A DNA stretch of 64,000 nucleotides from Epilithonimonas caeni DSM 17710 (GTDB lineage Bacteria; Bacteroidota; Bacteroidia; Flavobacteriales; Weeksellaceae): the NCBI RefSeq assembly GCF_000426465.1, contig NZ_KE384528.1, positions 239,698 to 303,697 on the forward strand. Direction: 5' to 3'. Under the pieces are notes generated by a model, which saw only the letters and a list, made by a program, of their open reading frames with translations, searched no databases and had not been told where the DNA came from. This document shows, in pieces, positions 1 to 64,000 of the stretch (position 1 is its first letter; every line of letters begins with the position of its first letter). The translations under genes and the position numbers were made by a program.

Positions 1-2
1 AC

Positions 3-128
3 AATCCAATCTTGAATCAGGATGATGAAAATGCGAAACAATTCCGTCTTCAGATTTCTGATCTGGCTGGGAAAACAATTAAGAAAGGGCTTTCACTGCT
101 TGGAATTAATGTAGTGAACAGAATGTAG
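3..128 (+). CDS. C-terminal end of an unrecognised protein (5' truncated by window edge)
   Basis: An open frame enters from the left edge and stops with TAG, giving the last 41 residues of a protein that ends DLAGKTIKKGLSLLGINVV-NRM. A strong rho-independent terminator follows about 20 bases later, which supports this as the real end of a plus-strand gene. No conserved motif is visible in this short tail, so no function is given. The lysine-rich, hydrophobic ending could sit in an envelope protein, but that is only a guess. Confidence 0.6.
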   Translation, partial: NPILNQDDENAKQFRLQISDLAGKTIKKGLSLLGINVVNRM

Positions 129-149
129 AATCATTCGAAATATAAATTA

Positions 150-180
150 AAACTCTGCTTTTAGCAGAGTTTTTTGTTTT
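150..180 (+). terminator. Rho-independent terminator
   Basis: A 9-bp stem (AACTCTGCT / AGCAGAGTT) with a 3-base loop is followed by a T-rich run. It ends the partial gene at the left edge. Confidence 0.85.
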
Positions 181-222
181 TTGGAATTATAAAAAAATTG
201 TAATAAAGAAATAGACGTGAAC

Positions 223-252
223 AAAAAAACGCTCTGAAAATTCAGAGCGTTT
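223..252 (-). terminator. Terminator of tRNA-Gln
   Basis: A long perfect stem (AACGCTCTGAA paired with TTCAGAGCGTT) is followed on the minus strand by seven T's. It lies just downstream of the minus-strand tRNA-Gln. Confidence 0.8.
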
Positions 253-265
253 AAACTAAACTTTG

Positions 266-336
266 TAGACCCACAGGGATTCGAACCCCGACAGGCGGTA
301 CCAAAAACCGAAGTGCTACCGTTACACCATGGGTCT
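266..336 (-). tRNA. tRNA-Gln (anticodon TTG)
   Basis: Read on the minus strand, a perfect 7-bp acceptor stem (AGACCCA with TGGGTCT) encloses a D arm, an anticodon loop TTTTGGT with anticodon TTG, and a T arm with loop TTCGAAT. The discriminator base is A at 266. CCA is not encoded. The outermost anticodon-stem pair looks mismatched. The gene stands alone with its own terminator. Confidence 0.93.
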
Positions 337-436
337 GTCGTTTATTGTGGTGCAAATTTAGGGCTTTTTTTTTAACTTCCAAATTATTTGTGAAAAAAAA
401 TGCATAATTTTATAAAATAATTTTTCGCTCAACCTA

Positions 437-1564
437 ATGTTAATCGACCTTTCCAAAGCATTACCTATCAGCCAAACCTCGTCTAACAAATTTGAAACCA
501 AAGTTTTAGACTTCATAAAAGAATGGTTTTCGGGGTCCAAAACTGTGAAAATTCAGAGTTCTGGCTCAACCGGAATTCCGAAAGTTTTTGATATCGAAAA
601 ATCAAAAATGTTGAATTCGGCGGAAATGACCTGTGATTTTTTAGGCTTGAAAGAAGGAAATCTGGCTCTACTCTGTCTTCCGATTGAATATATCTCGGGA
701 AAAATGATGGTCGTAAGAAGTATTTCAAGAAAATTAAAACTTAAAATTGCGCCAACTTCTCTCAATCCTTTAGAAAAAATCAATGAAGAAATTGATTTCT
801 GTGCAATGACACCTTTGCAGGTTGAAAATTCTCTGGACAAAATTTATTTAATAAAAAATCTCATTATCGGAGGTGCATCAGTTTCTGAAACTTTAAAAAG
901 AAAGATTCAAGAATCTTTAAATAAAAAAGAAAAAGGCATCGAGAGCATCAGTCTGACAAATAATCCTCAAACTAAAATATTCGAGACTTACGGAATGAGC
1001 GAAACGCTTTCTCACATTGCATTGAAACAGATTTTCCCGAATCCGGAAGATTGGTTTACGGTTTTTGATGGTGTTGATGTTTCTCTGGATGAGAGAGGTT
1101 GTTTGAAAATATTGGCTCCAAAACTTAATTCAGACATTCTACAGACAAATGATCTGGTTGAAATCAATCACTTCGACTCCACTCAGTGTGACAGTAAAAA
1201 ACAATTCAGGTTTCTGGGAAGAATCGATAATGTAATTAATTCCGGTGGTGCAAAGATTTTCCCCGAAGAATTAGAAAAATTAGTCAAACAAAACATTCCG
1301 AATGAAGTTGTTTTCCTTGGAATTGAAGATGAAAAACTGGGACAAAAATTAATTTTGGTGATTGAAGATGCAAGATTCGAGACGCAAGGTTCAGCGAATG
1401 CTGATTTAAATCCCGAGTTACAAAATCTTAAATCTCAAATCTCAAATCTTAACTTCGAAAGGTCATTTCATAAACCAAAAGAAATTATTTTTGTTGAACA
1501 AATCCCAAGAACTCCGAACGGAAAAGTGAATCGTATGGAATTAAAGAAATTGACCAAAAACTAA
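437..1564 (+). CDS. menE: o-succinylbenzoate-CoA ligase (MenE-like AMP-binding enzyme)
   Basis: This 375-residue adenylate-forming enzyme should activate o-succinylbenzoate with ATP and CoA in menaquinone synthesis. Visible motifs are the phosphate loop SSGSTGIPK (about residues 41-49), the A5 motif FETYGMSET (about 183), the A7/A8 block FLGRIDNVINSGGAKIFPEELE in the last third, and PRTPNGKVNR with the catalytic lysine near the C-terminus. The size fits the short flavobacterial MenE form. Two dispersed-repeat sequences are read in frame: a half-site at 1171-1194 and heptamer repeats at about 1402-1450. The gene runs into arfB with a 1-base gap. The MenE role is inferred from family; another small acyl-CoA ligase is possible. 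Confidence 0.85.
   Translation: MLIDLSKALPISQTSSNKFETKVLDFIKEWFSGSKTVKIQSSGSTGIPKVFDIEKSKMLNSAEMTCDFLGLKEGNLALLCLPIEYISGKMMVVRSISRKLKLKIAPTSLNPLEKINEEIDFCAMTPLQVENSLDKIYLIKNLIIGGASVSETLKRKIQESLNKKEKGIESISLTNNPQTKIFETYGMSETLSHIALKQIFPNPEDWFTVFDGVDVSLDERGCLKILAPKLNSDILQTNDLVEINHFDSTQCDSKKQFRFLGRIDNVINSGGAKIFPEELEKLVKQNIPNEVVFLGIEDEKLGQKLILVIEDARFETQGSANADLNPELQNLKSQISNLNFERSFHKPKEIIFVEQIPRTPNGKVNRMELKKLTKN
1171..1194 (+). repeat. REP-like half-site read in frame inside menE
   Basis: The sequence CTTCGACTCCACTCAGTGTG followed by ACAG matches the family TTCGACTnCGCTCAGnnTGACA seen elsewhere in this window (13018, 14670, 39337). Here it codes for about residues 245-253 (HFDSTQCDS) of menE. Confidence 0.7.
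1402..1450 (+). repeat. Heptamer AAATCTC tandem repeat inside menE
   Basis: About three copies of the 7-base unit AAATCTC lie in frame and code for NLKSQISNL. They extend a linker between the A8 block and the C-terminal lysine motif. Seven bases times three keeps the reading frame. Confidence 0.7.
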
Positions 1565-1565
1565 A

Positions 1566-1958
1566 ATGAAAGATTTTTCTACCGAAATCAGTTACAAAAC
1601 GTCCCGCTCCTCCGGAGCTGGCGGACAAAACGTGAATAAGGTGGAAACGGCTGTGACGGGAATTTGGAATGTAATGGAAAGCCAATTTTTCTCTTTTGAT
1701 GAAAAGCTGAGAATCTCGGAAAAACTGAAAAACAGAATCAATTCTGAAGGTCTTCTTCAAATGACTTCATCTGAGAGCAGAACTCAGCTTCAAAACAAAA
1801 AAATCGTGACTGAGAAAATGCTGGTACTGGTTGAAAAATCACTATTTGTTCCAAAGAAACGACTTGCTACAAAACCCTCAAAAGGTCAAATCCAAAAACG
1901 TATCGACAACAAAAAGAAATTGTCCGAGAAGAAAGAGAATCGAAAATTCAGGTTTTAA
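1566..1958 (+). CDS. arfB: Alternative ribosome-rescue peptidyl-tRNA hydrolase ArfB
   Basis: This 130-residue protein is a release-factor-like hydrolase that frees stalled ribosomes lacking a stop codon. The GGQ motif lies in SGAGGQNVNKVETA (about residues 17-30), as in class I release factors. The C-terminal 30 residues are a basic, unstructured tail (KPSKGQIQKRIDNKKKLSEK) of the type that enters the empty mRNA channel. There is no codon-recognition domain, and the length is typical for ArfB/YaeJ. It starts one base after the menE stop, so the two are probably co-transcribed. Its 3' end overlaps the convergent DUF922 gene by 11 bases. Confidence 0.92.
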   Translation: MKDFSTEISYKTSRSSGAGGQNVNKVETAVTGIWNVMESQFFSFDEKLRISEKLKNRINSEGLLQMTSSESRTQLQNKKIVTEKMLVLVEKSLFVPKKRLATKPSKGQIQKRIDNKKKLSEKKENRKFRF

Positions 1959-2475
1959 AATCCGAAAGATTTTCTATTTCCTGATTGATTTTCTGAGTAT
2001 ATTCATATTGTTTGTCACGAATTCTTCCGTGATTGGTTACCGTTTCATAATCCTGTTGGTAATCCTTGTAATCATCATAAACATCCGTGTAAACCTTTTG
2101 AAGCGTTTTGGCATCCATTGTCTTATTACTGATTACTTTCCTGAATCTCCTCGCAAACAATTCAGCAATATCAAAATGACTTTGCTCGTGCATTAGAACC
2201 AGATCCGTTTTGTGGTCACTATGCGCCCAAGACTTAGAAGGCACAAAAAAGGATTCTATCTTAACTTCTTTGGACGTGAACTTTTTGGTTGGACTGTTCA
2301 ATAAATAGGAGATTCCACAAAAGGTTGTCGCTGCGGCATTGGAGGTATTAGATTGCGTTTTCGATTGAAAGTCTTCCCAAACAAGTTTTCGGTTTGCGTT
2401 CCAAAAAATCTTATCCTGAGCTTTTGCCAAACCAATGATAAACAGAAAAATAAATACTAAAAATGGTCGTAACAT
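1948..2475 (-). CDS. Secreted DUF922 protein, probable zinc protease fold
   Basis: The 175-residue product has a signal peptide (MLRPFLVFIFLFIIGLAKAQ) and a DUF922-like body. The stretch LMHEQSHFDIAELFARR contains an HExxH-type site (HEQSH), which suggests a zinc-dependent peptidase exported to the periplasm or surface. The C-terminal part is rich in Tyr, Asp and Lys. It is convergent with arfB, overlapping by 11 bases, and stands alone on the minus strand. Peptidase activity is inferred from the motif; the substrate is unknown. Confidence 0.75.
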   Translation of the reverse strand: MLRPFLVFIFLFIIGLAKAQDKIFWNANRKLVWEDFQSKTQSNTSNAAATTFCGISYLLNSPTKKFTSKEVKIESFFVPSKSWAHSDHKTDLVLMHEQSHFDIAELFARRFRKVISNKTMDAKTLQKVYTDVYDDYKDYQQDYETVTNHGRIRDKQYEYTQKINQEIENLSDFKT

Positions 2476-2554
2476 ATCTGTTAGATGTTTTTTTTCAATA
2501 AATGTTAATTTATTTCCACAAAACTTGTACTTTTACCTCCCTGCATTTTAAAAA

Positions 2555-3034
2555 ATGGAAAAAGAGATAAAGATCAACTTTGAAGTCATCCCGAGTTACG
2601 AAGAGCTCAACGATATAGAAAAAACACTATTTGATAAAGCCAAAACCATTCGAGAACAAGCCTACGCACCTTACTCTCATTTTCTTGTTGGTTGTGCGCT
2701 TCTTCTGGAAAATGGCGAAATAATTACAGGAAGTAATCAAGAAAACGCCGCCTATCCTTCCGGGTTGTGTGCAGAGAGAACGACCATTTTTTGGACTTCT
2801 GCGAATTATCCGGATGTAAAGATCAAAAAAATATTTGTGATTGGCGGACCGGAAAATGATTTAAGTTCTGTTCCAATTCCACCTTGTGGCAGCTGCAGAC
2901 AATCGATTCTGGAATATGAGGCTAAGCAAAAAGACAAGATTGAAATCTATTTTGCAGCACCAAACGGAGAGATCATCAAAACAAAATCTATCAGAGACCT
3001 GCTACCTTTCTCTTTTGACGGAAGCTTCCTATAA
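2555..3034 (+). CDS. cdd: Cytidine deaminase
   Basis: This 159-residue enzyme deaminates cytidine and deoxycytidine to uridine in pyrimidine salvage. The zinc site is clear: CAERTTIF (about residues 73-80, zinc cysteine and catalytic glutamate) and PPCGSCRQ (about 110-117, two zinc cysteines). The substrate-binding stretch YAPYSHFLVGCALL and NQENAAYPSG lie upstream, as in tetrameric bacterial Cdd. It is divergent from the DUF922 gene and followed by a repeat-rich gap rather than a clear terminator. Confidence 0.95.
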   Translation: MEKEIKINFEVIPSYEELNDIEKTLFDKAKTIREQAYAPYSHFLVGCALLLENGEIITGSNQENAAYPSGLCAERTTIFWTSANYPDVKIKKIFVIGGPENDLSSVPIPPCGSCRQSILEYEAKQKDKIEIYFAAPNGEIIKTKSIRDLLPFSFDGSFL

Positions 3035-3077
3035 TTTTTAGGAGCAAGACGATCGGTCTGTCGATTGACGTTTCCAG

Positions 3078-3180
3078 CCTGCTGTCCACTATATCTTTTT
3101 TGTTTTTCACACGTTCTGTCATTCCGAACAGCATGAGGAATCTAAAAAAACAAAAAAGGATGCCGTTCCCATCAGGGCTA
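3078..3180 (-). repeat. Composite dispersed element, copy A, with nested REP
   Basis: Left end CCTGCTGTCCACTATATC plus a T run and right end AAAAAAGGATGCCGTTCCCA match, in inverted orientation, the ends of the element at 44722-44822. The middle carries a nested REP-like sequence (GTCATTCCGAACAGCATGAG then GAATCT, about 3118-3142). Read on the minus strand it would encode SPDGNGILF, the same peptide as copy B, which reflects DNA identity and not a gene. Confidence 0.7.
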
Positions 3181-3230
3181 TGTTGAGGCTTTGTATTTCT
3201 TTTCAACAATTAAAACTTTGATTATTAAAA

Positions 3231-3302
3231 TCTCGCAGATTGAGCAAATTATGCGGATTTTACATCAAAAAAACATCTGTGAAATTAGCCTAATCTGCGA
3301 GA
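3231..3302. repeat. Palindromic repeat with TCTCGCAGATT ends
   Basis: A perfect 11-base inverted repeat (TCTCGCAGATT at 3231 and AATCTGCGAGA at 3292) flanks related internal words (GCGGATTTTAC, ATCTGTGAAATTAG). The arrangement resembles intergenic repeats of flavobacteria. Confidence 0.6.
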
Positions 3303-3353
3303 ATAATAATTTTCTCTGATAATCTTTTATTTAAACAAGAACATAATAAAATC

Positions 3354-3383
3354 GAAAAACCCATTCAAAATCTGAATGGGCTT
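3354..3383 (-). terminator. Bidirectional terminator
   Basis: The stem CCCATTCA / TGAATGGG with a 5-base loop has T-rich tails on both strands. It most likely ends the minus-strand FG-GAP gene. Confidence 0.7.
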
Positions 3384-3423
3384 TTCTTTTTAAAATGTAG
3401 ATATGGATATGAAAATTTGGTTA

Positions 3424-5154
3424 TTAGTTTTTAATCACTTTCTGAATAGTTTTCTTACCATTTTCCAATTGAAGCTCTACAACATAAACACCTTTCTCCA
3501 AATGTGAGAAATCAATTGTAGAATCTGATGTCAGCTTTGCATTCACGCTTTGTCCTGCAAGATTATAAACTTTGTGTGTGTTGATTTTGCTTGTAGATTT
3601 TACATTCAAGACATCTTTTACAGGATTTGGATAGATAGAAACTGTTGTATTTTTAACATCTGCAACACCTAAAACCGTTAATTCCTTTTCCTGAGATTTA
3701 TCCGAATATTTTTTAGAGGCATCTACAGATCTTACGCTCCAGAAAATTTTAGAAGGTAAATTAGTTTTATCAAGATACCAGTTTTTTGTTGTTACAATAT
3801 ATTTTGTGATGTCAGTTTTTCCGGCTTCGGAACCAACACTCAATTCGTATTGAAGAGAATTTTCCGGTGTTTTATCATCCGTTGCTCCAGACCAAGTGAA
3901 TCTGACTTTACCGTCACTATCTGTTGCAGTTAAGATGGTTGGTGCATTTGGTTTTTGATTGGTAACCGTCGTTTTATTTTTGAATAATTTGGTGTAGGGC
4001 ATCAAGTCTGGGTCATCCCAATCAAAACCGTTAGCGAGAATATCAAGATTTCCGTCATTATCATAATCAAAGACAGCCACAGTTCCTTTACTTCCCAGAT
4101 TGTAAAGATTTGTATTCTCATTTTTTTCAAATTTCTGAAGTTGAGGATTATAAAGGAAAACTTTACTATAACCGTCGTAATTATCATCATCACCAATTAC
4201 AACAAAATCATAGTATCCATCATTGTTTAAGTCTCCAACTTCTATTCCACCATCAGATAAACCTTCACCTTCAATTTTATTTTCGGTAAAGTTTCCTTGC
4301 CCATCATTGATAAATACAGCGAGGTAAGCATCATAATTTTCATTCTGAGCCGAAACTACAAAATCCTGAAAACCATCACCATTGAAATCTGCGAAAGCCA
4401 TTTTGCTGCTACTTACTGCAGGAAGTTCTGATTTCTTTATCAAGGTTCCATTTTCATTGATATAAACAGAGAAAGTTCCTTCATAATCGGCATTAAATCC
4501 ATTAACGATCAAGTCTAATTCGTTATCATTATTGATATCAATGACTTTAAAACTTCCGTTTTGTGTTCCTGCCGCCCAGGCTTCATTTTTTTGAAAACCT
4601 TGTGAACTATTAAGATATAAATCCAAATCATGAGCAAAACCTACCCCTTCAATATACTGGGTTCCATTAATTGCATAATCCTGTTTACCATCATGATTGA
4701 AATCGAAAACATCTAAACCTCCATAGATTTTCCCGGCTGCATTGTCAACCAAAGTGAAGCCAGAACCTGTATTTTTCCATCTGTACTGCTGATAATTCAC
4801 AATATCATTATAACTTAAACCGGTTGTGATAACGTCTAGAAGCCCGTCGTTATCAAAATCGATAAATTTAACATCACTCAAGTGAACCGAGTTTTCTCCA
4901 AATTCCTGAACGGAAGAGAAAGTTCCATTGCTATTTTTGTAAAGACTATTGGAAGTTGAATCCACATTAGTATCTTCGTCAGAATCTATCGCTCCTGTGA
5001 AGAATATATCCTGAAATCCATCGTTATCAACATCTGCAACTGCCGCAGCGGAATAGAAATAATTTTTAAGATTGGGCTGAGAGATTTCTTCAAAACTTTG
5101 TGCTTGGCTAATGATGGCAGATAAGAAGAAGAGAGAAACGTAAAACTTTTTCAT
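3424..5154 (-). CDS. Secreted FG-GAP/VCBS repeat protein with T9SS sorting domain
   Basis: This 576-residue protein has a signal peptide (MKKFYVSLFFLSAIISQAQS) and at least seven FG-GAP/VCBS repeats, each with a calcium-binding loop such as DVDNDGFQDIFF, DFDNDGLLDVIT, DFNHDGKQDYAI and DYDNDGNLDILA. The repeats should fold as a beta-propeller. A fibronectin-III-like stretch follows (KPNAPTILTATDSDGKVRFTW). The end is a type A T9SS sorting domain (VSIYPNPVKDVLNV ... LEKGVYVVELQLENGK). It is probably exported across the outer membrane and held on the surface. The ligand is unknown. A promoter lies just upstream at 5190-5216. Confidence 0.85.
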   Translation of the reverse strand: MKKFYVSLFFLSAIISQAQSFEEISQPNLKNYFYSAAAVADVDNDGFQDIFFTGAIDSDEDTNVDSTSNSLYKNSNGTFSSVQEFGENSVHLSDVKFIDFDNDGLLDVITTGLSYNDIVNYQQYRWKNTGSGFTLVDNAAGKIYGGLDVFDFNHDGKQDYAINGTQYIEGVGFAHDLDLYLNSSQGFQKNEAWAAGTQNGSFKVIDINNDNELDLIVNGFNADYEGTFSVYINENGTLIKKSELPAVSSSKMAFADFNGDGFQDFVVSAQNENYDAYLAVFINDGQGNFTENKIEGEGLSDGGIEVGDLNNDGYYDFVVIGDDDNYDGYSKVFLYNPQLQKFEKNENTNLYNLGSKGTVAVFDYDNDGNLDILANGFDWDDPDLMPYTKLFKNKTTVTNQKPNAPTILTATDSDGKVRFTWSGATDDKTPENSLQYELSVGSEAGKTDITKYIVTTKNWYLDKTNLPSKIFWSVRSVDASKKYSDKSQEKELTVLGVADVKNTTVSIYPNPVKDVLNVKSTSKINTHKVYNLAGQSVNAKLTSDSTIDFSHLEKGVYVVELQLENGKKTIQKVIKN

Positions 5155-5189
5155 AATAATTTTATTTAGAATAATTAAAAATTACTTCG

Positions 5190-5216
5190 CAAAAGTATAG
5201 ACTTCTTCTTGCCAAA
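5190..5216 (-). promoter_or_regulatory. Bacteroidota-type promoter of the FG-GAP gene
   Basis: On the minus strand TTTG (5213-5216) is followed after about 15 bases by TACTTTTG (5190-5197), matching the -7 consensus TAnnTTTG. The implied transcript starts about 28 bases before the ATG at 5154. Spacing is slightly shorter than the usual 17-23. Confidence 0.5.
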
Positions 5217-5282
5217 AAGTATTTTGGAATATGATATTTATCTTGTTTTGGAGAAAATTAACTTGGGTTCAGAAAATGAGAA

Positions 5283-6389
5283 TTATGAAATTTCAAAAAT
5301 TCTACTTTCCTCGTTGATGCGTCTTACAACGTTTTCTGTTCGTTCTTTGTGTGTGTCCGTAATGAAAATCTGTCCGAAACTTTCCTTATTTACCAATTCA
5401 ATTAATTGAGAAACTCTCGTGTCATCCAGCTTATCAAAAATATCGTCTAAAAGGAGAATCGGGGACTTTCCGGTCAATTCTTTGATCCGGTTGATTTGAG
5501 CAAGCTTTAAAGAAATTAAAAATGATTTCTGTTGACCCTGTGAGCCTATTTTCTTGATTGAATTCCCATTCATTTCGAAAATCAAATCGTCTTTATGAGT
5601 TCCTTTGGAAGTGTAGGTCAAAGCTCTGTCTTTATCAATAGAGTTTGATAAAAGTTCTTTAAAACTACTGTCAAAAAGATGAGATTCATAAATGACATTC
5701 ACGATTTCCTTTCCACCGGAAATGATTTGGTAAAAATGTTGAACGATTGGATTCAGTTTTTCAACAAAGTCTTTTCTCTTCTCAAAAATCCTTGTTCCGA
5801 AGTTGGAAATAGGGTGATCATAGATCTCCAAAGAATCTTTGTCAAAAGTTCTGTTTTTGGCAAAATATTTCAGTAATGCATTTCTTTGCTGTATTGTCTT
5901 CTGATACTGAATCAAATCAAAAAGATAAGAAGAATCGGTCTGGGAAATCATCGCGTCCAGAAACTTTCTTCGGCTTTCTCCCGAATCAGATATCAAATTG
6001 GAATCATAAGGCGAAATCATCACACTTGGCAAATAACCGATATGGTCTGCTAATCTGTCGTAAGATTTATCATTTTTCTTAATGACTTTTTTAGATTCTT
6101 TTGGCTGAAGGATTTTAATAATGTCTTCTTTTTCTTCATTTTGAATTTCGGCTTCTATTGCAAAAAAGTCTGTCACATTGAGCGGAGTTGAAGTGTCATC
6201 AATCCTGATATTGTTAAGGTCAGAATTTCCAAGGAAACTTTTGCCAACAGACAAATAGTGAAGCGCATCCAGAATATTGGTCTTCCCTACTCCATTGTTA
6301 CCCACAAAACAATTGATTTGAGGTGAAAAATCAAAAGATTGTTCCGAGTGATTTTTGAAATTGATGAGCGAAAGTTTGTTGATAATCAT
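5283..6389 (-). CDS. recF: DNA replication/repair protein RecF
   Basis: This 368-residue SMC-like ATPase loads RecA-mediated repair at gapped DNA. It shows Walker A VGNNGVGKTNILDAL (about residues 29-43), the ABC signature region GSQGQQKSFLISLKLAQ (about 283-299) and Walker B ILLLDDIFDKLDD (about 315-327). The length is normal. Its ATG overlaps the stop of the upstream toxin gene by 4 bases (ATGA), so translation is probably coupled to the toxin. It is not next to dnaA, dnaN or gyrB here. Confidence 0.95.
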   Translation of the reverse strand: MIINKLSLINFKNHSEQSFDFSPQINCFVGNNGVGKTNILDALHYLSVGKSFLGNSDLNNIRIDDTSTPLNVTDFFAIEAEIQNEEKEDIIKILQPKESKKVIKKNDKSYDRLADHIGYLPSVMISPYDSNLISDSGESRRKFLDAMISQTDSSYLFDLIQYQKTIQQRNALLKYFAKNRTFDKDSLEIYDHPISNFGTRIFEKRKDFVEKLNPIVQHFYQIISGGKEIVNVIYESHLFDSSFKELLSNSIDKDRALTYTSKGTHKDDLIFEMNGNSIKKIGSQGQQKSFLISLKLAQINRIKELTGKSPILLLDDIFDKLDDTRVSQLIELVNKESFGQIFITDTHKERTENVVRRINEESRIFEIS

Positions 6390-6694
6390 AATCCTAAAAA
6401 ATTTTTGAGTGTTTCAGGATTTTGATGGTTTTCCCAAAATGAAATAATTGAAATAGTTTCTTTTTCTATATTGTAAATCAAACTATAATTTTTGAAAACC
6501 AACATTCTGGTAGTATCATTGATAGTTTTTTTACCAGAGAATGGTTGAATTTTTAATTGATCTGTTTTTTCTTTAATTGTGATTCTTAGTTTTTGAGAAT
6601 AAGATTTACTTTTATTTCTATTATTCCAATATTCAAAAATTTCATCTCTTTGTTTTTTTGCAAAATGAGTCCATTCAACCTTTAACCCAGCCAT
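6386..6694 (-). CDS. RelE/ParE family toxin
   Basis: This 102-residue basic protein has the RelE/ParE plan: VEWTHFAKKQRDEIFEYWNN with an N-terminal helical hairpin, a middle lysine-rich segment, GKKTINDTTRMLVFKNYSLIYNIE as the central strands, and an ending with ISIISFWENHQNPETL. The pattern favours ParE-like or ribosome-dependent RelE toxins. It overlaps the upstream antitoxin gene by 13 bases and recF by 4, so the three form one tightly packed cluster. The exact target (gyrase or mRNA) cannot be told from sequence alone. Confidence 0.85.
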   Translation of the reverse strand: MAGLKVEWTHFAKKQRDEIFEYWNNRNKSKSYSQKLRITIKEKTDQLKIQPFSGKKTINDTTRMLVFKNYSLIYNIEKETISIISFWENHQNPETLKNFLGL

Positions 6695-6996
6695 TCTTCA
6701 TCCATTTTGTCCATTTCTTCTTCCGAATAAACTCTACCATTTTTCACATCATCCATTCCTCGTTCTATCATTTTCATTACATAATCTGGAAGAATGATTT
6801 CCTCTTCTTTAAAATATGCTTCAACTTCTTCTTCCGTCATTGGTTTTTCAGATTCGTAAATGGATGGAGATTCTGAAATAATATTGGGAGATTTTGATTC
6901 AAAATTTTTGAGGAAAGCGGATAACAAATAATAATTATCGGATTCACAGATTTTCTGAATCAGTTTTATTTTAATGTCATTTATATTTTCCATCAC
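6682..6996 (-). CDS. Antitoxin partner of the RelE/ParE toxin
   Basis: This 104-residue acidic protein lies directly upstream of and overlaps the toxin, the usual antitoxin position. It begins MMENINDIKIKLIQKICESD and contains KNFESKSPNI, like antitoxins that pair with flavobacterial RelE/ParE toxins. Its C-terminal half is very acidic (EKPMTEEEVEAYFKEEEI, SEEEMDKMDEEW), suited to wrapping the basic toxin. No clear DNA-binding motif stands out. Either of the first two ATGs could be the start. Confidence 0.75.
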   Translation of the reverse strand: MMENINDIKIKLIQKICESDNYYLLSAFLKNFESKSPNIISESPSIYESEKPMTEEEVEAYFKEEEIILPDYVMKMIERGMDDVKNGRVYSEEEMDKMDEEWLG

Positions 6997-7036
6997 TCAA
7001 AAATTTCAGTAAAGATAAAACTAAATAACAAGAAAA

Positions 7037-8839
7037 TCAATTTCCGAAATTCACAAAGTGTGGAATATCCGTACCAAAATTATTCAGTGGCAAGACATTA
7101 TTCCGATTGCTATTAAAATCAAAAACAGAATTGTTATCAAAAGGAACGCGAGGATAATAAGTAAAGGAAATCTGAATCCTGTTGAAAACCAAATAAGGAT
7201 TATTGATCAAAACCCCAATTCCAATTTTTGTATTTGCTTTTGTTTTCAGCAGCTTATCATCAGGCATTCCAAGCCAGCCAACAGCAGTCGTCAAATAAGG
7301 ACTAAAATGGAAATTTTTCCAAGTTTTTTTGACAAAAAGTTGAAGTTGATATCGCAATACCAACTTTTTTGTCCCGATATAATCTGCATTATAAACAGGA
7401 AAATCCTCAGCTGAGGAAAGATTGATTCTGTCTCTGTAAGAATAATTATGTTGAGGATTTCCAAGTGCTAAAGTAGGTGAAAAGAAATGTCTGGCTTTAG
7501 CAAATTTCCAATCCATCAGATTCGTAAAATAAGTTCCGTCCAATCGGAAAGATTCCCGGTTTTGGCTGTCCTCGTTGAAGAATCTTCCAAACTGAGCCTT
7601 AATATTAAAATAGCCAATCTTTGTAAAGTCGCCATATGAACCCGAAACGCCAGCATAAGGCATTACTTTATTACTTCTTGATAAAAATCCGGCGGTTAAA
7701 TTGAAAGTATTTCCGTAAGCAATATCTTCCGGTAAATCGTATTGGAAAATGTTTTTCTCAACTGAGAATTTCCTTTGTATAAATCCTGCAGACATCAAAA
7801 AACTACTGTAAGAACGGAAGTATCCAAACTGATCAATATAAGGGCTGTCTTTATACTGGTAATTCTGAAATCGCCCTATCAACGCAATGTTACTGGAAAC
7901 TCTTTCTTCTTTGTTAGCCGAAACCGGAATCTGATAACCGCCCCACAGATCCTGGCTGTAAACTTTGATTTGAACCTCAGGGAAAGTTGTTTTATTTTCC
8001 ATTGGAAGTAGAACATTCCGCATAAAATATTCGAAAGTGAAGCCACCTGCCCACTTTGTCAACGGAGAGAAAAAGTCTCTCTTGACATTGAAATTGATCC
8101 TTTCATTTTTCGCAAAATCACGCTCGCCCAAAACCTGAGCGTTGATGTAAGAGCCAAAAAGATTATAGGCCGTATAACTTCCGTACATATAATCTTGTTT
8201 TTCCTTGGAGTCATTCCTGTAAAGGAAATCCGCTTCGTGGCCAAGACCAAGAAAATTCTCTTCCGTTACTCCCAGACCAATTTTGCTTCCTGAATAACTC
8301 ACTCTCGGCTTCAAACTCCAGGAATCGAGAACTTTTACCACGACATCAATAGAGTCTTTGGTAGAAGTGCTGTCGGAAACGCTGATATTAACTCTGTTCA
8401 CAAAAGGCATCGTTCTTAGCAAACGCTCAGATTCATAGAGTTTTTGCGCGTTATATTCTTCGCCTTTTTTGAAAAGCAAATAATTATTAACTGTTGAAAC
8501 TCTTGTATTGGAATGAAGATGATTCGTGAACCAATCGTACCATCTGGACTTTTCTTTTTTATCTTTGGAACCGTATCCAAACGGGTCTATGGTCTCAATT
8601 TTAATATTCCGGATATATCTTCCATCGTAAGTTTCCTGGGATTGCTTATCCGTTCTGGTTTTCACGGAGGCCGAATCCGCTTCCCGGCGAAAGATGAAAC
8701 GATGAATGAACTTTGTAAATTTTCTTTTATCTGAAAACTCCTCTATCTTATAATAAAGCGAATCTTTTCCTTCCTGAGCATTGGCAAAAGAAAGGCAACT
8801 TAAAACGAAAATAAAAATCAGGATTGATTTGTTCATCAA
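7037..8839 (-). CDS. Outer-membrane protein, Omp85-like (short POTRA region plus barrel)
   Basis: This 600-residue protein has a signal peptide (KSILIFIFVLSCLSFANAQ). The POTRA-like segment GEEYNAQKLYESERLLRTMP followed by FVNRVNISVSDS and VVVKVLDSWSLKP is typical of the last POTRA of Omp85/BamA/TamA proteins. About 400 residues with alternating aromatic and polar strands follow, as expected for an outer-membrane barrel ending in YYPRVPF and HFVNFGN. Only about one POTRA is recognised, so it is not BamA itself. It may serve in envelope protein or lipid assembly. The gene is 30 bases from the UbiA-like gene start region and likely co-transcribed with it. Confidence 0.75.
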   Translation of the reverse strand: MMNKSILIFIFVLSCLSFANAQEGKDSLYYKIEEFSDKRKFTKFIHRFIFRREADSASVKTRTDKQSQETYDGRYIRNIKIETIDPFGYGSKDKKEKSRWYDWFTNHLHSNTRVSTVNNYLLFKKGEEYNAQKLYESERLLRTMPFVNRVNISVSDSTSTKDSIDVVVKVLDSWSLKPRVSYSGSKIGLGVTEENFLGLGHEADFLYRNDSKEKQDYMYGSYTAYNLFGSYINAQVLGERDFAKNERINFNVKRDFFSPLTKWAGGFTFEYFMRNVLLPMENKTTFPEVQIKVYSQDLWGGYQIPVSANKEERVSSNIALIGRFQNYQYKDSPYIDQFGYFRSYSSFLMSAGFIQRKFSVEKNIFQYDLPEDIAYGNTFNLTAGFLSRSNKVMPYAGVSGSYGDFTKIGYFNIKAQFGRFFNEDSQNRESFRLDGTYFTNLMDWKFAKARHFFSPTLALGNPQHNYSYRDRINLSSAEDFPVYNADYIGTKKLVLRYQLQLFVKKTWKNFHFSPYLTTAVGWLGMPDDKLLKTKANTKIGIGVLINNPYLVFNRIQISFTYYPRVPFDNNSVFDFNSNRNNVLPLNNFGTDIPHFVNFGN

Positions 8840-8869
8840 TAGTCGGAAAATTCAACAAAATCTGTAATA

Positions 8870-9631
8870 TCAATTTATAAGCCAATACAAGAAAAGCCAT
8901 AACAAAGGTAATCCACTACAACTTTCTACCCAAAAAGAAAAGTATGATTCTTGATTGCTGTTTTCAGAAAAATAAATCAATATAAATGTGATAATTATAG
9001 TCAGAAAGAAATAAATTCCAAATTCTAAATCAAGATAAAAAATACCCAACAATCCGGAAATAAAAACCAGTAGATAAGCAAGAAACTTGGTTTTCTGAAC
9101 GCCAATCAAAATCGGAAAAGTAACTACGTCATCACTATTCATATCTCTGATATCAAAAGGCAGAACCAAAGCTGAAATGAATAACCAGGAAATCAAAAAA
9201 ATGGGATAATTGAATTCCGGAAGAATCAGCCATGAATTGATCAAAGCCCAAGTCAATCCAACATAAAAAACCTTTAACAAAGGGATTTTTCTAATGAATC
9301 TCTCCAAGAAAAACGAATTGTAAAGCAAGCCCAAAATAACAATAATTGCCCATCTCAGAAGTCTGTATTCATTATGATTCCTGAGTATGAGAATTACGCT
9401 GACAATCCCACAAATACAATTGAAAATCAATATCTTGAAAAACTTCCTTTTGTCGTACTGATATTTGGTATAAAGATAACCGCTGAAATAAGTAATGAAA
9501 ATCAACAACAAAGTCGGCCAACGGAATATCTTTTGCTCCAGCATAAAAAATGCAGCCAGAAAAGTTCCCATCAAAGAAACATATATCTGACTGTCAATGA
9601 GATATTTTTTTGCTAAATTTAAAATCGACAT
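8870..9631 (-). CDS. UbiA-like polytopic membrane protein, catalytic motif incomplete
   Basis: The 253-residue protein has about eight hydrophobic membrane segments and the overall shape of UbiA prenyltransferases. The second Asp-rich motif appears as FDIRDMNSDD (about residues 159-168). The first motif (NDxxDxxxD), expected near residues 50-60, is replaced by YTKYQYDKR, which lacks the paired aspartates. It may be an inactive or altered member of the family. It is encoded upstream of the Omp85-like gene on the same strand. Substrate unknown. Confidence 0.6.
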   Translation of the reverse strand: MSILNLAKKYLIDSQIYVSLMGTFLAAFFMLEQKIFRWPTLLLIFITYFSGYLYTKYQYDKRKFFKILIFNCICGIVSVILILRNHNEYRLLRWAIIVILGLLYNSFFLERFIRKIPLLKVFYVGLTWALINSWLILPEFNYPIFLISWLFISALVLPFDIRDMNSDDVVTFPILIGVQKTKFLAYLLVFISGLLGIFYLDLEFGIYFFLTIIITFILIYFSENSNQESYFSFWVESCSGLPLLWLFLYWLIN

Positions 9632-9698
9632 TTTACTTTAACAAATGTCGGAAAAATTGTTCTAAATAAATGAAGTTTAAAATCTTGAAAAAAATATT

Positions 9699-9720
9699 AA
9701 ACCACGAAAGTCACAAAAGA
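9699..9720. repeat. Short dispersed-repeat word (ACCACGAAAGTCACAAAAG)
   Basis: The motif lies between divergent genes. It resembles intergenic ACCACAAAAGTCACAAAG words I know from related genomes. Only one copy is seen here. Confidence 0.3.
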
Positions 9721-9809
9721 AAAAAATTGTTTCCCTTTCCAACCTTACGATAAAATAATGCATCTTTATAAAGTGATTCATTCACTCATTCAAAAAATAA
9801 AAGACATAT

Positions 9810-12800
9810 ATGAAAATCCTAAAATCCTTATTAGTATTCTTATTGATATTTGCTACTATGAATTTTTCCGCACAAAACTATTACGACCAGCAATGGAAAA
9901 AAATCGAAGACAATTATAAAAAAGGAACTTACAAATCCAATCTTCCGATTATTCTGGAAATGCAAAATCAAGCTTTGAAGGACAATAACGTCATTCAAAT
10001 CATCAAATCTTTGAAAGCGGAATTCAGTATTACAAAACAGACTTATGACGATACGAAGAATGATGAAAATTCCAAATTCTTTTCAAAACTTCAAAGCACG
10101 CAAACTAAATTGAAAGGCGATGAAAAACAATTATTCCGTCTGCTGACTTTGGAGTTCATCAAAGATTATTATCAGAACAATTCCTGGAAGATCAATCAGA
10201 AAACCAATATTGACAATGCAGATTTATCTCAAATAGAAACCTGGAGCAGGCTGGATTTCAAAAATTATTTGTCGAAGAATTATTCCGAATTAGAAAAAGA
10301 CAATGCTGCTTTGAAGAAAATATCGATGCAGAAATACAAGGAAATCTTTGATAATTCTGACAACTTCGAATATTTTCCAACACTTTCAGATTGGTACAAT
10401 TACAATTATATTGAGTTCTTAAGAAATCAGAATCTCTTTACTCCGAATGAATTGAAAGCGAATTCGAAGAAAATCAATGACATTTATGATTCGGAAATCA
10501 CTTCGCTTTCCGGGAATTCCCAATTATACTTCAAACATCAGAAAATCAATTATAATTGTGAATTCAATAATTGTAAAGACAAATTCGCACAACTTGAAAA
10601 ACTGGTTGAAGATGAATCTGTAAAAGGCGATTACAAAGTCTTGATTATTGATGATATGATTGAGATCCTTCAGCAAAAAGAGGATAACAAAAAAGCTTTG
10701 GTTTGGGTAAATAAAGCGAAAGAACTTTATCCAAAATCTAAGTTTCTAAACAATATTACAAACAAGGAAAATCAGATCAAAAATCCTCAGCTTAATCTAT
10801 TTTATGAGAATGAAACCCAATCCAACAAACCGATCCACATTGTTGCGGAAGGGAAAAATGTTAAGCAGTTTTCTTTGAATATTTATGAAGTAAAAGATGA
10901 TACGCAAGGTTTTCTGAATCACGTTTTTGATTCTTACAAAACACCATTTGCCAAAGTCAAAAAAACTTTAGTAAGGAAAGACCAATTTACGCTTCCGGAA
11001 TCTTTTGATTTCAAAACGCACAAAACATCTTTGGAACTGAAAGCGCTTCCTTCAGGGATTTATTTGGCAGAATACATTGTGGAAAATTCCGTTCAGAGAA
11101 GTTTCTATTTCATCGTTTCTGATTCGAAAATTATTTATTCTAAAAAAGATGAGATTCTTCGACAAGCTCAGAAGGACAGTGGAAATAGGAATATTCTAAA
11201 ACTTGTAAACAACGAAAACGGAAAAGCTTTTACGAATGAAAATCTTGAAATTGTCGAATATGTAAGAGGTAAACCAATCGTAAAACATTCTGTGAAAACT
11301 GATGCTTCCGGAAATTTCCAAATTCCAAATTCTGAGAATAAAGAATATTACAGAAATTTTCTTGTGAAGAATGGAAACAATTATTCGATGATAAATGTTT
11401 ACGGTTATAATAACGGAAATCAAAACAAATCTGAAAATCAAGAATCTGCACAAATTTTCCTCGACAGAAAAATCTACCGACCTGGACAAATCGTTTATTT
11501 TAAAGTTATTGCAACAGGAATTAATGGTGAAACTCAAAAAGTAAAAACATTAGAAAAAGTTCCGTTGAATATTATTTTGAACGATGCCAACGGTGAAGAA
11601 TTACAAACTTTGAAATTGACAACAAACGAATTTGGTTCTGTTAACGGAAGTTTTACACTTCCTAAAAATAAGCTGAATGGTAATTTCAATATTGAGGTTA
11701 ATAATGATGATGATAATTCTGGTTATCATATTTCAGGTTACACGGATTTCAATGTTGAGGAATATAAGCGTCCGAAATTTGAAGTGACTTTTGAGCCTAT
11801 AAAAGATGAATACAAATATGGTCAAACTATCGAACTGAAAGGAAAAGCAGCAATGTTTTCCGGTATTCCTCTGAGCAATTCAACCGTAAATTATGAAATT
11901 AAAAAACAAAATATCCGTTGGCGATATTTCTGGTGGTATCCGCGTGGAAATGACAATGAAAATTCGATTTTGGGCGATGTGAAAACCAATGAGAAAGGCG
12001 AATTTACCATCAAAGTAGAATTGAAAAAAGATGAAACTCTGGAAGGAATTCAGATTGACAATTATACAATTAATGCTTCTGTGACAGACATCAACGGGGA
12101 AACTCAATCTGCAAATACGGATGTAAAAGTCGCTTCGGTTTCTCATTATATTACTGCGAACGAAATTGGAAATACGTTTTCTGATGAAGCTGTGAAATTG
12201 GCTGTTGACACTAAAAATTACAATGACCAAATTCTACCAAAATCTTACACCGTAAAATTGGAAAAACTGGAGGAACCAAAACAAATTTTCAGAGAGAATT
12301 TTGCGTCGGTTGTTCAGGATTTGCCACAATTATCAAAGAATGAATTCGTACAGAAATTTCCTCACGACAGGTTTGATAAAAATGATGATGTGAAGAACTG
12401 GAAAGTTGAAAAGGTTGTTTTAAATGAAATAAAAAATCCTGTCATTCAGAACGCAGCGCAGCGCAGTGAAGAATCTAAAGATTCCTCGTCCCTCGGAATG
12501 ACAAACGAAAAACTGAGTCTTGGTAAACTGGAAGCCGGAACTTACAAACTTCAATTGTATAATATCGAAGGAAAAGACACGATAAAAACGGAGCAATTCT
12601 TTAAGGTTTGGGATAAAAAATCGTTGGGTCAAAATCAAAACCCTTTCCTGGAAGTGATTAAACCGACACAAGATTTCAAACGAGGAGAAAAAGCAAAAGT
12701 GTTTGTCTATTCTGCGATTCCTGATGCTTTGGTCAATATTTTTATTCAAAATGGAAAAGGAGAAACTGTTACAGAAACCAAAACTTTCAAAAATGGAATT

Positions 12801-15800
12801 CTGGAATATGAAATTGTGATTCCGAAAGATGAAAGTATCTCGAGAGTGAATTTGCAATTCCAATTGGTGGCTTTTAATGATGTAAAAACAGAATCGGTTG
12901 ATTTGAAATTGGCTGACAATAAAGATGATTTGAAAATTGAAACGGTGACATTCCGAGACAAATTACAGCCTGGACAAAAAGAAAAATGGACGATAAAAAT
13001 TTCCGGTGCTGATAAAGACTCTTCGACTTCGCTCAGAGTGACAGCCGAAGTTTTGGCGAATATGTACGACAAATCGCTTGACCAATTTGCGGTGAATTCC
13101 TGGAGTTGGCAGAAGTTTTATTCGCCTTTCTACCAAAGTTCTTATGAATTAAGAAATGGCCTGGAACAACAATATTATAATAAGAGATTCGAATTTTTGA
13201 AAAATCATAATATTAATTCTCCACAGTTTAATTGGTTTGATGGAAGGCTTTACAATAATACTGCTTTATATGGTAATTCTATAAATAGATTAGAAGGAAG
13301 AGCTGCAGGAGTAAATGTGGTGGCAGAATCTGCCCCAGCAGCAAAAATAATGATTAGAGGAAATTCTTCTGTTCAATCTGACACAATGTCTAAAGATAAA
13401 TCTATCGAAGAGGTTGTAGTTTCAGGTTATTCTGAGAAGAAAGAACTAGAAAGTTTAGACAAAATCCCGATTCGTCAAAATCTCAACGAAACTGCATTAT
13501 TCTACCCAAATCTTCTCACAGATAAAGACGGAAATGTTTCATTTGAGTTCACTTCTCCGGAAGCTTTGACACAGTGGAAAGTCATGTTTTTAGCTCATAC
13601 AAAAGATGCAAGAAGTGCAATTTTGGAAAAATCTGTGGTAACACAAAAAGAATTTTCCATTACACCAAATTATCCGAGATTCTTACGAGAAGGCGATGAG
13701 CTGAATCTTCAAACAAAAATTTCAAGTTTAATAAATCAAAAATTAACCGGCGTTGCACAATTGCAGATTTTGGATGCGTTTACGAATGAAGATATTACTG
13801 ATAAATTCGGAATCACTCAATTGACAGCTGTTTCCGGATATAATAAGGAGCAGTCTTTTTCATTAGCTGAGAATGGAAATATATCCGCAACTTGGAAACT
13901 GAAGGTGCCTAACAATGTTTCTTCTATCATCATTAAAATCGTTGCAAAGGCAGGCAATTTCTCTGACGGTGAACAAAAGGCAATCGCAGTTCTTCCAAAC
14001 AGAATGTTGGTAACGGACGCACTTCCGATTTTTGTAAAAGAAGGACAGACGAAAACTTTCACGTTGGAAAACCTGAAAAATTCCGATTCTAAAACATTGA
14101 CGAATGTTTCTAATACTTTAGAACTGACCACAAATCCGATTTGGGAAATTATGTTTGCGCTTCCAAGTTTGAAAGATGATACTAATAATTCAGCAGATGT
14201 CGTTTTCAACAAATGGTTTGCGGATGTTTTGGCTTCGGAAATTTTCAAAGCGAATCCGAAAATGAAAACCGTTTTTGATGAATATCAGTCAAAAGGTTTA
14301 CTAACATCTAATCTTGAAAAAAATCAGGAACTGAAACAATTGTTACTGGATGAAACACCTTGGGTTCTGGAAAGCAAAAATGAAACCGAACAAATGCAGA
14401 AATTAGCAAGATTATTCGATGCAAACACGATGCGAAATTCAATCCAAAATGATTGGTCAGAACTGGTAAAACTTCAAAATCCTGATGGTGGATTCAGTTG
14501 GTATCAGGGTTATCCGAGTTCGTATTACACTTCACTTTATATTCTGAAAAACCTTGGCAGAATCAATGAATGGCTGAAAGGAAATCTTTCTGATTACCAA
14601 AGTTCCGAACAAAAATCGATGGTAAAAAAACTGGTTTCCTATGTGGATAATGAAGTGAATAAATATTGGGATTCTTCGACTCCGCTCAGAATGACAAAGG
14701 AGAATATTTGGAATAATTTTGTTCTCGATTATCTTGACACAAGGCATTATTGGGAAAAAGAATATCCTTTGAAGGCAAAAGGTGCCACTTTGAAAAATTC
14801 AATTATATCAAAAGCAAAAACGGCTAAAATCACCGATTTTACTTTCTTTGGATTGCATCGTTCGGCTTTATTATTTAACAACTATGGATTGAAAGATGTT
14901 TCGAAAAAACTGATGAATTATCTGAAAGAAACTTCAACACAATCAGAAACTCAAGGTGTTTATTGGAAACAAAACCTAAATGACTGGGGTTGGTATTCTT
15001 CCAAAACGGTGAATCACGCTGGAGCGATTGAAGCATTCCAAAAACTTACTCCAACTGATGAAAACTTTATCGAAGAAATGAAAATCTGGCTGGTTACCCA
15101 GAAAGAGGTCAATTCTTGGGGCAATTCCAGAGGAACGGCAGAAGTTATTTTCACGATTTTAAATTCTGGGAAATCTTGGACAAGTACAGAATCTGACAAA
15201 GCGCAAATCACTTGGGGCGGAAAGCAACTGGATCCGCAAACGCAGGCAACAGGTTACGTAAAACAAACTGTAGCTTCTGATAATCTGGACAAAAATCTTT
15301 CGACAGTTACTATTAAAAAAGACAGTCCGGGAATTGTTCAAGGTGGCTTGTTCTGGCAATATTATGAAGAGCTTGATAAAATAAAATCTTCGGAAAGTTA
15401 TATTTCTATCTCTAAAGAACTGTACAAAAAAGTAAAAATGGAGAATGGCGAACAATTAATTAAAATCAATGAAAATTCACCTATCAAAGTTGGAGATAAA
15501 ATTACGGTAAGAATGATCCTGAATACGGACAGAAATATGGAGTTCATTCACTTGAAAGATATGAGAGCGGCAGGTTTTGAGCCTTTGGACGTGATTTCGG
15601 GCTATCAATGGAAAAATAATTTGGGCTATTATCAATCCACAAAAGATGCTTCCACCAATTTCTACATAGAATATATGCCGAAAGGAAAGTATGTTTTCGA
15701 GTACGATTATGTTGCAAATGCAGGTGGAAAATTCTCTAACGGAATCACCACTTTGCAGAATTATTATGCACCACAGATGAATGCGCATACGCAAGGAACC

Positions 15801-15821
15801 AAGGTTCTAATTTCTGAATAA
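9810..15821 (+). CDS. Bacterial alpha-2-macroglobulin-like protein with TonB-plug-like insert
   Basis: This 2003-residue exported protein (signal peptide in MKILKSLLVFLLIFATMNFSAQN) follows the bacterial alpha-2-macroglobulin plan. It has an N-terminal helical region, an MG2 domain starting near LDRKIYRPGQIVYFKV (about residue 549), the bait/MG7 region with PNLLTDKDGNVSFEFTSPEALTQWKV (about 1230) and a helical TED-like domain with NPDGGFSWYQGYPSSYY (about 1554). No CxEQ thioester motif is seen, so it probably traps proteases without covalent capture. Residues about 1163-1215 look like a SusC plug and TonB box (GRAAGVNV ... IMIRGNSS, then EEVVVSGYSEKKELE). Three REP-like repeats are read in frame at 12440, 13018 and 14670. 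No sorting domain or lipobox is visible. Confidence 0.85.
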   Translation: MKILKSLLVFLLIFATMNFSAQNYYDQQWKKIEDNYKKGTYKSNLPIILEMQNQALKDNNVIQIIKSLKAEFSITKQTYDDTKNDENSKFFSKLQSTQTKLKGDEKQLFRLLTLEFIKDYYQNNSWKINQKTNIDNADLSQIETWSRLDFKNYLSKNYSELEKDNAALKKISMQKYKEIFDNSDNFEYFPTLSDWYNYNYIEFLRNQNLFTPNELKANSKKINDIYDSEITSLSGNSQLYFKHQKINYNCEFNNCKDKFAQLEKLVEDESVKGDYKVLIIDDMIEILQQKEDNKKALVWVNKAKELYPKSKFLNNITNKENQIKNPQLNLFYENETQSNKPIHIVAEGKNVKQFSLNIYEVKDDTQGFLNHVFDSYKTPFAKVKKTLVRKDQFTLPESFDFKTHKTSLELKALPSGIYLAEYIVENSVQRSFYFIVSDSKIIYSKKDEILRQAQKDSGNRNILKLVNNENGKAFTNENLEIVEYVRGKPIVKHSVKTDASGNFQIPNSENKEYYRNFLVKNGNNYSMINVYGYNNGNQNKSENQESAQIFLDRKIYRPGQIVYFKVIATGINGETQKVKTLEKVPLNIILNDANGEELQTLKLTTNEFGSVNGSFTLPKNKLNGNFNIEVNNDDDNSGYHISGYTDFNVEEYKRPKFEVTFEPIKDEYKYGQTIELKGKAAMFSGIPLSNSTVNYEIKKQNIRWRYFWWYPRGNDNENSILGDVKTNEKGEFTIKVELKKDETLEGIQIDNYTINASVTDINGETQSANTDVKVASVSHYITANEIGNTFSDEAVKLAVDTKNYNDQILPKSYTVKLEKLEEPKQIFRENFASVVQDLPQLSKNEFVQKFPHDRFDKNDDVKNWKVEKVVLNEIKNPVIQNAAQRSEESKDSSSLGMTNEKLSLGKLEAGTYKLQLYNIEGKDTIKTEQFFKVWDKKSLGQNQNPFLEVIKPTQDFKRGEKAKVFVYSAIPDALVNIFIQNGKGETVTETKTFKNGILEYEIVIPKDESISRVNLQFQLVAFNDVKTESVDLKLADNKDDLKIETVTFRDKLQPGQKEKWTIKISGADKDSSTSLRVTAEVLANMYDKSLDQFAVNSWSWQKFYSPFYQSSYELRNGLEQQYYNKRFEFLKNHNINSPQFNWFDGRLYNNTALYGNSINRLEGRAAGVNVVAESAPAAKIMIRGNSSVQSDTMSKDKSIEEVVVSGYSEKKELESLDKIPIRQNLNETALFYPNLLTDKDGNVSFEFTSPEALTQWKVMFLAHTKDARSAILEKSVVTQKEFSITPNYPRFLREGDELNLQTKISSLINQKLTGVAQLQILDAFTNEDITDKFGITQLTAVSGYNKEQSFSLAENGNISATWKLKVPNNVSSIIIKIVAKAGNFSDGEQKAIAVLPNRMLVTDALPIFVKEGQTKTFTLENLKNSDSKTLTNVSNTLELTTNPIWEIMFALPSLKDDTNNSADVVFNKWFADVLASEIFKANPKMKTVFDEYQSKGLLTSNLEKNQELKQLLLDETPWVLESKNETEQMQKLARLFDANTMRNSIQNDWSELVKLQNPDGGFSWYQGYPSSYYTSLYILKNLGRINEWLKGNLSDYQSSEQKSMVKKLVSYVDNEVNKYWDSSTPLRMTKENIWNNFVLDYLDTRHYWEKEYPLKAKGATLKNSIISKAKTAKITDFTFFGLHRSALLFNNYGLKDVSKKLMNYLKETSTQSETQGVYWKQNLNDWGWYSSKTVNHAGAIEAFQKLTPTDENFIEEMKIWLVTQKEVNSWGNSRGTAEVIFTILNSGKSWTSTESDKAQITWGGKQLDPQTQATGYVKQTVASDNLDKNLSTVTIKKDSPGIVQGGLFWQYYEELDKIKSSESYISISKELYKKVKMENGEQLIKINENSPIKVGDKITVRMILNTDRNMEFIHLKDMRAAGFEPLDVISGYQWKNNLGYYQSTKDASTNFYIEYMPKGKYVFEYDYVANAGGKFSNGITTLQNYYAPQMNAHTQGTKVLISE
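12440..12504 (+). repeat. Full REP palindrome embedded in frame in the macroglobulin gene
   Basis: The left arm starts TGTCATTCAGAACG and reaches GAAGAATCT. The right arm AGATTCCTCGTCCC leads to TCGGAATGACA. The arms are inverted repeats of each other, as in intergenic copies at 3118 and 44612. It codes for residues about 877-898 (PVIQNAAQRSEESKDSSSLG, then MT) without a stop or frameshift. Confidence 0.8.
13018..13043 (+). repeat. REP-like half-site in frame in the macroglobulin gene
   Basis: ACTCTTCGACTTCGCTCAGA followed by GTGACA codes for DSSTSLRVT. The same word family occurs in the same reading frame at 14670 (DSSTPLRMT). Confidence 0.75.
14670..14696 (+). repeat. REP-like half-site in frame in the macroglobulin gene
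   Basis: GATTCTTCGACTCCGCTCAG followed by AATGACA codes for DSSTPLRMT in the TED-like region, in the same reading frame as the copy at 13018. Confidence 0.75.
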
Positions 15822-16177
15822 TATTAAATTCTGAATATAATTGAAAAAGGAGGTTGTAAAGTTTTGCAACCTCTTTTATTTTAGTGTGAAAATAATCGAC
15901 AAAATGATCCTCACAATTATATAATGAATTGTATATTTTTTCTTATTTTAGCAAAAAAAGTATAAAATCAAGGTTTATTTATACTTTTCTTTATTTATTC
16001 ACTATTTTCATTTTCAAAATGTAAAATTGTAATTAATATAGTTTGAAATACTATGAGCCTGATAAGAGAAATGTTATTGATATGAATCTTATCGACCTTA
16101 ATTTATCAAAATATAAACGATCAAACTAAAAAATTACAGTATGCAATAAAAAAATAGAAAAATTAAATATTTTAACA
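15822..16177. other. AT-rich spacer with one terminator
   Basis: Apart from the hairpin at 15847-15880, no gene, repeat or clear promoter is seen in this 356-base gap. It is very AT-rich and presumably contains the promoter of the metallopeptidase gene. Confidence 0.5.
15847..15880 (+). terminator. Terminator of the macroglobulin gene
   Basis: The stem GAGGTTG / CAACCTC is followed by TTTTATTTT, 26 bases after the stop codon. Confidence 0.8.
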
Positions 16178-18400
16178 ATGAACAAAAAATTACTATTTTC
16201 AGTAGGGGTAATGTTCTCGGGAATGCTATTCTCACAGAAGAATTACTGGAAGCAGGTTTCAGCTGTTGACAACAGATCAGCTGTTTATGATAAAACTGCA
16301 ACACCATCAAAGTATAAGCTATATAAGCTAAACGTAGATGAAATAAAAGTTGATCTTGCAAAAGCGCCTAAACGTTTTTCCAACGATGAATCATTGGTAC
16401 TAAAATTCCCGACAGCAGAAGGAAAGCTAGTAGATTATGTAATCCAGGAAGCATCTGTTATGGATCCTGTCCTACAGGCAAAATATCCTAATTTAAGATC
16501 ATATTTAGGCTACGAAAAAGGCAATTCCGGAAATTCTATCCGTTTCAGTGTATCTCCATATGATGGGGTCAATGTAATGTATTACAATTCTGGAAAAACA
16601 GCCTATTTAGATGCTTATACACAGGATAAATCTACTTATATGGTCTATAATCGTGAAGATCTTGGCCCTAATTTGGAAGGATTTGTTTGTGGATATAAAA
16701 ATTCAGAGGAAGAAACGATAGCAGATCCAACACCTCAATCTTTGGTACAAGATGGGCAATTCAGAAATTACCGCCTTGCATTAGCCACGACGATGGAATA
16801 TTCCCGATACCATATCAATAGAGCTGGTTTAAGCGGTGGAACAATAGCCCAAAAAAAGGAAGCTGTACTTGCAGCCATGAACACAACCATGACAAGGGTA
16901 AATGGGGTTTACGAAAAAACCATTTCCCTTACCATGACCATGATCGCTAACAATGATGTCTTACTTTCAATAGATGTTGATGCCTATGGACCTGGCTTTA
17001 CAAATAATGACGGGTATGCACTCCTTGATGAGAATCAGGCCTTCATAGATGCAACAATTGGAAGCTCGGCATATGACATCGGACATATCTTCAGTACTGG
17101 CGGTGGAGGTGTTGCTCAGTTAAGATCACCATGTACTGCAAGCAAGGCCCGTGGTGTCACAGGTCGTTCCGCACCTAGAACAGATGCTTTTGACATTGAC
17201 TATGTTGCACATGAAATGGGGCACCAGTGGGGCGCTCAACACACTTTTGATAACTCTTGTGATAATAACAGAAGTGCAGCTACTTCTGTAGAGCCTGGTA
17301 GTGGTAGTACAATTATGGCCTACGCCGGCATATGCGCACCAAATGTACAAAACAATAGCGATGCTTATTTCCATGTGGTAAGTGTCAACCAAATGTATAG
17401 TAATATTACAACAGGTACTGGTTCAGGATGTGGAGTGAAAACAGCCAATAATAATCAAGTTCCTGTAATCCAAGCTTTGACCAATTATTCCATACCTTAC
17501 GGAACTGCATTTGTGTTAACAGGAACTGCTACTGACCCGGATGGAGATGCCTTGACTTACCTTTGGGAGCAGACCAACACAAGAAATACAACTACATCTA
17601 CTGTACCGACTGCGACACAAGCTTCAGGAGCTGTATTCAGATCTTACACGCCTACAGTATCTACTTCTCGCTATTTCCCTATGATGTCTGCGGTTGCAGC
17701 GGGAAATCTAGCACCAACCTGGGAAGTGATTCCAACTATCGAAAGAAATCTTAACTTCTCTCTTTTTGTAAATGACAACAAAGCAACAGGAAATCAAGCA
17801 GCTAGAGCCAACATGGTTGTTACCATTGCTGGTACAGGACCTTTTAAAGTGACTTCACAATCTGCTGCAGCTAATTATAATGGAGGTTCTTCTCTTGCTG
17901 TAACTTGGGATGTGGCAGGTACTACAGCAGCACCTATCAATACACAAAATGTCCAGATCTTATTATCATCTGACAATGGATTGACCTATCCTACAGTTCT
18001 TGCAGAGAGCGTTCCAAATACAGGAACTGCCAGCGTAATTCTTCCAAATGAAGATAATTCCAATGCGAGAATCATGGTAAAGGCCGTTGACAATATTTAT
18101 TTCGCTGTTAATGCTACGAGATTCAACATCAACAAAGTTCTTGCAGTTAACGAGTCCGCATTTGAGAAAGGATTTGCAATCTATCCAAACCCGGCTAAAG
18201 GAGAAGTAAACATCTCTCTGAACAAAGCTACAAAAGGTGCAACTTACCAAATTGTTGACCTTTCTGGAAAACTAGTTTCAAATGGCTCTTTGGAAAATGA
18301 AAAAACTCAAGTGAATATCTCTAACTTAAAAACAGGAACTTACAGAATTGTAATTTCCAATAACGGAGAAACAACCAGCAAAAATCTTATTGTCAAATAA
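16178..18400 (+). CDS. Secreted reprolysin-like zinc metallopeptidase with T9SS sorting domain
   Basis: This 740-residue enzyme has a signal peptide (MNKKLLFSVGVMFSGMLFSQ), a propeptide-like N-terminal region of about 190 residues, and a metzincin catalytic domain. The zinc site is HEMGHQWGAQH (HExxHxxGxxH, about residues 346-356), with a likely Met-turn at SGSTIMAYAGIC. A PKD/cadherin-like domain follows (TATDPDGDALTYLWEQ), then a beta domain and a type A T9SS sorting domain (FAIYPNPAKGEVNIS ... GTYRIVISNNGE). It should act outside the cell on proteins. A bidirectional terminator follows. Confidence 0.9.
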   Translation: MNKKLLFSVGVMFSGMLFSQKNYWKQVSAVDNRSAVYDKTATPSKYKLYKLNVDEIKVDLAKAPKRFSNDESLVLKFPTAEGKLVDYVIQEASVMDPVLQAKYPNLRSYLGYEKGNSGNSIRFSVSPYDGVNVMYYNSGKTAYLDAYTQDKSTYMVYNREDLGPNLEGFVCGYKNSEEETIADPTPQSLVQDGQFRNYRLALATTMEYSRYHINRAGLSGGTIAQKKEAVLAAMNTTMTRVNGVYEKTISLTMTMIANNDVLLSIDVDAYGPGFTNNDGYALLDENQAFIDATIGSSAYDIGHIFSTGGGGVAQLRSPCTASKARGVTGRSAPRTDAFDIDYVAHEMGHQWGAQHTFDNSCDNNRSAATSVEPGSGSTIMAYAGICAPNVQNNSDAYFHVVSVNQMYSNITTGTGSGCGVKTANNNQVPVIQALTNYSIPYGTAFVLTGTATDPDGDALTYLWEQTNTRNTTTSTVPTATQASGAVFRSYTPTVSTSRYFPMMSAVAAGNLAPTWEVIPTIERNLNFSLFVNDNKATGNQAARANMVVTIAGTGPFKVTSQSAAANYNGGSSLAVTWDVAGTTAAPINTQNVQILLSSDNGLTYPTVLAESVPNTGTASVILPNEDNSNARIMVKAVDNIYFAVNATRFNINKVLAVNESAFEKGFAIYPNPAKGEVNISLNKATKGATYQIVDLSGKLVSNGSLENEKTQVNISNLKTGTYRIVISNNGETTSKNLIVK

Positions 18401-18420
18401 GTAATGAAACTATGAAATAA

Positions 18421-18452
18421 AAAACCAACTTCAAAAGAAGTTGGTTTTTTTA
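18421..18452. terminator. Bidirectional terminator
   Basis: The stem AAACCAACTTC / GAAGTTGGTTT has A/T runs on both sides. It separates the plus-strand metallopeptidase from the convergent porin-like gene. Confidence 0.85.
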
Positions 18453-18479
18453 TGTTTAAAAATCATCAATCCAAATAAA

Positions 18480-19070
18480 TTAGAACCCGTATTGCAATCC
18501 TATTTGGAAACCGCTATTTCTGAGTTGCTTATCACTATTATTCCAGCTTGTGGAACCATTTTTCTTGATATCAGTAAAACCAACGATATATCTAGCCCCA
18601 ATTGCCATATTATTAAATTTAAATCCCAATCCAATCCCTCCACTCAGATCTAGCTGATTATAGGCGTCCTTATCTTTTTCAATAATAGTTTTGCTATCGC
18701 TTTCGTATTTATTCTTGTTACCCACCAAAACTCCAAACTGAGGGCCACCTTCCACGTAAAATTTGGGAATCAATTCGAACTGAAACATAATGGGCATCGC
18801 CACGTAATTAAGATTCAAAGTATGAGAAGTATTTCCATTTTCGTACTTCACTCCCATATTGTTATAGATCAGCTCCGGTTGGATACTAAGCAGTGCATTA
18901 ACTGGGGCATTCATATAAGCACCTACATAAAAACCAATTTTAGAATTTTTATCTCCCCAGCTATTTTCTTTACTGACCGTAGAAATATTGGCTCCTCCTT
19001 TCACTCCAAATGATTGGGAATAAGCCAAAGACATAACACTAAGCCCCAACAATCCAAAAATTTTCTTCAT
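18480..19070 (-). CDS. Small outer-membrane beta-barrel protein (porin family)
   Basis: The 196-residue protein has a signal peptide (MKKIFGLLGLSVMSLAYSQS) and starts its barrel with FGVKGGANISTVSK, the hallmark of the PF13568-like outer-membrane barrel family. Repeated amphipathic strands follow (LLSIQPELIYNNMGVKY, YVAMPIMFQFELIPKFYVEG, GGIGLGFKFNNMAIGARY) and the last residue is Phe, as usual for outer-membrane barrels. It is a paralogue of the neighbour at 19164-19844. The function is unknown; it may be structural or adhesive. Confidence 0.85.
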   Translation of the reverse strand: MKKIFGLLGLSVMSLAYSQSFGVKGGANISTVSKENSWGDKNSKIGFYVGAYMNAPVNALLSIQPELIYNNMGVKYENGNTSHTLNLNYVAMPIMFQFELIPKFYVEGGPQFGVLVGNKNKYESDSKTIIEKDKDAYNQLDLSGGIGLGFKFNNMAIGARYIVGFTDIKKNGSTSWNNSDKQLRNSGFQIGLQYGF

Positions 19071-19110
19071 ATATAATTGTTTATGAATAACAAAAATATA
19101 AATTATGAAA

Positions 19111-19138
19111 TAAAAAAGACCGATAAATTCGGTCTTTT
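19111..19138 (-). terminator. Terminator of the upstream porin-like gene
   Basis: The stem AAAGACCGA / TCGGTCTTT is followed by T's on the minus strand. It separates the two porin-like genes, so each is probably transcribed on its own. Confidence 0.8.
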
Positions 19139-19163
19139 AGTAATATTTAATATTTTATGATTT

Positions 19164-19844
19164 TTAGAATTTGAAATAAACCCCAGCTTGGAATGTATTA
19201 TTCCTATTTTTATCACCGTCATTTTGAAGAGATGTATTGCCATCGGTATTTCTATCTTTCTTATTGATATCAGTAAAACCTGCAACATATCTAGCATTGA
19301 TACCAAAATTTGGTGTAATATCATAACCAAGTCCTAAAGCCGCTCCCATATTAAAACCTGAGTAATAATCTTTAAGATCCTCTGATGTATTTGTAGAAGA
19401 ATCGTCAGGAGAACCATTGACATAGGTCGTATTTATATCTTTTGCTTTTGCACTAGTTAAAAAACCAAATTCAGGGCCTGCTTCAATATAAAATGCAGGT
19501 GTTGCTCTAAACTGGAACATAATTGGAACAGTAATGTAATCCAAATTCAACTTAGCTGTTGATCTTGCTTCATAAGTATTTCCTAAAAAAGTCGTAGAAT
19601 ATTTATTTGTCACTTTTGAGCCCATCTGGCTATACATAACCTCTGGCTGGATACTGAATTGCTCAGAGACAGGTATATTTACAAAAGCACCACCTGCAAA
19701 ACCAACTTTAGACTTGGCATCGTCATATCCGTCCTTAGAAATTGATGCTACGTTAATACCTGCTTTTAAACCAAATTGCGGAGTAGTTTGAGCGAATGCA
19801 AACGTTCCTGCTACCAAACCTAATCCTAAAAATAACTTTTTCAT
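19164..19844 (-). CDS. Outer-membrane beta-barrel protein (porin family), paralogue
   Basis: This 226-residue barrel protein (signal peptide MKKLFLGLGLVAGTFAFAQ) shares with its neighbour the opening FGLKAGINVASISKDG, the block FSIQPEVMYSQMGSKV, LDYITVPIMFQFRATPAFYIEAGPEFG and the ending GINARYVAGFTDINKKD ... YFKF. The pair arose by tandem duplication. Between barrel strands it carries a longer loop (NTTYVNGSPDDSSTNTSEDL) than its sister, probably exposed on the surface. Confidence 0.85.
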   Translation of the reverse strand: MKKLFLGLGLVAGTFAFAQTTPQFGLKAGINVASISKDGYDDAKSKVGFAGGAFVNIPVSEQFSIQPEVMYSQMGSKVTNKYSTTFLGNTYEARSTAKLNLDYITVPIMFQFRATPAFYIEAGPEFGFLTSAKAKDINTTYVNGSPDDSSTNTSEDLKDYYSGFNMGAALGLGYDITPNFGINARYVAGFTDINKKDRNTDGNTSLQNDGDKNRNNTFQAGVYFKF

Positions 19845-19990
19845 AATTTCAAATTTTAAATTTTGTTTTACGGGAAGGATACTTCCAAATTCTTTGCCAA
19901 AAAAATAAAACTTAAAACTATTTTTAAAAATTAAAATTATAAATAATTAATTATGAGTAGATTAAAAATACTATTCAATGAATAAAAATA

Positions 19991-21037
19991 TTAATTAGAA
20001 TTGATATTTTTATAAAAATCCAAGGCTAAAATGATTTGTTCTGCACTTAATTTTTGGTCAAAAAGACAAGACCCAATTCCATTTATCAATGAAAAATTGA
20101 TATTCCCATCCTGATTTTTTTTGTCGTTGAACATCAGATCTATAATAGCTCCATTCTTAAATTCTGATATATCGATGTATGGGAAAAATCTTTGAATCTT
20201 AGATATAATTGCAGATGAAACTTCAACGTCAATCAATCCGCAAAGTAAAGCTAAATGCGTTTCACAAATCATTCCCAATGCAACTGCTTCGCCGTGAGGA
20301 ATTAGATCTCCTTTTTTCAGAAATAGACTTTCCACGGCATGACCAATGGTATGCCCGAAGTTTAGGATCTTACGAACATTTTCTTCTTTAAAGTCTTTTG
20401 TTACCACTTCATTCTTGATCTCCATACTTCTATTAATGAATGGCGCAATATCTTCCGGCGTAATTTTGAATAATGAACTAAGGCCATTCCAATGATTAGA
20501 ATCTGCTATCAATCCGTGTTTCAGCATCTCTGCAAAACCGCTTCTCAATTCTTCAAATTTCAGGGTTTCTAAAAATTTTGGATAAAAGAAAATCGCTTCG
20601 GGCAATGCAAAAGTTCCAATGATATTTTTAAGATATTGATGGTCGATCCCTGTTTTTCCTCCTATTGATGCATCGCACATCGACAGCAAAGTTGTGGGAA
20701 CATTAATAAATTTGAAACCTCTTTTATAAGTTGAAGCCACAAAACCTCCCAAATCAGTAATGACTCCGCCGCCAAGATTGATGAGAAGCGACTTTCTGTC
20801 GGCTTCCATTTCGGAGAAGATCTCCCAAAGTTGGGTGGCTGTCTCTATGTTTTTATTTTCTTCGCCTGCTTCTATTTCGATGACCTCGAATGGCGCATCC
20901 GTTTCCAGATTAGGAAGCAGAATCGGAAGGCAATGGTTGTGGGTGTTCTCATCCACCAAAATAAAAATCTTACTTGGATTAATTTGGCTTATATATTCAT
21001 TAAGATTCGTGAAATCTTTATCAAGTTCTTTTATCAT
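19991..21037 (-). CDS. aroB: 3-dehydroquinate synthase
   Basis: This 348-residue NAD- and metal-dependent enzyme makes 3-dehydroquinate in the shikimate pathway. It shows the NAD-binding GGGVITDLGGFVAST (about residues 89-103), the FINVPTTLLSMCDASIGGKTGID stretch (about 112-134), metal-binding histidines in GHTIGHAVES and GEAVALGM. The length is usual for bacterial AroB. It is followed downstream by the porin-like genes and preceded by the DUF4476 gene, all on the minus strand but separated by terminators or long gaps. Confidence 0.95.
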   Translation of the reverse strand: MIKELDKDFTNLNEYISQINPSKIFILVDENTHNHCLPILLPNLETDAPFEVIEIEAGEENKNIETATQLWEIFSEMEADRKSLLINLGGGVITDLGGFVASTYKRGFKFINVPTTLLSMCDASIGGKTGIDHQYLKNIIGTFALPEAIFFYPKFLETLKFEELRSGFAEMLKHGLIADSNHWNGLSSLFKITPEDIAPFINRSMEIKNEVVTKDFKEENVRKILNFGHTIGHAVESLFLKKGDLIPHGEAVALGMICETHLALLCGLIDVEVSSAIISKIQRFFPYIDISEFKNGAIIDLMFNDKKNQDGNINFSLINGIGSCLFDQKLSAEQIILALDFYKNINSN

Positions 21038-21123
21038 GACTCAAATTTTAACAAAAGTAAGAACAAAAAATAAGTATATAGATATCAGATGTCAGATATC
21101 AGGTAACAATTTCTCTGTACAAA

Positions 21124-21150
21124 TAAAAAAGAGAAGCAATTGCCTCTCTC
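21124..21150 (-). terminator. Terminator of the DUF4476 gene
   Basis: The stem GAGAGGC / GCTTCTC (with A/T-rich centre) is followed on the minus strand by TTTTTTATTT just after the stop. Confidence 0.75.
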
Positions 21151-21154
21151 TGAT

Positions 21155-22096
21155 CTATTGTTTTGAAATATAATCCCGTAATTCCTGAGCCGAACTCTGA
21201 AATTGGAAAGCAGGATAGACCACAAAATAATTGACAGGGTCCACACATCTGGAATAAGAATATTTGGCAACCTCTACTCTATCTTTGTCATAAGTCAAAA
21301 CTTCGAGAAGGGATTTTATCTGCTCAGATGTTGCCATAGCATTTCTCAGCTGCTGCTTGATGACGGAAACTTTATCATCTGCAAATTTGGTGTTTTTAAC
21401 GACTTGCAAAAAGGCATTAAAACTCGCACTATTCATCACGTTGCCATAATAATTTCCTTGGTTGTTCCCATTGTAGCCACCTTGGTTTCCTGTTCCGTAA
21501 TAAGGGTCCCATTGTCCAGAATTACCATTGTTGTATGGAGAATTCCACATATCATTCCAGATATCACCATAATTGTCATAAGCTTGGTTTTGAAGCTGAT
21601 AAGTCCCCAAAAGATACAACCCACGATTACTAAAGAAATCCAAGACCAATCTGGAATTGTTACGAACATTAACTCTTGTCCTATAAAGCAAATATCCGTT
21701 TCCATAAACAGAAATTGGAACCAAACCTGGAATGATATCAAAAAATCTATATTTTCCGGAAGAATTCGCAGACATCTGGTCGCCAACTTCCACTGTGTAG
21801 AAGCCTCGCTCAGGGATTCTCAAGAATATCTCCGCGTAGCCATAACCGTAATTTTGATTCCAGTCGTAACTCGGATCTGGTCTGTTGTTGGGAGTATTAT
21901 TGTTATTATTCGGGTTGGTTCTGTAATTTGAATTATCTAATGTTCCATTACCTCTTTTTCCAGATGTTTCCGGTTTGCGAGTCTGCATTTCGCTTTTAGA
22001 AGCTTCATTTTTCAAAAGTTCGCCAGCTTTTCCTGCTTCTTGAGCAAAAATTGCTAAACTCAAAAGAAAAACACAAGTAGTAAATATTTTTTTCAT
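21155..22096 (-). CDS. Exported DUF4476 protein with Asn/Gly-rich linker
   Basis: This 313-residue protein has a signal peptide (MKKIFTTCVFLLSLAIFAQE), then a basic, Asn/Pro-rich segment (NNNNTPNNRPD), a small beta domain (YGYAEIFLRIPERGFYTVEVG), a Gly/Asn/Tyr-rich linker, and a C-terminal DUF4476 helical domain (ASFNAFLQVVKNTKFADDKV ... LLEVLTYDKDRVEVAKY ... CVDPVNYFVVYPAF). Function unknown. The C-terminal domain is common in Bacteroidota exported proteins. It stands alone between aroB and the LRR-like gene. Confidence 0.75.
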   Translation of the reverse strand: MKKIFTTCVFLLSLAIFAQEAGKAGELLKNEASKSEMQTRKPETSGKRGNGTLDNSNYRTNPNNNNNTPNNRPDPSYDWNQNYGYGYAEIFLRIPERGFYTVEVGDQMSANSSGKYRFFDIIPGLVPISVYGNGYLLYRTRVNVRNNSRLVLDFFSNRGLYLLGTYQLQNQAYDNYGDIWNDMWNSPYNNGNSGQWDPYYGTGNQGGYNGNNQGNYYGNVMNSASFNAFLQVVKNTKFADDKVSVIKQQLRNAMATSEQIKSLLEVLTYDKDRVEVAKYSYSRCVDPVNYFVVYPAFQFQSSAQELRDYISKQ

Positions 22097-22210
22097 AGTT
22101 AATAATTTATTTTATAATATCTAGTCTAATTCTACAAATATGCCAAATTATTAATTAAAATACTCACTTTTATAAATAAAAATTTAACATCCTGACTGTG
22201 AAGTAATTAA

Positions 22211-22242
22211 AATAAAAAAGAGAAGTAAAACTGCTTCTCTTT
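22211..22242 (-). terminator. Terminator of the LRR-like T9SS gene
   Basis: The stem AGAGAAGCAG / ACTTCTCT (minus strand) is followed by a T run. Sequence is similar to the terminator at 23341-23372. Confidence 0.75.
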
Positions 22243-22272
22243 TATTAATTTTAAAAAGTTAAAATTTTCATT

Positions 22273-23316
22273 CTATTCTTTTATAAATTTAGTTTTTAGA
22301 GATTTACCATTAATTGAAAGATTTAAATAATAAATTCCAGATTGAAGCTTTGAAATATTAATTTTATTTTGATTGAGGTCTGGAGATGAAACCAACCTTC
22401 CCAATTCATCAAGAATTTGAATCTTTTCAATCTTTTCATTAATATCTAATTTTAAAAAATCTTTCGCAGGGTTTGGTACAACCCTAAACGATATTTTAGG
22501 TATTTCTTCGGTTGCAATCAGACAATTATCTGCCAAGATATTAGTTGGTATATTATTTTGAATAAGATTGTCTCTATATTCGTCTGCCTCGAAGCAGTTT
22601 ACAGTAAGATTATTTAAACCCGCCAAAGTATCAGGTTCGGGATAACTTCTACAAATTGCTGTCACTTGATAAAACGAATAAAATGGACATTGGCTCTGGT
22701 CAGCCAACATAGCCCAAATAGTAATCATTCCGCTCTGAAGGTTTAAGTTTTTTAATGGATTTCCATAATATCCGTAGAGAGCATATCCTTCAGTACCAGA
22801 ATTTCTTGCTGATTGACTAAGGTCTAAATTAGCCAACAGATTATTTGCGCATTGAATAATAAATAAACTTCCTACATCTTCAAAATTTATAAATTGGCTT
22901 ATTTTATTGTTATGACAATAAATCTGAGTCAATTTTGTCAAATTTTTAAAATCTATTGAAGTCAAATTATTATTTTTACACTCCAAAATTTTCAGGTTTT
23001 TGAAATAATTAATACCTTCAATTGAATCAATATTAAAATATTTATTGCTTGAAAACTGAATATAATTAAGGGGTGAATTTGCCCCATCAATAGAAATTTT
23101 ACTAATATTCAAAGCTTCTTGAACATCAATTTCGCCATCCTGATTTTGGTCGATAACAGTAGGATTCCCATTTAAATCTGATGCTACCATATTGTAGTAA
23201 TTAGTTGTACTCGATTCTAGTAATCTTGCTTTGAACTTCGGGTCTGGAAAATTAATGATTTGGCTGAAAAAAATCTGAGAGCAAAAAAGTAGAAAAAAGA
23301 AGTATTTTTTTTTCAT
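22273..23316 (-). CDS. Secreted LRR-like protein with EF-hand-like loop and T9SS sorting domain
   Basis: The 347-residue protein has a signal peptide (KKKYFFFLLFCSQIFFSQ), an EF-hand or dockerin-like calcium loop (DQNQDGEIDVQEAL, about residues 56-69) and short leucine-rich-repeat turns (NLKILECKNNNLTSID, LTQIYCHNNKISQF, IQCANNLLANLDLS). The end is a type A T9SS sorting domain (FRVVPNPAKDFLKLDI ... LQSGIYYLNLSINGKSL). It is likely a surface or secreted binding protein. No enzyme motif is seen. Confidence 0.8.
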   Translation of the reverse strand: MKKKYFFFLLFCSQIFFSQIINFPDPKFKARLLESSTTNYYNMVASDLNGNPTVIDQNQDGEIDVQEALNISKISIDGANSPLNYIQFSSNKYFNIDSIEGINYFKNLKILECKNNNLTSIDFKNLTKLTQIYCHNNKISQFINFEDVGSLFIIQCANNLLANLDLSQSARNSGTEGYALYGYYGNPLKNLNLQSGMITIWAMLADQSQCPFYSFYQVTAICRSYPEPDTLAGLNNLTVNCFEADEYRDNLIQNNIPTNILADNCLIATEEIPKISFRVVPNPAKDFLKLDINEKIEKIQILDELGRLVSSPDLNQNKINISKLQSGIYYLNLSINGKSLKTKFIKE

Positions 23317-23340
23317 AATTAGTTTATTTTCAACTAAATT

Positions 23341-23372
23341 AATAAAAAAAAAGAAGCAAAACTGCTTCTCTT
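23341..23372 (-). terminator. Terminator of lpdA
   Basis: The stem AGAAGCA.. / ..TGCTTCT is followed on the minus strand by a run of T's, about 25 bases after the lpdA stop. Confidence 0.75.
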
Positions 23373-23396
23373 TCTAAATATATTGATGTTAAAATC

Positions 23397-24800
23397 TTAC
23401 ATATGAATCGAACGCTTTCCAGTCGCATCCAAAGCTGCTTCTTTTACAGCTTCTGCATAAGTTGGATGTGCATGTGAACTTCTTGCGATGTCTTCTGCAC
23501 TTGCACGGAACTCCATTGCAATAACACCTTCCGCAACCAAGTCCGCAGCTCTTGCTCCAATCATATGGAAACCTAGAACCTCGTCAGTTTTTTCGTCAGC
23601 GATGATTTTCACAAATCCATCCGTATCGCCACTTGCCCGGCTTCTTCCCAAAGCTCTCATTGGGAAATTCCCAACTTTATAAGCAACACCTTCAGCTTTC
23701 AATTGCTCTTCGGTTTTACCAACTCCAGCAACTTCTGGCCAAGTGTAAACAACACCCGGGATCAAATTATAATTGATGTGAGGTTTTTGTCCGGCCAGAA
23801 TCTCAGCAACCAAAGTTCCTTCTTCTTCCGCTTTGTGAGCCAACATTGCACCAGCTACAACATCTCCAATCGCATAGATGTTAGAAACATTAGTCTGGAG
23901 GTGGTCGTTTGTTTTCACTCGTCCTCTTTCATCAAGCTCTACACCAGCATTTTCCAGACCAAGTCCGTCTGTGTAAGGTCTTCTTCCAACAGAAACAAGA
24001 ACATAATCGCTTTCGTAAGTTACTTCCTCGCCCTTTTTATTTTTAGCTGTTACTTTTACAGAATCTCCATTTCTTTCCACCGCAGAAACCGCTGTAGAAA
24101 GTTCGAATTTCATTCCTTGTTTTCTAAGAACTTTTTGTAATTCTTTAGATAAACTTCCGTCCATCCCCGGGATGATCTTGTCCATAAACTCGACAACAGT
24201 TACCTGAGAACCCAATCTCAAATAAACAGAACCAAGTTCCAAACCAATAACTCCACCACCGATAACAACTAAATGTTTAGGAACTTCTTTCAAATTAAGA
24301 GCTTCTGTTGAAGTGATCACTCTTTCTTTATCAAGTGTAATGAATGGTAAGCTTGATGGTTTTGAACCAGTTGCGATGATCGTATATTTTGAATCGATAG
24401 TTTCTGATGAACCATCGTTTTTTGATACCTTGATTTGAGTTGCAGATTCGAAGCTTCCGACACCTTCAAAAACAGTGATCTTGTTTTTGTCCATCAGGAA
24501 GTTGATTCCTTTTGTGGTCTGCTCTACGACGCTATTTTTTCGCTCGATCATTTTTGCAAGATCTACTTTCGGCTCGTTGATGATGATTCCGTAATCAGCA
24601 AATTCATGCTTTGCCTTTTCGAAATGTTCAGAACTGTCAAGCAAAGCTTTGGAAGGGATACAACCTACGTTAAGGCAGGTTCCGCCCAAAGTAGGATATT
24701 TCTCAATAATTGCTGTTTTGAAACCCAATTGTGCAGCTCTGATGGCTGCTACATATCCGCCAGGACCAGAACCGATAACGGTTACATCAAATTGACTCAT
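23397..24800 (-). CDS. lpdA: Dihydrolipoyl dehydrogenase (E3)
   Basis: This 467-residue FAD enzyme reoxidises dihydrolipoamide of 2-oxoacid dehydrogenase complexes. It has FAD-binding VIGSGPGGYVAAIRAAQLG at the start, the redox disulfide GGTCLNVGCIPSK (about residues 40-52), the NAD-binding GGGVIGLELGSVYLRLG (about 181-197), YAIGDVV and the C-terminal catalytic HAHPTYAEA motif. The length is usual. It is transcribed alone and divergent from yggS. A -7 box TAAATTTG lies upstream at 24835-24842. Confidence 0.97.
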   Translation of the reverse strand: MSQFDVTVIGSGPGGYVAAIRAAQLGFKTAIIEKYPTLGGTCLNVGCIPSKALLDSSEHFEKAKHEFADYGIIINEPKVDLAKMIERKNSVVEQTTKGINFLMDKNKITVFEGVGSFESATQIKVSKNDGSSETIDSKYTIIATGSKPSSLPFITLDKERVITSTEALNLKEVPKHLVVIGGGVIGLELGSVYLRLGSQVTVVEFMDKIIPGMDGSLSKELQKVLRKQGMKFELSTAVSAVERNGDSVKVTAKNKKGEEVTYESDYVLVSVGRRPYTDGLGLENAGVELDERGRVKTNDHLQTNVSNIYAIGDVVAGAMLAHKAEEEGTLVAEILAGQKPHINYNLIPGVVYTWPEVAGVGKTEEQLKAEGVAYKVGNFPMRALGRSRASGDTDGFVKIIADEKTDEVLGFHMIGARAADLVAEGVIAMEFRASAEDIARSSHAHPTYAEAVKEAALDATGKRSIHM

Positions 24801-24834
24801 ATTTTTGTGATTATTATTCGAAATAAAATTTCAT

Positions 24835-24842
24835 CAAATTTA
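24835..24842 (-). promoter_or_regulatory. Candidate -7 box of lpdA
   Basis: TAAATTTG on the minus strand fits TAnnTTTG and lies 35 bases before the lpdA ATG. No well-spaced -33 TTG was found. Confidence 0.4.
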
Positions 24843-24890
24843 CGAATTTTAGACCAATTCTTAAACTGATTTTATAACATAATTAATCTC

Positions 24891-24898
24891 TATTTTTG
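24891..24898 (+). promoter_or_regulatory. Candidate -7 box of yggS
   Basis: TATTTTTG fits TAnnTTTG and lies 28 bases upstream of the chosen ATG at 24926. It overlaps the TTG that would otherwise extend the frame, which argues against the longer start. Confidence 0.45.
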
Positions 24899-24925
24899 CA
24901 TAAGATTTTTCTAAATTCAATTATA

Positions 24926-25579
24926 ATGTCAATCGAACAAAATTATCAAAATATCCTATCCCAGCTTCCTCAAAATGTAAAACTGGTTGCAGTTTCCAAA
25001 ACCAATCCGGCAGAGAAAATCAAGGAAGTTTATGATTTTGGGCAACGGGCTTTCGGAGAAAATAAAGTTCAGGAACTATTGGAAAAACAGCCAGTTCTTC
25101 CCAACGATATCGAATGGCATTTGATCGGACACCTTCAAACAAATAAAGTGAAATACATTGCCGGTTTTATTGCGATGATTGAAAGTATCGACAGCGAAAA
25201 GCTCTTGAAAGAAGTGGATAAAGAGGCGGCAAAAAACAATCGAAAAATCAAAGTTTTGCTTCAGGTCAAAATTGCTAAAGAAGATACTAAATTTGGTTTA
25301 ACGACAGATGAAGCGAAAGACATTTTCAATCAATATCTCGAAGGAGATTTTCCAAATATCGAAATCAACGGTTTGATGGGAATGGCAAGTTTTGTGGACA
25401 ATGAAACTCAAATCCGCGAAGAATTTTCGGTCTTGAAAAATCTCTTTGATGAATTATCACAACTAAAGCTTTTGGAAACTCTTTCAATGGGAATGAGTGG
25501 TGATTTTCCAATTGCAATAGGATCTGGCTCTAATTCGGTAAGAGTTGGCTCTGCGATTTTTGGAGAAAGGAATTATTAG
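24926..25579 (+). CDS. YggS family pyridoxal-phosphate homeostasis protein
   Basis: The protein binds pyridoxal phosphate and balances the free cofactor. Starting at ATG 24926 gives 217 residues (MSIEQNYQN...). Motifs are the PLP lysine in VAVSKTNP (about residues 25-32), FGENKVQE, WHLIGHLQTNKVKYI, GLMGMASF and the phosphate site SGDFPIAIGSGSNSVRVGSAIFG at the end. A longer frame from TTG 24896 exists but would start inside the likely promoter. It is divergent from lpdA and followed by a repeat-containing gap. Confidence 0.92.
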   Translation: MSIEQNYQNILSQLPQNVKLVAVSKTNPAEKIKEVYDFGQRAFGENKVQELLEKQPVLPNDIEWHLIGHLQTNKVKYIAGFIAMIESIDSEKLLKEVDKEAAKNNRKIKVLLQVKIAKEDTKFGLTTDEAKDIFNQYLEGDFPNIEINGLMGMASFVDNETQIREEFSVLKNLFDELSQLKLLETLSMGMSGDFPIAIGSGSNSVRVGSAIFGERNY

Positions 25580-25605
25580 TTGTTGGTTGTCAGTTGGTAA
25601 TTGAG

Positions 25606-25638
25606 GTCTTGTCAGGCTGAGGCTCTCGAAGCCTTTCT
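25606..25638. repeat. REP-like intergenic repeat
   Basis: GTCAGGCTGAGGCTCTCGAA followed by GCC resembles the GTCAGGCTGAG..TCGAAGCC repeats of flavobacterial gaps. It lies between the convergent yggS and GT4 genes. Confidence 0.5.
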
Positions 25639-25653
25639 AAAAGTTAACTTCCA

Positions 25654-26748
25654 TTAAACCAGACTTTCATAAACCTTCATCATTTCATCGGCAATCACCT
25701 CATCATTAAATCTCTGTACAAACTGCAAACCTTTTTCTGCACGTCGTTTTCTTTCCGATTCGTTTTCCCAAAGAAAGTTGATTTTCGCCCTAATGTCGTC
25801 CACATTTTCAGGATTCACGTAAACAGAATCCGGTCCGCCAGCTTCAGGCAGACAACTTGTATTGCTCGTAATCACAACGGTTTCTGAAAACAATGCTTCG
25901 ATAACGGGAATCCCGAAACCTTCGAAAAAACTCGGATAGATGAAAATTTCTGCCAACTTGTAGATCCCAGCCAATTCTTCCATAGAAACGCCTGACAGAA
26001 ACTGAACTTCAATCTTTCCTTTATTGATCTCTTTCTCAATTAATTTAAAATATTTTGGCTTTTTCGCACCGACAACAACTAAGGGAATTTTGGAACCCTT
26101 CAGCGCTTTGACGACATTCAACAGATTTTTTCTGGGCTCAATCGTTCCGACATTCAACAAAAATCTGTCTGGCAAATTGAATTTTTCTTTGATTTGATTT
26201 AGGATTTCCTCACTTTGTTTTTCTTTAAAACTAGCATGGCAACCTTGATAAACTACTTCGATTTTACTTTCCGGAGCTTTCAGATAATGAATAATATCTT
26301 TTTTGGTCTGTTCGGAAATCGCAATGATTTTATCTGCAGATTGTGCCGCTTTTTTGAATTTCCAGAAATGAATTTTTCTATCAACCCAGGTGTAATACTC
26401 CGGATATCTTTCGAAAATCAAATCGTGAATGGTAACGACTTTTTTAATTGGTTTTGAGTTCCATCGCAAAGGTAATTCGCCGGACAAACCGTGGAAAATA
26501 TCGGCATCGTTATTCTGTGCGTCAATTCCCGTTTTGAGCTGACGGGAAAGTGTACCTTTTGTGGTTTGGACGAAAGTGACATTCGGCAATTTTAATATCG
26601 CTTCACCACGCTCAGATTTCTTTTTATTGAATAATAAATATTGATTATCAGGATAATATATCGCTAAGACCCGAACCAAATCGCGGGAATAATTTCCTAA
26701 GCCAGACCAGCTGGAAAAAATACGTTTGGCGTCGTATGCAATCTTCAT
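25654..26748 (-). CDS. Glycosyltransferase family 4 (GT-B) protein
   Basis: This 364-residue GT-B enzyme moves a sugar from a nucleotide donor onto a glycan acceptor. It has an N-terminal Rossmann half, and the C-terminal half carries LLNVGTIEPRKNLLNVVKAL (about residues 195-214) and the donor-binding FIYPSFFEGFGIPVIEALFSE with the E-x7-E signature. It is the last gene of a four-gene minus-strand operon and overlaps the deacetylase stop by one base (TAATG). Donor and acceptor are unknown. It resembles the mannosyltransferase-type members of GT4. Confidence 0.88.
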   Translation of the reverse strand: MKIAYDAKRIFSSWSGLGNYSRDLVRVLAIYYPDNQYLLFNKKKSERGEAILKLPNVTFVQTTKGTLSRQLKTGIDAQNNDADIFHGLSGELPLRWNSKPIKKVVTIHDLIFERYPEYYTWVDRKIHFWKFKKAAQSADKIIAISEQTKKDIIHYLKAPESKIEVVYQGCHASFKEKQSEEILNQIKEKFNLPDRFLLNVGTIEPRKNLLNVVKALKGSKIPLVVVGAKKPKYFKLIEKEINKGKIEVQFLSGVSMEELAGIYKLAEIFIYPSFFEGFGIPVIEALFSETVVITSNTSCLPEAGGPDSVYVNPENVDDIRAKINFLWENESERKRRAEKGLQFVQRFNDEVIADEMMKVYESLV

Positions 26749-27536
26749 TAATTCTTATTTTTTTGAGTCCAGTTTTCCAAAAAATCTTTGGTGGTGGAAA
26801 ACTGATAGTTATTTTTCTTCGCCCATTTGATGAAATCTTCAAAACGGTTGACCATTTGTCGATTTGTATTTTTGAACGTAAAATTGGGCAATTTATATTT
26901 TGGATTCGAGATATCTGCAAATTCCCACGGATGAAAATAAATGTTCAAAAATCCTGTCTCTTTTAATGACAATTTGGACAACAATTTATAAATCCAAAGC
27001 GGAAAGTTATGAAAACTTAACCAAAACAACGGAACTCTGAGCATTGTAGAAACCGAAGCCGGGAACTGCAACACTTTCTTTTGCCAAAATGGTTTTCTAC
27101 TAACTTTGAAATTGTTATATCTTCCAGGCAAATAAGTTGGGTTGATGGATGAATTATAAAAATATCCCGCATCCGAAACCGCATCCTCTGAAACAGGGCT
27201 CATTCTTGGCATTCTAAGCCCAACCACTTTCGTATTGAATAATTTTTCCAATTCTTGTTTTGATCCCGCTAAATGTTTCTCCTCAAACTCCGAATGAAAC
27301 CAAGTGTGAGAAGCCAACTCGTGACCTTCGGATAGTAATTGCTGAACCAAATCTTTATTATTTTCGGCAAAAACAACGGTTGAAAAAAAAGTAGCTCTAA
27401 TATTATGCTCCTTCAAGATCCTTAGAATATTCTGTAAGCCTTTTCTGGAAACTGCTAATTGTTCTTCCAAAGGAATCTCGCCATTGTATTCCAAGGGCAT
27501 ATCAAATTCTTCGATGTCGAAACTTAGTAAAATCAT
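26748..27536 (-). CDS. Polysaccharide deacetylase family protein
   Basis: This 262-residue enzyme belongs to carbohydrate esterase family 4 and should remove acetyl groups from a polysaccharide or lipid-linked sugar. The metal and catalytic residues appear in SFDIEEFDMP (about residues 5-14), the ATFFST stretch and the H-x3-H motif in ASHTWFHSE (about 97-105). Later motifs include GLRMPRMSP and the IYFHPWEF region with a histidine. It is the third gene of the glycan operon, 3 bases after the GT2 gene and 1 base overlapping the GT4 gene. Confidence 0.85.
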   Translation of the reverse strand: MILLSFDIEEFDMPLEYNGEIPLEEQLAVSRKGLQNILRILKEHNIRATFFSTVVFAENNKDLVQQLLSEGHELASHTWFHSEFEEKHLAGSKQELEKLFNTKVVGLRMPRMSPVSEDAVSDAGYFYNSSINPTYLPGRYNNFKVSRKPFWQKKVLQFPASVSTMLRVPLFWLSFHNFPLWIYKLLSKLSLKETGFLNIYFHPWEFADISNPKYKLPNFTFKNTNRQMVNRFEDFIKWAKKNNYQFSTTKDFLENWTQKNKN

Positions 27537-27539
27537 TAA

Positions 27540-28463
27540 TTAAAAATTTTTCGAGCGGATAATATAATTGGGACGATCCTTGATCTGTTTGAATATCTTT
27601 CCCATATAGATTCCCAAGATCCCAAGTATTATCAATTGTATCCCGCCAAAGAAAACCACAGTCATCAAGATTGATGCCCAACCAGAAATCTCGGTATGAC
27701 TCAAAAATGCATAAATCACATAAGGGATGTAAAGCAACGACAAAAATGAAAAGAAAAATCCGAGATAAGCTGCTAAATAAAGTGGTTTCACACTAAAGGC
27801 AGTAATTCCTGTAAATGCAAACCTCATCATTTTTCCTAAGCTGTATTTACTACTTCCTGAAAACCTGTCAGCTGCCACAAAATCAATAGAATATTGCTTG
27901 AAACCAACCCATTTTACTAATCCTCTAAGGAAAATATCGGATTCTCCGGTTTTTCTAATCGCATCAATGACGGATGCATCTAACAATCGGAAGTCTGAAC
28001 TCCCTTTTTCCAAATCAACATCGGATAAATTGGATAAAATATGGTAGAAAAAATCGGATGTTTTTCTTTTAAAGAAGCTTATATTTTTTGAATATCTTCT
28101 AATTGTATAAACCACATCATAACCTTCTTCCCATTTTTTTATCATATTAGGAATCATCGCTGGTGGATGTTGCATATCTGCGTCCATAGAGATCACAGCA
28201 TTTCCGTCAGCATAATCCATTCCGGCTTTTACTGCATTTTGATGTCCAAAATTTCGTGAAAACTCTAGGTATTTCAACTTAGAACAATCCTTAGAAATCT
28301 CTTCCAAAGTCTGTTGGGTAGAATCGCGGCTACCATCATTCACGAATATGATCTCGTAATCATAATCCGGAAGTGTAAGAAAAACGTTCTTGATCTCCGA
28401 ATGGATCAAGGACAAATTGCCCTCCTCGTTATAAGCTGGTATGACTATCGATATTTTCTTCAT
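27540..28463 (-). CDS. Glycosyltransferase family 2, polyprenyl-phosphate sugar transferase type
   Basis: The 307-residue protein has a GT-A domain (ISIVIPAYNEEGNLSLIH, FVNDGSRDST, the metal site SMDADMQHPP around residue 92-101, KGSSDFRLLD) and two C-terminal membrane segments (about residues 233-253 and 266-288). This is the plan of GtrB/ArnC-like enzymes that load a sugar on undecaprenyl phosphate. It should make the lipid-linked donor used by the membrane GT87 enzyme encoded just upstream. Operon gene two. Confidence 0.9.
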   Translation of the reverse strand: MKKISIVIPAYNEEGNLSLIHSEIKNVFLTLPDYDYEIIFVNDGSRDSTQQTLEEISKDCSKLKYLEFSRNFGHQNAVKAGMDYADGNAVISMDADMQHPPAMIPNMIKKWEEGYDVVYTIRRYSKNISFFKRKTSDFFYHILSNLSDVDLEKGSSDFRLLDASVIDAIRKTGESDIFLRGLVKWVGFKQYSIDFVAADRFSGSSKYSLGKMMRFAFTGITAFSVKPLYLAAYLGFFFSFLSLLYIPYVIYAFLSHTEISGWASILMTVVFFGGIQLIILGILGIYMGKIFKQIKDRPNYIIRSKNF

Positions 28464-28497
28464 CTTTTCAAATCAATAAAAATTCGAGACAAATGAT

Positions 28498-29667
28498 CTA
28501 ATCTAGTTTATAATCTCTTTCGAAATCTCGGGTTAATAACTCATACATCACTCTAAACCAGACAACAATACACGGAACAGCTTTCAGAGAATACTTGATA
28601 ATATAATTTTCCTTCACCGATTTTGGAAACAAATCCGAGAAAGAAAAACAGGTCAAAATTATTACAAAAATCAATATTGCAATATCAATTTTACTGATAT
28701 TTTTCTGCATCAGGAACCAAAGCATTACTCCTGCTACAGCAATAATATAAGTCGGACTTTCTGAACCCGAGCTGAAAAGCACAACGAACAATAATGTTGA
28801 TGCTAAAATCATCAATTGAAAACTTAGATTTTTGTATTGTTTAATTCTAAGATATGGCAACATAAAAAGCACAAATCCCGGGATAACAAATAAAAGATTT
28901 GATAAATCTGTTCTTCCTAAAACTCTTCTTACAACACCCATCAAAGAATAATCCTGACGACTTGTTAAAGATCGGTTAGACAAATTCTTTTCGGCAAGCG
29001 ACACATACCAGTCAATGTAAGACTGAACGCCAAATTTCGGACTGGAAATCAGCATTGGTAAAACAAAAAATAAAATTGCAATGATAATCAAGCTTATTAT
29101 AAACCGAAGTTTGTTTTTGATAAAAAAGAAAGCAGACAGGCCGACAATTCCGTAAACTTTGACAAATGTCCCAATCAGAATCGAGAATGCGGACTGTGTT
29201 TCTTTTCTCTCATAAATATAAATCGCAGACAACATCAATAATCCTGTCAAAATAATATTAAACTGAAAATAAGTCGCTGCAGTAATGAATTCCTGAAGAC
29301 AAAGCCAGGCAAAAAATGATTTCTTCCTGTCAGAAAATGGAAGTTTGTAAATGGCATAAAGAAAAACCAAAGTACTTGTAACGTTCCATAGAACAGCTCC
29401 CAAACCGTCCGGCATCATCGCAAAAGGCGCAATCAACAGGCTGAAAAATATGCCGTAATGATTGCTGTCAAAAAACAAATCGGGATATTGCAGGAATATA
29501 TTTTTCTCCTGCAGTGTATTATAAAAAACGCCTTTGAAGATCAAGTAGTTGTTGTAACCACCTGTTCCTCTTTTGTACTTGCTATATGCAGTAAGACCTG
29601 CAACAATAATATAGATTACGAAAATGATCTTGTAATCTGAGATAACTCTTAAGAATTTTTGTTTCAC
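28498..29667 (-). CDS. Membrane glycosyltransferase family 87 (DUF2029) protein
   Basis: This 389-residue protein has about ten membrane segments and the DUF2029/GT87 plan, with the periplasmic part YPDLFFDSNHYGIFFSLLIA near residue 60-80. GT87 enzymes take a polyprenyl-phosphate sugar and transfer it outside the inner membrane. The next gene (GT2) would supply this lipid-linked sugar. It is the first gene of the operon, 34 bases before the GT2 start. Substrate unknown. Confidence 0.8.
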   Translation of the reverse strand: MKQKFLRVISDYKIIFVIYIIVAGLTAYSKYKRGTGGYNNYLIFKGVFYNTLQEKNIFLQYPDLFFDSNHYGIFFSLLIAPFAMMPDGLGAVLWNVTSTLVFLYAIYKLPFSDRKKSFFAWLCLQEFITAATYFQFNIILTGLLMLSAIYIYERKETQSAFSILIGTFVKVYGIVGLSAFFFIKNKLRFIISLIIIAILFFVLPMLISSPKFGVQSYIDWYVSLAEKNLSNRSLTSRQDYSLMGVVRRVLGRTDLSNLLFVIPGFVLFMLPYLRIKQYKNLSFQLMILASTLLFVVLFSSGSESPTYIIAVAGVMLWFLMQKNISKIDIAILIFVIILTCFSFSDLFPKSVKENYIIKYSLKAVPCIVVWFRVMYELLTRDFERDYKLD

Positions 29668-29689
29668 AAAATGGTTGTTAGTATTAGAT

Positions 29690-29722
29690 AACTGCCCATC
29701 AGATTTGACAGGCAGTTTTTAT
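29690..29722. other. Hairpin between dapD and the glycan operon
   Basis: The stem ACTGCC / GGCAGT with a 14-base loop is followed by a T run on the plus strand only. Both neighbouring genes run on the minus strand, where it has no T tail, so its role is uncertain. Confidence 0.3.
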
Positions 29723-29734
29723 TTTTTCTAAATC

Positions 29735-30547
29735 CTAAACCGCAACATTATTTTCTCTCAACGCATCATTCAAGGATGTCTTCTTGTCTGTAGATTCTTT
29801 TCTTTTTCCAATAATCAAAGCACAAGGAACCTGATATTCTCCGGCAGGGAATTTCTTGGTATAACTTCCCGGAATCACCACTGAACGTTCTGGAACGTAG
29901 CCTTTCATTTCCACAGGCTCATCATCTGTTACATCGATAATTTTAGTGGACATCGTAAGGCAGACATTCGCTCCTAAAACAGCTTCTTTACCAACACGAA
30001 CACCTTCCACAACGATACAACGAGAACCGATAAACGCATCATCTTCAATAATTACCGGCGCAGCTTGCAATGGTTCAAGAACTCCACCAATTCCTACCCC
30101 GCCGCTCAAGTGAACGTTTTTACCGATCTGCGCACAGCTTCCTACAGTTGCCCAAGTGTCAACCATTGTCCCGGAATCTACATAAGCTCCGATATTAACA
30201 TAAGAAGGCATCATGATCACACCGCTTGCTACAAAACTTCCGTGTCTTGCAATGGCGTGAGGAACAACTCTTACACCTTTTTCTGCATAGTTTTTCTTCA
30301 AAGGAATCTTGTCGTGGAATTCGAAAGGCCCAACTTCTATGGTTTCCATTGTCTGGATTGGGAAATACATCACCACGCCTTTCTTGACCCACTCATTGAT
30401 CTGCCATCCGTTTTCCGTTGGCTCAGCCGTTCTCAGTTCTCCTGCATCCAGTTTCGCAACTACTTCTCTTACGGCATCCTGATATTCTTCTTCTTTCAAA
30501 AGTTCGCGGTTATCCCAAGCTTTTTCAATTTTTTCCTGTAAAGACAT
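29735..30547 (-). CDS. dapD: Tetrahydrodipicolinate N-succinyltransferase
   Basis: This 270-residue enzyme succinylates tetrahydrodipicolinate in the lysine/diaminopimelate pathway. It shows an N-terminal helical region (WDNRELLKEEEYQDAVREVV) and then left-handed beta-helix hexapeptide repeats (ARHGSFVASGVIMMPSYVNIG, GTMVDTWATVGSCAQIGKNV, GGVGIGGVLEPLQAAPVIIED). Length is usual for trimeric DapD. Transcribed alone on the minus strand. Confidence 0.95.
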   Translation of the reverse strand: MSLQEKIEKAWDNRELLKEEEYQDAVREVVAKLDAGELRTAEPTENGWQINEWVKKGVVMYFPIQTMETIEVGPFEFHDKIPLKKNYAEKGVRVVPHAIARHGSFVASGVIMMPSYVNIGAYVDSGTMVDTWATVGSCAQIGKNVHLSGGVGIGGVLEPLQAAPVIIEDDAFIGSRCIVVEGVRVGKEAVLGANVCLTMSTKIIDVTDDEPVEMKGYVPERSVVIPGSYTKKFPAGEYQVPCALIIGKRKESTDKKTSLNDALRENNVAV

Positions 30548-30584
30548 TTCTTAATTATAATTGATTAATAATTGATTTTATAAA

Positions 30585-30616
30585 ATAAAAAAGCCCAATA
30601 AAAAATTATTGAACCT
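30585..30616 (-). terminator. Terminator of the NlpC/P60 gene
   Basis: On the minus strand GGTTCAATAA pairs with TTATTGGGCT (two G-T pairs) and is followed by a T run. Confidence 0.65.
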
Positions 30617-30645
30617 CATCATTACCTGTTGGCAAAAATAATAAA

Positions 30646-31185
30646 TTATAGAACACTTCTTGCAAAAAGAAATGCTTTATTCCAATAAGCTTCGTTAAGA
30701 GACGAAATAATCACACCTTTGGAAGTGGATGCATGGATAAAAGTAACTTCCCCACTATTCAGAATATCGTGAACAATCCCAACGTGTGTCACAGTAGAAC
30801 CTCCAGCGGTTGCAAAAAACAACAAATCTCCTGGCCTCGCTTCGGAAACATTGATACTCCGCCCTTGTTTTGCCTGATCCGAAGAACGTCTCGGCATTTG
30901 GATCTTTTCTTCGTCAAACACCTTGCACACCAAACCTGAGCAATCGAAACCGGCAGGTGTATTGCCTGCATACTTGTAAGGAGTTCCCAAATAATTCTCG
31001 GCATTATCCAAAATCGAGGCTCTTGTTCCGGAGACATTTCCAGAATAGGATGAATTTAGTTTTTTGAGATTGGCAGATTTATTTGTTGTTGAAGGTTTTT
31101 TGTAAGTATATTTTTTTGCGGACCTGGAAGTTCCACAAGAAATTACCAAAGCAGAAAGGATAATTACCAACAATAATTTTCTCAT
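30646..31185 (-). CDS. NlpC/P60 family (C40) peptidoglycan endopeptidase lipoprotein
   Basis: This 179-residue protein has a lipoprotein signal (LLVIILSALVISC, Cys about residue 17) and a C-terminal NlpC/P60 domain. The catalytic cysteine lies in GFDCSGLVCKVF (about residue 94), the histidine in VTHVGIV (about 147) and the third residue in FIHAST. It should cut peptide bonds in peptidoglycan while anchored to the outer membrane. It has its own terminator. Confidence 0.92.
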   Translation of the reverse strand: MRKLLLVIILSALVISCGTSRSAKKYTYKKPSTTNKSANLKKLNSSYSGNVSGTRASILDNAENYLGTPYKYAGNTPAGFDCSGLVCKVFDEEKIQMPRRSSDQAKQGRSINVSEARPGDLLFFATAGGSTVTHVGIVHDILNSGEVTFIHASTSKGVIISSLNEAYWNKAFLFARSVL

Positions 31186-31359
31186 ATTTCAAAATTACTC
31201 CATATTTTCAAATAAAAAAATCATCGAAACATTATTTTCTGTTTGAAAACACTATTTTCTGACAGATTGAAAATGAATTTTCAGCTTTGCACTATCCAAT
31301 TTATATATTTTTCTAATAAAAGATGTTTTTACTTTAGAATTTATTTGAACTTACAAAAA

Positions 31360-31391
31360 CTTTAAAACAGCAAAGGGAATCCCTTTGCTGT
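31360..31391 (-). terminator. Terminator of fibre-like gene A
   Basis: A perfect 11-bp stem (ACAGCAAAGGG / CCCTTTGCTGT) with a 3-base loop is followed on the minus strand by TTTTAAAGTTTTTG. Confidence 0.8.
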
Positions 31392-31454
31392 AAAGTTATA
31401 TAATAGAATTTGTGTGTTTAAAAATTGTATATATTATAAGAATTTCCATAAACC

Positions 31455-33392
31455 TTACAAAGGCATATAAGTAATAAAAATTGTTGACCCGGAATTTGTT
31501 TTATAGGTCTGATTACCCGTTCTTGCACATCCTGTCTCTACAGATATCTGAGCTCCCGGGTTCAATATCACGCTCCTGGAAATTTCAGTTGTTCCTGCAG
31601 AATTCGACCATCTGTCTCCAATTTTCCACAAATTTTTCCCGCCCATTGATAATTTGGCCCTGCATCCCGATCTTGTATCACTGCTATTAACCACAGGAAT
31701 ATCATCATATAGAACGATGACCTCCGCTGTATATACCCCTGCTTTCTTTACCCGATAGGTTGTATTATCTACCTTTTCAATATAATCCGAATAAATTTTG
31801 TTAGGTGCACCTTCAAAGGCCAATGGTCTTTCCACATCATCGGCATTGCGGCTAACTACATTATTATTAGTATCATACAAAACAAAAGAACTGGTTGGCG
31901 GAAGGGAACTCTTTTGAACAACCCCATTGTTATCCACAACTAGTATTCTGCCCTCTGTATTACCATTTGGGATATTCCTTAAGCGTACTGTTCCGGAAAT
32001 ATCAAGCTTTTCAGTAGGAGAGACCACACCGATACCTATTGCACCTGTACCTCCAAAATTCAAATTATTGCCCCCTAAGGTTACGGTTCTGTTTTCTGAT
32101 AATGTGCCGTTGCTGGTATAGATATTAGTGTTGGTATCGATTTCTGATCTTAAAGTTGACATGGAAATTTTTTTCCCCGTTCCGTTACTCGTTAAAAGCA
32201 TGACACGGTCTGTGGCTGCGATTTCTGTTTCAAGAGGTACGCTTCTGAGCCTTACATTTCCGTTAACGTCAAGTTTTTCGGAAGTTTCCCATGTCCCTAG
32301 CCCAATCCCCACTTTCCCATCGTCCTCAACTGAGAATTGTCTGATATTATCTGTACTAGTAAGGCGCATTATAGGTTCTGTTATATCTGTATTACGAACA
32401 CCCAGGGCAGCATTTTTTGTACCAGGCCCAACGGTCATCTTGCCTCTAATACTAGAATCTCCATTGACATCCAATTTTTCGGAGGGATTACCAGTTGTTC
32501 CTATTCCGATATTACCATTTCCTTGAAATGAGAGGTTTTTACCATCCATTGTGACCACTCTATCGGAGGTCAGCGTTCCATTGTCTTTATAAATATTGAT
32601 ATCACTATTGACAGTCCTCGATACTTTCTTTACCACCCCATTATCATCAATGACCAATATCTTGTCATCTACAGTTCCATTCTCTACAACCCTAAGACGT
32701 GCTGAGCCCCAAACGTCTATTCTCTGGGAAGGTTCAATCTCTCCCAACCCAATTCCAACATTTCCGACATCCGTCACAGAGAATTGTCGTATATTATTTG
32801 TATTTGTAAGGCGTAGTATGAGGTCTGACGCATTTGTATTCAGTACACCCAATGCAGCATTCTTTACGGTATTTCCTCCAATGAAAACCCTTTGTCTAAA
32901 ACGGGCATCCCCTCCATTAACATCCAATTTTTCTGTTGGAGCACCAGTGGTACCTATTCCCAGATTTCCGTTTCCTGTGAAAGCTAAATTGAATCCATTC
33001 AGATTAGCATTACGATTATTTGTCAGGTTTCCATCATCTTTATAAATGTTGATGTCATTTTCATTATTACTTGCCCCCGAAGAAAACCTAATCCATTTGC
33101 TTCCATCAAAATAGTAATATCCTTCCCGAGTAACGTTTTCTGTTTTGGTACTCGTAGGGTTTGCCGCCGAGGTTGCATAAACAATGGCTCCTTGTAATTG
33201 GCTCGTATACAGTGCATCTTTGGCCTTTAATTCGTTTCCTCCGAGTTTCGGAGCGATAAATCCATCCGTTTTATTAAAATCTGTTGGGGATGATGTAACA
33301 TCCAACGTTGCTTTAGGCTGATCTGTATCAATACCCACTTGCGAGAATGACAAAGAAGATACTAAAACAAATAGTGTCATAATTTTTTTCAT
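31455..33392 (-). CDS. Surface-fibre-like repeat protein A with C1q/TNF-like head
   Basis: The 645-residue protein has a signal peptide (MKKIMTLFVLVSSLSFSQ) and the module SQVGIDTDQPKATLDV at its start. Three repeats follow at about residues 113-264, 264-419 and 421-500, each beginning NIYKDDGNLT or similar and containing GIGTTG.P.EKLDVNG and, in the first two, NIRQFSV. The third repeat lacks the middle. This is typical of beta-rich trimeric fibres such as tail fibres. The C-terminal head (about 500-645; AGVYTAEV, ILNPGAQISVETGC, STIFITYMPL) looks C1q/TNF-like. No T9SS sorting domain is seen. A shared 30-bp motif lies upstream at 33518. Function is unknown; adhesion is inferred. Confidence 0.7.
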   Translation of the reverse strand: MKKIMTLFVLVSSLSFSQVGIDTDQPKATLDVTSSPTDFNKTDGFIAPKLGGNELKAKDALYTSQLQGAIVYATSAANPTSTKTENVTREGYYYFDGSKWIRFSSGASNNENDINIYKDDGNLTNNRNANLNGFNLAFTGNGNLGIGTTGAPTEKLDVNGGDARFRQRVFIGGNTVKNAALGVLNTNASDLILRLTNTNNIRQFSVTDVGNVGIGLGEIEPSQRIDVWGSARLRVVENGTVDDKILVIDDNGVVKKVSRTVNSDINIYKDNGTLTSDRVVTMDGKNLSFQGNGNIGIGTTGNPSEKLDVNGDSSIRGKMTVGPGTKNAALGVRNTDITEPIMRLTSTDNIRQFSVEDDGKVGIGLGTWETSEKLDVNGNVRLRSVPLETEIAATDRVMLLTSNGTGKKISMSTLRSEIDTNTNIYTSNGTLSENRTVTLGGNNLNFGGTGAIGIGVVSPTEKLDISGTVRLRNIPNGNTEGRILVVDNNGVVQKSSLPPTSSFVLYDTNNNVVSRNADDVERPLAFEGAPNKIYSDYIEKVDNTTYRVKKAGVYTAEVIVLYDDIPVVNSSDTRSGCRAKLSMGGKNLWKIGDRWSNSAGTTEISRSVILNPGAQISVETGCARTGNQTYKTNSGSTIFITYMPL

Positions 33393-33517
33393 CGTGTTTT
33401 TTTTAATTTATTATTGTTTTTTTTTAAATGCAAGCTGAACCATTCTATCTTAATTCAACTCACCAATTAGAGTGATATTTTGATTTGCAAAACAACCAAA
33501 ATATTAATTTTAACGAA

Positions 33518-33547
33518 AAAAAAGCACTACTCAACCATTACTTTATA
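33518..33547 (-). promoter_or_regulatory. Conserved upstream motif of fibre gene A (direct-repeat operator candidate)
   Basis: On the minus strand AGTAAT-GGTTG-AGTAGT sits next to GCTTTTTT, 125 bases before the ATG. 26 of 30 bases match the site at 35344-35373 upstream of fibre gene B. The two hexamers begin 11 bases apart. Confidence 0.6.
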
Positions 33548-33603
33548 TTTATAAAAAACTGAAAATCAAAAACATATACTTATAAAAACAAAACTTACAT
33601 TAA

Positions 33604-33789
33604 ACTCAGAATTTCTTAGCCTACAATCATCATGCATGTAAAACAGGAGGCAGACTGACATACAGTACACCTTGCGTAGAAATTCTCATAGGAAAATATT
33701 GTTCCGAAGAATTTTATATCATAAGGGACGACAAGACAGTATTTATTGCGAATGACGAATCAGAAAAAGGGTTTGACCATTATCATTGA
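33604..33789 (+). pseudogene. Startless open frame, possible gene remnant
   Basis: Sixty-one sense codons (TQNFLAYNHHACKTGGRLTY... ending in SEKGFDHYH) run without a stop but lack ATG, GTG or TTG, and an in-frame TAA precedes them. The composition is protein-like. It might be the tail of a lost gene. Confidence 0.25.
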
Positions 33790-33812
33790 CCTTCAACCAA
33801 ACCGAAAATGAG
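33782..33812 (-). pseudogene. Remnant of a second LuxR regulator copy (3' end)
   Basis: The 27 bases at 33782-33808 match the last 40 bases of the regulator gene (35541-35580) except for a clean 13-base gap. In the intact copy the missing 13 bases lie between two CAACCAA repeats, which suits slippage deletion. The deletion breaks the frame (FSVWL then KVND). Upstream sequence is only loosely similar. Confidence 0.5.
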
Positions 33813-33874
33813 ATATTTTGAGATAATTAATCAAATCCTTTCCAAGATTGGAAGTTCAAGTTCAAATATCATAA

Positions 33875-35200
33875 TTATAGTGCTGTAACACTAAACAGCG
33901 CTTTATAATCTGCAATATTTGCATATGAAAAGATGGCAGGGTAGGAATATCCCGACGTAGCACCGTTCACTGCATTTGTAGCATTGAGGTACACTACCGT
34001 ATTGAGCGTATCCCCCGCATTCAAAGAGACCATCCCGGTCACAAGTACAGAATAACGTAAAGCTGATTGCCCCGGGGTAGCCCATCTAATTGTGGCATTA
34101 TCCATAATATTGATACCTCCCGAAGGACTTCCACCTGCATTTTTTCTAATTTCGAGGTTCACAGGATAGTAGAAATTGGAAGTATTTCTATCGGGCGATG
34201 CATTTGGCATTATATAAGATGTAATCAAATAAATACCTGTCTGTCCCACCGTATATGTTCCGGTACTTACATCAAACCTTCCATTTGGGTCCGTAACAGT
34301 TGTATCAAACTTTTGAAAAAATCTTTGGTTAACAACACCTCCAGGATTGGCTCCATTTATAATAGTAGTAGCCCCATTTGCTTCATTGTTCAATGAGATT
34401 GATGCCAGTGTTGCGGAAGCGGGATTTACAGCTCCCCATTGCGTCTCTCCTGCTGCATTAGTTGTAAGAACATAACCGTTAGTAGGAGCATTGGATGGTA
34501 AAGTCAACGTTCTATTAGAAGTAAGATCTGCAGGTGCCTGTAGAGATATTGAATTGGTCCCGTTTGAAACATTTTCATAAAATTTCACAGAAGAGGCGAT
34601 TCCACCGGAATTATTACTGACGGAAATATTGCCCGCAACATCTAACTTTTCAGTAGGATTATTTTTCCCAATTCCAATTCTATCATTTGTTGCGTCAACA
34701 CTCAAAGTATTGTCATCCAAGTTAATGGCATCCAGTCCCGTTGCTGTGACACTAAGTTTGTTTGTAACAGTAACTCCCGATATAGTGGTAGGTTCGGTCA
34801 AACTTCCGCCTAATTTTATATTATTATTTGATATGGTCACACCATTCTCTGCACTGTAACTAACATTCATTTTTTGCCAAAGACTACCATCAAAATAATA
34901 ATACCCGACAGAAGTAATATTAGTTCTTGGAACATTGGAATTACCCCCAGAGACATCGCTTATGTATATTATTGCTGCATTTTGCCCTGCCCCATAGGTA
35001 ACATTGATATTCGTAAGTTCTTCTCTCGTTAATCTAGGGGCTTGCAAACCATAATGTTGAGAGTAATCTTCAATAACACCTGCTGAATTTCTTTTTGCAC
35101 TAATATCCATTGTTGACCTAGGAGATTCAGTATTGATTCCTACTTGTGAAAAAGACAAGGACGATATCAAAACAAATAATGTAATAATAGTTTTGCTCAT
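33875..35200 (-). CDS. Surface-fibre-like protein B with C1q-like head
   Basis: The 441-residue protein has a signal peptide (SKTIITLFVLISSLSFSQ) and the same opening module as fibre A (VGINTESPRSTMDI, then GYYYFDGSLWQKM). The middle has IGIGKNNPTEKLDVAGN and the phage-fibre-like LTLPSNAPTNGYVLTTNAAG. The C-terminal domain (about 290-430) follows the C1q pattern: FFQKFDTTVTDPNGRFDVST, GTYTVGQTGIYLIT, LEIRKN, SLNAGDTLNTVVYL. A trimeric surface fibre is likely. It has no repeats like those of A and no T9SS domain. The regulator gene lies 341 bases upstream and the shared motif at 35344-35373. Confidence 0.7.
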   Translation of the reverse strand: MSKTIITLFVLISSLSFSQVGINTESPRSTMDISAKRNSAGVIEDYSQHYGLQAPRLTREELTNINVTYGAGQNAAIIYISDVSGGNSNVPRTNITSVGYYYFDGSLWQKMNVSYSAENGVTISNNNIKLGGSLTEPTTISGVTVTNKLSVTATGLDAINLDDNTLSVDATNDRIGIGKNNPTEKLDVAGNISVSNNSGGIASSVKFYENVSNGTNSISLQAPADLTSNRTLTLPSNAPTNGYVLTTNAAGETQWGAVNPASATLASISLNNEANGATTIINGANPGGVVNQRFFQKFDTTVTDPNGRFDVSTGTYTVGQTGIYLITSYIMPNASPDRNTSNFYYPVNLEIRKNAGGSPSGGINIMDNATIRWATPGQSALRYSVLVTGMVSLNAGDTLNTVVYLNATNAVNGATSGYSYPAIFSYANIADYKALFSVTAL

Positions 35201-35541
35201 AATATTTGTAATTATTTTTATATTAAATTTATTATACTAATGACAATCTATTTGTAACAATTATCCAAAATCAATAATTATTACAAATAATAATAGATAT
35301 TTTTTTTAATTTTCAATAATAACAAAATTTGATTCTTTGAACTAAAAAAGCATTACTTAACTATTACTGTATAGCCACAGATAAACAGTTTTTGTTAAAA
35401 AAGAGGAAATTTGTCTAGAATATGAGATATGTAAAAGCCAAGATGTGGCCAGGCTAAAGCTCAACACATTAACGAAACGGACTCAAAGTAAATTGAACAA
35501 TTCCAGAAGGGAATTTGAGTATAATGATTTAATTTCCAACA
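35201..35541. other. Gap between fibre gene B and its regulator
   Basis: This very AT-rich 341-base region carries the conserved motif at 35344-35373 and no gene. No strong terminator of the regulator was found, so read-through into fibre B is possible. Confidence 0.5.
35344..35373 (-). promoter_or_regulatory. Conserved upstream motif of fibre gene B (direct-repeat operator candidate)
   Basis: On the minus strand two perfect AGTAAT hexamers are separated by AGTTA, and GCTTTTTT follows. The site is 143 bases before the ATG. The hexamer starts are 11 bases apart, about one helical turn. Confidence 0.6.
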
Positions 35542-37038
35542 TCATTGACCTTCAACCAACGACCTCAACCAAACCGAAAAATCCAGATGGGTAGGCAATT
35601 CCAATTTCTTACGAATATTGTATCTGTTACTTTCAATCGTTCGTACTGATTTAAAAGTGTAATCTGCAATTTCCTTATTTGAGAAGCCCAGAAAGATATA
35701 GGCACACAGAGTAAGTTCAGAACTTCTAAACTTTGGATGTTTTTCCAACAATTTCTCCCGGAAGCCCGGATACACTTCCTGGAATCTTGTCCAAAAATGA
35801 GGATTGTTTTTTTTCGCCAGCAGGACAATCTCTTCAAAAGACTCATTCACCTTCTGCTGAAGAATCTGTGCCTCCTTCCCTTTTTCATGAATAATGGATT
35901 CTTTTTCTTCCAACAACTGCTTTGTCCGGTAATCTGCTCTTTTTTTGTTTCTTTTCTCAAAAAAATAATAGAGAATCAAGATTGACAACAAAACAAAAGA
36001 CGCCATAAGCATCTGATGAAATCTTTTTGTGAATATGATCGTTTGCACATGCTTTTCCTGCTGTATCAGATTTAAAGCATAATTGATATTTTTTTCATTT
36101 TTTTCCGAAATCTCTTCATTCTTTCGCAGATATTCTAACAGGTATTCTTTTTCCCTTTTCTTATCTCCTAACTTCCCATAGAGTCCTGAAATCTCTTTAT
36201 ATACATCCATAAGGGCATTGCTTTCTTGGGGAAATTGAACAAGTTCTTTTTCTGCATGAAGAAAATTCTCGAGAGACTTTTCAACCTGTTGAGAATTAAG
36301 ATAGAATCTGCCCATAGCCGCATAATAATCATAAAGGGGAAAATTTGCCTGATATTGGGTTGATACGCGACGTGATTCCTGGTAGTAGTAAAATGCAGAA
36401 TCATATTTTTTTGCCTTTAAATAGTTATCCCCTTGTGAAATATAAGCTACAGACAATCTTTCATAAGCATCTTTTTCAGGCAACTTCTTCAAAAGAGCCA
36501 TTTCAATTGCTGTATATTTTTTCAAGGAATCAAGGGAATTTAGTTCATAATAATAGGTAGAACCAATATTTCCATAGGATGATGATAGAAGTTTAACGTA
36601 TAAAATATCGGAATCTTTATTGCTTTCATTAATAACACTGATTATTTCCCTGCTTAATTTTCGCGATTTATCATATAGCCTCAAGTCATGACTATTGTTC
36701 GCTTTAATTTCAAGTAAGCGCAATTTAAGATCGATATTCGTCTGAGTAAATTTTTCGCTTAGTGCTTTTTCAGCATATTTTAAACCATTTTCATACATTC
36801 CTAATGTGGAACTTGCTCTACTTATATAATAATAAGATATGGCAATGCTCCGAGAATTGTTTATTTTGCTTGCTAATTCATTTGCTTTAAGGCCGTATTG
36901 TAAAGATTTTAAATCTTCGAAATTAATATATGCATCATTAGATACCTTAAGATATTCATCAATTTTTTTTTGATATGTTTGTTGAGCGGATACTATTACA
37001 CCAAAAAATAAAATTATAATAACTGATATCCATTTCAT
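35542..37038 (-). CDS. Membrane-spanning TPR-LuxR transcriptional regulator
   Basis: The 498-residue protein has an N-terminal signal or anchor (WISVIIILFFGVIVSAQQ), periplasmic TPR-like helices (about residues 25-330; e.g. SYYYISRASSTLGMYENGLK, AYERLSVAYISQGDNYLKAKKYDSAFYYYQ), one membrane segment (about 344-360, LMASFVLLSILILYYFF), a coiled coil (about 365-405) and a LuxR/GerE-like helix-turn-helix (about 437-482; SSELTLCAYIFLGFSNKEIADYTFKSVRTIESNRYNIRKKL). It should sense the periplasm and bind DNA inside the cell. It is encoded upstream of the fibre genes and probably controls them through the shared motif. That link is inferred. Confidence 0.85.
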   Translation of the reverse strand: MKWISVIIILFFGVIVSAQQTYQKKIDEYLKVSNDAYINFEDLKSLQYGLKANELASKINNSRSIAISYYYISRASSTLGMYENGLKYAEKALSEKFTQTNIDLKLRLLEIKANNSHDLRLYDKSRKLSREIISVINESNKDSDILYVKLLSSSYGNIGSTYYYELNSLDSLKKYTAIEMALLKKLPEKDAYERLSVAYISQGDNYLKAKKYDSAFYYYQESRRVSTQYQANFPLYDYYAAMGRFYLNSQQVEKSLENFLHAEKELVQFPQESNALMDVYKEISGLYGKLGDKKREKEYLLEYLRKNEEISEKNEKNINYALNLIQQEKHVQTIIFTKRFHQMLMASFVLLSILILYYFFEKRNKKRADYRTKQLLEEKESIIHEKGKEAQILQQKVNESFEEIVLLAKKNNPHFWTRFQEVYPGFREKLLEKHPKFRSSELTLCAYIFLGFSNKEIADYTFKSVRTIESNRYNIRKKLELPTHLDFSVWLRSLVEGQ

Positions 37039-37260
37039 CAGATAAGTTTTTTCACAAAATTAAGACTCAATAATTTCCATTTAATTGATAGGTATGACCT
37101 CTATCATTATTTGCTAGTAAGTAAAAAATTAAGAGGGCAACTAGTGCCCCCTTTAATCAATAATCTGGTTTCTATGAACTCGAATATCTGAATAAATGAA
37201 TACAAATTCCTTGCCATAAAACAAATTAAACTTCTGAAATTCAGAAGTTTAATAATCAAG
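37039..37260. other. Gap upstream of the regulator
   Basis: It holds an imperfect hairpin at about 37132-37161 (GAGGGCA / TGCCCCC) and the tRNA-Ala terminator at 37226-37252. No gene is seen, and no copy of the fibre motif. Confidence 0.5.
37226..37252 (-). terminator. Terminator of tRNA-Ala
   Basis: The stem AAACTTCTGA / TCAGAAGTTT with a 3-base loop lies just downstream of the minus-strand tRNA; the T tail is weak (TAATTTGTTTT). Confidence 0.6.
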
Positions 37261-37334
37261 TGGAGAATACGGGGATCGAACCCGTCACCTTTAGACTGCC
37301 AGTCTAACGCTCTAGCCAGATGAGCTAATTCCCC
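37261..37334 (-). tRNA. tRNA-Ala (anticodon GGC)
   Basis: Read on the minus strand, acceptor GGGGAAT pairs with ATTCTCC (one G-T pair) plus discriminator A. The D arm, anticodon loop CTGGCAG with anticodon GGC, and T loop TTCGATC are all present. CCA is not encoded. The gene stands alone. Confidence 0.93.
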
Positions 37335-37388
37335 TTTTATTATGCAATGATAATCATTTTGCAGAATATCAGCAAAATTTAATGTAAA

Positions 37389-37421
37389 TAAAAATCGGGC
37401 TCAAACAAATTTGAACCCGAC
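37389..37421 (-). terminator. Terminator of the DUF2007 gene
   Basis: The stem TCGGGTTCAAA / TTTGAGCCCGA with a 4-base loop is followed by TTTTTAT on the minus strand. Confidence 0.85.
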
Positions 37422-37453
37422 TTCTGTAAAACGTAAAATTTAAAAATATGAAA

Positions 37454-37681
37454 TCAATTTTGATTTGATTTTAAATATTCATCAATGATATCAAATGCTC
37501 TTTTCTCGTCCTTGATATCAACTTTAATAAAAGTATTGGTTGCAGTTGGAGTTGATAGAAAACTAAGGTAAGAATTCTCAACATCGCATTTGATTCCTGC
37601 ATCTTCCAACTTAGATTTCATAAGCTGGATCTCCTGTGGACTGCTACTTTCGTAGACAGCTACTCTAGTTGTTGCATCCAT
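37454..37681 (-). CDS. DUF2007 protein, putative signal-transducing
   Basis: The 75-residue cytoplasmic protein has the DUF2007 pattern: VAVYESSSPQEIQLMKSKLEDAGIKCDVEN followed by STPTATNTFIKVDIKDEKRAFDIIDEYL. It forms a small ferredoxin-like alpha/beta fold in known relatives. The role is unknown. It ends in its own terminator and lies downstream of the lysine transaminase gene, 68 bases apart. Confidence 0.85.
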   Translation of the reverse strand: MDATTRVAVYESSSPQEIQLMKSKLEDAGIKCDVENSYLSFLSTPTATNTFIKVDIKDEKRAFDIIDEYLKSNQN

Positions 37682-37748
37682 AAATTTTTGATTTTGATTT
37701 TGTTAAAGCATAGCAATTTATGAAAAAAATATCAAAATCTAAAATTCC

Positions 37749-39071
37749 TTATATTAAATTCTCAAATATCTGATTAATTTTATCTAAAACAATCTGGATT
37801 TCATCTTTCGTTACATTCAGATGTGGGCGGAATCTCAACGACTGGTCACCACAGGTCAAGATAATGACCCCTTCATCGTAAAGCTTGCTTCTCAGCCATT
37901 CTCTGCTTTCTCCATCTTTCAGGTCAAAGGCACACATCAAACCTTTCCCTCTTGCTGCTGAAATATGGTCCGGATATTTTTGTGCTAACTTTTTAAGTCC
38001 TTCTAATAAAAACTCACCTACGACTCTGGAGTTTTCAACCAGATCTTCATTTTCAATGATTTCCAAAACCAATTGAAAACGAAGCATATCGATAAAATTA
38101 CCTCCAAAAGTAGAATTGATCCTTGAGCTTTCCTTGAAAACGTGATGTTCCACTTCATCCAATTTTTCTTTATTGGCAAGGATTCCGCAAACCTGAGTTT
38201 TTTTACCGAAAGTGATAACATCAGGAATTATATCAAGATGCTGGAAAGCCCACATTTTTCCTGTCATTCCGATTCCGGTTTGGACCTCATCAAGGATTAA
38301 AAGGATTTCGTTTTCATCACAGATTTTTCTTAATTCAGTAAAGAATTCGTTTCTGAAATGATTATCTCCACCCTCTGCCTGAATTGGTTCTATAATCACA
38401 CAAGCAACTTCATCCGGATTTGCCAAAATAGCTTCCTGAATATGCAATAATGCCAATTGCTCGTGCTTGATCGTTTCTTCAAGATTATCTTCTGTAATTG
38501 GAAAATTAAGTTTTGGATTGCTAATCCTTGGCCAATCGAATTTTGGGAAATACTGGTGTTTTCTCGGGTCAGAAGTATTGGTCAAAGACAATGTATAACC
38601 ACTTCTCCCGTGGAAAGATTGTTTGAAATGGATCACCATGCCAGCTTCCTTATCAATATTCTTTTGCCAGTTCTTTCTTGTCTTCCAATCAAAAGCTGTC
38701 TTCAAAGCATTTTCTACAGCCAAAGCACCGCCTTCTACGAAAAAGCAATAAGGCAATTCTTTCGGAATAGCAACTCTTGAAAAAACCTCCATAAAATCGG
38801 CATATTCCTGAAGATAAACGTCACTCAGAGTTGGCTTGTAAATGGCCATTTTCCCAAGCCAATTTGCTTTTTCCAAAATGTATGGATGATTATAACCTAC
38901 GGAAGCCGAAGCGAACATAGAGAACATATCGAGATATTCTTTACCAGTCAATCGGTCTGCAATGTAGGAACCGTGTGATTTTTCATAATCCATTACAAAA
39001 TCGAAACCGTCTGCAAGGATATGTTTTCCTAATATTTCTTTTACTTTATTTTCGTGTACAAGTGTGCTCAT
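37749..39071 (-). CDS. lat: L-lysine 6-transaminase
   Basis: This 440-residue PLP enzyme moves the epsilon-amino group of L-lysine to 2-oxoglutarate and makes aminoadipate semialdehyde. It is a class III aminotransferase with YCFFVEGGALAVENALKTAFDWK, HFKQSFHGRSGYTLSLTNT, the acidic LILDEVQTGIGMTGKMWAFQ and the PLP lysine in TFGKKTQVCG. STFGGNFIDMLR follows. The overall sequence fits lysine 6-transaminases of Flavobacterium and actinobacteria. The next gene upstream makes the second enzyme of the route. Confidence 0.93.
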   Translation of the reverse strand: MSTLVHENKVKEILGKHILADGFDFVMDYEKSHGSYIADRLTGKEYLDMFSMFASASVGYNHPYILEKANWLGKMAIYKPTLSDVYLQEYADFMEVFSRVAIPKELPYCFFVEGGALAVENALKTAFDWKTRKNWQKNIDKEAGMVIHFKQSFHGRSGYTLSLTNTSDPRKHQYFPKFDWPRISNPKLNFPITEDNLEETIKHEQLALLHIQEAILANPDEVACVIIEPIQAEGGDNHFRNEFFTELRKICDENEILLILDEVQTGIGMTGKMWAFQHLDIIPDVITFGKKTQVCGILANKEKLDEVEHHVFKESSRINSTFGGNFIDMLRFQLVLEIIENEDLVENSRVVGEFLLEGLKKLAQKYPDHISAARGKGLMCAFDLKDGESREWLRSKLYDEGVIILTCGDQSLRFRPHLNVTKDEIQIVLDKINQIFENLI

Positions 39072-39094
39072 AGTTGTGATATGGTTTTTATTTT

Positions 39095-39140
39095 AAACGC
39101 AAAGTCCGCAAGGATTTTTTCTTTAAGTTCGCAAAGACGT
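39095..39140. repeat. GCAAAG-type dispersed repeat
   Basis: ACGCAAAGTCCGCAAGGA and AAGTTCGCAAAGACGTAAA are two related words around a T-rich centre, as in flavobacterial intergenic repeats. Confidence 0.5.
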
Positions 39141-39227
39141 AAAATTCAGCTAAGCTTTGATGTTAAAATTATTTATTAGTTAGTCGTTCTTAATATTTTG
39201 TCTTAATGTTATTTTTATGTTGAATCT

Positions 39228-39303
39228 GTAGCCCGACTTCAGTGGAAATCCTTTTTGGGCTTAAGTTCTATCGAATCTGAAATCTTCTGCAAAAAAAGAT
39301 TGA
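39228..39303 (+). repeat. Composite dispersed element, copy C (degraded)
   Basis: TAGCCCGACTTCAGTGGAAA followed by TCCTTTTTG matches the left end of copy B (44722). CAAAAAAAGATTG matches the start of its right end. Confidence 0.6.
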
Positions 39304-39336
39304 CTTTGCCGAACCACTACGTTAGGTTTGGGAGCC

Positions 39337-39360
39337 ATTCGACTTCGCTCAGGATAAACT
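39337..39360. repeat. REP-like half-site
   Basis: ATTCGACTTCGCTCAGGATA is the intergenic form of the word found in frame at 1171, 13018 and 14670. Confidence 0.6.
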
Positions 39361-39396
39361 ACAGGCAGATTAAGCTGCATAAAATTTTTAATTATT

Positions 39397-40938
39397 TTAA
39401 TCTAAATCAAATTTAATTCCTTGTGCCAAAGGTAAACTTGTGGTATAATTGATGGTATTGGTCTGTCTTCTCATATAATATTTCCAGACATCAGAACCAG
39501 ATTCTCTTCCGCCGCCGGTTTCTTTTTCACCCCCAAAAGCGCCTCCGATTTCTGCTCCGGAAGTTCCGATATTCACATTTGCTATTCCACAATCTGAACC
39601 GCCATTTGAAAGGAACAATTCCGCCTCTCTTAGGTTTTGGGTCATAATTGCCGAACTCAGGCCTTGCGGAACATCATTTTGAATGGTGATTGCTTCATCC
39701 AGAGTTTTATATTTGATCAAATAAAGAATTGGAGCAAAGGTCTCGTGCTGGACGATTTCATAATTATTTTCAACCTCAGCGATACACGGTTTTACATAGC
39801 AACCAGAGTTGTAATTATCGCCTTCCAAAACTCCACCTTCAACTACGAATTTTCCGCCTTCAGACTTGCATTTTTCGATGGAATCCTGATATTGTTTCAC
39901 CGCAGCTTTATCGATAAGCGGTCCAACGTGATTGGACTCATCCAAAGGATTTCCGATTTTAAGTTGTCCGTAAGCTTTTACCAAACGGTTTTTCACTTCG
40001 TCATAAACAGATTCTTGGATGATGAGACGTCTAGTGGAAGTACACCTTTGTCCAGCCGTACCAACCGCTCCGAAAACCGCTCCGATGATTGACATATTAA
40101 GGTCTGCATTTTCTGTGATGATGATGGCGTTATTTCCGCCCAATTCCAGGATCGATTTTCCGAAACGCTTTGCTACATTTTGTCCAACAATTCTCCCTAC
40201 TCTGGTAGAACCGGTGAAAGAAACCAAGGCAATTCTTTTATCATTCACCAATTGGTCTCCGATTTCGTGGTCTGCAATTACAAGTCCTGAAATTCCTTCT
40301 GGCAAGCCATTTTCTTTTGCTACTTCCGCAAATATATTTTGACAGGCAATCGCACAGAGCGGTGTTTTTTCTGATGGTTTCCAGATTACCACATTCCCAC
40401 AGATCCAAGCTAAGGCGGCGTTCCAGCTCCAAACTGCGACCGGAAAATTGAAAGCTGAGATCACCCCAACAATTCCCAGTGGATGATACTGTTCGTACAT
40501 CCTGTGCCCCGGTCTTTCAGAATGCATCGTGTAGCCATGAAGCTGGCGGGACAACCCTACTGCAAAATCGCAGATATCGATCATCTCCTGAACTTCGCCA
40601 AGACCTTCCTGCAGAGATTTTCCCATCTCATAAGAAACCAATTTCCCCAGATCGTCTTTGTATTCTCTTAGTTTATTCCCAAATTGGCGAACCAGATCTC
40701 CACGTTTTGGTGAAGGGATCTGTCTGAATTCTTTATAAGCTTCCTGAGCTTTTGCTACCACTTTTTCGTAATCCTGGGTATCTGAGGTTTTCACAGAAGC
40801 AATCTTATTTCCGTCAACAGGAGAAAAGCTTTCTATATTTTGACCAGACGAGAAGAATTCTAATCCGGTCGAAGTTCCATTATTTTCTGTTGAAATGCCT
40901 AATCTTTCTAGGTTTTCTGATATTGAAATTGAGGACAT
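39397..40938 (-). CDS. amaB: L-aminoadipate-semialdehyde dehydrogenase
   Basis: This ALDH7A1-type enzyme oxidises aminoadipate semialdehyde (or its cyclic imine) to L-2-aminoadipate with NAD. Starting at ATG 40938 gives 513 residues ([14 protein letters not shown]...); the upstream codons read through non-coding sequence. Motifs are [52 protein letters not shown] and the catalytic cysteine in [11 protein letters not shown]. With lat it forms the lysine-to-aminoadipate route described in Flavobacterium lutescens (LAT and piperideine-6-carboxylate dehydrogenase). A perfect palindrome lies 62 bases upstream. Confidence 0.9.
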
Positions 40939-40999
40939 AAAGTTTTTAATTTTGAAGTTTCTAAAGATAAAAATATATTTTGAACGACAAAATTTAAAA

Positions 41000-41015
41000 A
41001 CTAACAATCGTTAGT
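41000..41015. promoter_or_regulatory. Palindromic operator candidate upstream of amaB
   Basis: ACTAAC-AATC-GTTAGT is a perfect inverted repeat with 6-base arms. It lies between the divergent amaB and the small membrane-protein gene. The size suits a TetR-like dimer, but no such regulator gene is in this window. Confidence 0.5.
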
Positions 41016-41095
41016 CCATGAGTTGAGTGTTGTTTGAATTTAGGATCCTACGAGTTTATGTTATTTTGAATAAATCTAAATTGGATAATTTTTCT

Positions 41096-41103
41096 TAATT
41101 TTG
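41096..41103 (+). promoter_or_regulatory. Candidate -7 box of the small membrane-protein gene
   Basis: TAATTTTG matches TAnnTTTG and ends 13 bases before the ATG at 41116. Confidence 0.35.
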
Positions 41104-41115
41104 AAAAAAATAAAA

Positions 41116-41307
41116 ATGGAGAAGAAATTACAGACAACGGAGGAGAAGAAAATGCCCAGGTGGAAAAGCTTACTGAAAAAATTTGGAATCGGAGGAATTA
41201 TTTTTTTTACTGTAAAAGGAATTATTACTTCTACATTGATTTATTTTCTAGGGAAAAACTTTTGGGTTATTATCAAAGATTATGTCACACAATGGTTTGC
41301 TCAATAA
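41116..41307 (+). CDS. Small single-pass membrane protein
   Basis: This 63-residue protein starts MEKKLQTTEEKKMPRWKSLL and has one membrane segment (about residues 27-47, GGIIFFTVKGIITSTLIYFLG), then KNFWVIIKDYVTQWFAQ. Basic residues before the segment place the N-terminus inside. Similar short proteins with PRWKxLLxKFG and KGxI are common in this family and have no known role. The ATG at 41116 is preferred to the in-frame TTG at 41101, which lies in the promoter box. Its 3' end overlaps the convergent DoxX gene by 7 bases. Confidence 0.7.
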   Translation: MEKKLQTTEEKKMPRWKSLLKKFGIGGIIFFTVKGIITSTLIYFLGKNFWVIIKDYVTQWFAQ

Positions 41308-41726
41308 ACCTCTTCTTTCTTTGTCATCAATTGATCAAGTGAAAATTTGCCTGAGCCCAATATCAGGATCACAAAATATATAAAGAAATACAGGACGCTT
41401 AATTCTTGTTCTTTAAAAGTGTCGGAACCGTGTGCTACAAAGCAAGCGACCAACATTGCAATCATCAGCGGAATACATGCTAACCTTGTAAACAATCCAA
41501 AAATGATAAGCAGTGAACATAAAAATTCTGCCAAAACTACCAAAACCATAGAAAATATAGACCCCATCCCAAGGAAATTCATAAATTGAATCTGGTTACT
41601 TGTCACTAATGTCTCTAATTTTGGAATCCCATGTGTCAGCATTGACAGACCTACAAAAACCCGAATTATCAATATCAATATATCTGTCAGGTTGGGATTT
41701 GGTTTTGCAGAGTTTATATTTTTCAT
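41301..41726 (-). CDS. DoxX family membrane protein
   Basis: The 141-residue protein has four membrane segments and the DoxX pattern: ILIIRVFVGLSMLTHGIPKLE at the start, FLGMGSIFSMVLVVLAEFLCSLLIIFGLFTRLACIPLM in the middle and ELSVLYFFIYFVILILGSGKFSLDQL at the end. Members take part in oxidative-stress or sulfur-metabolism complexes in other bacteria. The specific role here is unknown. It is transcribed from the minus strand next to era. Confidence 0.85.
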   Translation of the reverse strand: MKNINSAKPNPNLTDILILIIRVFVGLSMLTHGIPKLETLVTSNQIQFMNFLGMGSIFSMVLVVLAEFLCSLLIIFGLFTRLACIPLMIAMLVACFVAHGSDTFKEQELSVLYFFIYFVILILGSGKFSLDQLMTKKEEVY

Positions 41727-41761
41727 TCTGTGTTTAAAAAAATATTTTCAATCAAAACTAC

Positions 41762-41790
41762 AAAAAAATCCTTTATTAAAAAGGATTTTC
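41762..41790 (-). terminator. Terminator directly after era
   Basis: The stem AAAATCCTTTT / AAAGGATTTT with a short loop begins right at the era stop codon and is followed by T's on the minus strand. Confidence 0.75.
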
Positions 41791-42664
41791 ATCTATAACC
41801 AAAATTTTTGAGATCTCTGTCATTCTTTCGCCAGTCTTTTTTAACCTTGACAAAAAGATTGAGATGGATTTTCTTGCTAAAGAATTTTTCGAGGTCTATT
41901 CTGGCTTCTGTTCCCACTTTTTTTATGGCTTCACCTTTATGGCCAATGATGATTCCCTTCTGTGTATCTCTTTCTACATAGATGATTGAATCAATGAAAA
42001 TAATGCCTTCTTTTTCTTTGAACATTTCTGTTACCACTTCTACAGAATAAGGAATCTCCTTTTCATAATTCAGTAGGATCTTCTCGCGGATGGCCTCATT
42101 CACAAAAAAACGCTCCGGTTTGTCCGTGTACATATCTTTATCGTAATATGCCGGACTCTCTGGCAACATATCCTTAAGTTTTGGAAGGATAATATCCAGA
42201 TTAAAAGAATTAAGTGCTGAAATAGGTAAGATCTCAGCCTTTGGAATTCTCTCGTGCCAATCGGTCGCTATTTTTTCAAGATCTTGCTGATTCGTCTGGT
42301 CGATCTTATTGAGTAAAAGTAAAACAGGAACAGGAATCTTATTCAATTTATCGATCAGAAATTCGGAGGGTTCTGCTTTATCGGCAACATCCACTATGAA
42401 TAGGAAGACATCCGCATCCTGTAAAGAATCTTTTACAAAATCCATCATTTTTTCCTGCAAACCATATTTTGGATCCAGAACGCCCGGCGTATCAGAAAAG
42501 ACAATTTGTAAGTCCTCTTCATTATAAATCCCGAAAATACGGTGACGTGTAGTTTGTGCTTTCTGGGTCACAATTGCCAGCTTTTCACCCATCAATTGAT
42601 TGAGAAGTGTAGATTTTCCTGCATTTGGTTTCCCGACGATATTTACGAATCCTGCTTTGTGCAT
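41789..42664 (-). CDS. era: GTPase Era
   Basis: This 291-residue GTPase helps assemble the 30S subunit and binds 16S rRNA. Starting at ATG 42664 gives MHKAGFVNIVGKPNAGKSTL, with G1 GKPNAGKST, G3 DTPG, G4 NKID and G5 ISAL in order. The C-terminal KH domain has GIIIGHKGEAIKKVGTEARIDLEKFF. A TTG-initiated extension to 42697 is possible but unneeded. Length is usual. Transcribed alone. Confidence 0.96.
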   Translation of the reverse strand: MHKAGFVNIVGKPNAGKSTLLNQLMGEKLAIVTQKAQTTRHRIFGIYNEEDLQIVFSDTPGVLDPKYGLQEKMMDFVKDSLQDADVFLFIVDVADKAEPSEFLIDKLNKIPVPVLLLLNKIDQTNQQDLEKIATDWHERIPKAEILPISALNSFNLDIILPKLKDMLPESPAYYDKDMYTDKPERFFVNEAIREKILLNYEKEIPYSVEVVTEMFKEKEGIIFIDSIIYVERDTQKGIIIGHKGEAIKKVGTEARIDLEKFFSKKIHLNLFVKVKKDWRKNDRDLKNFGYR

Positions 42665-42812
42665 TATTGTTTTTGAATAAAATTGAATGAATTGCAAAGT
42701 TACGATTTTTCAAGGTGAGAACATATAATTTGTAACATTAAAATAATCAACAGATTATACAACTTATTAAAAAATAAATCTTTATTTTTAGTCTCAAATA
42801 AAACTAACGCCC

Positions 42813-43490
42813 ATGAAAAAATTTTATATTTTAATATTTGCAGCAAACTTATGTTTTGCTCAAAATTCAGATCTATTGAACACAGATTGGCAGGTCACAA
42901 AGGTTGTAGGAGAATTATTTCCCGACCAATTCCCTCCGCCAATACCATATCAACAAGTCACACACTTTGATACCGATTTTCCACAATTCAGTTTGTCTTT
43001 TTTTAACAATATCTCAGCCAATTTAACTTATAGTGGTGAAAATACTTTTACCGTAAATAGTAAAACTTGCACTTTGGCGGATTATTGGGGTGACAATGGT
43101 GAAGTCAACCAGTTCTTTGGACGATTATGCAGTTTCTTCACAAACTCACAATCCTATTATTATAATATTGTAAGTAATGGAAGTGGAAAAACCTTAACAA
43201 TTGGCAATGCTATATTCGAAGAAATTCATTTTAAATCGGCAACGCTAGGTACGAAAGATAATGAGCTGACCACAATTACCGCTTATCCAAATCCTGCAAC
43301 AGACATTGTAAAAATTGAAAATCTGAAACCTAGTTCGTCATTAGAGCTAATTGACAGCTCAGGAAAATTGGTAAGATCAGTTTCTAATATCAAGCAAGCC
43401 AAAACAGAAATCAATATTAAAAACCTCCCGGCAGGAATTTATTATTTGAAAGTGGACGGAATATCCATTCAAAAGATCATTAAAAAGTAA
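42813..43490 (+). CDS. Secreted protein with T9SS sorting domain, otherwise unrecognised
   Basis: The 225-residue protein has a signal peptide (MKKFYILIFAANLCFAQ), a beta-rich body (NTDWQVTKVVGELFPDQFPP ... CTLADYWGDNGEVNQFFGRL) that resembles small lipocalin- or META-like proteins found in flavobacteria, and a type A T9SS sorting domain (ITAYPNPATDIVKIEN ... LPAGIYYLKVDGISIQ). The two cysteines in the body may form a disulfide. It has a clear terminator and faces the same way as nrnA. Confidence 0.75.
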   Translation: MKKFYILIFAANLCFAQNSDLLNTDWQVTKVVGELFPDQFPPPIPYQQVTHFDTDFPQFSLSFFNNISANLTYSGENTFTVNSKTCTLADYWGDNGEVNQFFGRLCSFFTNSQSYYYNIVSNGSGKTLTIGNAIFEEIHFKSATLGTKDNELTTITAYPNPATDIVKIENLKPSSSLELIDSSGKLVRSVSNIKQAKTEINIKNLPAGIYYLKVDGISIQKIIKK

Positions 43491-43505
43491 TTCTTAAAAA
43501 CAATA

Positions 43506-43538
43506 AAAAATCGGTTCAAGTTAGAGCCGATTTTTTTA
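43506..43538 (+). terminator. Terminator of the T9SS protein gene
   Basis: The stem AAATCGGTTC / GAGCCGATTT with a 6-base loop is followed by TTTTT. Confidence 0.85.
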
Positions 43539-43548
43539 TTTAAAATCC

Positions 43549-43556
43549 TACCTTTG
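43549..43556 (+). promoter_or_regulatory. Candidate -7 box of nrnA
   Basis: TACCTTTG fits TAnnTTTG and lies 30 bases upstream of the ATG. The same octamer stands upstream of the O-methyltransferase gene at 51890. Confidence 0.5.
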
Positions 43557-43585
43557 GAGTTTATCATTTATTCAAGCAATCATTT

Positions 43586-44590
43586 ATGTTTACAGCCAAA
43601 GAAATTTCAGAGATCAACAACCTCCTTATCCCGGAAAACAACATCGTAATTGTAACGCACCACAATCCTGATGGGGACGCCATTGGTTCTTCTCTTGGCT
43701 TGAAACACTATCTGAAAACCAAAGGAATAGATGCGACAGTCATCACTCCAAACGATTTCCCAAAATTCCTGAAATGGATGCCTGACGCTAAGAAGATCGT
43801 GATCGGAGAATATAAAAGAAAAGTTGCTGGAGAGGCTATTTACAATGCAGATGTTATTTTTTGTCTTGATTTCAACTCCCCTTCCAGAATAGGAATTCTA
43901 GGAGATTGGGTTACAAAATCAAGAGCAAAAAAAATATTGATCGATCATCATCAGATGCCGGAACAATTCGATTATGTCTATTCTGACACAACGGTCCCTG
44001 CGACCTGCCAGATGGTCTATCATTTCATCCAGGCCAATCAAGATGAAAAGCTGGTCAATCTGGACGCTGCAGAATGTCTTTATACTGGGATAATGACCGA
44101 CACAGGCGGTTTCAGATTCCGTTCTACAAGTGCGACAACACATAGAATCGTGGCAGATCTAATTGAAAAAGGTGCTGACCCGGCAATTATCACATCCAAC
44201 ACCTGGGACACCAATACAATTTCACGTTTGCATCTTCTTTCATTGGTTCTCAGCAGGATCGAGTTGACTAAAGAAGGAAAGGTTGCCATTCTTTGGCTGA
44301 AACGCTCTGAACTTAAAGAATATGGCTTTGACAAAGGCGATACGGAAGGTTTTGTAAATTATGGATTAAGTGTGTTGGGGACCAAAATGGCGGTTTTCTT
44401 TATGGAAGACCTGTATGAGGATTTTATCAAGATCTCTTTCCGTTCCAAAGACTCTGTGGATACAAATCAGTTTGCCAGAAAATACTTCAACGGCGGAGGA
44501 CATATCAATGCTTCCGGCGGAAAATATTTCAAATCGATGGAAGAAACGATTGAGGATTTCAAAGAAAAAATTGAAGCGGAAGATTTTTAA
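43586..44590 (+). CDS. nrnA: Bifunctional oligoribonuclease/PAP phosphatase NrnA
   Basis: This 334-residue DHH-DHHA1 phosphoesterase degrades short RNA oligonucleotides and removes the 3' phosphate from pAp. Metal-site motifs are VTHHNPDGDAIGSSLGL (about residues 23-39), FCLDFNSPSRIG, the DHH motif LIDHHQMPEQ (about 117) and TDTGGFRFRST. The DHHA1 domain ends in the substrate loop FNGGGHINASGGKYF. Length is usual. Preceded by a good -7 box and followed by a repeat-filled gap. Confidence 0.95.
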   Translation: MFTAKEISEINNLLIPENNIVIVTHHNPDGDAIGSSLGLKHYLKTKGIDATVITPNDFPKFLKWMPDAKKIVIGEYKRKVAGEAIYNADVIFCLDFNSPSRIGILGDWVTKSRAKKILIDHHQMPEQFDYVYSDTTVPATCQMVYHFIQANQDEKLVNLDAAECLYTGIMTDTGGFRFRSTSATTHRIVADLIEKGADPAIITSNTWDTNTISRLHLLSLVLSRIELTKEGKVAILWLKRSELKEYGFDKGDTEGFVNYGLSVLGTKMAVFFMEDLYEDFIKISFRSKDSVDTNQFARKYFNGGGHINASGGKYFKSMEETIEDFKEKIEAEDF

Positions 44591-44611
44591 TTATTCCTTT
44601 ATTATCATACA

Positions 44612-44688
44612 AACATTGTCATTGACTCCGCCGAATCTATGATTTCTGAAAGAATCTTAATTGTTGATTCCTCCGGAATGACAATGTT
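44612..44688. repeat. REP-like palindrome
   Basis: AACATTGTCATTG and GGAATGACAATGTT form inverted ends, with GAATCT and GATTCCTCC inside, as in the in-gene copy at 12440-12504. Confidence 0.65.
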
Positions 44689-44721
44689 TCTTTTTAATGA
44701 GAAAATTTCTTTGTCATACAA

Positions 44722-44822
44722 AACCCCTAGCCCCGATGGGAGCGGCATCCTTTTTTGTCTTACTGCAAACTTCGTTTTACATGACAAACTTATAAGACAA
44801 AAAAGATATAGCGGACAGCGGG
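44722..44822 (+). repeat. Composite dispersed element, copy B
   Basis: Left end CCCCTAGCCCCGATGGGAGC then GGCATCCTTTTTTG, and right end CAAAAAAGATATAGCGGACA then GCGGG, both match copy A (3078-3180) in inverse orientation. The middle differs (here no nested REP). Confidence 0.75.
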
Positions 44823-44839
44823 ATCAAGCTCCTGAAAAT

Positions 44840-45205
44840 CTATCTCAACAAAACGAAAACCAATGCAATAATCGCCGGCAATGCCTGAACGAAAAATATT
44901 TTCTTCGAAGCTGACAATGCGCCGTAAATCCCTGCTGCAATCACACAACCAAGAAAGAAAATGGCGACATTTTTTGACCAAATCTGGTCGCAAATAAAGA
45001 AGCTCCAGATAAGTCCGGCAGAAAGAAAGCCATTGTACAGACCTTGGTTGGCGGCAAGTTTTTTGGTGGGTTTGAACATCTCGTCCGGCAATGAACCTTT
45101 GAATGTTTTTTTGCCCAGGGTTTCCCACGCGAACATTTCCATATAAAGAATGTAAAGATGCTCCAAAGCAACGATTGCGACGAGGATTTTTGAGATAATT
45201 TCCAT
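44840..45205 (-). CDS. DUF1304 membrane protein
   Basis: Starting at ATG 45205 gives a 121-residue protein with four membrane segments and the DUF1304 pattern: ILVAIVALEHLYILYMEMFAWET, then KPTKKLAANQGLYNGFLSAG, FFLGCVIAAGIYGALSASK and QALPAIIALVFVLL. A longer frame reads into the hydrolase gene in another frame and is not used. The start lies 1 base from the hydrolase stop, so the two are co-transcribed. Role unknown. Confidence 0.88.
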   Translation of the reverse strand: MEIISKILVAIVALEHLYILYMEMFAWETLGKKTFKGSLPDEMFKPTKKLAANQGLYNGFLSAGLIWSFFICDQIWSKNVAIFFLGCVIAAGIYGALSASKKIFFVQALPAIIALVFVLLR

Positions 45206-45206
45206 T

Positions 45207-45989
45207 TTAGAAAACAAGATTTTTTGGTAAATGATGTAGTAATTCTGTATTGATGATCGAAGCACAAATCTCCGGTTTTTCCCAGTGTCCGTTGTGTCCG
45301 CAGTCAAGAACGTAAGACTTGACATTGGTTCTTTCCGGAAGACCTTTGATTGTTTTTTCTGAGTTGACGGCCGAATCATGTTTGCCCGATAGAACCAAAA
45401 TTTTGCCTTCAAAGTTTTCCAAGACCGATCTTCTGTCGGAACGTTCAATCATTCCTTTTTGTGAAGCCAAAACACCTTCGACAGAAGAAGTGTAAGCTGT
45501 TTCTTTTGCTAGTTTGATCTTGGGCTCCAAAATATCGTGCTCATTGGGATTGAAGAGATTCGGAACACCTGCATTAATGAAAGCACGAAGGTTTTCTTTG
45601 ATGATTCTCAGCCCTTTTCTCCTGGTTTCTTTTTTCGCTTCGTCATCCGCAAAGTAGGTTGAGAAAAATAAGGTGAATGATTTCAAGAGATCAGGATATT
45701 TTTCTGCAAAAGCCAAAGAAATATAACCGCCCATGGAATGTCCAAGCAAATGGAATGCTTTCAAATCCAACTTATCCGCCACTTTTTTGACTTCATCAGC
45801 CATTATTTCGGAAGTTTGAATCTCTGAAACAACTTCTGATTTCCCAAAGCCTGGCAAATCAATTTTTATCAATTGGAATTTCTCCGATAGAAACGGAATC
45901 ATATCATCCCAAATCGAAAGATCTTCCATAAAACCGTGAAGCAAAACTAAGTTTTCCGAACCATTCCCCTGTATTTCGTAATTGAGCAT
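45207..45989 (-). CDS. Alpha/beta hydrolase
   Basis: This 260-residue cytoplasmic hydrolase has the oxyanion HGFMEDLSIWDDMIP (about residues 19-33), DLPGFGKSE, the nucleophile elbow LLGHSMGGYISLAFAEKYP (about 82-100), an acid in LVLSGKHDSAVN and the catalytic histidine in DCGHNGHWEKPE. It resembles esterases or BioH/MenH-like hydrolases, but the substrate is not predictable. It forms a pair with DUF1304. Confidence 0.88.
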   Translation of the reverse strand: MLNYEIQGNGSENLVLLHGFMEDLSIWDDMIPFLSEKFQLIKIDLPGFGKSEVVSEIQTSEIMADEVKKVADKLDLKAFHLLGHSMGGYISLAFAEKYPDLLKSFTLFFSTYFADDEAKKETRRKGLRIIKENLRAFINAGVPNLFNPNEHDILEPKIKLAKETAYTSSVEGVLASQKGMIERSDRRSVLENFEGKILVLSGKHDSAVNSEKTIKGLPERTNVKSYVLDCGHNGHWEKPEICASIINTELLHHLPKNLVF

Positions 45990-46034
45990 AATTTTATTTT
46001 TTTGTGGTCTTCGAGATCCTCAGACTTACATATT

Positions 46035-46535
46035 TTATTGAATTTTGATAATTATTTTGTCTCCAAAACCTGCATTATTCACAGATTCGTAAAGTTTGAA
46101 GGTTTTGCCGCCATCTTTTGTAGAGAAATTTTTCTTGCCCTTTCTTACATCCAATTTTCCGTTGTCATAATCAGAAATACTTTGCGTGATCGTTCCGTCG
46201 AATTTAAGATTTTTTGGAGAAGTCATTCTTGCGGTTCCTTCGATCTTTACAAAATTGCTTCCGCTTTTGTTCCCGCCAGAGATTTTATATTGGTCCTGGG
46301 CGATTTTTGTGAAACTGATCTTACCATTTCCGGAAATCATATCGTGTGTCAAAATATGAGTTCCTTCAAGATTTTTGTAGGCTCGACTGCTGAGAATGCT
46401 GTCATTGATCTTTGTCCTCACAGCATTGATAGAATCGATGATCTTTGTACTATCGACTTTTGGAGTTGCTGTTGCTTCAGATTTTTTGCAGGAAACGATT
46501 GACAAAAGTACAATTATAGGAATCAGTTTTCTCAT
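46035..46535 (-). CDS. Lipoprotein of unknown function
   Basis: The 166-residue protein has a lipoprotein signal with lipobox IVSC (Cys about 16), followed by a lysine/serine/threonine-rich linker and a beta-rich domain (ISFTKIAQDQYKISGGNKSG, FVKIEGTARMTSPKNLKFDG, KNFSTKDGGKTFKLYE). It is likely anchored in the outer or inner membrane, facing the periplasm. No family is recognised. Confidence 0.7.
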   Translation of the reverse strand: MRKLIPIIVLLSIVSCKKSEATATPKVDSTKIIDSINAVRTKINDSILSSRAYKNLEGTHILTHDMISGNGKISFTKIAQDQYKISGGNKSGSNFVKIEGTARMTSPKNLKFDGTITQSISDYDNGKLDVRKGKKNFSTKDGGKTFKLYESVNNAGFGDKIIIKIQ

Positions 46536-46575
46536 AGTTTTAATTTCCTTACGAAAATAATTAAATTTACTGAAA

Positions 46576-46608
46576 AACCTTTCTAAAAATTTATTCAGAA
46601 AGGTTATA
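46576..46608 (-). terminator. Terminator-like hairpin after exbD
   Basis: The stem AACCTTTCT / AGAAAGGTT is followed on the minus strand by TTTTTCAG. It lies downstream of exbD. Confidence 0.55.
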
Positions 46609-46610
46609 TG

Positions 46611-46679
46611 TCGCTCCTACGGAGCTCTGTTCATTATTGTTTTGTAATTTCTACAAACATTTCGCTCCTACGGAGCTCA
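46611..46679. repeat. Two copies of TCGCTCCTACGGAGCTC
   Basis: The 17-base word at 46611-46627 recurs at 46663-46679. Each has the palindromic core GCTCC-TAC-GGAGC. It looks like the intergenic repeat of related Bacteroidota. Confidence 0.6.
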
Positions 46680-46689
46680 ATGTTAAAAA

Positions 46690-47211
46690 TCATTGATTTT
46701 TTTTCTCGTACAAATCTTTTTCTTTGTCATTCATTTCCGAAATTCCATAATGTTCGGATTTGGTAATTGCCAATTCATCCAGCATATCAACCAAAGTTTT
46801 GTATTGGGAATCATCAGCAGGTTTGATAATCACTGTGAAATTTTCCTTTTTCGGAGCGTTCGCTTTTGCCGACTCTATGGTTTTTGCTACTTGAGCTCTG
46901 TCGAAAGAAACTTCTTTCAGACTTTTATCATTCAGATTTTTACGTTCATCCTGATAATAGTAGACCTTGCCGTCCTTCCCAAGAATGAATGTGATCGAGT
47001 TCCTGTAATCAATTACTGACTCTCTATCAATTGGACCTTTTGCAGGCAAACCAAGATCCATAACATTTGGTTTGGAGAAATTGGTTGAGAATAGAAAAAA
47101 TGTGATCAGCAGAAAACCTAGGTCCACCATCGGTGTCATATCTACTTTAATTCCAATTCTACCATTTTTTTTGCTTCCTTTTGAGCGGTCATTAACTTGT
47201 ACTTCTGCCAT
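46690..47211 (-). CDS. exbD: ExbD/TolR family biopolymer transport protein
   Basis: The 173-residue protein has one membrane segment with the conserved acidic pattern KVDMTPMVDLGFLLITFFLF (Asp about residue 30, proton channel) and a periplasmic domain (MDLGLPAKGPIDRESVIDY ... IIKPADDSQYKTLVDMLDELAITK). It should work with an ExbB partner to energise TonB. No exbB, tonB or second exbD is next to it, so the partners lie elsewhere. Confidence 0.88.
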   Translation of the reverse strand: MAEVQVNDRSKGSKKNGRIGIKVDMTPMVDLGFLLITFFLFSTNFSKPNVMDLGLPAKGPIDRESVIDYRNSITFILGKDGKVYYYQDERKNLNDKSLKEVSFDRAQVAKTIESAKANAPKKENFTVIIKPADDSQYKTLVDMLDELAITKSEHYGISEMNDKEKDLYEKKNQ

Positions 47212-47246
47212 AGTTTTAAATTTTAGTAATTAGTAATAGAAAATAA

Positions 47247-47284
47247 AAATCCATAATGATTCATCACCATTATGGATTTTCAGA
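47247..47284 (-). terminator. Terminator of dsbD
   Basis: A 13-bp stem (AAAATCCATAATG / CATTATGGATTTT) with a 9-base loop is followed on the minus strand by TTTATTTTC. It lies about 65 bases after the dsbD stop. Confidence 0.8.
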
Positions 47285-47349
47285 TACAAAATTTATTCCT
47301 AAAAATAAATTTTATTAAAATATTGTCAAATCAATTATTCAGAACATAA

Positions 47350-49422
47350 TTAATGATTACTTTTAAAATAATCGATACCACATTTCAGGAATTTTTTGAA
47401 ATCCTCTTTTGGCATATATCCTGAAACAGGTGAATTAATTACTTTTTGGTCAGGCGTTACCAAAACATAATGCGGCTGGGAATTGTTATTGAAATTAATC
47501 TGCTGGAACAAACTCCACTTGTCGCCAATCGTTTTCACCTTTTTCATTTGCCCTTCGCCCATGTCAATTTTGATCTGCTCATTTTCCGGTAATTCTTCTT
47601 TGTCATCCACATAAACAGAAGCCAGAATCACATCATTCTGAATCATTGGCAAAATATCATCCTGACTCCAGACGAATTCTTCCATTTTTCGACAGTTTTC
47701 ACAACCATAACCTGTGAAATCTATCAAAACCGGTTTATTTTCTTTCTTTGCAACTTCTATTGCTTCGAAGTAATTGTGATAAGGTCTAAGTCCAAGAATT
47801 CCATCTTCTTCCTTGTGAAAATAACTGACATTCAATGGAGGTAAAATTCCGCTCAGCAATTGTAATTTTGGTTTTTCTGAAGGCATCAGTCCCTGAATCA
47901 AATAAGCTATAAATACAATTCCGAAAACACCTAAAATCCTTCTGGTCAATGAAATTTTCGGCTTTTTATCATCATGCGGAAACCTGATTTTTCCGAATAA
48001 ATAAACAACCAATCCAATGGCAATAATAATCCAAAGTATAATGAACAATTCTCTTTTCAGCAAGAACGTTTTGGAAACCAGGTCTGCTTTTGACAAGAAT
48101 TTCAATGCCAAAGCCAACTCTATGAAACCAAGAACCACTTTCACAGTGTTCATCCAGCCTCCGGATTTTGGTAAACTTTGCAACGCTTGCGGAAATAATG
48201 CCAGCAAACCGAAAACCAATGCCCAGGCCAATCCAAAACCAGCCAAAGCAAAAGTCAATAATGTTGGAACATTGGTAGCTCCCGCTACAACGCCTCCTAA
48301 TAAACTTCCTAAAATAGGACCTGTACAAGAAAACGAAACGATTACCAAAGTCAAGGCCATAAAGAAAATCCCGATGATGCCGCCTGCTTCTTCAGCCTTG
48401 GAAGATTTGTTGGCGATGGAACTTGGTAAAGTGATTTCGTAATATCCGAAAAAGCTCAATGCAAAGAACAAAAATATGGCGAAGAAAAATAAGTTGAGCC
48501 AGATATTGGTCGAAATCTGATTGAAAATATTCCCCGAAATCCCATCAATAATATGAAACGGAATACTCAATAAAACGAAAATCAACAGAATGAAAAAACC
48601 GTAGATAAAAGCATCCCGTTTTCCTTTTGCCTTGTCTTTATTCCCTTTTGTAAAGAACGAAACCGTCAACGGAATCATCGGGAAAACACAAGGCGTAAGC
48701 AATGCGATCAATCCCCCCAAAAATCCAAGCCCAAGAACCAGCCAGTTGTCATCATTCGGTTTTTGCTGAGCCGTTCCGCAATCCGTCAAAGGATTTTTGA
48801 AATCCAGAGAATTGACTTTCAAACCATCTTGTTTTGCAACTGCTGGGGTTTCAATATCTGCTGATTTTAAAACTGTTCCAACTTGTCCGGCAGGCGCAAC
48901 TTCATAAACTGTATCTTTTGTTTTTTCTAAAGTTTCTTCAGGAGCAACAGCCGTTTTACTTCCTTCGATTTGTTTCTCAAATTCCAAAGTATTTGGAGCT
49001 AGACAAACTCTGTCGTTACACGTCTGATACATGATTTCAGCTGTAATTATCGCGGGTTTGGAAGCATCGTTTGGTTTGAACTTCTGTTTGAAGACAACTT
49101 TATTGGAATAATAAACAATCTGCGCTCCGAAAGCCTCCGAAAACTCGTCGTGTTTTTTCCCAATTTCCTGAACTTTTCCAATCAATTGAATCCCTTGCTT
49201 TGAAGTGATTTTAAACTCGGTAGGAATTCCCGAATCCGGCGGTAAATCCTTAGAATAAACATGCCAGTTATCTTCAATCGTACCAGTTAAAACAGCCTCA
49301 TATTCATCTTTGCCAACAGGATTGACATCGAATTTGAATTTGACCGGATTTTTTATCTGTGCATTGAATAGGGTTATTATTAATAGAAAAAGTGTGGATA
49401 ACACTAATTTTAAATCTTTCAT
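47350..49422 (-). CDS. dsbD: Thiol:disulfide interchange protein DsbD
   Basis: The 690-residue protein carries electrons from cytoplasmic thioredoxin to the periplasm. It has a signal peptide (LVLSTLFLLIITLFNAQ), an N-terminal DsbD-alpha domain with the redox pair TCNDRVCLAP (about residues 135-144), about eight membrane segments in the middle with LTPCVFPMIPLTVSFF and SFSCTGPILGSLLGG holding the two membrane cysteines, and a C-terminal thioredoxin-like domain with GYGCENCRKME (about residue 566-576). All three redox pairs are present. It lies 9 bases downstream of the tilS stop and is probably co-transcribed. Confidence 0.93.
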   Translation of the reverse strand: MKDLKLVLSTLFLLIITLFNAQIKNPVKFKFDVNPVGKDEYEAVLTGTIEDNWHVYSKDLPPDSGIPTEFKITSKQGIQLIGKVQEIGKKHDEFSEAFGAQIVYYSNKVVFKQKFKPNDASKPAIITAEIMYQTCNDRVCLAPNTLEFEKQIEGSKTAVAPEETLEKTKDTVYEVAPAGQVGTVLKSADIETPAVAKQDGLKVNSLDFKNPLTDCGTAQQKPNDDNWLVLGLGFLGGLIALLTPCVFPMIPLTVSFFTKGNKDKAKGKRDAFIYGFFILLIFVLLSIPFHIIDGISGNIFNQISTNIWLNLFFFAIFLFFALSFFGYYEITLPSSIANKSSKAEEAGGIIGIFFMALTLVIVSFSCTGPILGSLLGGVVAGATNVPTLLTFALAGFGLAWALVFGLLALFPQALQSLPKSGGWMNTVKVVLGFIELALALKFLSKADLVSKTFLLKRELFIILWIIIAIGLVVYLFGKIRFPHDDKKPKISLTRRILGVFGIVFIAYLIQGLMPSEKPKLQLLSGILPPLNVSYFHKEEDGILGLRPYHNYFEAIEVAKKENKPVLIDFTGYGCENCRKMEEFVWSQDDILPMIQNDVILASVYVDDKEELPENEQIKIDMGEGQMKKVKTIGDKWSLFQQINFNNNSQPHYVLVTPDQKVINSPVSGYMPKEDFKKFLKCGIDYFKSNH

Positions 49423-49431
49423 TTTTTGATA

Positions 49432-50724
49432 TTAAATTTTTACTTCCAGAGAAACCGAACTTTCAGAACTGAATCTCCCGTCCTGACGGAAAGGCAACAC
49501 ACCTAAGATTCGTTCATCAGCATCAGATAGAAGCCAGATTTTTTGCTTCGCTAAAATAGACAATTTTTCATCCTTAAAAAACTTCGAAATTTTCTTTTTG
49601 CCAATCATTCCAATAGGGAAAAACAAATCGCCTTCTTGCTTTCTTCTTAATTTCAGGGGTAATTGAACTTTCTCTTTATCGATCTTCCAAAAACAATTGC
49701 CAAATTCCTGGATTTCATTTTTAATATTTTCAGGAATAATGATCTGATTTTCATTAATCTCTAAAATTATTTCGTTTTTATGCTCTTTTTGTTGTTCTTT
49801 TTTCTTTTCAAAAATCAATTCATTTCTATTTACTATTAATTGAAATTCAGAATTGAAAAACGAGCTCCCAGTTTGAGCTGTCAAAACTTTCCGCATTTCG
49901 TTTTCATCATTGAAGCCAAATCTTTTTAAAATCTCATATCGAACCAGCTCTGGTTCTTCTGAAAACTTTTGCTTGTCGATAATGATTTGATCTTGATCAA
50001 AACTTCTTTTTAGAATTTCAATTTTTTCATCAACCGACTGATCAATGAAACCCTTTGCTTGATTGATATAGTTGATGCTTTTTGAAAAATTGGTCAGGAA
50101 ATCCGGATTGACTTTTTCCAATTCAGTAACGATATTGTGACGGATTTTATTTCTTAGATAGTCGGTTTTTTGATTGGATCTGTCTTCACGGAATTCAATT
50201 TTATTCTCTCTCGCAAAATCATAGATCTCATCTTTAGAAAAATCAAGAAGCGGACGGATAATTCCGTTTTCATTTCTGGGAATCCCACTCAAACCACGGA
50301 TTCCGGAAGCTTTGGAAAGATTGATGATAAACGTTTCCAATTGGTCATTCAGATGATGCGCTGTAACTAAGAAATCAAGACCTTCTTTTACCTGAATGTC
50401 TCTGAAAAACCTATATCGTAACTCTCTTGCCCAATTCTGGATCGAGTTTTCCGGCTGATCATCTTTTTGAGAAATCTCGTATAAATGAAAGGGAATTTTA
50501 TGCTTTTCACAAAAATCGGAAACGAGCTTTTGGTCAAGGTCAGAATCCTCATTACGAAGATGATAGTTTACATGTGCAATATGAAAATCAAATCCCGAAA
50601 CCTGAAATAAATCAGCCAAAACCATCGAGTCCACCCCTCCACTTACAGCCAAAAGGTATGTTTTTTGTTGTGACTTGTTGAGCAATTGCTCCAAAACGTT
50701 TTGAAATTTTAAGAGACTTAACAC
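49432..50724 (-). CDS. tilS: tRNA(Ile)-lysidine synthetase
   Basis: The 430-residue enzyme changes cytidine 34 of the AUA-reading tRNA-Ile to lysidine with ATP. The PP-loop is LAVSGGVDSMVLADLF (about residues 25-40), followed by HVNYHLR, VTAHHLNDQLETFIINL and a typical GLSGIPRNENGIIRPLLD. The C-terminal substrate domain includes KLRRKQEGDLFFPIGMIGKKKISKFFKDEK. It is followed by dsbD, 9 bases away. Full length. Confidence 0.95.
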   Translation of the reverse strand: MLSLLKFQNVLEQLLNKSQQKTYLLAVSGGVDSMVLADLFQVSGFDFHIAHVNYHLRNEDSDLDQKLVSDFCEKHKIPFHLYEISQKDDQPENSIQNWARELRYRFFRDIQVKEGLDFLVTAHHLNDQLETFIINLSKASGIRGLSGIPRNENGIIRPLLDFSKDEIYDFARENKIEFREDRSNQKTDYLRNKIRHNIVTELEKVNPDFLTNFSKSINYINQAKGFIDQSVDEKIEILKRSFDQDQIIIDKQKFSEEPELVRYEILKRFGFNDENEMRKVLTAQTGSSFFNSEFQLIVNRNELIFEKKKEQQKEHKNEIILEINENQIIIPENIKNEIQEFGNCFWKIDKEKVQLPLKLRRKQEGDLFFPIGMIGKKKISKFFKDEKLSILAKQKIWLLSDADERILGVLPFRQDGRFSSESSVSLEVKI

Positions 50725-50777
50725 AATTTTATAACGAAATATTAAGTTATAAGCACAAATATACAGTTATTAATCCT

Positions 50778-50785
50778 TATTTTTG
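50778..50785 (+). promoter_or_regulatory. Candidate -7 box of the OmpA-family gene
   Basis: TATTTTTG fits TAnnTTTG and lies 60 bases upstream of the ATG. Confidence 0.5.
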
Positions 50786-50844
50786 AAACGATTTAAAAAC
50801 CAATGACCGCTCAATAAAAACAATAAAACAAATAAATATTTACT

Positions 50845-51681
50845 ATGAGATTATTTAAAATTTTGACAATCACAGCTGTGGGACTTTCCCTGGCTTCTTG
50901 TGTCAGCAAAAAACAATTCGATGCGCTTAATCTGAATTACAAACAATGTATCGAAGATGCAGGCGAAAGAATGCGTCAAATCCAGGACCTAAAGGGTGAA
51001 AACTCTTCCCTAAAAGGACAAAATGAATTACTAGTAGGTCAAAACAATGCTCTTAAATCCAGTTTGGATGCTTGTCTATCCAATGCTGGAAAAGGTTCTG
51101 CAAATATCGATAAACTGGTAGGAGAAATCAATGCTTCCAATGCTTACATCAAACAATTGATCTCCGGAAAAAGCAGAAATGACAGTTTGAACCTTGCTTT
51201 ATCCAATAAGTTGAAACGTTCTCTTGATAATGTTGCAGACCAGGACGTAGATGTTAAAGTTCTGAAAGGCGTGGTATTGATCTCCTTATCCGATAAAATG
51301 CTTTATCAAGTTGGAAAATATGACATTCAGCCAGCTGCTGCAGACGTCTTAGCAAAAGTGGCGAAAGTAATCAACGACTATGACACTTACAGCGTATTGA
51401 TCGAAGGTAATACAGATAACACGCCATTGAACAGTGCCAATGCTCCAAGAGACAACTGGGACCTTTCTGCGCTTAGGGCGACTGCTGTTGCTAAAGTTCT
51501 ACAAACCCAGTTTGGTGTGAACCCTAACAGAATCACGGCTGGTGGTAGATCAGAGTACAATCCTAAGACAACAAATGCTTCCGTATCCGGAAGAAGTGAA
51601 AACCGTAGAACGGAAATCATCATTATGCCAAAACTGGATGAGTTCATGAAACTGATGGACATTGCTCCGGTTAAGAAGTAA
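50845..51681 (+). CDS. OmpA family lipoprotein
   Basis: The 278-residue protein has a lipoprotein signal with lipobox LASC (Cys about 19), a helical coiled-coil region (about residues 25-125; KGENSSLKGQNELLVGQNNALK) and a C-terminal OmpA domain (about 150-265; LLYQVG..-type start, YSVLIEGNTDNTPLNS, NWDLSALRATAVAKVLQ, ITAGGRSEYNP, NRRTEIIIMP). It should link the outer membrane to peptidoglycan. It has its own promoter and terminator. Confidence 0.92.
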   Translation: MRLFKILTITAVGLSLASCVSKKQFDALNLNYKQCIEDAGERMRQIQDLKGENSSLKGQNELLVGQNNALKSSLDACLSNAGKGSANIDKLVGEINASNAYIKQLISGKSRNDSLNLALSNKLKRSLDNVADQDVDVKVLKGVVLISLSDKMLYQVGKYDIQPAAADVLAKVAKVINDYDTYSVLIEGNTDNTPLNSANAPRDNWDLSALRATAVAKVLQTQFGVNPNRITAGGRSEYNPKTTNASVSGRSENRRTEIIIMPKLDEFMKLMDIAPVKK

Positions 51682-51706
51682 TAGATTTCTTGGAATCATA
51701 AAAATA

Positions 51707-51740
51707 AAAACCTTGTCAGATTTTGGCAAGGTTTTTTGTT
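51707..51740 (+). terminator. Terminator of the OmpA-family gene
   Basis: The stem AAAACCTTG / CAAGGTTTT with TTTTTG tail follows the stop. Confidence 0.85.
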
Positions 51741-51816
51741 TTAATCATTTGAATACGCTTACCACTTTGTTTGGCTCCGCCTTCCACTCCCGCTACCCGT
51801 CTATGGATTTAAAAAG

Positions 51817-51840
51817 TTTGTACTGAGCTTGTCGAAGTAG
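51817..51840. repeat. REP-like half-site
   Basis: TTTGTACTGAGCTTGTCGAA is the reverse complement of the TTCGACAAGCTCAGTACAAA form. It lies between the OmpA and O-methyltransferase genes. Confidence 0.6.
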
Positions 51841-51889
51841 GCTGCAGGTTCGACATCGATACAACATCCGTCATAACTTAAACATTTAC

Positions 51890-51897
51890 TACCTTTG
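51890..51897 (+). promoter_or_regulatory. Candidate -7 box of the O-methyltransferase gene
   Basis: TACCTTTG lies 30 bases before the ATG, the same octamer and the same spacing as at nrnA. Confidence 0.5.
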
Positions 51898-51926
51898 AAC
51901 CCCAAACCAAAAACTCCGAACTCCCA

Positions 51927-52574
51927 ATGAGTTACTTCGAAGAATTAGACAAAGAAATGGACAGATACCTGGAAGAGACAGCTTCCGAAGAACCTATCAT
52001 ACTTAAAAAATTAAGAAAAGAAACGTATCAGAAAACCACACAGCCGCACATGATTTCCGGATACTTACAAGGTCGTTTGCTAAGTATTCTATCACATATC
52101 GTCCAACCAAAAAATGTTTTGGAAATCGGAACTTTTACAGGTTATGCCGCTTTGAGTATGGCGGAAGGACTACCAAAAGATGGGAAAATTTTCACGATTG
52201 ACAAAAATGAAGATTTGGCTTACATTCCAAAAAAATATTTTGCTGAAAGCAATTATAAAGATCAGATCGAATTCATTTTGGGCGATGCAAAAGAAGAAAT
52301 CAAAAAACTGGATAAAGTTTGGGACCTGATCTTCATTGACGCTGATAAAGAAAGCTATCTGGAATATTTAAAACTCGTTAAGCCAAATCTACGCTCAGGA
52401 AGCATCATTCTTATCGATAACGTTCTCTGGTATGGGAAAGTTCTCGAAAACAATCCAAAGGATAAACAGACTGAACAGATCAAACTCGTGAATAAAATCA
52501 TCGCAGAAGATCCGGATTTTGAAAATCTAATCTTACCTTTGCGAGACGGATTACATTTGATAAGAAAGAAATAA
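51927..52574 (+). CDS. Class I SAM-dependent O-methyltransferase
   Basis: The 215-residue enzyme resembles the catechol/caffeoyl-CoA O-methyltransferase group. It has LEIGTFTGYAALSMAEGLPK (SAM motif I, about residues 67-86), IFTIDKNEDLAYIPKKYF, FILGDAKEEI, LIFIDADKESYLEYLKLV (metal site) and ILIDNVLWYGKVL. It needs a divalent metal and acts on hydroxyl groups of a small molecule. Substrate unknown. The next gene (NlpC/P60) begins 31 bases after. Confidence 0.9.
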   Translation: MSYFEELDKEMDRYLEETASEEPIILKKLRKETYQKTTQPHMISGYLQGRLLSILSHIVQPKNVLEIGTFTGYAALSMAEGLPKDGKIFTIDKNEDLAYIPKKYFAESNYKDQIEFILGDAKEEIKKLDKVWDLIFIDADKESYLEYLKLVKPNLRSGSIILIDNVLWYGKVLENNPKDKQTEQIKLVNKIIAEDPDFENLILPLRDGLHLIRKK

Positions 52575-52605
52575 TTTGTATTTTTAAAACTCATAATTGA
52601 TTGAA

Positions 52606-53322
52606 ATGACAAAAGGAATTTGTAATGTCTCCATTGCTCCGATGAGAGCCGACAGTTCTGACAAAAGCGAAATAGTCTCACAGCTTCTCTACGGAGAATC
52701 TGCAGATATTCTTGAAGTTAAGGACAATTGGACCAAAATCATAACCCATTATGACAATTATGAAGCCTGGGTAGATACAAAGCAAATTTCAACTGTTTCT
52801 AATGAATATTTAGCTACAAGAAAAATCAATCTTGTGAAAGAACCTTTTCAATCCGCAATGTTGGAAAATGGTAGAACACTGGTATCTATTGGTTCAGAAG
52901 TTCCTTTTGACACCATTTCCCCAACCCGCGGTCATGACCTCAGCGAAAGCATTGTAAATTGCGCCAAAGAATTCCTGAATGTTCCTTATCTCTGGGGTGG
53001 AAAGAGTTTTTTCGGAATCGATTGCAGTGGTTTTACACAGATCATTTACAAAATTCACGGAATCAAAATCCCGAGAGATACTTATCAACAAGCAGAATTG
53101 GGAGAAGTTTTAACTTTTATAGAAGAAGCAAAACCTGGTGATCTTGCATTTTTTGAAAATTCGGAGGGAAGAATTATTCATGTCGGAATCATTTTAGCAG
53201 ATCAAAAAATCATCCATGCGCATGGGAAAGTCAGAATTGACAGCCTGGACACAAGCGGAATCTTCAACAAAGACCAAAACAAGCATACACATAAATTAAG
53301 ATTCATCAGATCTTATTTCTAA
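52606..53322 (+). CDS. SH3-NlpC/P60 (C40) cell-wall peptide endopeptidase
   Basis: The chosen ATG at 52606 gives 238 residues (MTKGICNVSIAPMRADSSD...). An N-terminal SH3-like domain (QLLYGESADILEVKDNWTKI, YEAWVDTKQI) is followed by a NlpC/P60 domain. Catalytic Cys lies in FGIDCSGFTQIIYK, His in RIIHVGIILA and the third in IIHAHGKVRI. No signal peptide is seen. The pattern fits the cytoplasmic gamma-D-glutamyl-diamino acid peptidase (YkfC-like) that recycles murein peptides. A TTG start 9 bases upstream is possible. Confidence 0.88.
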   Translation: MTKGICNVSIAPMRADSSDKSEIVSQLLYGESADILEVKDNWTKIITHYDNYEAWVDTKQISTVSNEYLATRKINLVKEPFQSAMLENGRTLVSIGSEVPFDTISPTRGHDLSESIVNCAKEFLNVPYLWGGKSFFGIDCSGFTQIIYKIHGIKIPRDTYQQAELGEVLTFIEEAKPGDLAFFENSEGRIIHVGIILADQKIIHAHGKVRIDSLDTSGIFNKDQNKHTHKLRFIRSYF

Positions 53323-53324
53323 AT

Positions 53325-53353
53325 AAAAAAGCTTCCGAATCGGAAGCTTTTTC
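53325..53353. terminator. Bidirectional terminator
   Basis: The stem AAAAGCTTCCGA / TCGGAAGCTTTT has A/T runs on both strands and serves the NlpC gene and the convergent small membrane-protein gene. Confidence 0.85.
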
Positions 53354-53372
53354 TATGTTTGGGTCTAATATT

Positions 53373-53630
53373 TTAAACCAAATTTCGTTTTTTAGCCTCA
53401 TCAGCCATCTTTCTATGAATAATGATATTGGTTACCAAAATTGGGAAAAAAGTCAATGGTAAAACCGAAAATACACCGAATCCTTTTGTAACCGTAATAT
53501 AAAAACAAATCGCAAGAAGTAAAACGAAAATTACAGAAAAAGAAATCAAAACTGACTTTGTCAGTTTTACGTTTTTCAGTATTTCTTCATCGGTTAATTC
53601 CGTTATATCTTTGGCGCCTTTTGACTTCAT
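53373..53630 (-). CDS. Small two-pass membrane protein
   Basis: The 85-residue protein starts MKSKGAKDITELTDEEILKN and has two membrane segments (about residues 25-45 and 53-72), then a short basic tail. Similar small proteins in this group are listed as redox-active disulfide protein 2, but this copy has only one cysteine. It begins 5 bases after the TonB-dependent receptor stop and is probably co-transcribed. Role unknown. Confidence 0.7.
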   Translation of the reverse strand: MKSKGAKDITELTDEEILKNVKLTKSVLISFSVIFVLLLAICFYITVTKGFGVFSVLPLTFFPILVTNIIIHRKMADEAKKRNLV

Positions 53631-53635
53631 ATCGA

Positions 53636-56080
53636 TTATAGTTTGAAATTAATGGTAACATTGAAGAATCTTCCCGTCAATCTTACCGGAACCGGATAAT
53701 AGACCTGTGGAGAAGAATTAATATCACTGATCCATTGATTGGCAATCGTATTATTGATATTGAACGCATTGAAGATCTGAACCCCTAAAGTCAACTCTTT
53801 GAAGTTTCTCCAGAAATCGCCGGTCGCCTTGTTATCTTTTTGATCGATGAAAACTTTGGTCAAACCAATATCAACTCGCTTATAGGCCGGTAAAGTCCTC
53901 TGATAACGGTAAGCTGCCAAATAATCCGGTAAACCTGCAGAATCAAATAAAACAGGTGTTCCTGATGGTAATCCGCTCGCATAGGTCAGGGTCAGATTAA
54001 CTCTCATACTTGGAAACTTCGGCATATAGTCTTGATAGAACATAGAGAATTTAAAACGCTGATCGGTAGGTCTCGGGATATAACCCATTCCATCAATATT
54101 TTCATAGACTCTGGCATAACTTGCAGAGACCCAAGAATCCACACCCGGTACAAATTGTCCGAACAATCTCGCATCCACTCCGTAAGCATAACCTTCTGCA
54201 TTGTTCTTCCCAGAATATCTCACCCTTACATTATCAAGATAATATGGAATAAGGTTTTCCATTTTCTTATAATATGCTTCGGTAGTTAGTTTGAAAGGTT
54301 TTCTCTCACTTCCTCCAATTTTAAATTCGTAATCGTTAGCAACAATGATCTGATAGGATTTCTGAGCTTTGATATCCGGGTTGAATGCACCTGTCAGATC
54401 TTTGATCTCTTTATAGAAAGGCGCTTGATAATAAACACCTCCGGAAACTCTGAACAACATATCCATATCCCAATTCGGTTTAATTGCAAACTGGACTCTT
54501 GGGCTGAATAATGTTTCCTTGTTGAAACTCCAGTTTTGAACTCTTGCACCACCGTTTACAAATATTTTATTAGTTCCCCAATAGAATTTTTTTGAGAATT
54601 GCGCATAAGCCGAAATTCGGTTTACATTGATATCGTTTTGACCGGCAATATGATACATTAGATTAAGGTCGGAAGCATCTAACTGTCCCGGTAAAACAAA
54701 ATCACGCGGATTGCTGTAACCGATAGAATCCACAAACTGCCACTCATTAGTGAAATCTTTGATACTTTCTCTTTCGAATTTTACACCCAGTTCAAAATCG
54801 GTATTGACATCCGGAGAAAACCTAGTTCTGAGCTGGGAGCCATAAACCCTTACTAACAAGTCATTTCTGGCATGATCGATTTGGCCTCCGGCGTCATAAC
54901 CTGCAACCGGATTCCCTTCCTCATCAAAAGCTTCTAAAATATAACCAGAAGCCAACGAATAATATTCCCTCTCCCTGTTCTGATAAGCAAAATTATCCAG
55001 AGTGAAATGCCATTTTTTGCTTGGCTTGAAGTTGGCACTTACCGTTCCCATCATATTTTTATACTGATCGTCTTCCTGACCATTATAGAAAACAGTTAAT
55101 TTTAAAGGTTGTAAAACACTTCCAAAATCAACTTCTTTTTGTTTCGGAATCATCTCGTAATCGTTCTTAGCAAAATAACCTAAGAAAGACAAAGACCATT
55201 TGTCATTGAACTGATAATTAAGATAAGACTGCAGATCAAAATATCTTGGATTGAAATCTGTATCTTCATTTAAAGTATTAAGAACAAGATTAGTATTTCT
55301 ATATCTTCCGGAAATTAATCCTGTGAATTTTTTATCCTTCGATGCAAAACCTGTTGTTAATCTTCCGCCAATTAAACTTGCTTCGCCGGAAAGCTCAAAT
55401 TTCTCAGGCTGTCTGTAATAGATGTTAAGTGCTGACGACATTTTATCACCATATCTCGGCTCAAATCCACCCGCCGAGAAGTTGATCATACCCACCATGT
55501 CCGGATTGATGATACTCATCCCTTCCTGCAAAGAATTTCTGATCAGGAACGGACGGTACAGCTCAACATCATTGATATAAATAAGGTTCTCGTCATAATT
55601 CCCTCCTCTTACCATGATCTGAGATGACAATTCTGAATTAGAATTCACAGAGGGCAAACTTTTCAAAAGCCCCTCTACCCCTCCGCCTAAAGAAACAACT
55701 TCTCTCGCTTCTTTAGGAGAAATCTCCACAGAAGTTAGATCATTGGTTTTTCTAATCCCTTTTTTCTGGAAAACAACTTCCTGTATCTCCGTATCTTTGG
55801 TTACCGGCAAAAAAAGGACATTGACCGTTTGAGATTTTGGTGACGTTTTGATGATCTTTGAGAAACCTTTGAAGTTTTCTTTCTGTACACTCAAAGTTTG
55901 CTCAGAAGTAGCAAGAGGGATTTTTATAAATCCATTTTTATCGGTCTGATAAGTTTGGTCATTATAAGTTACCTGAGCTTCGGAGACTGAGTTTCCGTCT
56001 TCATCAAGGACTTTTAGATTGATTTGGGAAAATGCCAAAACCGGCAAAAAGAAAAGAATTAAAAGAATATAATTTTTCAA
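53636..56080 (-). CDS. TonB-dependent outer-membrane receptor
   Basis: The 814-residue receptor has a signal peptide (MKNYILLILFFLPVLAFSQ), a carboxypeptidase-like regulatory domain (LKVLDEDGNSVSEAQVTYND), a plug domain (EVVSLGGGVEGLLKSLPSVN, then MVRGGNYDENLIYINDVE) and a 22-strand barrel (GFASKDKKFTGLISGRYRNTN ... ending VTINFKL). It takes up an unknown nutrient using TonB energy. No SusD partner is next to it. It is followed by a small membrane protein in the same operon. Confidence 0.92.
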   Translation of the reverse strand: MKNYILLILFFLPVLAFSQINLKVLDEDGNSVSEAQVTYNDQTYQTDKNGFIKIPLATSEQTLSVQKENFKGFSKIIKTSPKSQTVNVLFLPVTKDTEIQEVVFQKKGIRKTNDLTSVEISPKEAREVVSLGGGVEGLLKSLPSVNSNSELSSQIMVRGGNYDENLIYINDVELYRPFLIRNSLQEGMSIINPDMVGMINFSAGGFEPRYGDKMSSALNIYYRQPEKFELSGEASLIGGRLTTGFASKDKKFTGLISGRYRNTNLVLNTLNEDTDFNPRYFDLQSYLNYQFNDKWSLSFLGYFAKNDYEMIPKQKEVDFGSVLQPLKLTVFYNGQEDDQYKNMMGTVSANFKPSKKWHFTLDNFAYQNREREYYSLASGYILEAFDEEGNPVAGYDAGGQIDHARNDLLVRVYGSQLRTRFSPDVNTDFELGVKFERESIKDFTNEWQFVDSIGYSNPRDFVLPGQLDASDLNLMYHIAGQNDINVNRISAYAQFSKKFYWGTNKIFVNGGARVQNWSFNKETLFSPRVQFAIKPNWDMDMLFRVSGGVYYQAPFYKEIKDLTGAFNPDIKAQKSYQIIVANDYEFKIGGSERKPFKLTTEAYYKKMENLIPYYLDNVRVRYSGKNNAEGYAYGVDARLFGQFVPGVDSWVSASYARVYENIDGMGYIPRPTDQRFKFSMFYQDYMPKFPSMRVNLTLTYASGLPSGTPVLFDSAGLPDYLAAYRYQRTLPAYKRVDIGLTKVFIDQKDNKATGDFWRNFKELTLGVQIFNAFNINNTIANQWISDINSSPQVYYPVPVRLTGRFFNVTINFKL

Positions 56081-56255
56081 AGCTGTAGTTTTTTACTATC
56101 GATTTTTATTTTAAAATGCTTCTTGAATTAACAAAAATAACAATTAATACAAAGAACGAAAGAATATTTGTAATTGATATACAAAAAATAAATTTCTATG
56201 ATGAATATTTTCATATTTCTATCAGGAAAATCAATTTTGATAAAAATACATCACC

Positions 56256-56283
56256 AATAAAAAAGTCCGGCAAACCGGACTTC
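56256..56283 (-). terminator. Terminator of kdsA
   Basis: The stem AAGTCCGG / CCGGACTT with loop TTTG is followed by TTTTTTATTGG on the minus strand. Confidence 0.85.
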
Positions 56284-56288
56284 CATTC

Positions 56289-57098
56289 TTATAATATCGC
56301 TTCTCTGATTCTCGTCAGTTTTCCAAGTAAACCATCCAACAGATCAAGTTTCAACATATTGGCACCGTCAGATTTTGCAACCGAAGGATCAGGATGTGTT
56401 TCAATAAAAATCCCGTCTGCACCAACAGCTATTCCTGCTTTTGCAATGGTTTCTATCAATTCCGGCCTTCCACCAGTAACACCAGAATTTTGATTAGGTT
56501 GCTGAAGAGAGTGTGTAACGTCCAAAATTACCGGAGAGTATTCTCTCATTGTCGGAATCCCACGGAAGTCAACCACCAGATCGGTGTAACCAAAAGTATT
56601 TCCTCTTTCGATGATCGCTGTTTTATCATTTCCTGAATCTTTCACTTTCTGGACTGCAAATTTCATTGCTTCCGGAGAAAGGAATTGTCCTTTTTTAAGT
56701 GTTACAGCTTTTCCTGTTTCTGCCGCTGCAATCAGCAGATCTGTCTGTCTTACCAAAAACGCCGGAATCTGCAATACATCTACATACTCTGCAGCCAAAG
56801 CAGCATGACCATTTTCATGGATATCTGTCGTAGTAGGAACATTGAAGGTCTCTCCTACTTTTCTAAGGATCTTCAAAGCTTTCTCGTCACCGATTCCGGT
56901 AAAAGAATCTACTCTGCTTCTGTTCGCTTTTCTGAAACTTCCTTTGAAAATATATGGAATATTGTATTTGTCAGAAAGCTTCACAATATGCTCTGCGATC
57001 TGTAGGGCCATTGTTTCATCTTCGATGGCGCAAGGTCCTGCGATCAGGAAAAAGTTCTTGGAATCTTTGTGATGAATGTTATCTAAATATTGTATCAT
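56289..57098 (-). CDS. kdsA: 3-deoxy-8-phosphooctulonate (KDO-8-phosphate) synthase
   Basis: The 269-residue enzyme joins phosphoenolpyruvate and arabinose 5-phosphate for the Kdo of lipid A. It shows FLIAGPCAIEDETMAL (about residues 17-32), FKGSFRKANRSRVDSFTGIGD (about 51-71), TTDIHENGHAA, FLVRQTDLL, and VILDVTHSLQQPNQNSG. The length is usual. It is transcribed alone with a strong terminator and a -7 box at 57153. Confidence 0.96.
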   Translation of the reverse strand: MIQYLDNIHHKDSKNFFLIAGPCAIEDETMALQIAEHIVKLSDKYNIPYIFKGSFRKANRSRVDSFTGIGDEKALKILRKVGETFNVPTTTDIHENGHAALAAEYVDVLQIPAFLVRQTDLLIAAAETGKAVTLKKGQFLSPEAMKFAVQKVKDSGNDKTAIIERGNTFGYTDLVVDFRGIPTMREYSPVILDVTHSLQQPNQNSGVTGGRPELIETIAKAGIAVGADGIFIETHPDPSVAKSDGANMLKLDLLDGLLGKLTRIREAIL

Positions 57099-57152
57099 TT
57101 TTTTGATTTTAAATTAAAAATTTCAGATTATAGATTGTCTGAAAATCGAATA

Positions 57153-57160
57153 CAAATATA
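57153..57160 (-). promoter_or_regulatory. Candidate -7 box of kdsA
   Basis: TATATTTG on the minus strand fits TAnnTTTG and lies about 55 bases before the ATG. Confidence 0.45.
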
Positions 57161-57361
57161 CGGATTAAAGAGAAAACTTCTATTAGCTGATCGATGACAG
57201 TGATCAAGAATATTAATGACCAATTTATTTGGCTGAAACCGAAACTTCTAATTTTAATTTTACGTCCCTGAACTTTTCAACAATATAATTTTGAGCCTCT
57301 CACGAATCTGTTCCATAGCTAATTAGCTCAACTTTGCTGTATAACTTCTAAATATACAAAT

Positions 57362-58153
57362 ATGAGCAAGAGAATTTTAATTACAGGAGCTGCAAGCGGA
57401 TTTGGAAAAATTGCCGCTTTTGATTTAGCAAAAAAGGGAAATAAAGTAATTGCAACTGCGCAAATATATCCGCAGGTCAGCGATCTGATAAAAGAAGCCA
57501 AAGAAAATGGAATAGAAATGACTGTGGACAAATTGGATGTTACAAATTCTACAGACATCGCTTACATTACTAAAAAATACGACATCGATATTTTAATTAG
57601 CAATGCCGGAATAATGGAAGGTGGTCCAATTGCGGAGCAGCCATTAGATTTAATCCGTTCAATGTTTGATGTAAATGTTTTTGGAGGACTGCAATTGGCA
57701 CAGGGTTTTATCAAAAAATTTATTGATGAAAAAAGACCTGGTAAAATTGTCTTCACAACTTCTATGGGCGAGTTATGGACTGTTCCTTATGTTGCTGCTT
57801 ATTGTGCTTCAAAACATGCAATGGGGTCAATCGCTGAAGGTTTGAAAACAGAATTGGCACCATTCAATATCAAAATTGCAACCTGTAACCCTGGTATTTT
57901 CGGGACAGGATTTAATGACCGTGGCGCCGATACTATTTTCCGTTGGTACAATCCTGAAACTAATTTTACACATCCATCTGCATTCGACGGCACTGCCGAG
58001 GCTTTGGCAAATCAGCTAGACCCACAATCTATGGCAGAGTGTATAGTTGATGTGGCTTTGGATGAAAATTCGAACTTTAGAAACGTACATCCAAAAGAAA
58101 CTGAAGATTTTGTAAAACAATTGCAGGCAGAAGCTTGGACCGTTAAAAGCTAA
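57362..58153 (+). CDS. Short-chain dehydrogenase/reductase
   Basis: The 263-residue SDR enzyme has the cofactor site ILITGAASGFGKIAAFDLAKKG (TGxxxGxG, about residues 5-26), ISNAGIMEGG (NAG), the catalytic serine in FTTSMGELW and the YxxxK pair in AAYCASKHAMG. Classical SDR; NADPH or NADH preference is uncertain. It is followed by a HbpS-like and an AraC-type gene on the same strand, so it may be the enzyme of that unit. Confidence 0.9.
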   Translation: MSKRILITGAASGFGKIAAFDLAKKGNKVIATAQIYPQVSDLIKEAKENGIEMTVDKLDVTNSTDIAYITKKYDIDILISNAGIMEGGPIAEQPLDLIRSMFDVNVFGGLQLAQGFIKKFIDEKRPGKIVFTTSMGELWTVPYVAAYCASKHAMGSIAEGLKTELAPFNIKIATCNPGIFGTGFNDRGADTIFRWYNPETNFTHPSAFDGTAEALANQLDPQSMAECIVDVALDENSNFRNVHPKETEDFVKQLQAEAWTVKS

Positions 58154-58221
58154 ATAAAACCCAGGAAAGCGCGGAATTTTTATCCGTGCTTCTATTTTAT
58201 CTTCCATTTAAAAATTGAAAA

Positions 58222-58623
58222 ATGAACATAAGTTATAATGAAGCAACGAAAGCATTAAATGCTTCCATAGAAAAAGCGAAAGCGTTAAATATTCCCGTAA
58301 GCATTGCAGTGGTTGATGCAGGAGGACATCTGGTGGCATTTGTAAGATTGGACAGTGTTTTTGGCGTGATAGAATTTGCCATAAAAAAAGCCAGAACAGC
58401 CGTAATGTTCGGTGTAGATAGTGACATAATGGGAACAATCGTTTCCGAAACAGACATCCACGGATATGGAATGTTGAACTCAAACGACGGATTATTGACC
58501 ATTGCAGGTGGTGTCGTGATCAAAAACAAAGAAGGCCATATCATCGGAGCCATCGCTTCTTCGGGTGGTTCGCCAGTGCAGGATAAAGAAATCGCGATTG
58601 CAGGAGCTCTTGGGTTCAATTAA
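58222..58623 (+). CDS. GlcG/HbpS family protein
   Basis: The 133-residue protein has the GlcG/HbpS pattern: MNISYNEATKALNASIEKAK, VSIAVVDAGGHLVAFVRLDS, LLTIAGGVVIKNKEGHIIGA and IASSGGSPVQDKEIAIAGA. Members bind haem or small ligands in some bacteria; the role here is unknown. It lies 68 bases after the SDR gene and 16 bases before the AraC-type gene. Confidence 0.88.
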   Translation: MNISYNEATKALNASIEKAKALNIPVSIAVVDAGGHLVAFVRLDSVFGVIEFAIKKARTAVMFGVDSDIMGTIVSETDIHGYGMLNSNDGLLTIAGGVVIKNKEGHIIGAIASSGGSPVQDKEIAIAGALGFN

Positions 58624-58627
58624 AATT

Positions 58628-58635
58628 TATATTTG
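58628..58635 (+). promoter_or_regulatory. TATATTTG just before the AraC-type gene
   Basis: The octamer fits TAnnTTTG but ends only 4 bases before the ATG at 58640. It may be chance or give a nearly leaderless mRNA. Confidence 0.25.
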
Positions 58636-58639
58636 CAGT

Positions 58640-59443
58640 ATGGAAGCAAAGCGTGAAATCATTTTTGATAAGTTGGTCTATTCCTGCGTTTTTGAAAAAC
58701 ATAGAGGAAATGAAGAATTTATTCCCGAACATTTATTAGGTTTTCAATTATCGGGAGAAACACACGCTTTTCACGCTGATGGAAATACGATGATACTTGA
58801 GAACACCATCGTATTGGTTCGCAAAAACCAATTAATAAGAACAATCAAATATCCTGCAAAATCAGGGAAATACCAATTTTTATCAATTACGTTGGATAAA
58901 GAAACATTGCAACAGTATGCCTTGGAAAATAAAATTGTAGTTGACAAAAAATACACCGGAAAACAGAAATTGTTTTTCGAACCGGATGATTTTCTGCAAA
59001 ATTATTTCGTTTCATTAGCGCCATATATCAACAAGAAAAAAGAAGCAACGCCACGATTGGCAGATTTAAAAATCAGGGAAGCCATAGAATTATTATTACA
59101 AAGCAACCCTGTTTTTAAAGAAATCCTATTCGATTTTTCCGAGCCTTACAAAATGGATTTGGAAGAATTTATGAACCAGAATTATATGTTCAATGTATCG
59201 GTAGCATCTTTTGCAAAACTGACGGGAAGAAGCCTTTCAGGTTTTAAACGAGATTTTACCAAAACATTTGATACGACACCAAAAAAATGGTTGTTAGCAA
59301 AACGTTTAGATGAAGCCCATTATTTAATCAAGTACAAAAACCAAAGGCCAGCTGATTTTTATTTGGATTTAGGATTTGAAAACCTTACTCATTTTTATGC
59401 TTCGTTCAAAGAAAAATTTGGTTTAACTACTTCACAAATTTAA
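58640..59443 (+). CDS. AraC family transcriptional regulator
   Basis: Starting at ATG 58640 gives a 267-residue protein with an N-terminal sensing domain and a C-terminal AraC helix-turn-helix region (about residues 185-265). The C-terminal block has FNVSVASFAKLTGRSLSGFK, RDFTKTFDTTPKKWLLAKRL and LDLGFENLTHFYASFKEKFG. It probably controls the SDR and HbpS-like genes upstream, from the same strand. The frame extends upstream into the hbpS gene, but ATG 58640 is the first sensible start. Confidence 0.88.
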   Translation: MEAKREIIFDKLVYSCVFEKHRGNEEFIPEHLLGFQLSGETHAFHADGNTMILENTIVLVRKNQLIRTIKYPAKSGKYQFLSITLDKETLQQYALENKIVVDKKYTGKQKLFFEPDDFLQNYFVSLAPYINKKKEATPRLADLKIREAIELLLQSNPVFKEILFDFSEPYKMDLEEFMNQNYMFNVSVASFAKLTGRSLSGFKRDFTKTFDTTPKKWLLAKRLDEAHYLIKYKNQRPADFYLDLGFENLTHFYASFKEKFGLTTSQI

Positions 59444-59446
59444 AAA

Positions 59447-59569
59447 ATGGATTTCATAAAACATTTACAAGCAGATAAGGAATTTAATTCTGACCGTTTT
59501 TGTAATTCCCCGGAAAACCTACTGAAACAATCCAATGTAGTTAATATACAATGTAGAGATTCTTTCTGA
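59447..59569 (+). pseudogene. Short open frame, possible gene remnant
   Basis: A 40-codon frame (MDFIKHLQADKEFNSDRFCN ... QCRDSF) begins 3 bases after the AraC-type stop. It looks like the N-terminus of a longer protein cut short. No ribosome-binding or other support is visible. Confidence 0.3.
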
Positions 59570-59584
59570 ATAACTAATATTGCG

Positions 59585-60115
59585 TTAAGAAAACTTGTTT
59601 GTTATCCTCTCAAAAGTATTGACATTCCGGCTCGTCATTTTATCTTTCAGACTTTTCTTGCCCAAAACTTTTCCGAAACTGGAATCCAACGTTTGCCCTT
59701 TCGGAACCTGCCAATAGAATATATGGTTAACGATTTTACCCTTTTCACCTTCGGCTTTGCTTGATTTCTCGAATTCTTCCAACAAAGTTTCTTCTACCTT
59801 TTCCGAACCGAGGAAAATGTAATTATGAAAATTTTTAATTGGTGGAAATGGGTCATTTTTCAAGATTTCTTTGATCTCTTTTTCATTTTTGATGAAGAGA
59901 AAGGCTTCGTAACTGAAATGTTCTGACATTGCTTTTTCCAAAATTTTCTTCAGTTCTGCCGAATCTTTATCCGATTGAAACAAGATATTCCCACTTGCCA
60001 AAACCGAAGATACATTTTGGACACCTGCATCTGAAAAGACCTTGCAGACATCCGCCATTTTCATATTGGTTCCTTTGACATTCACACCGCGAAGAAAAGC
60101 ACAGAATTTGTTCAT
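59585..60115 (-). CDS. DUF1697 family protein
   Basis: The 176-residue cytoplasmic protein matches the DUF1697 pattern: FCAFLRGVNVKGTNMKMADV, VSSVLASGNILFQSDKDSAE, HNYIFLGSEKVEETLLEEFE, HIFYWQVPKGQTLDSSFGKV and MTSRNVNTFERI near the end. Function unknown. The upstream side carries four 7-base repeats ending 2 bases before the ATG (60118-60146), leaving no normal ribosome-binding site. Confidence 0.85.
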   Translation of the reverse strand: MNKFCAFLRGVNVKGTNMKMADVCKVFSDAGVQNVSSVLASGNILFQSDKDSAELKKILEKAMSEHFSYEAFLFIKNEKEIKEILKNDPFPPIKNFHNYIFLGSEKVEETLLEEFEKSSKAEGEKGKIVNHIFYWQVPKGQTLDSSFGKVLGKKSLKDKMTSRNVNTFERITNKFS

Positions 60116-60117
60116 AG

Positions 60118-60146
60118 TTGATGGTTGATGGTTGATGGTTGATGGT
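60118..60146. repeat. Heptamer tandem repeat (TTGATGG)n next to a start codon
   Basis: Four copies of GTTGATG lie immediately upstream of the DUF1697 ATG. On the coding (minus) strand the repeat reads as ACCATCA units. Confidence 0.85.
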
Positions 60147-60168
60147 AAAATTAATTAAATTAGAAGAT

Positions 60169-60205
60169 AAAAAAAGCGTTTCAAGATTTTGAAACGCTTT
60201 TTTTA
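60169..60205 (-). terminator. Terminator of the GT117/DUF2723 gene
   Basis: The stem AAAAGCGTTTCAA / TTGAAACGCTTTT with a 5-base loop and T runs on both sides lies just after the stop. Confidence 0.85.
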
Positions 60206-63200
60206 TTATTGAGTCACTTTCATCAACTTCTTCGTGATCTCATCCATCTTTTCGGATTCGTAAGTTGTATCGTAATCCTTCATAATATCAAAAAGATACG
60301 AGTAGAACGATGTCACTTTCTGCACATCATCTGCCTTTTTGAAAGCTTTTTCTTTGCCCATCTCCTGCAGGTCCTTGATGAATGTGTTGAATCTCTTATC
60401 AATCACATTCAGAGAGTTGACAAGGTATTGATAGCCTTTATCTTTCTGCCCAATTTTGTTATAAGCATCTGAAACTGCACCAACGACAAGAGAATATTCC
60501 ATAGGCTTGGTTTTCATTTGCCTTGCTGCATAAACCTGGAACTTAGGCGACAATCTCGTGTAGTAATCATACTCTTCGAAGATTCCTTTCTTGAGGTCTT
60601 CTGCCAGTTTCAAACCTTTTTGCTCTTGTCCTGCAACAATATATGCGTAGACAATGGAACTCAAAGACCTTGGGTCGTTATATTTTGAAACCGGGATCTC
60701 TCTGCTGGCCAGATCTAAAACTTCAATCGCTTTTTTCTTCTCGCCTTTCATTACAAGTGCCTCAGCTGCTCTACTTGCAGACGACCTGTAGCTTACAATA
60801 TTCTGAGTACAGGTTTCATCAAAATGAACATTCAGATCTTTGAAATTACCCCATCTGTAGTTTTTCACAACATTATAAAGCTCGTCAGCATTCACCATTC
60901 CTAACTCTCCATCCGGAGATTCTTCCGTTTTGATTGGTACCAATCTGTAGCTGAATCCATCAAACTTGAGATAATTGGACAAGAAGAATAAATTACTTCC
61001 GTCGTATATTCCGCCGCTTGAGAAATTGATCGGACGCTTCCAATCGAAGTTCGCCAGGATGTCCATCATCATCATATTATTCTTGAACATACTGGAACCT
61101 TTATAATCGATGACGATTTGTTTTTCTGCTTTTTGAGCTTCCGCCGGTGTAATGATTCCTGCCTTCACAGCATTATTGATATTGACAGGAAGAACAAATT
61201 TGGAAACCGGAAGGAAGTTGAATTTCTGATAACGTTCTTCTCCGAAAATCATTTTAACGATTTCGTCTTTTTCAGGAGATTTCATTTTCAGAAAGTTAAC
61301 CGCTTCTTTCAGCGTCATCGAATCCTGGGTCAAGTATTTTCTGAACGCTGCAAATTCTGTATCTGATGCACCCTGATCCTTCAAATTGGCAAAGATATTA
61401 GACCAATCGTCTTTCGTCATCAGATAGACCTGGTCATTGGAACCTTCACGATAATCTTCATGGGTCAAAGTTGATGGTACAGGCATTGAGTTGTAAGTTC
61501 TTCTTTTAACCTGGTCAATGTTCCAAGGTGTTGATAATAGTGTAAAGTTCACCACTTTTACATCCGGACGGAACTCCTCTGTCTCCTGGATCGCCCAAAC
61601 CGGATAAGTATCATTATCGCCATAAACAAACATAATATCGTTTTTCGGGAGCGATTTTAGGCTGGAATACGCATAATCGTAAGCCGTATAACGACCACTT
61701 CTGTCATGAACATTATAATTCTGGAAGCCCATCATCAATGGAATCCCCAATAATACGACTCCAATAGCGATCTGAGCAGATTTTTGTTTCACTTTTTTCT
61801 GTAAAAACCAGTAGATGGACGCAACGCCCAATCCTATCCAGATCGCAAATGCATAGAACGAACCAACCATTGCATAATCTCTTTCTCTAGGCTCAAATGG
61901 TTTTACACCTGTGTAAAATACAATTCCGACACTTGTCAATATAAACAATGACAGGATCGCATAGAAACGTCCAAAATCTTTGTTAAGCTGGAAAAAGAAT
62001 CCCAGCAATCCCAAGATCAATGGAAGCATAAAGAACTTCACCGTACTTGTATTCTGGAATTTTGCAGGCATCTCGCTTTGATCTCCCCACATATTATTAT
62101 CAATGAAAGGAATACCGGTAATGAAATTTCCATTCGTATTTTCCATATGCCCTTCCACATCATTCTGACGACCAGAGAAATTCCAAAGTAAATATCTTCC
62201 GAAATAGTAGTAATTCTGAAACGTGATGAAATAATCGAGATTCTGAGCTAACGTCGGTTTCTGCACATTGATCAATCCGAACTGTTTCGCTTTCAGGTAA
62301 TCATCCATTTTGATAGTACCGTTCTCATACTTCTGGCGAAGCTCATCAAAGAATTGTTTTGCTTCCGGACTTTCGGATATCTGTTCATTGCCATAATTGA
62401 AAGTGAAATCCGGCGCCCCATACATCGAAATGTAATTTGGCATCACGGACTTATCCTCACTGAACATTCTTGGAAAAAACCCAACGTGCTCTTTGCTATA
62501 AACATAATTGAACTTCTCTCCCACCAGCCTGTATCGGCCGGTTTGTGGGTCTCTTTCATAAGTATCGCCAGTTTTTACAGTTTTGTAACTTCCGTCCTCA
62601 TTTTTCTCGATTCCATTCGGGTCCAGATAAGCCGTGTAATTTTGACCATAGAAGGTCGGCCAATCTCCGTATTGCTCACGGTTGTAATAATCCAACATTC
62701 CCAGAGCGTTGTCCGGATCATTGAGATTCATTGGAGGATTTGCATTGGCCCTAATTGGAATCACCAACCAGCAGGAGAACCCGATCATCATGAAAACAAT
62801 GGATAATGCAATGGTCTGATAAAGTGATTTTCCTGTTTTTCTGGTATAAGAAACCAAAAGGTAGCAAAGAACTGACAATATAACGAAAGCGAAAACCGTC
62901 CCTGAATGGAAAGGAAGCCCGAGTCCATTCACAAAGAAAACTTCCGACTTACCGAACAATGTCATGATCATTGGGAAAATCCCTTTGAAGACAATTCCTA
63001 AAATAACCAACGTAATCGCATTCGCCCAAAGGAAAGATTTCCAAGTGAATGTATAATTTCTTGTATAATAAATCAAACAAACTGCAGGTAAAGCTAACAT
63101 ACACATCATATGCACACCCACGGAAAGTCCGATTACGAAAAACAAAAGGATGATCCATCTTTCATTATCTTTTTCGGAGTACTCGTTTTCCCATTTTGTA

Positions 63201-63691
63201 ATCAGCCAGACAATCAATGCAATGAAAAGACTCGCCATCGAGTACACTTCACCTTCAACTGCAGAAAACCAAAATGTGTCTGAAAATGTGAAACATAATG
63301 CACCAACTGCTCCGGCGAAAAGAACGCCAATTTCTTCGGTTACTGATATATTCTCAAATTCTTTATTCAGCAATCGTCTTACAAGATGTGTGATCGTCCA
63401 GAATAAAAACAGAATTGTAAAAGCGCTGAACAATGCAGACATTGCATTGATCACCAACGAATAATGTTGCCCATCACCGAATGCAAACATGGCAACCACC
63501 GCTCCCACCAATTGGAACAATGCAGCTCCCGGTGCGTGAGTCACCTCTAGTTTGACAGCGGAAGAAATGTACTCTCCACAATCCCAAAAACTGAAATTTG
63601 GTTCTATTGTTGATAAATAAGTAAAAAATGCGATCACAAAAACGACCCATCCAAGAATGGTGTTCCACTGTTTAAAAGTCCAATTCTTCAT
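60206..63691 (-). CDS. Glycosyltransferase family 117 (DUF2723) membrane protein
   Basis: The 1161-residue protein has an N-terminal membrane domain (about 12 segments in the first 650 residues; starts KNWTFKQWNTILGWVVFVIAFFTYLSTIEP) and a large periplasmic C-terminal part with helical, TPR-like repeats (SSASRAAEALVMKGEKKKAIEVLDLA). The stretch FWDCGEYISSAVKLEVTHAPGA fits the conserved acidic loop of the family. Members are thought to move sugars from lipid carriers to proteins; here this is inferred. Transcribed alone. Confidence 0.85.
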   Translation of the reverse strand: MKNWTFKQWNTILGWVVFVIAFFTYLSTIEPNFSFWDCGEYISSAVKLEVTHAPGAALFQLVGAVVAMFAFGDGQHYSLVINAMSALFSAFTILFLFWTITHLVRRLLNKEFENISVTEEIGVLFAGAVGALCFTFSDTFWFSAVEGEVYSMASLFIALIVWLITKWENEYSEKDNERWIILLFFVIGLSVGVHMMCMLALPAVCLIYYTRNYTFTWKSFLWANAITLVILGIVFKGIFPMIMTLFGKSEVFFVNGLGLPFHSGTVFAFVILSVLCYLLVSYTRKTGKSLYQTIALSIVFMMIGFSCWLVIPIRANANPPMNLNDPDNALGMLDYYNREQYGDWPTFYGQNYTAYLDPNGIEKNEDGSYKTVKTGDTYERDPQTGRYRLVGEKFNYVYSKEHVGFFPRMFSEDKSVMPNYISMYGAPDFTFNYGNEQISESPEAKQFFDELRQKYENGTIKMDDYLKAKQFGLINVQKPTLAQNLDYFITFQNYYYFGRYLLWNFSGRQNDVEGHMENTNGNFITGIPFIDNNMWGDQSEMPAKFQNTSTVKFFMLPLILGLLGFFFQLNKDFGRFYAILSLFILTSVGIVFYTGVKPFEPRERDYAMVGSFYAFAIWIGLGVASIYWFLQKKVKQKSAQIAIGVVLLGIPLMMGFQNYNVHDRSGRYTAYDYAYSSLKSLPKNDIMFVYGDNDTYPVWAIQETEEFRPDVKVVNFTLLSTPWNIDQVKRRTYNSMPVPSTLTHEDYREGSNDQVYLMTKDDWSNIFANLKDQGASDTEFAAFRKYLTQDSMTLKEAVNFLKMKSPEKDEIVKMIFGEERYQKFNFLPVSKFVLPVNINNAVKAGIITPAEAQKAEKQIVIDYKGSSMFKNNMMMMDILANFDWKRPINFSSGGIYDGSNLFFLSNYLKFDGFSYRLVPIKTEESPDGELGMVNADELYNVVKNYRWGNFKDLNVHFDETCTQNIVSYRSSASRAAEALVMKGEKKKAIEVLDLASREIPVSKYNDPRSLSSIVYAYIVAGQEQKGLKLAEDLKKGIFEEYDYYTRLSPKFQVYAARQMKTKPMEYSLVVGAVSDAYNKIGQKDKGYQYLVNSLNVIDKRFNTFIKDLQEMGKEKAFKKADDVQKVTSFYSYLFDIMKDYDTTYESEKMDEITKKLMKVTQ

Positions 63692-63870
63692 ATTAGAAAA
63701 TGAAATATCGGCGAAATTAATGTTTTTGATTCAGTTATTTTATGTTTTTAACAAAAATTAAATTTTGAATTGTTTTTTGAAAACCTCAGAAAAACAATTG
63801 GTTTTTTAATAAATATCTTGATTAAAATCAGATTCGGGGTGTAAAAAGAAAAACATTGCAATTTTTTTTT

Positions 63871-63878
63871 TATTTTTG
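63871..63878 (+). promoter_or_regulatory. Candidate -7 box of the cysteine synthase-like gene
   Basis: TATTTTTG fits TAnnTTTG and lies 32 bases before the ATG at 63911. Confidence 0.45.
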
Positions 63879-63910
63879 CAGACAGTTTTTGAGAGAAAAA
63901 ATGATATAAA

Positions 63911-64000
63911 ATGACGAATGTACACGATAATATTCTTGGTTTGATTGGTAACACGCCGTTAGTCAAATTAAATCAGGTTACAAAGGACATTCCTGCGACA
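63911..64000 (+). CDS. Start of a cysteine synthase/cystathionine beta-synthase (truncated by window edge)
   Basis: The first 30 codons read MTNVHDNILGLIGNTPLVKL and continue with NQVTKDIPAT. This is the opening of the PLP-dependent fold II family (cysteine synthase or cystathionine beta-synthase; LIGNTPLVKL is diagnostic). Which of the two cannot be told from 30 residues. Preceded by a good -7 box. Confidence 0.85.
   Translation, partial: MTNVHDNILGLIGNTPLVKLNQVTKDIPAT

What the first reader, a model, noticed from the sequence alone, without database searches (positions are those of the whole stretch)
31455..37038. Regulator plus two C1q-headed fibre genes sharing a direct-repeat upstream motif
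Two secreted fibre-like proteins with C1q/TNF-like heads lie downstream of a membrane TPR-LuxR regulator. Both have the same 30-bp sequence (26 of 30 identical) 125 and 143 bases before their ATG. In it, two hexamers (AGTAAT, or AGTAAT and AGTAGT) begin exactly 11 bases apart, and three of the four differences are C/T transitions. The arrangement suggests one regulator controlling a set of surface fibres through this site. I know of no description of such a system.
Basis: partly seen in the sequence, partly recalled or inferred. Interest (0 to 1): 0.75.

Follow-up and report, generated by a model that had tools for sequence, protein, structure and literature searches.

The report
Membrane regulator with private fibre-gene switch
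A bacterium carries a membrane sensor gene beside two surface-fibre genes that share a distinctive DNA switch, and related bacteria carry other sensor-and-surface-gene sets in which the switch sequence tends to change in step with the sensor's DNA-reading helix, which suggests a family of plug-in surface-control circuits that I did not find in the papers searched.

Summary
In detail: a 30-bp element (26/30 identical) lies 125 and 143 nt before two fibre genes, hexamers 11 bp apart. At up to 2 mismatches the 4.1-Mb genome has only these two copies, both exact. A consensus built from the window and one relative (4 sites) found 8 further hits in 320 family genomes: 6 precede orthologous fibre genes clustered with the orthologous membrane TPR-LuxR gene; 2 look like chance, as many as the reversed control.

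Wider finding: relatives of the regulator often stand by other surface-protein genes whose promoters have the same geometry (11-bp direct repeat, TTTG at a fixed distance) but another half-site; 38 of 86 loci scanned gave no site. Recognition helix and half-site covary (0 of 5000 permutations). A prediction noted in advance held at 6 of 8 held-out sites near a regulator, 8 of 8 if Met may replace Ile; 5 more sites had no regulator.

Best reading: the regulator binds the repeat and activates both genes. Binding, sign and signal are untested. Fibre 1's head is C1q/TNF-like; fibre 2's is only suggested.

The parts
35542..37038 (-). Membrane TPR-LuxR regulator, 498 aa
36982..37038 (-). Signal-peptide-like N terminus of the regulator (residues 1-19)
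   Evidence: hydropathy
35956..36012 (-). Predicted membrane-spanning segment (residues 343-361) between TPR region and DNA-binding domain
   Evidence: hydropathy
35545..35853 (-). LuxR/NarL-like DNA-binding domain (residues 396-498)
   Evidence: Pfam GerE E 7e-5, 22.8 bits, just under its cut-off of 23.5; profile hits EvgA 4e-4 and VraR 1e-3 in PDB
35605..35655 (-). Presumed recognition-helix stretch FKSVRTIESNRYNIRKK (residues 462-478)
   Evidence: alignment; covariation with half-sites
35344..35373 (-). Direct-repeat box of fibre 2 (AGTAAT-N5-AGTAAT-GC-T6), 143 nt before ATG
35314..35321 (-). -7-like TATTATTG; its ATTG stands where other cassettes have TTTG
   Evidence: read; one mismatch to TAnnTTTG
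33875..35200 (-). Fibre 2, 441 aa, secreted; head tentatively C1q/TNF-like; family profile matches Bdellovibrio Bd2133 in the stalk
33518..33547 (-). Direct-repeat box of fibre 1 (AGTAAT-N5-AGTAGT-GC-T8), 125 nt before ATG
33488..33495 (-). -7-like TTGTTTTG, TTTG starting 36 nt after the second AGTA core
   Evidence: read; one mismatch to TAnnTTTG
31455..33392 (-). Fibre 1, 645 aa, secreted, internally repeated stalk
31458..31895 (-). C1q/TNF-fold head of fibre 1 (about residues 500-645)

Best explanation
The three genes are a self-contained control cassette. The regulator is a single-pass inner-membrane one-component sensor: TPR domain in the periplasm, LuxR-type DNA-binding domain in the cytoplasm (inferred from hydropathy). 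It binds, as a dimer or two monomers on one DNA face, the two half-sites one helical turn apart. These lie just upstream of the presumed -33 region, so it most likely activates the two fibre promoters. Fibre 1 is a secreted fibre with a C1q/TNF-fold head, fibre 2 probably similar; both are probably adhesins. The cassette is one of a family in Weeksellaceae in which regulator branches read their own half-sites. Shown by sequence comparison: conservation, geometry, covariation, exchange of parts. Inferred: binding, activation, topology, trimer formation, adhesion, and a signal that is not the fibre itself.
For: In the genome the box occurs only at these two genes up to 2 mismatches. Of 12 family hits at up to 1 mismatch, 10 in 6 genomes precede orthologous fibre genes clustered with the regulator orthologue; 4 of the 10 defined the consensus, so 6 of 8 are new. 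With a loosened pattern 11 of 11 fibre-1/fibre-2 promoters in these 6 genomes carry it (fibre 1: 5, fibre 2: 6). TPR-LuxR is the only regulator of the kinds checked in all 6 cassettes: TPR-AraC in 4, a small HTH pair in 3. In 40 regulator loci fetched later, RGTA-N7-RGTA occurs 23 times against 3-11 at other spacings; any-hexamer repeats followed by TTTG total 300 at 11 bp against 76-144 at 8-10 and 12-16 bp, overlapping frames counted. Helix against site: rho 0.39, 0 of 2000 permutations; 0.36-0.45 after three degrees of collapsing relatives, 0 of 5000 each, against 0.12-0.24 for the rest of the domain. Advance-noted test: at the 8 held-out TGTGATA sites with a regulator within 6 kb the nearest helix is RAVQIRKNR in 6 and RA[VI]QMRKNR in 2; this helix type was in 5 of 99 regulators of the other loci, all five in loci with TGTGATA-type sites. 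A stand-alone copy of the domain has a box of the same geometry before it in 9 of 9 loci inspected.
Against: No binding or expression data. 38 of 86 regulator loci gave no site in the scan, among them the C. defluvii locus (L048/L135), whose regulator is 40-41% identical to the window's. A conserved paralogue (L070, L077, L079-L082, L084, L085, L087, L088) sits among housekeeping genes. L158 has a helix close to L162's but a different best site. The fibre-2 -7 element is TATTATTG, and neither -7 is a perfect TAnnTTTG. The 624-aa fibre of four sister cassettes has no box (0 of 4). The window regulator's own promoter has no box, unlike some relatives'. Five of 13 held-out TGTGATA sites had no regulator in the fetched region: three in coding sequence, one before a fibre gene, one other intergenic; L199 and L203 look like one orthologous cassette. 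Covariation partly reflects descent. Scoring and thresholds were chosen while looking at the data, and the L063 row in the permutation set is probably the wrong repeat. The general pattern RGTA-N7-RGTA-N36-TTTGC is unspecific: 14 of 30 inspected hits were in coding sequence.
Confidence: 0.72

Rival explanations
1. The boxes are bound by another regulator that travels with the cassette (the TPR-AraC membrane regulator or the small HTH pair seen in sister cassettes) or by a trans-acting global factor.
For: TPR-AraC genes stand near the AGTART cassette in 4 of 6 genomes, and the 141+113-aa HTH pair in 3 of 6. AraC proteins can bind direct repeats (recalled, not tested).
Against: Neither is encoded in the 64-kb window, and TPR-AraC is absent from L053 too; the rest of the window's genome was not searched for them. 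A global factor would not explain half-sites that differ by cassette and follow the LuxR recognition helix.
Confidence: 0.13
2. The regulator binds the boxes but represses: it blocks RNA polymerase at the -33 region until the signal arrives.
For: The half-site cores lie about 37-51 nt upstream of the TTTG, close enough to touch the -33 region.
Against: The T-rich stretch that would be -33 follows the repeat rather than being part of it, and the -7 elements are imperfect, as in activated promoters. Boxes before regulator genes in other cassettes fit positive and negative feedback equally. No expression data.
Confidence: 0.2
3. The box is a leftover of duplication: the fibre genes duplicated with their promoter and the similarity has no regulatory meaning.
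For: The two proteins are related (fibre 1 against fibre 2, phmmer about 1e-19).
Against: Within and between species the box stays at 0.83-0.88 identity while the 5' and 3' flanks are at 0.37-0.49 (the box figure is raised because sites were picked with a pattern). Unrelated cassettes keep the geometry with other sequences.
Confidence: 0.03

Closest known systems
LuxR/NarL-type response regulators (EvgA, VraR; Pfam GerE)
   Same: C-terminal domain aligns with EvgA and VraR DNA-binding domains; Pfam GerE at E 7e-5.
   Different: No receiver domain among the Pfam matches; instead a TPR sensor and membrane segment in one chain.
MalT of E. coli (recalled, no call)
   Same: Works alike: LuxR-type DNA-binding domain joined to a helical-repeat sensor, acting at direct repeats upstream of promoters.
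   Different: MalT is a soluble ATP-dependent protein; here there is a hydrophobic segment and no ATPase domain among Pfam matches up to E 1.
Streptomyces SARP and SARP-LAL activators (PMC5930380, seen as a search listing only; 11-bp periodicity recalled)
   Same: Heptameric direct repeats upstream of the promoter bound by an activator.
   Different: Another DNA-binding domain (recalled: OmpR-type), soluble, antibiotic gene clusters.
ToxR/CadC-type membrane one-component regulators (recalled)
   Same: Sensor and DNA-binding domain on opposite sides of the membrane in one protein.
   Different: Those have an N-terminal winged helix; here a C-terminal LuxR-type domain.
Mosaic adhesive trimer (MAT) fibres of Bdellovibrio (PMC10769870, abstract and passages seen)
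   Same: The fibre-2 family profile matches Bd2133 (8ond) at E 7e-5; MAT tips include TNF/C1q-like folds, as does the head of fibre 1.
   Different: The passages seen name no regulator or operator; trimer formation here is untested.
Bacteroidetes promoter TAnnTTTG (passages in PMC6414381)
   Same: A TTTG element at a fixed distance from the repeat in the cassettes listed.
   Different: Both window -7 elements have one mismatch; a direct-repeat operator is added upstream.

Membership tests
LuxR/NarL (GerE) DNA-binding domain | Match to Pfam GerE at the curated cut-off | tested here: inconclusive
   22.8 bits against cut-off 23.5, E 7e-5
LuxR/NarL (GerE) DNA-binding domain | Profile similarity to solved LuxR-type domains | tested here: met
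   EvgA 4e-4, VraR 1e-3 over about 60 residues
TPR proteins | Tandem tetratricopeptide repeats | tested here: met
   TPR_2 E 1e-4 (below its cut-off); profile of 20 regulators hits a consensus TPR protein at 4e-20 and many TPR chains
Membrane one-component regulator | Membrane segment separating sensor from DNA-binding domain | tested here: inconclusive
   Hydropathy peaks at 1-19 and 343-361, next best far lower; topology not measured
C1q/TNF fold, fibre 1 head | Jelly-roll fold of C1q/TNF type | tested here: met
C1q/TNF fold, fibre 2 head | Jelly-roll fold of C1q/TNF type | tested here: inconclusive
   Model pLDDT 36; Foldseek hits to TNF-family at E about 1e-4 with large rmsd; Pfam C1q 0.017, below cut-off
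MAT fibres | Sequence relation to MAT fibre proteins | tested here: inconclusive
   Fibre-2 profile to 8ond at E 7e-5; fibre-1 profile gave no MAT hit up to E 1
MAT fibres | Trimeric fibre on the cell surface | not testable with these tools
   -
MalT | ATPase (STAND) domain, soluble activator | tested here: not met
   No ATPase domain among Pfam matches up to E 1; hydrophobic segment 343-361
Bacteroidota promoter | TAnnTTTG at -7 | tested here: inconclusive
   TTGTTTTG and TATTATTG, one mismatch each; no mapped start site

The most novel reading that the evidence does not exclude
Weeksellaceae carry an open-ended family of plug-in circuits: a membrane TPR-LuxR sensor, a private 11-bp direct-repeat operator and surface fibres or secreted proteins. 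A short recognition helix specifies the half-site by a readable protein-DNA code, the sensor domain is exchanged while operator and output stay fixed, and whole cassettes move in and out of chromosomal slots.
Probability: 0.6. Interest if true: 0.82.

Novelty: new variant of a known kind. Interest (0 to 1): 0.73.

Why it matters
Control of surface fibres in this phylum is, in my judgement, poorly known. If right, this gives many natural regulator-operator pairs from which a protein-DNA recognition code can be learned and tested, lets target genes be predicted from a regulator's helix, and shows sensors being replaced while operator and fibre output stay the same. It could also give orthogonal regulatory parts for Bacteroidota genetics.

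Tried and rejected
Rejected: a genome-wide or random repeat; a mere duplication relic. The window's exact spelling found nothing at up to 1 mismatch in the other 22 genus genomes, and at up to 2 mismatches fewer hits (5) than the reversed control (15); only after reading the neighbours of a regulator relative did the looser consensus appear. A whole-family search with the general core plus TTTGC was too unspecific to use as a statistic: I did not total its columns, its list was truncated, and I use it only for the 30 loci inspected and for a count by eye. The genome-contig scan gave 5 loci. The model of fibre 2 is too poor to use and only the head of fibre 1's model is usable. The profile of fibre 1 found no convincing solved relative by sequence. 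No cap was left to model the regulator. A repeat-like site before window ORF 24926 (score 9.8) was taken as chance.

Literature: searches of the open PMC library. Of the papers listed, none is by title or abstract start about TPR-LuxR regulators, direct-repeat operators and surface fibres in these bacteria. Searches listed only 8 of 542, 12 of 30 and 8 of 18 papers, and subscription papers are not held. Of PMC6414381 I saw passages, of PMC10769870 the abstract and passages; the others only as listings.

Caveats on statistics: L048-L088 suggested the core and the distance; one search leaves out the window and L053 but is not independent of that discovery. The 40 loci were fetched later, but L135 (and marginally L174) overlaps L048, the same contig by length and position. 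The permutation test treats cassettes as exchangeable. From the table, rows below score 10.3, rows with no regulator within 6 kb and helices with gaps were dropped and one row per distinct helix kept (26 rows).

Full report
What is there. Three genes lie on the minus strand in the order regulator (35542-37038), fibre 2 (33875-35200), fibre 1 (31455-33392). Each fibre gene has a box 143 or 125 nt before its ATG: AGTAATAGTTAAGTAATGCTTTTTT and AGTAATGGTTGAGTAGTGCTTTTTT. In the whole genome (4,114,763 bases) these are the only hits with fewer than 3 mismatches; the four weaker hits are at the level of the reversed control, 5.

The window's branch in other genomes. With the window's own spelling nothing at up to 1 mismatch appears in the other 22 genomes of the genus, and at up to 2 mismatches the reversed control has more hits (15) than the pattern (5). 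But the best regulator relative in the genus (G010, 37% identity) stands near two fibre genes that carry AGTAGTCGTTAAGTAATCG and AGTAGTTGTTAAGTAGTAG before a T run. The consensus of these four sites, AGTARTNGTTRAGTARTNNTTTTTT, gives 12 hits at up to 1 mismatch in 8 of 320 family genomes, reversed control 2. Four of the 12 are the defining sites. Of the other 8, six in 4 genomes lie upstream of orthologous fibre genes in a cluster with the TPR-LuxR orthologue; one is inside a coding sequence and one is intergenic with no regulator in the region. With a pattern loosened after the fact, 11 of 11 fibre-1 and fibre-2 promoters of the six genomes have the box, while the 624-aa fibre of four cassettes has none. 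Mean identity is 0.83-0.88 in the box (raised by the choice with a pattern), 0.37-0.49 in the 5' and 3' flanks, 0.39-0.61 in the spacer and 0.44-0.63 around -7.

A general architecture. Scanning loci of related regulators for hexamer pairs before a T run gave 26 upstream hits at 11 bp and 0-11 at other spacings from 7 to 16 (overlapping frames counted, window included). Leaving out the window and L053, RGTA-N7-RGTA occurs 17 times in 365 upstream regions against 1-6 at other spacings, and TTTG follows the second core at 36-37 nt in 9 cases, with 0-1 at each other distance from 25 to 47. In 40 loci fetched later (412 upstream regions, 104.7 kb; L135 overlaps L048) the core pair occurs 23 times against 3-11, TTTG peaks at 36-38 nt (10 cases; 0-1 at each other distance), and any-hexamer repeats followed by TTTG total 300 at 11 bp against 76-144 at 8-10 and 12-16 bp. 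In the looser site table 48 of 86 loci have at least one site, some surely by chance, and 38 have none. Downstream genes include fibres, large secreted proteins, lipoprotein-like proteins, regulators themselves and small HTH genes; by a crude signal-sequence test 20 of 26 pass against 225 of 415 ORFs in the same loci. Not every relative belongs to such a cassette: one conserved paralogue sits among housekeeping genes (L070, L077, L079-L082, L084, L085, L087, L088).

Who reads the site. Regulators with similar recognition stretches tend to have similar half-sites, also across genera: KS[IV]RTIESNRYN with AGTART in 6 of 6; KSIRT[IV]ENNRYN with AGTAGTYGTTGAGTAG in two (L137, L138); VTPKAVQNRKNR and VTPSAIQNRKNR with TGTGGTAT (L069, L157); RAIQLRKNR with TTAGATA/GAGATAG (L075, L160); KS[IT]NT[VI]RNR with [AG]TAGTAC (L063, L159, L166). 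Against: L158, with a helix close to L162's, has another best site, and several loci have no site. Over 26 distinct-helix cassettes helix similarity and site similarity correlate at rho 0.39 (0 of 2000 permutations), the rest of the domain at 0.26 (4 of 2000). After collapsing relatives to 24, 20 and 13 cassettes the helix gives 0.410, 0.445 and 0.356 (0 of 5000 each) and the rest of the domain 0.211, 0.238 and 0.124 (91, 122 and 1046 of 5000); without the AGTAR group the helix gives 0.518 (0 of 5000).

An advance-noted test. After seeing the hit list but before looking at the held-out loci I wrote that TGTGATA-N4-TGTGATA sites near a regulator should come with RA[VI]QIRKNR. The search of 197 genomes gave 20 hits in 14 genomes, reversed control 9. 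Of 13 held-out sites in 11 regions, 8 have a family DNA-binding domain within 6 kb; the nearest is RAVQIRKNR in 6 and RA[VI]QMRKNR in 2 (L196 and one of L200), so 6 of 8 strictly and 8 of 8 if Met is allowed. The other five: three in coding sequence, one before a fibre gene and one other intergenic, none with a regulator in the region. The widened helix is in 5 of 99 regulators of the other loci, all five in loci with TGTGATA-type sites. L199 and L203 look like the same cassette, so the independent cases are about five.

Stand-alone domain. A box GGTAYSTATGTGGTA with TTTGC at the same distance shows in 40 genomes of genus g6 in the truncated list (counted by eye; g6 taken as Chryseobacterium because contigs of G065 and G206 have the lengths of named Chryseobacterium contigs). 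In 9 of 9 loci inspected it precedes a 113-aa protein that is just this DNA-binding domain, with a helix (VTPKAIQNRKNR) like that of L069, whose box is similar.

Modularity. Among the six AGTART regulators the DNA-binding domains are 65-91% identical pairwise, the TPR regions 26-85%; L099 and L100 share 88% of the domain but 33% of the TPR region, with a sharp change at the domain border. The fibres are 65-70% identical to the window's. So the input varies while operator and output are kept, which argues against the conserved fibres being the signal. The cassette occupies a slot between nlpC and an aminotransferase gene, next to tRNA-Ala (37260-37334). Of 20 other genus genomes fetched, 10 have no ORF of 80 aa or more there and none has a match to the regulator or fibres; G010 has a different regulator-fibre cassette in that slot (L071) and its AGTART cassette elsewhere (L053). 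One of the 23 genus genomes (G018) was not fetched.

Verdict. The parts are of known kinds; the wiring (membrane TPR-LuxR sensor, cassette-specific 11-bp direct repeat at a fixed promoter position, surface-fibre output, helix-operator covariation) was not found in the ten searches named under Tried and rejected.

Noticed in passing
L099, L100, L103, L053 against window 35542-37038: TPR sensor domain apparently swapped while the DNA-binding domain stays nearly constant (L099/L100: TPR 33%, DNA-binding domain 88%).
   Followed up: partly
L113-L115, L122-L126, L131: Stand-alone 113-aa DNA-binding domain with a box of the same geometry upstream, suggesting autoregulation.
   Followed up: partly
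L099 14213-15844, L100 13123-14787, L101 7436-9079, L103 5058-6428: A second membrane TPR regulator with an AraC-type domain near the fibre cassette in four genomes; not encoded in the window.
   Followed up: partly
L053 13915-14648, L101 11262-12004, L103 8757-9499, L061 10585-11882: Recurrent pair of small HTH proteins (about 141-150 and 110-113 aa, 'IHIG..I' and 'YK.IY.DIL') beside such cassettes; in L061 and L062 the first has a box upstream.
   Followed up: partly
window 31185-37749 and L071, L206-L225: The slot between nlpC and the aminotransferase gene, next to tRNA-Ala, has no ORF in 10 of 20 relatives and different cargo in others: a likely insertion hot spot.
   Followed up: partly
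L054, L058, L061, L062, L063, L066: Regulator relatives sit with an about 200-aa first gene, a large secreted protein and a 170-210-aa protein starting ..QVAIGK or similar; boxes lie before the first gene in several.
   Followed up: no
window 31455-33392 and 33875-35200: Fibre 1 has an extra internal stretch (645 against 498-499 aa) and fibre 2 a longer, different N-terminal part (441 against 328 aa) compared with orthologues: mosaic fibres.
   Followed up: no
L198 9301: A TGTGATA box before a fibre-like gene with no regulator in the 19 kb fetched: possible trans control.
   Followed up: no
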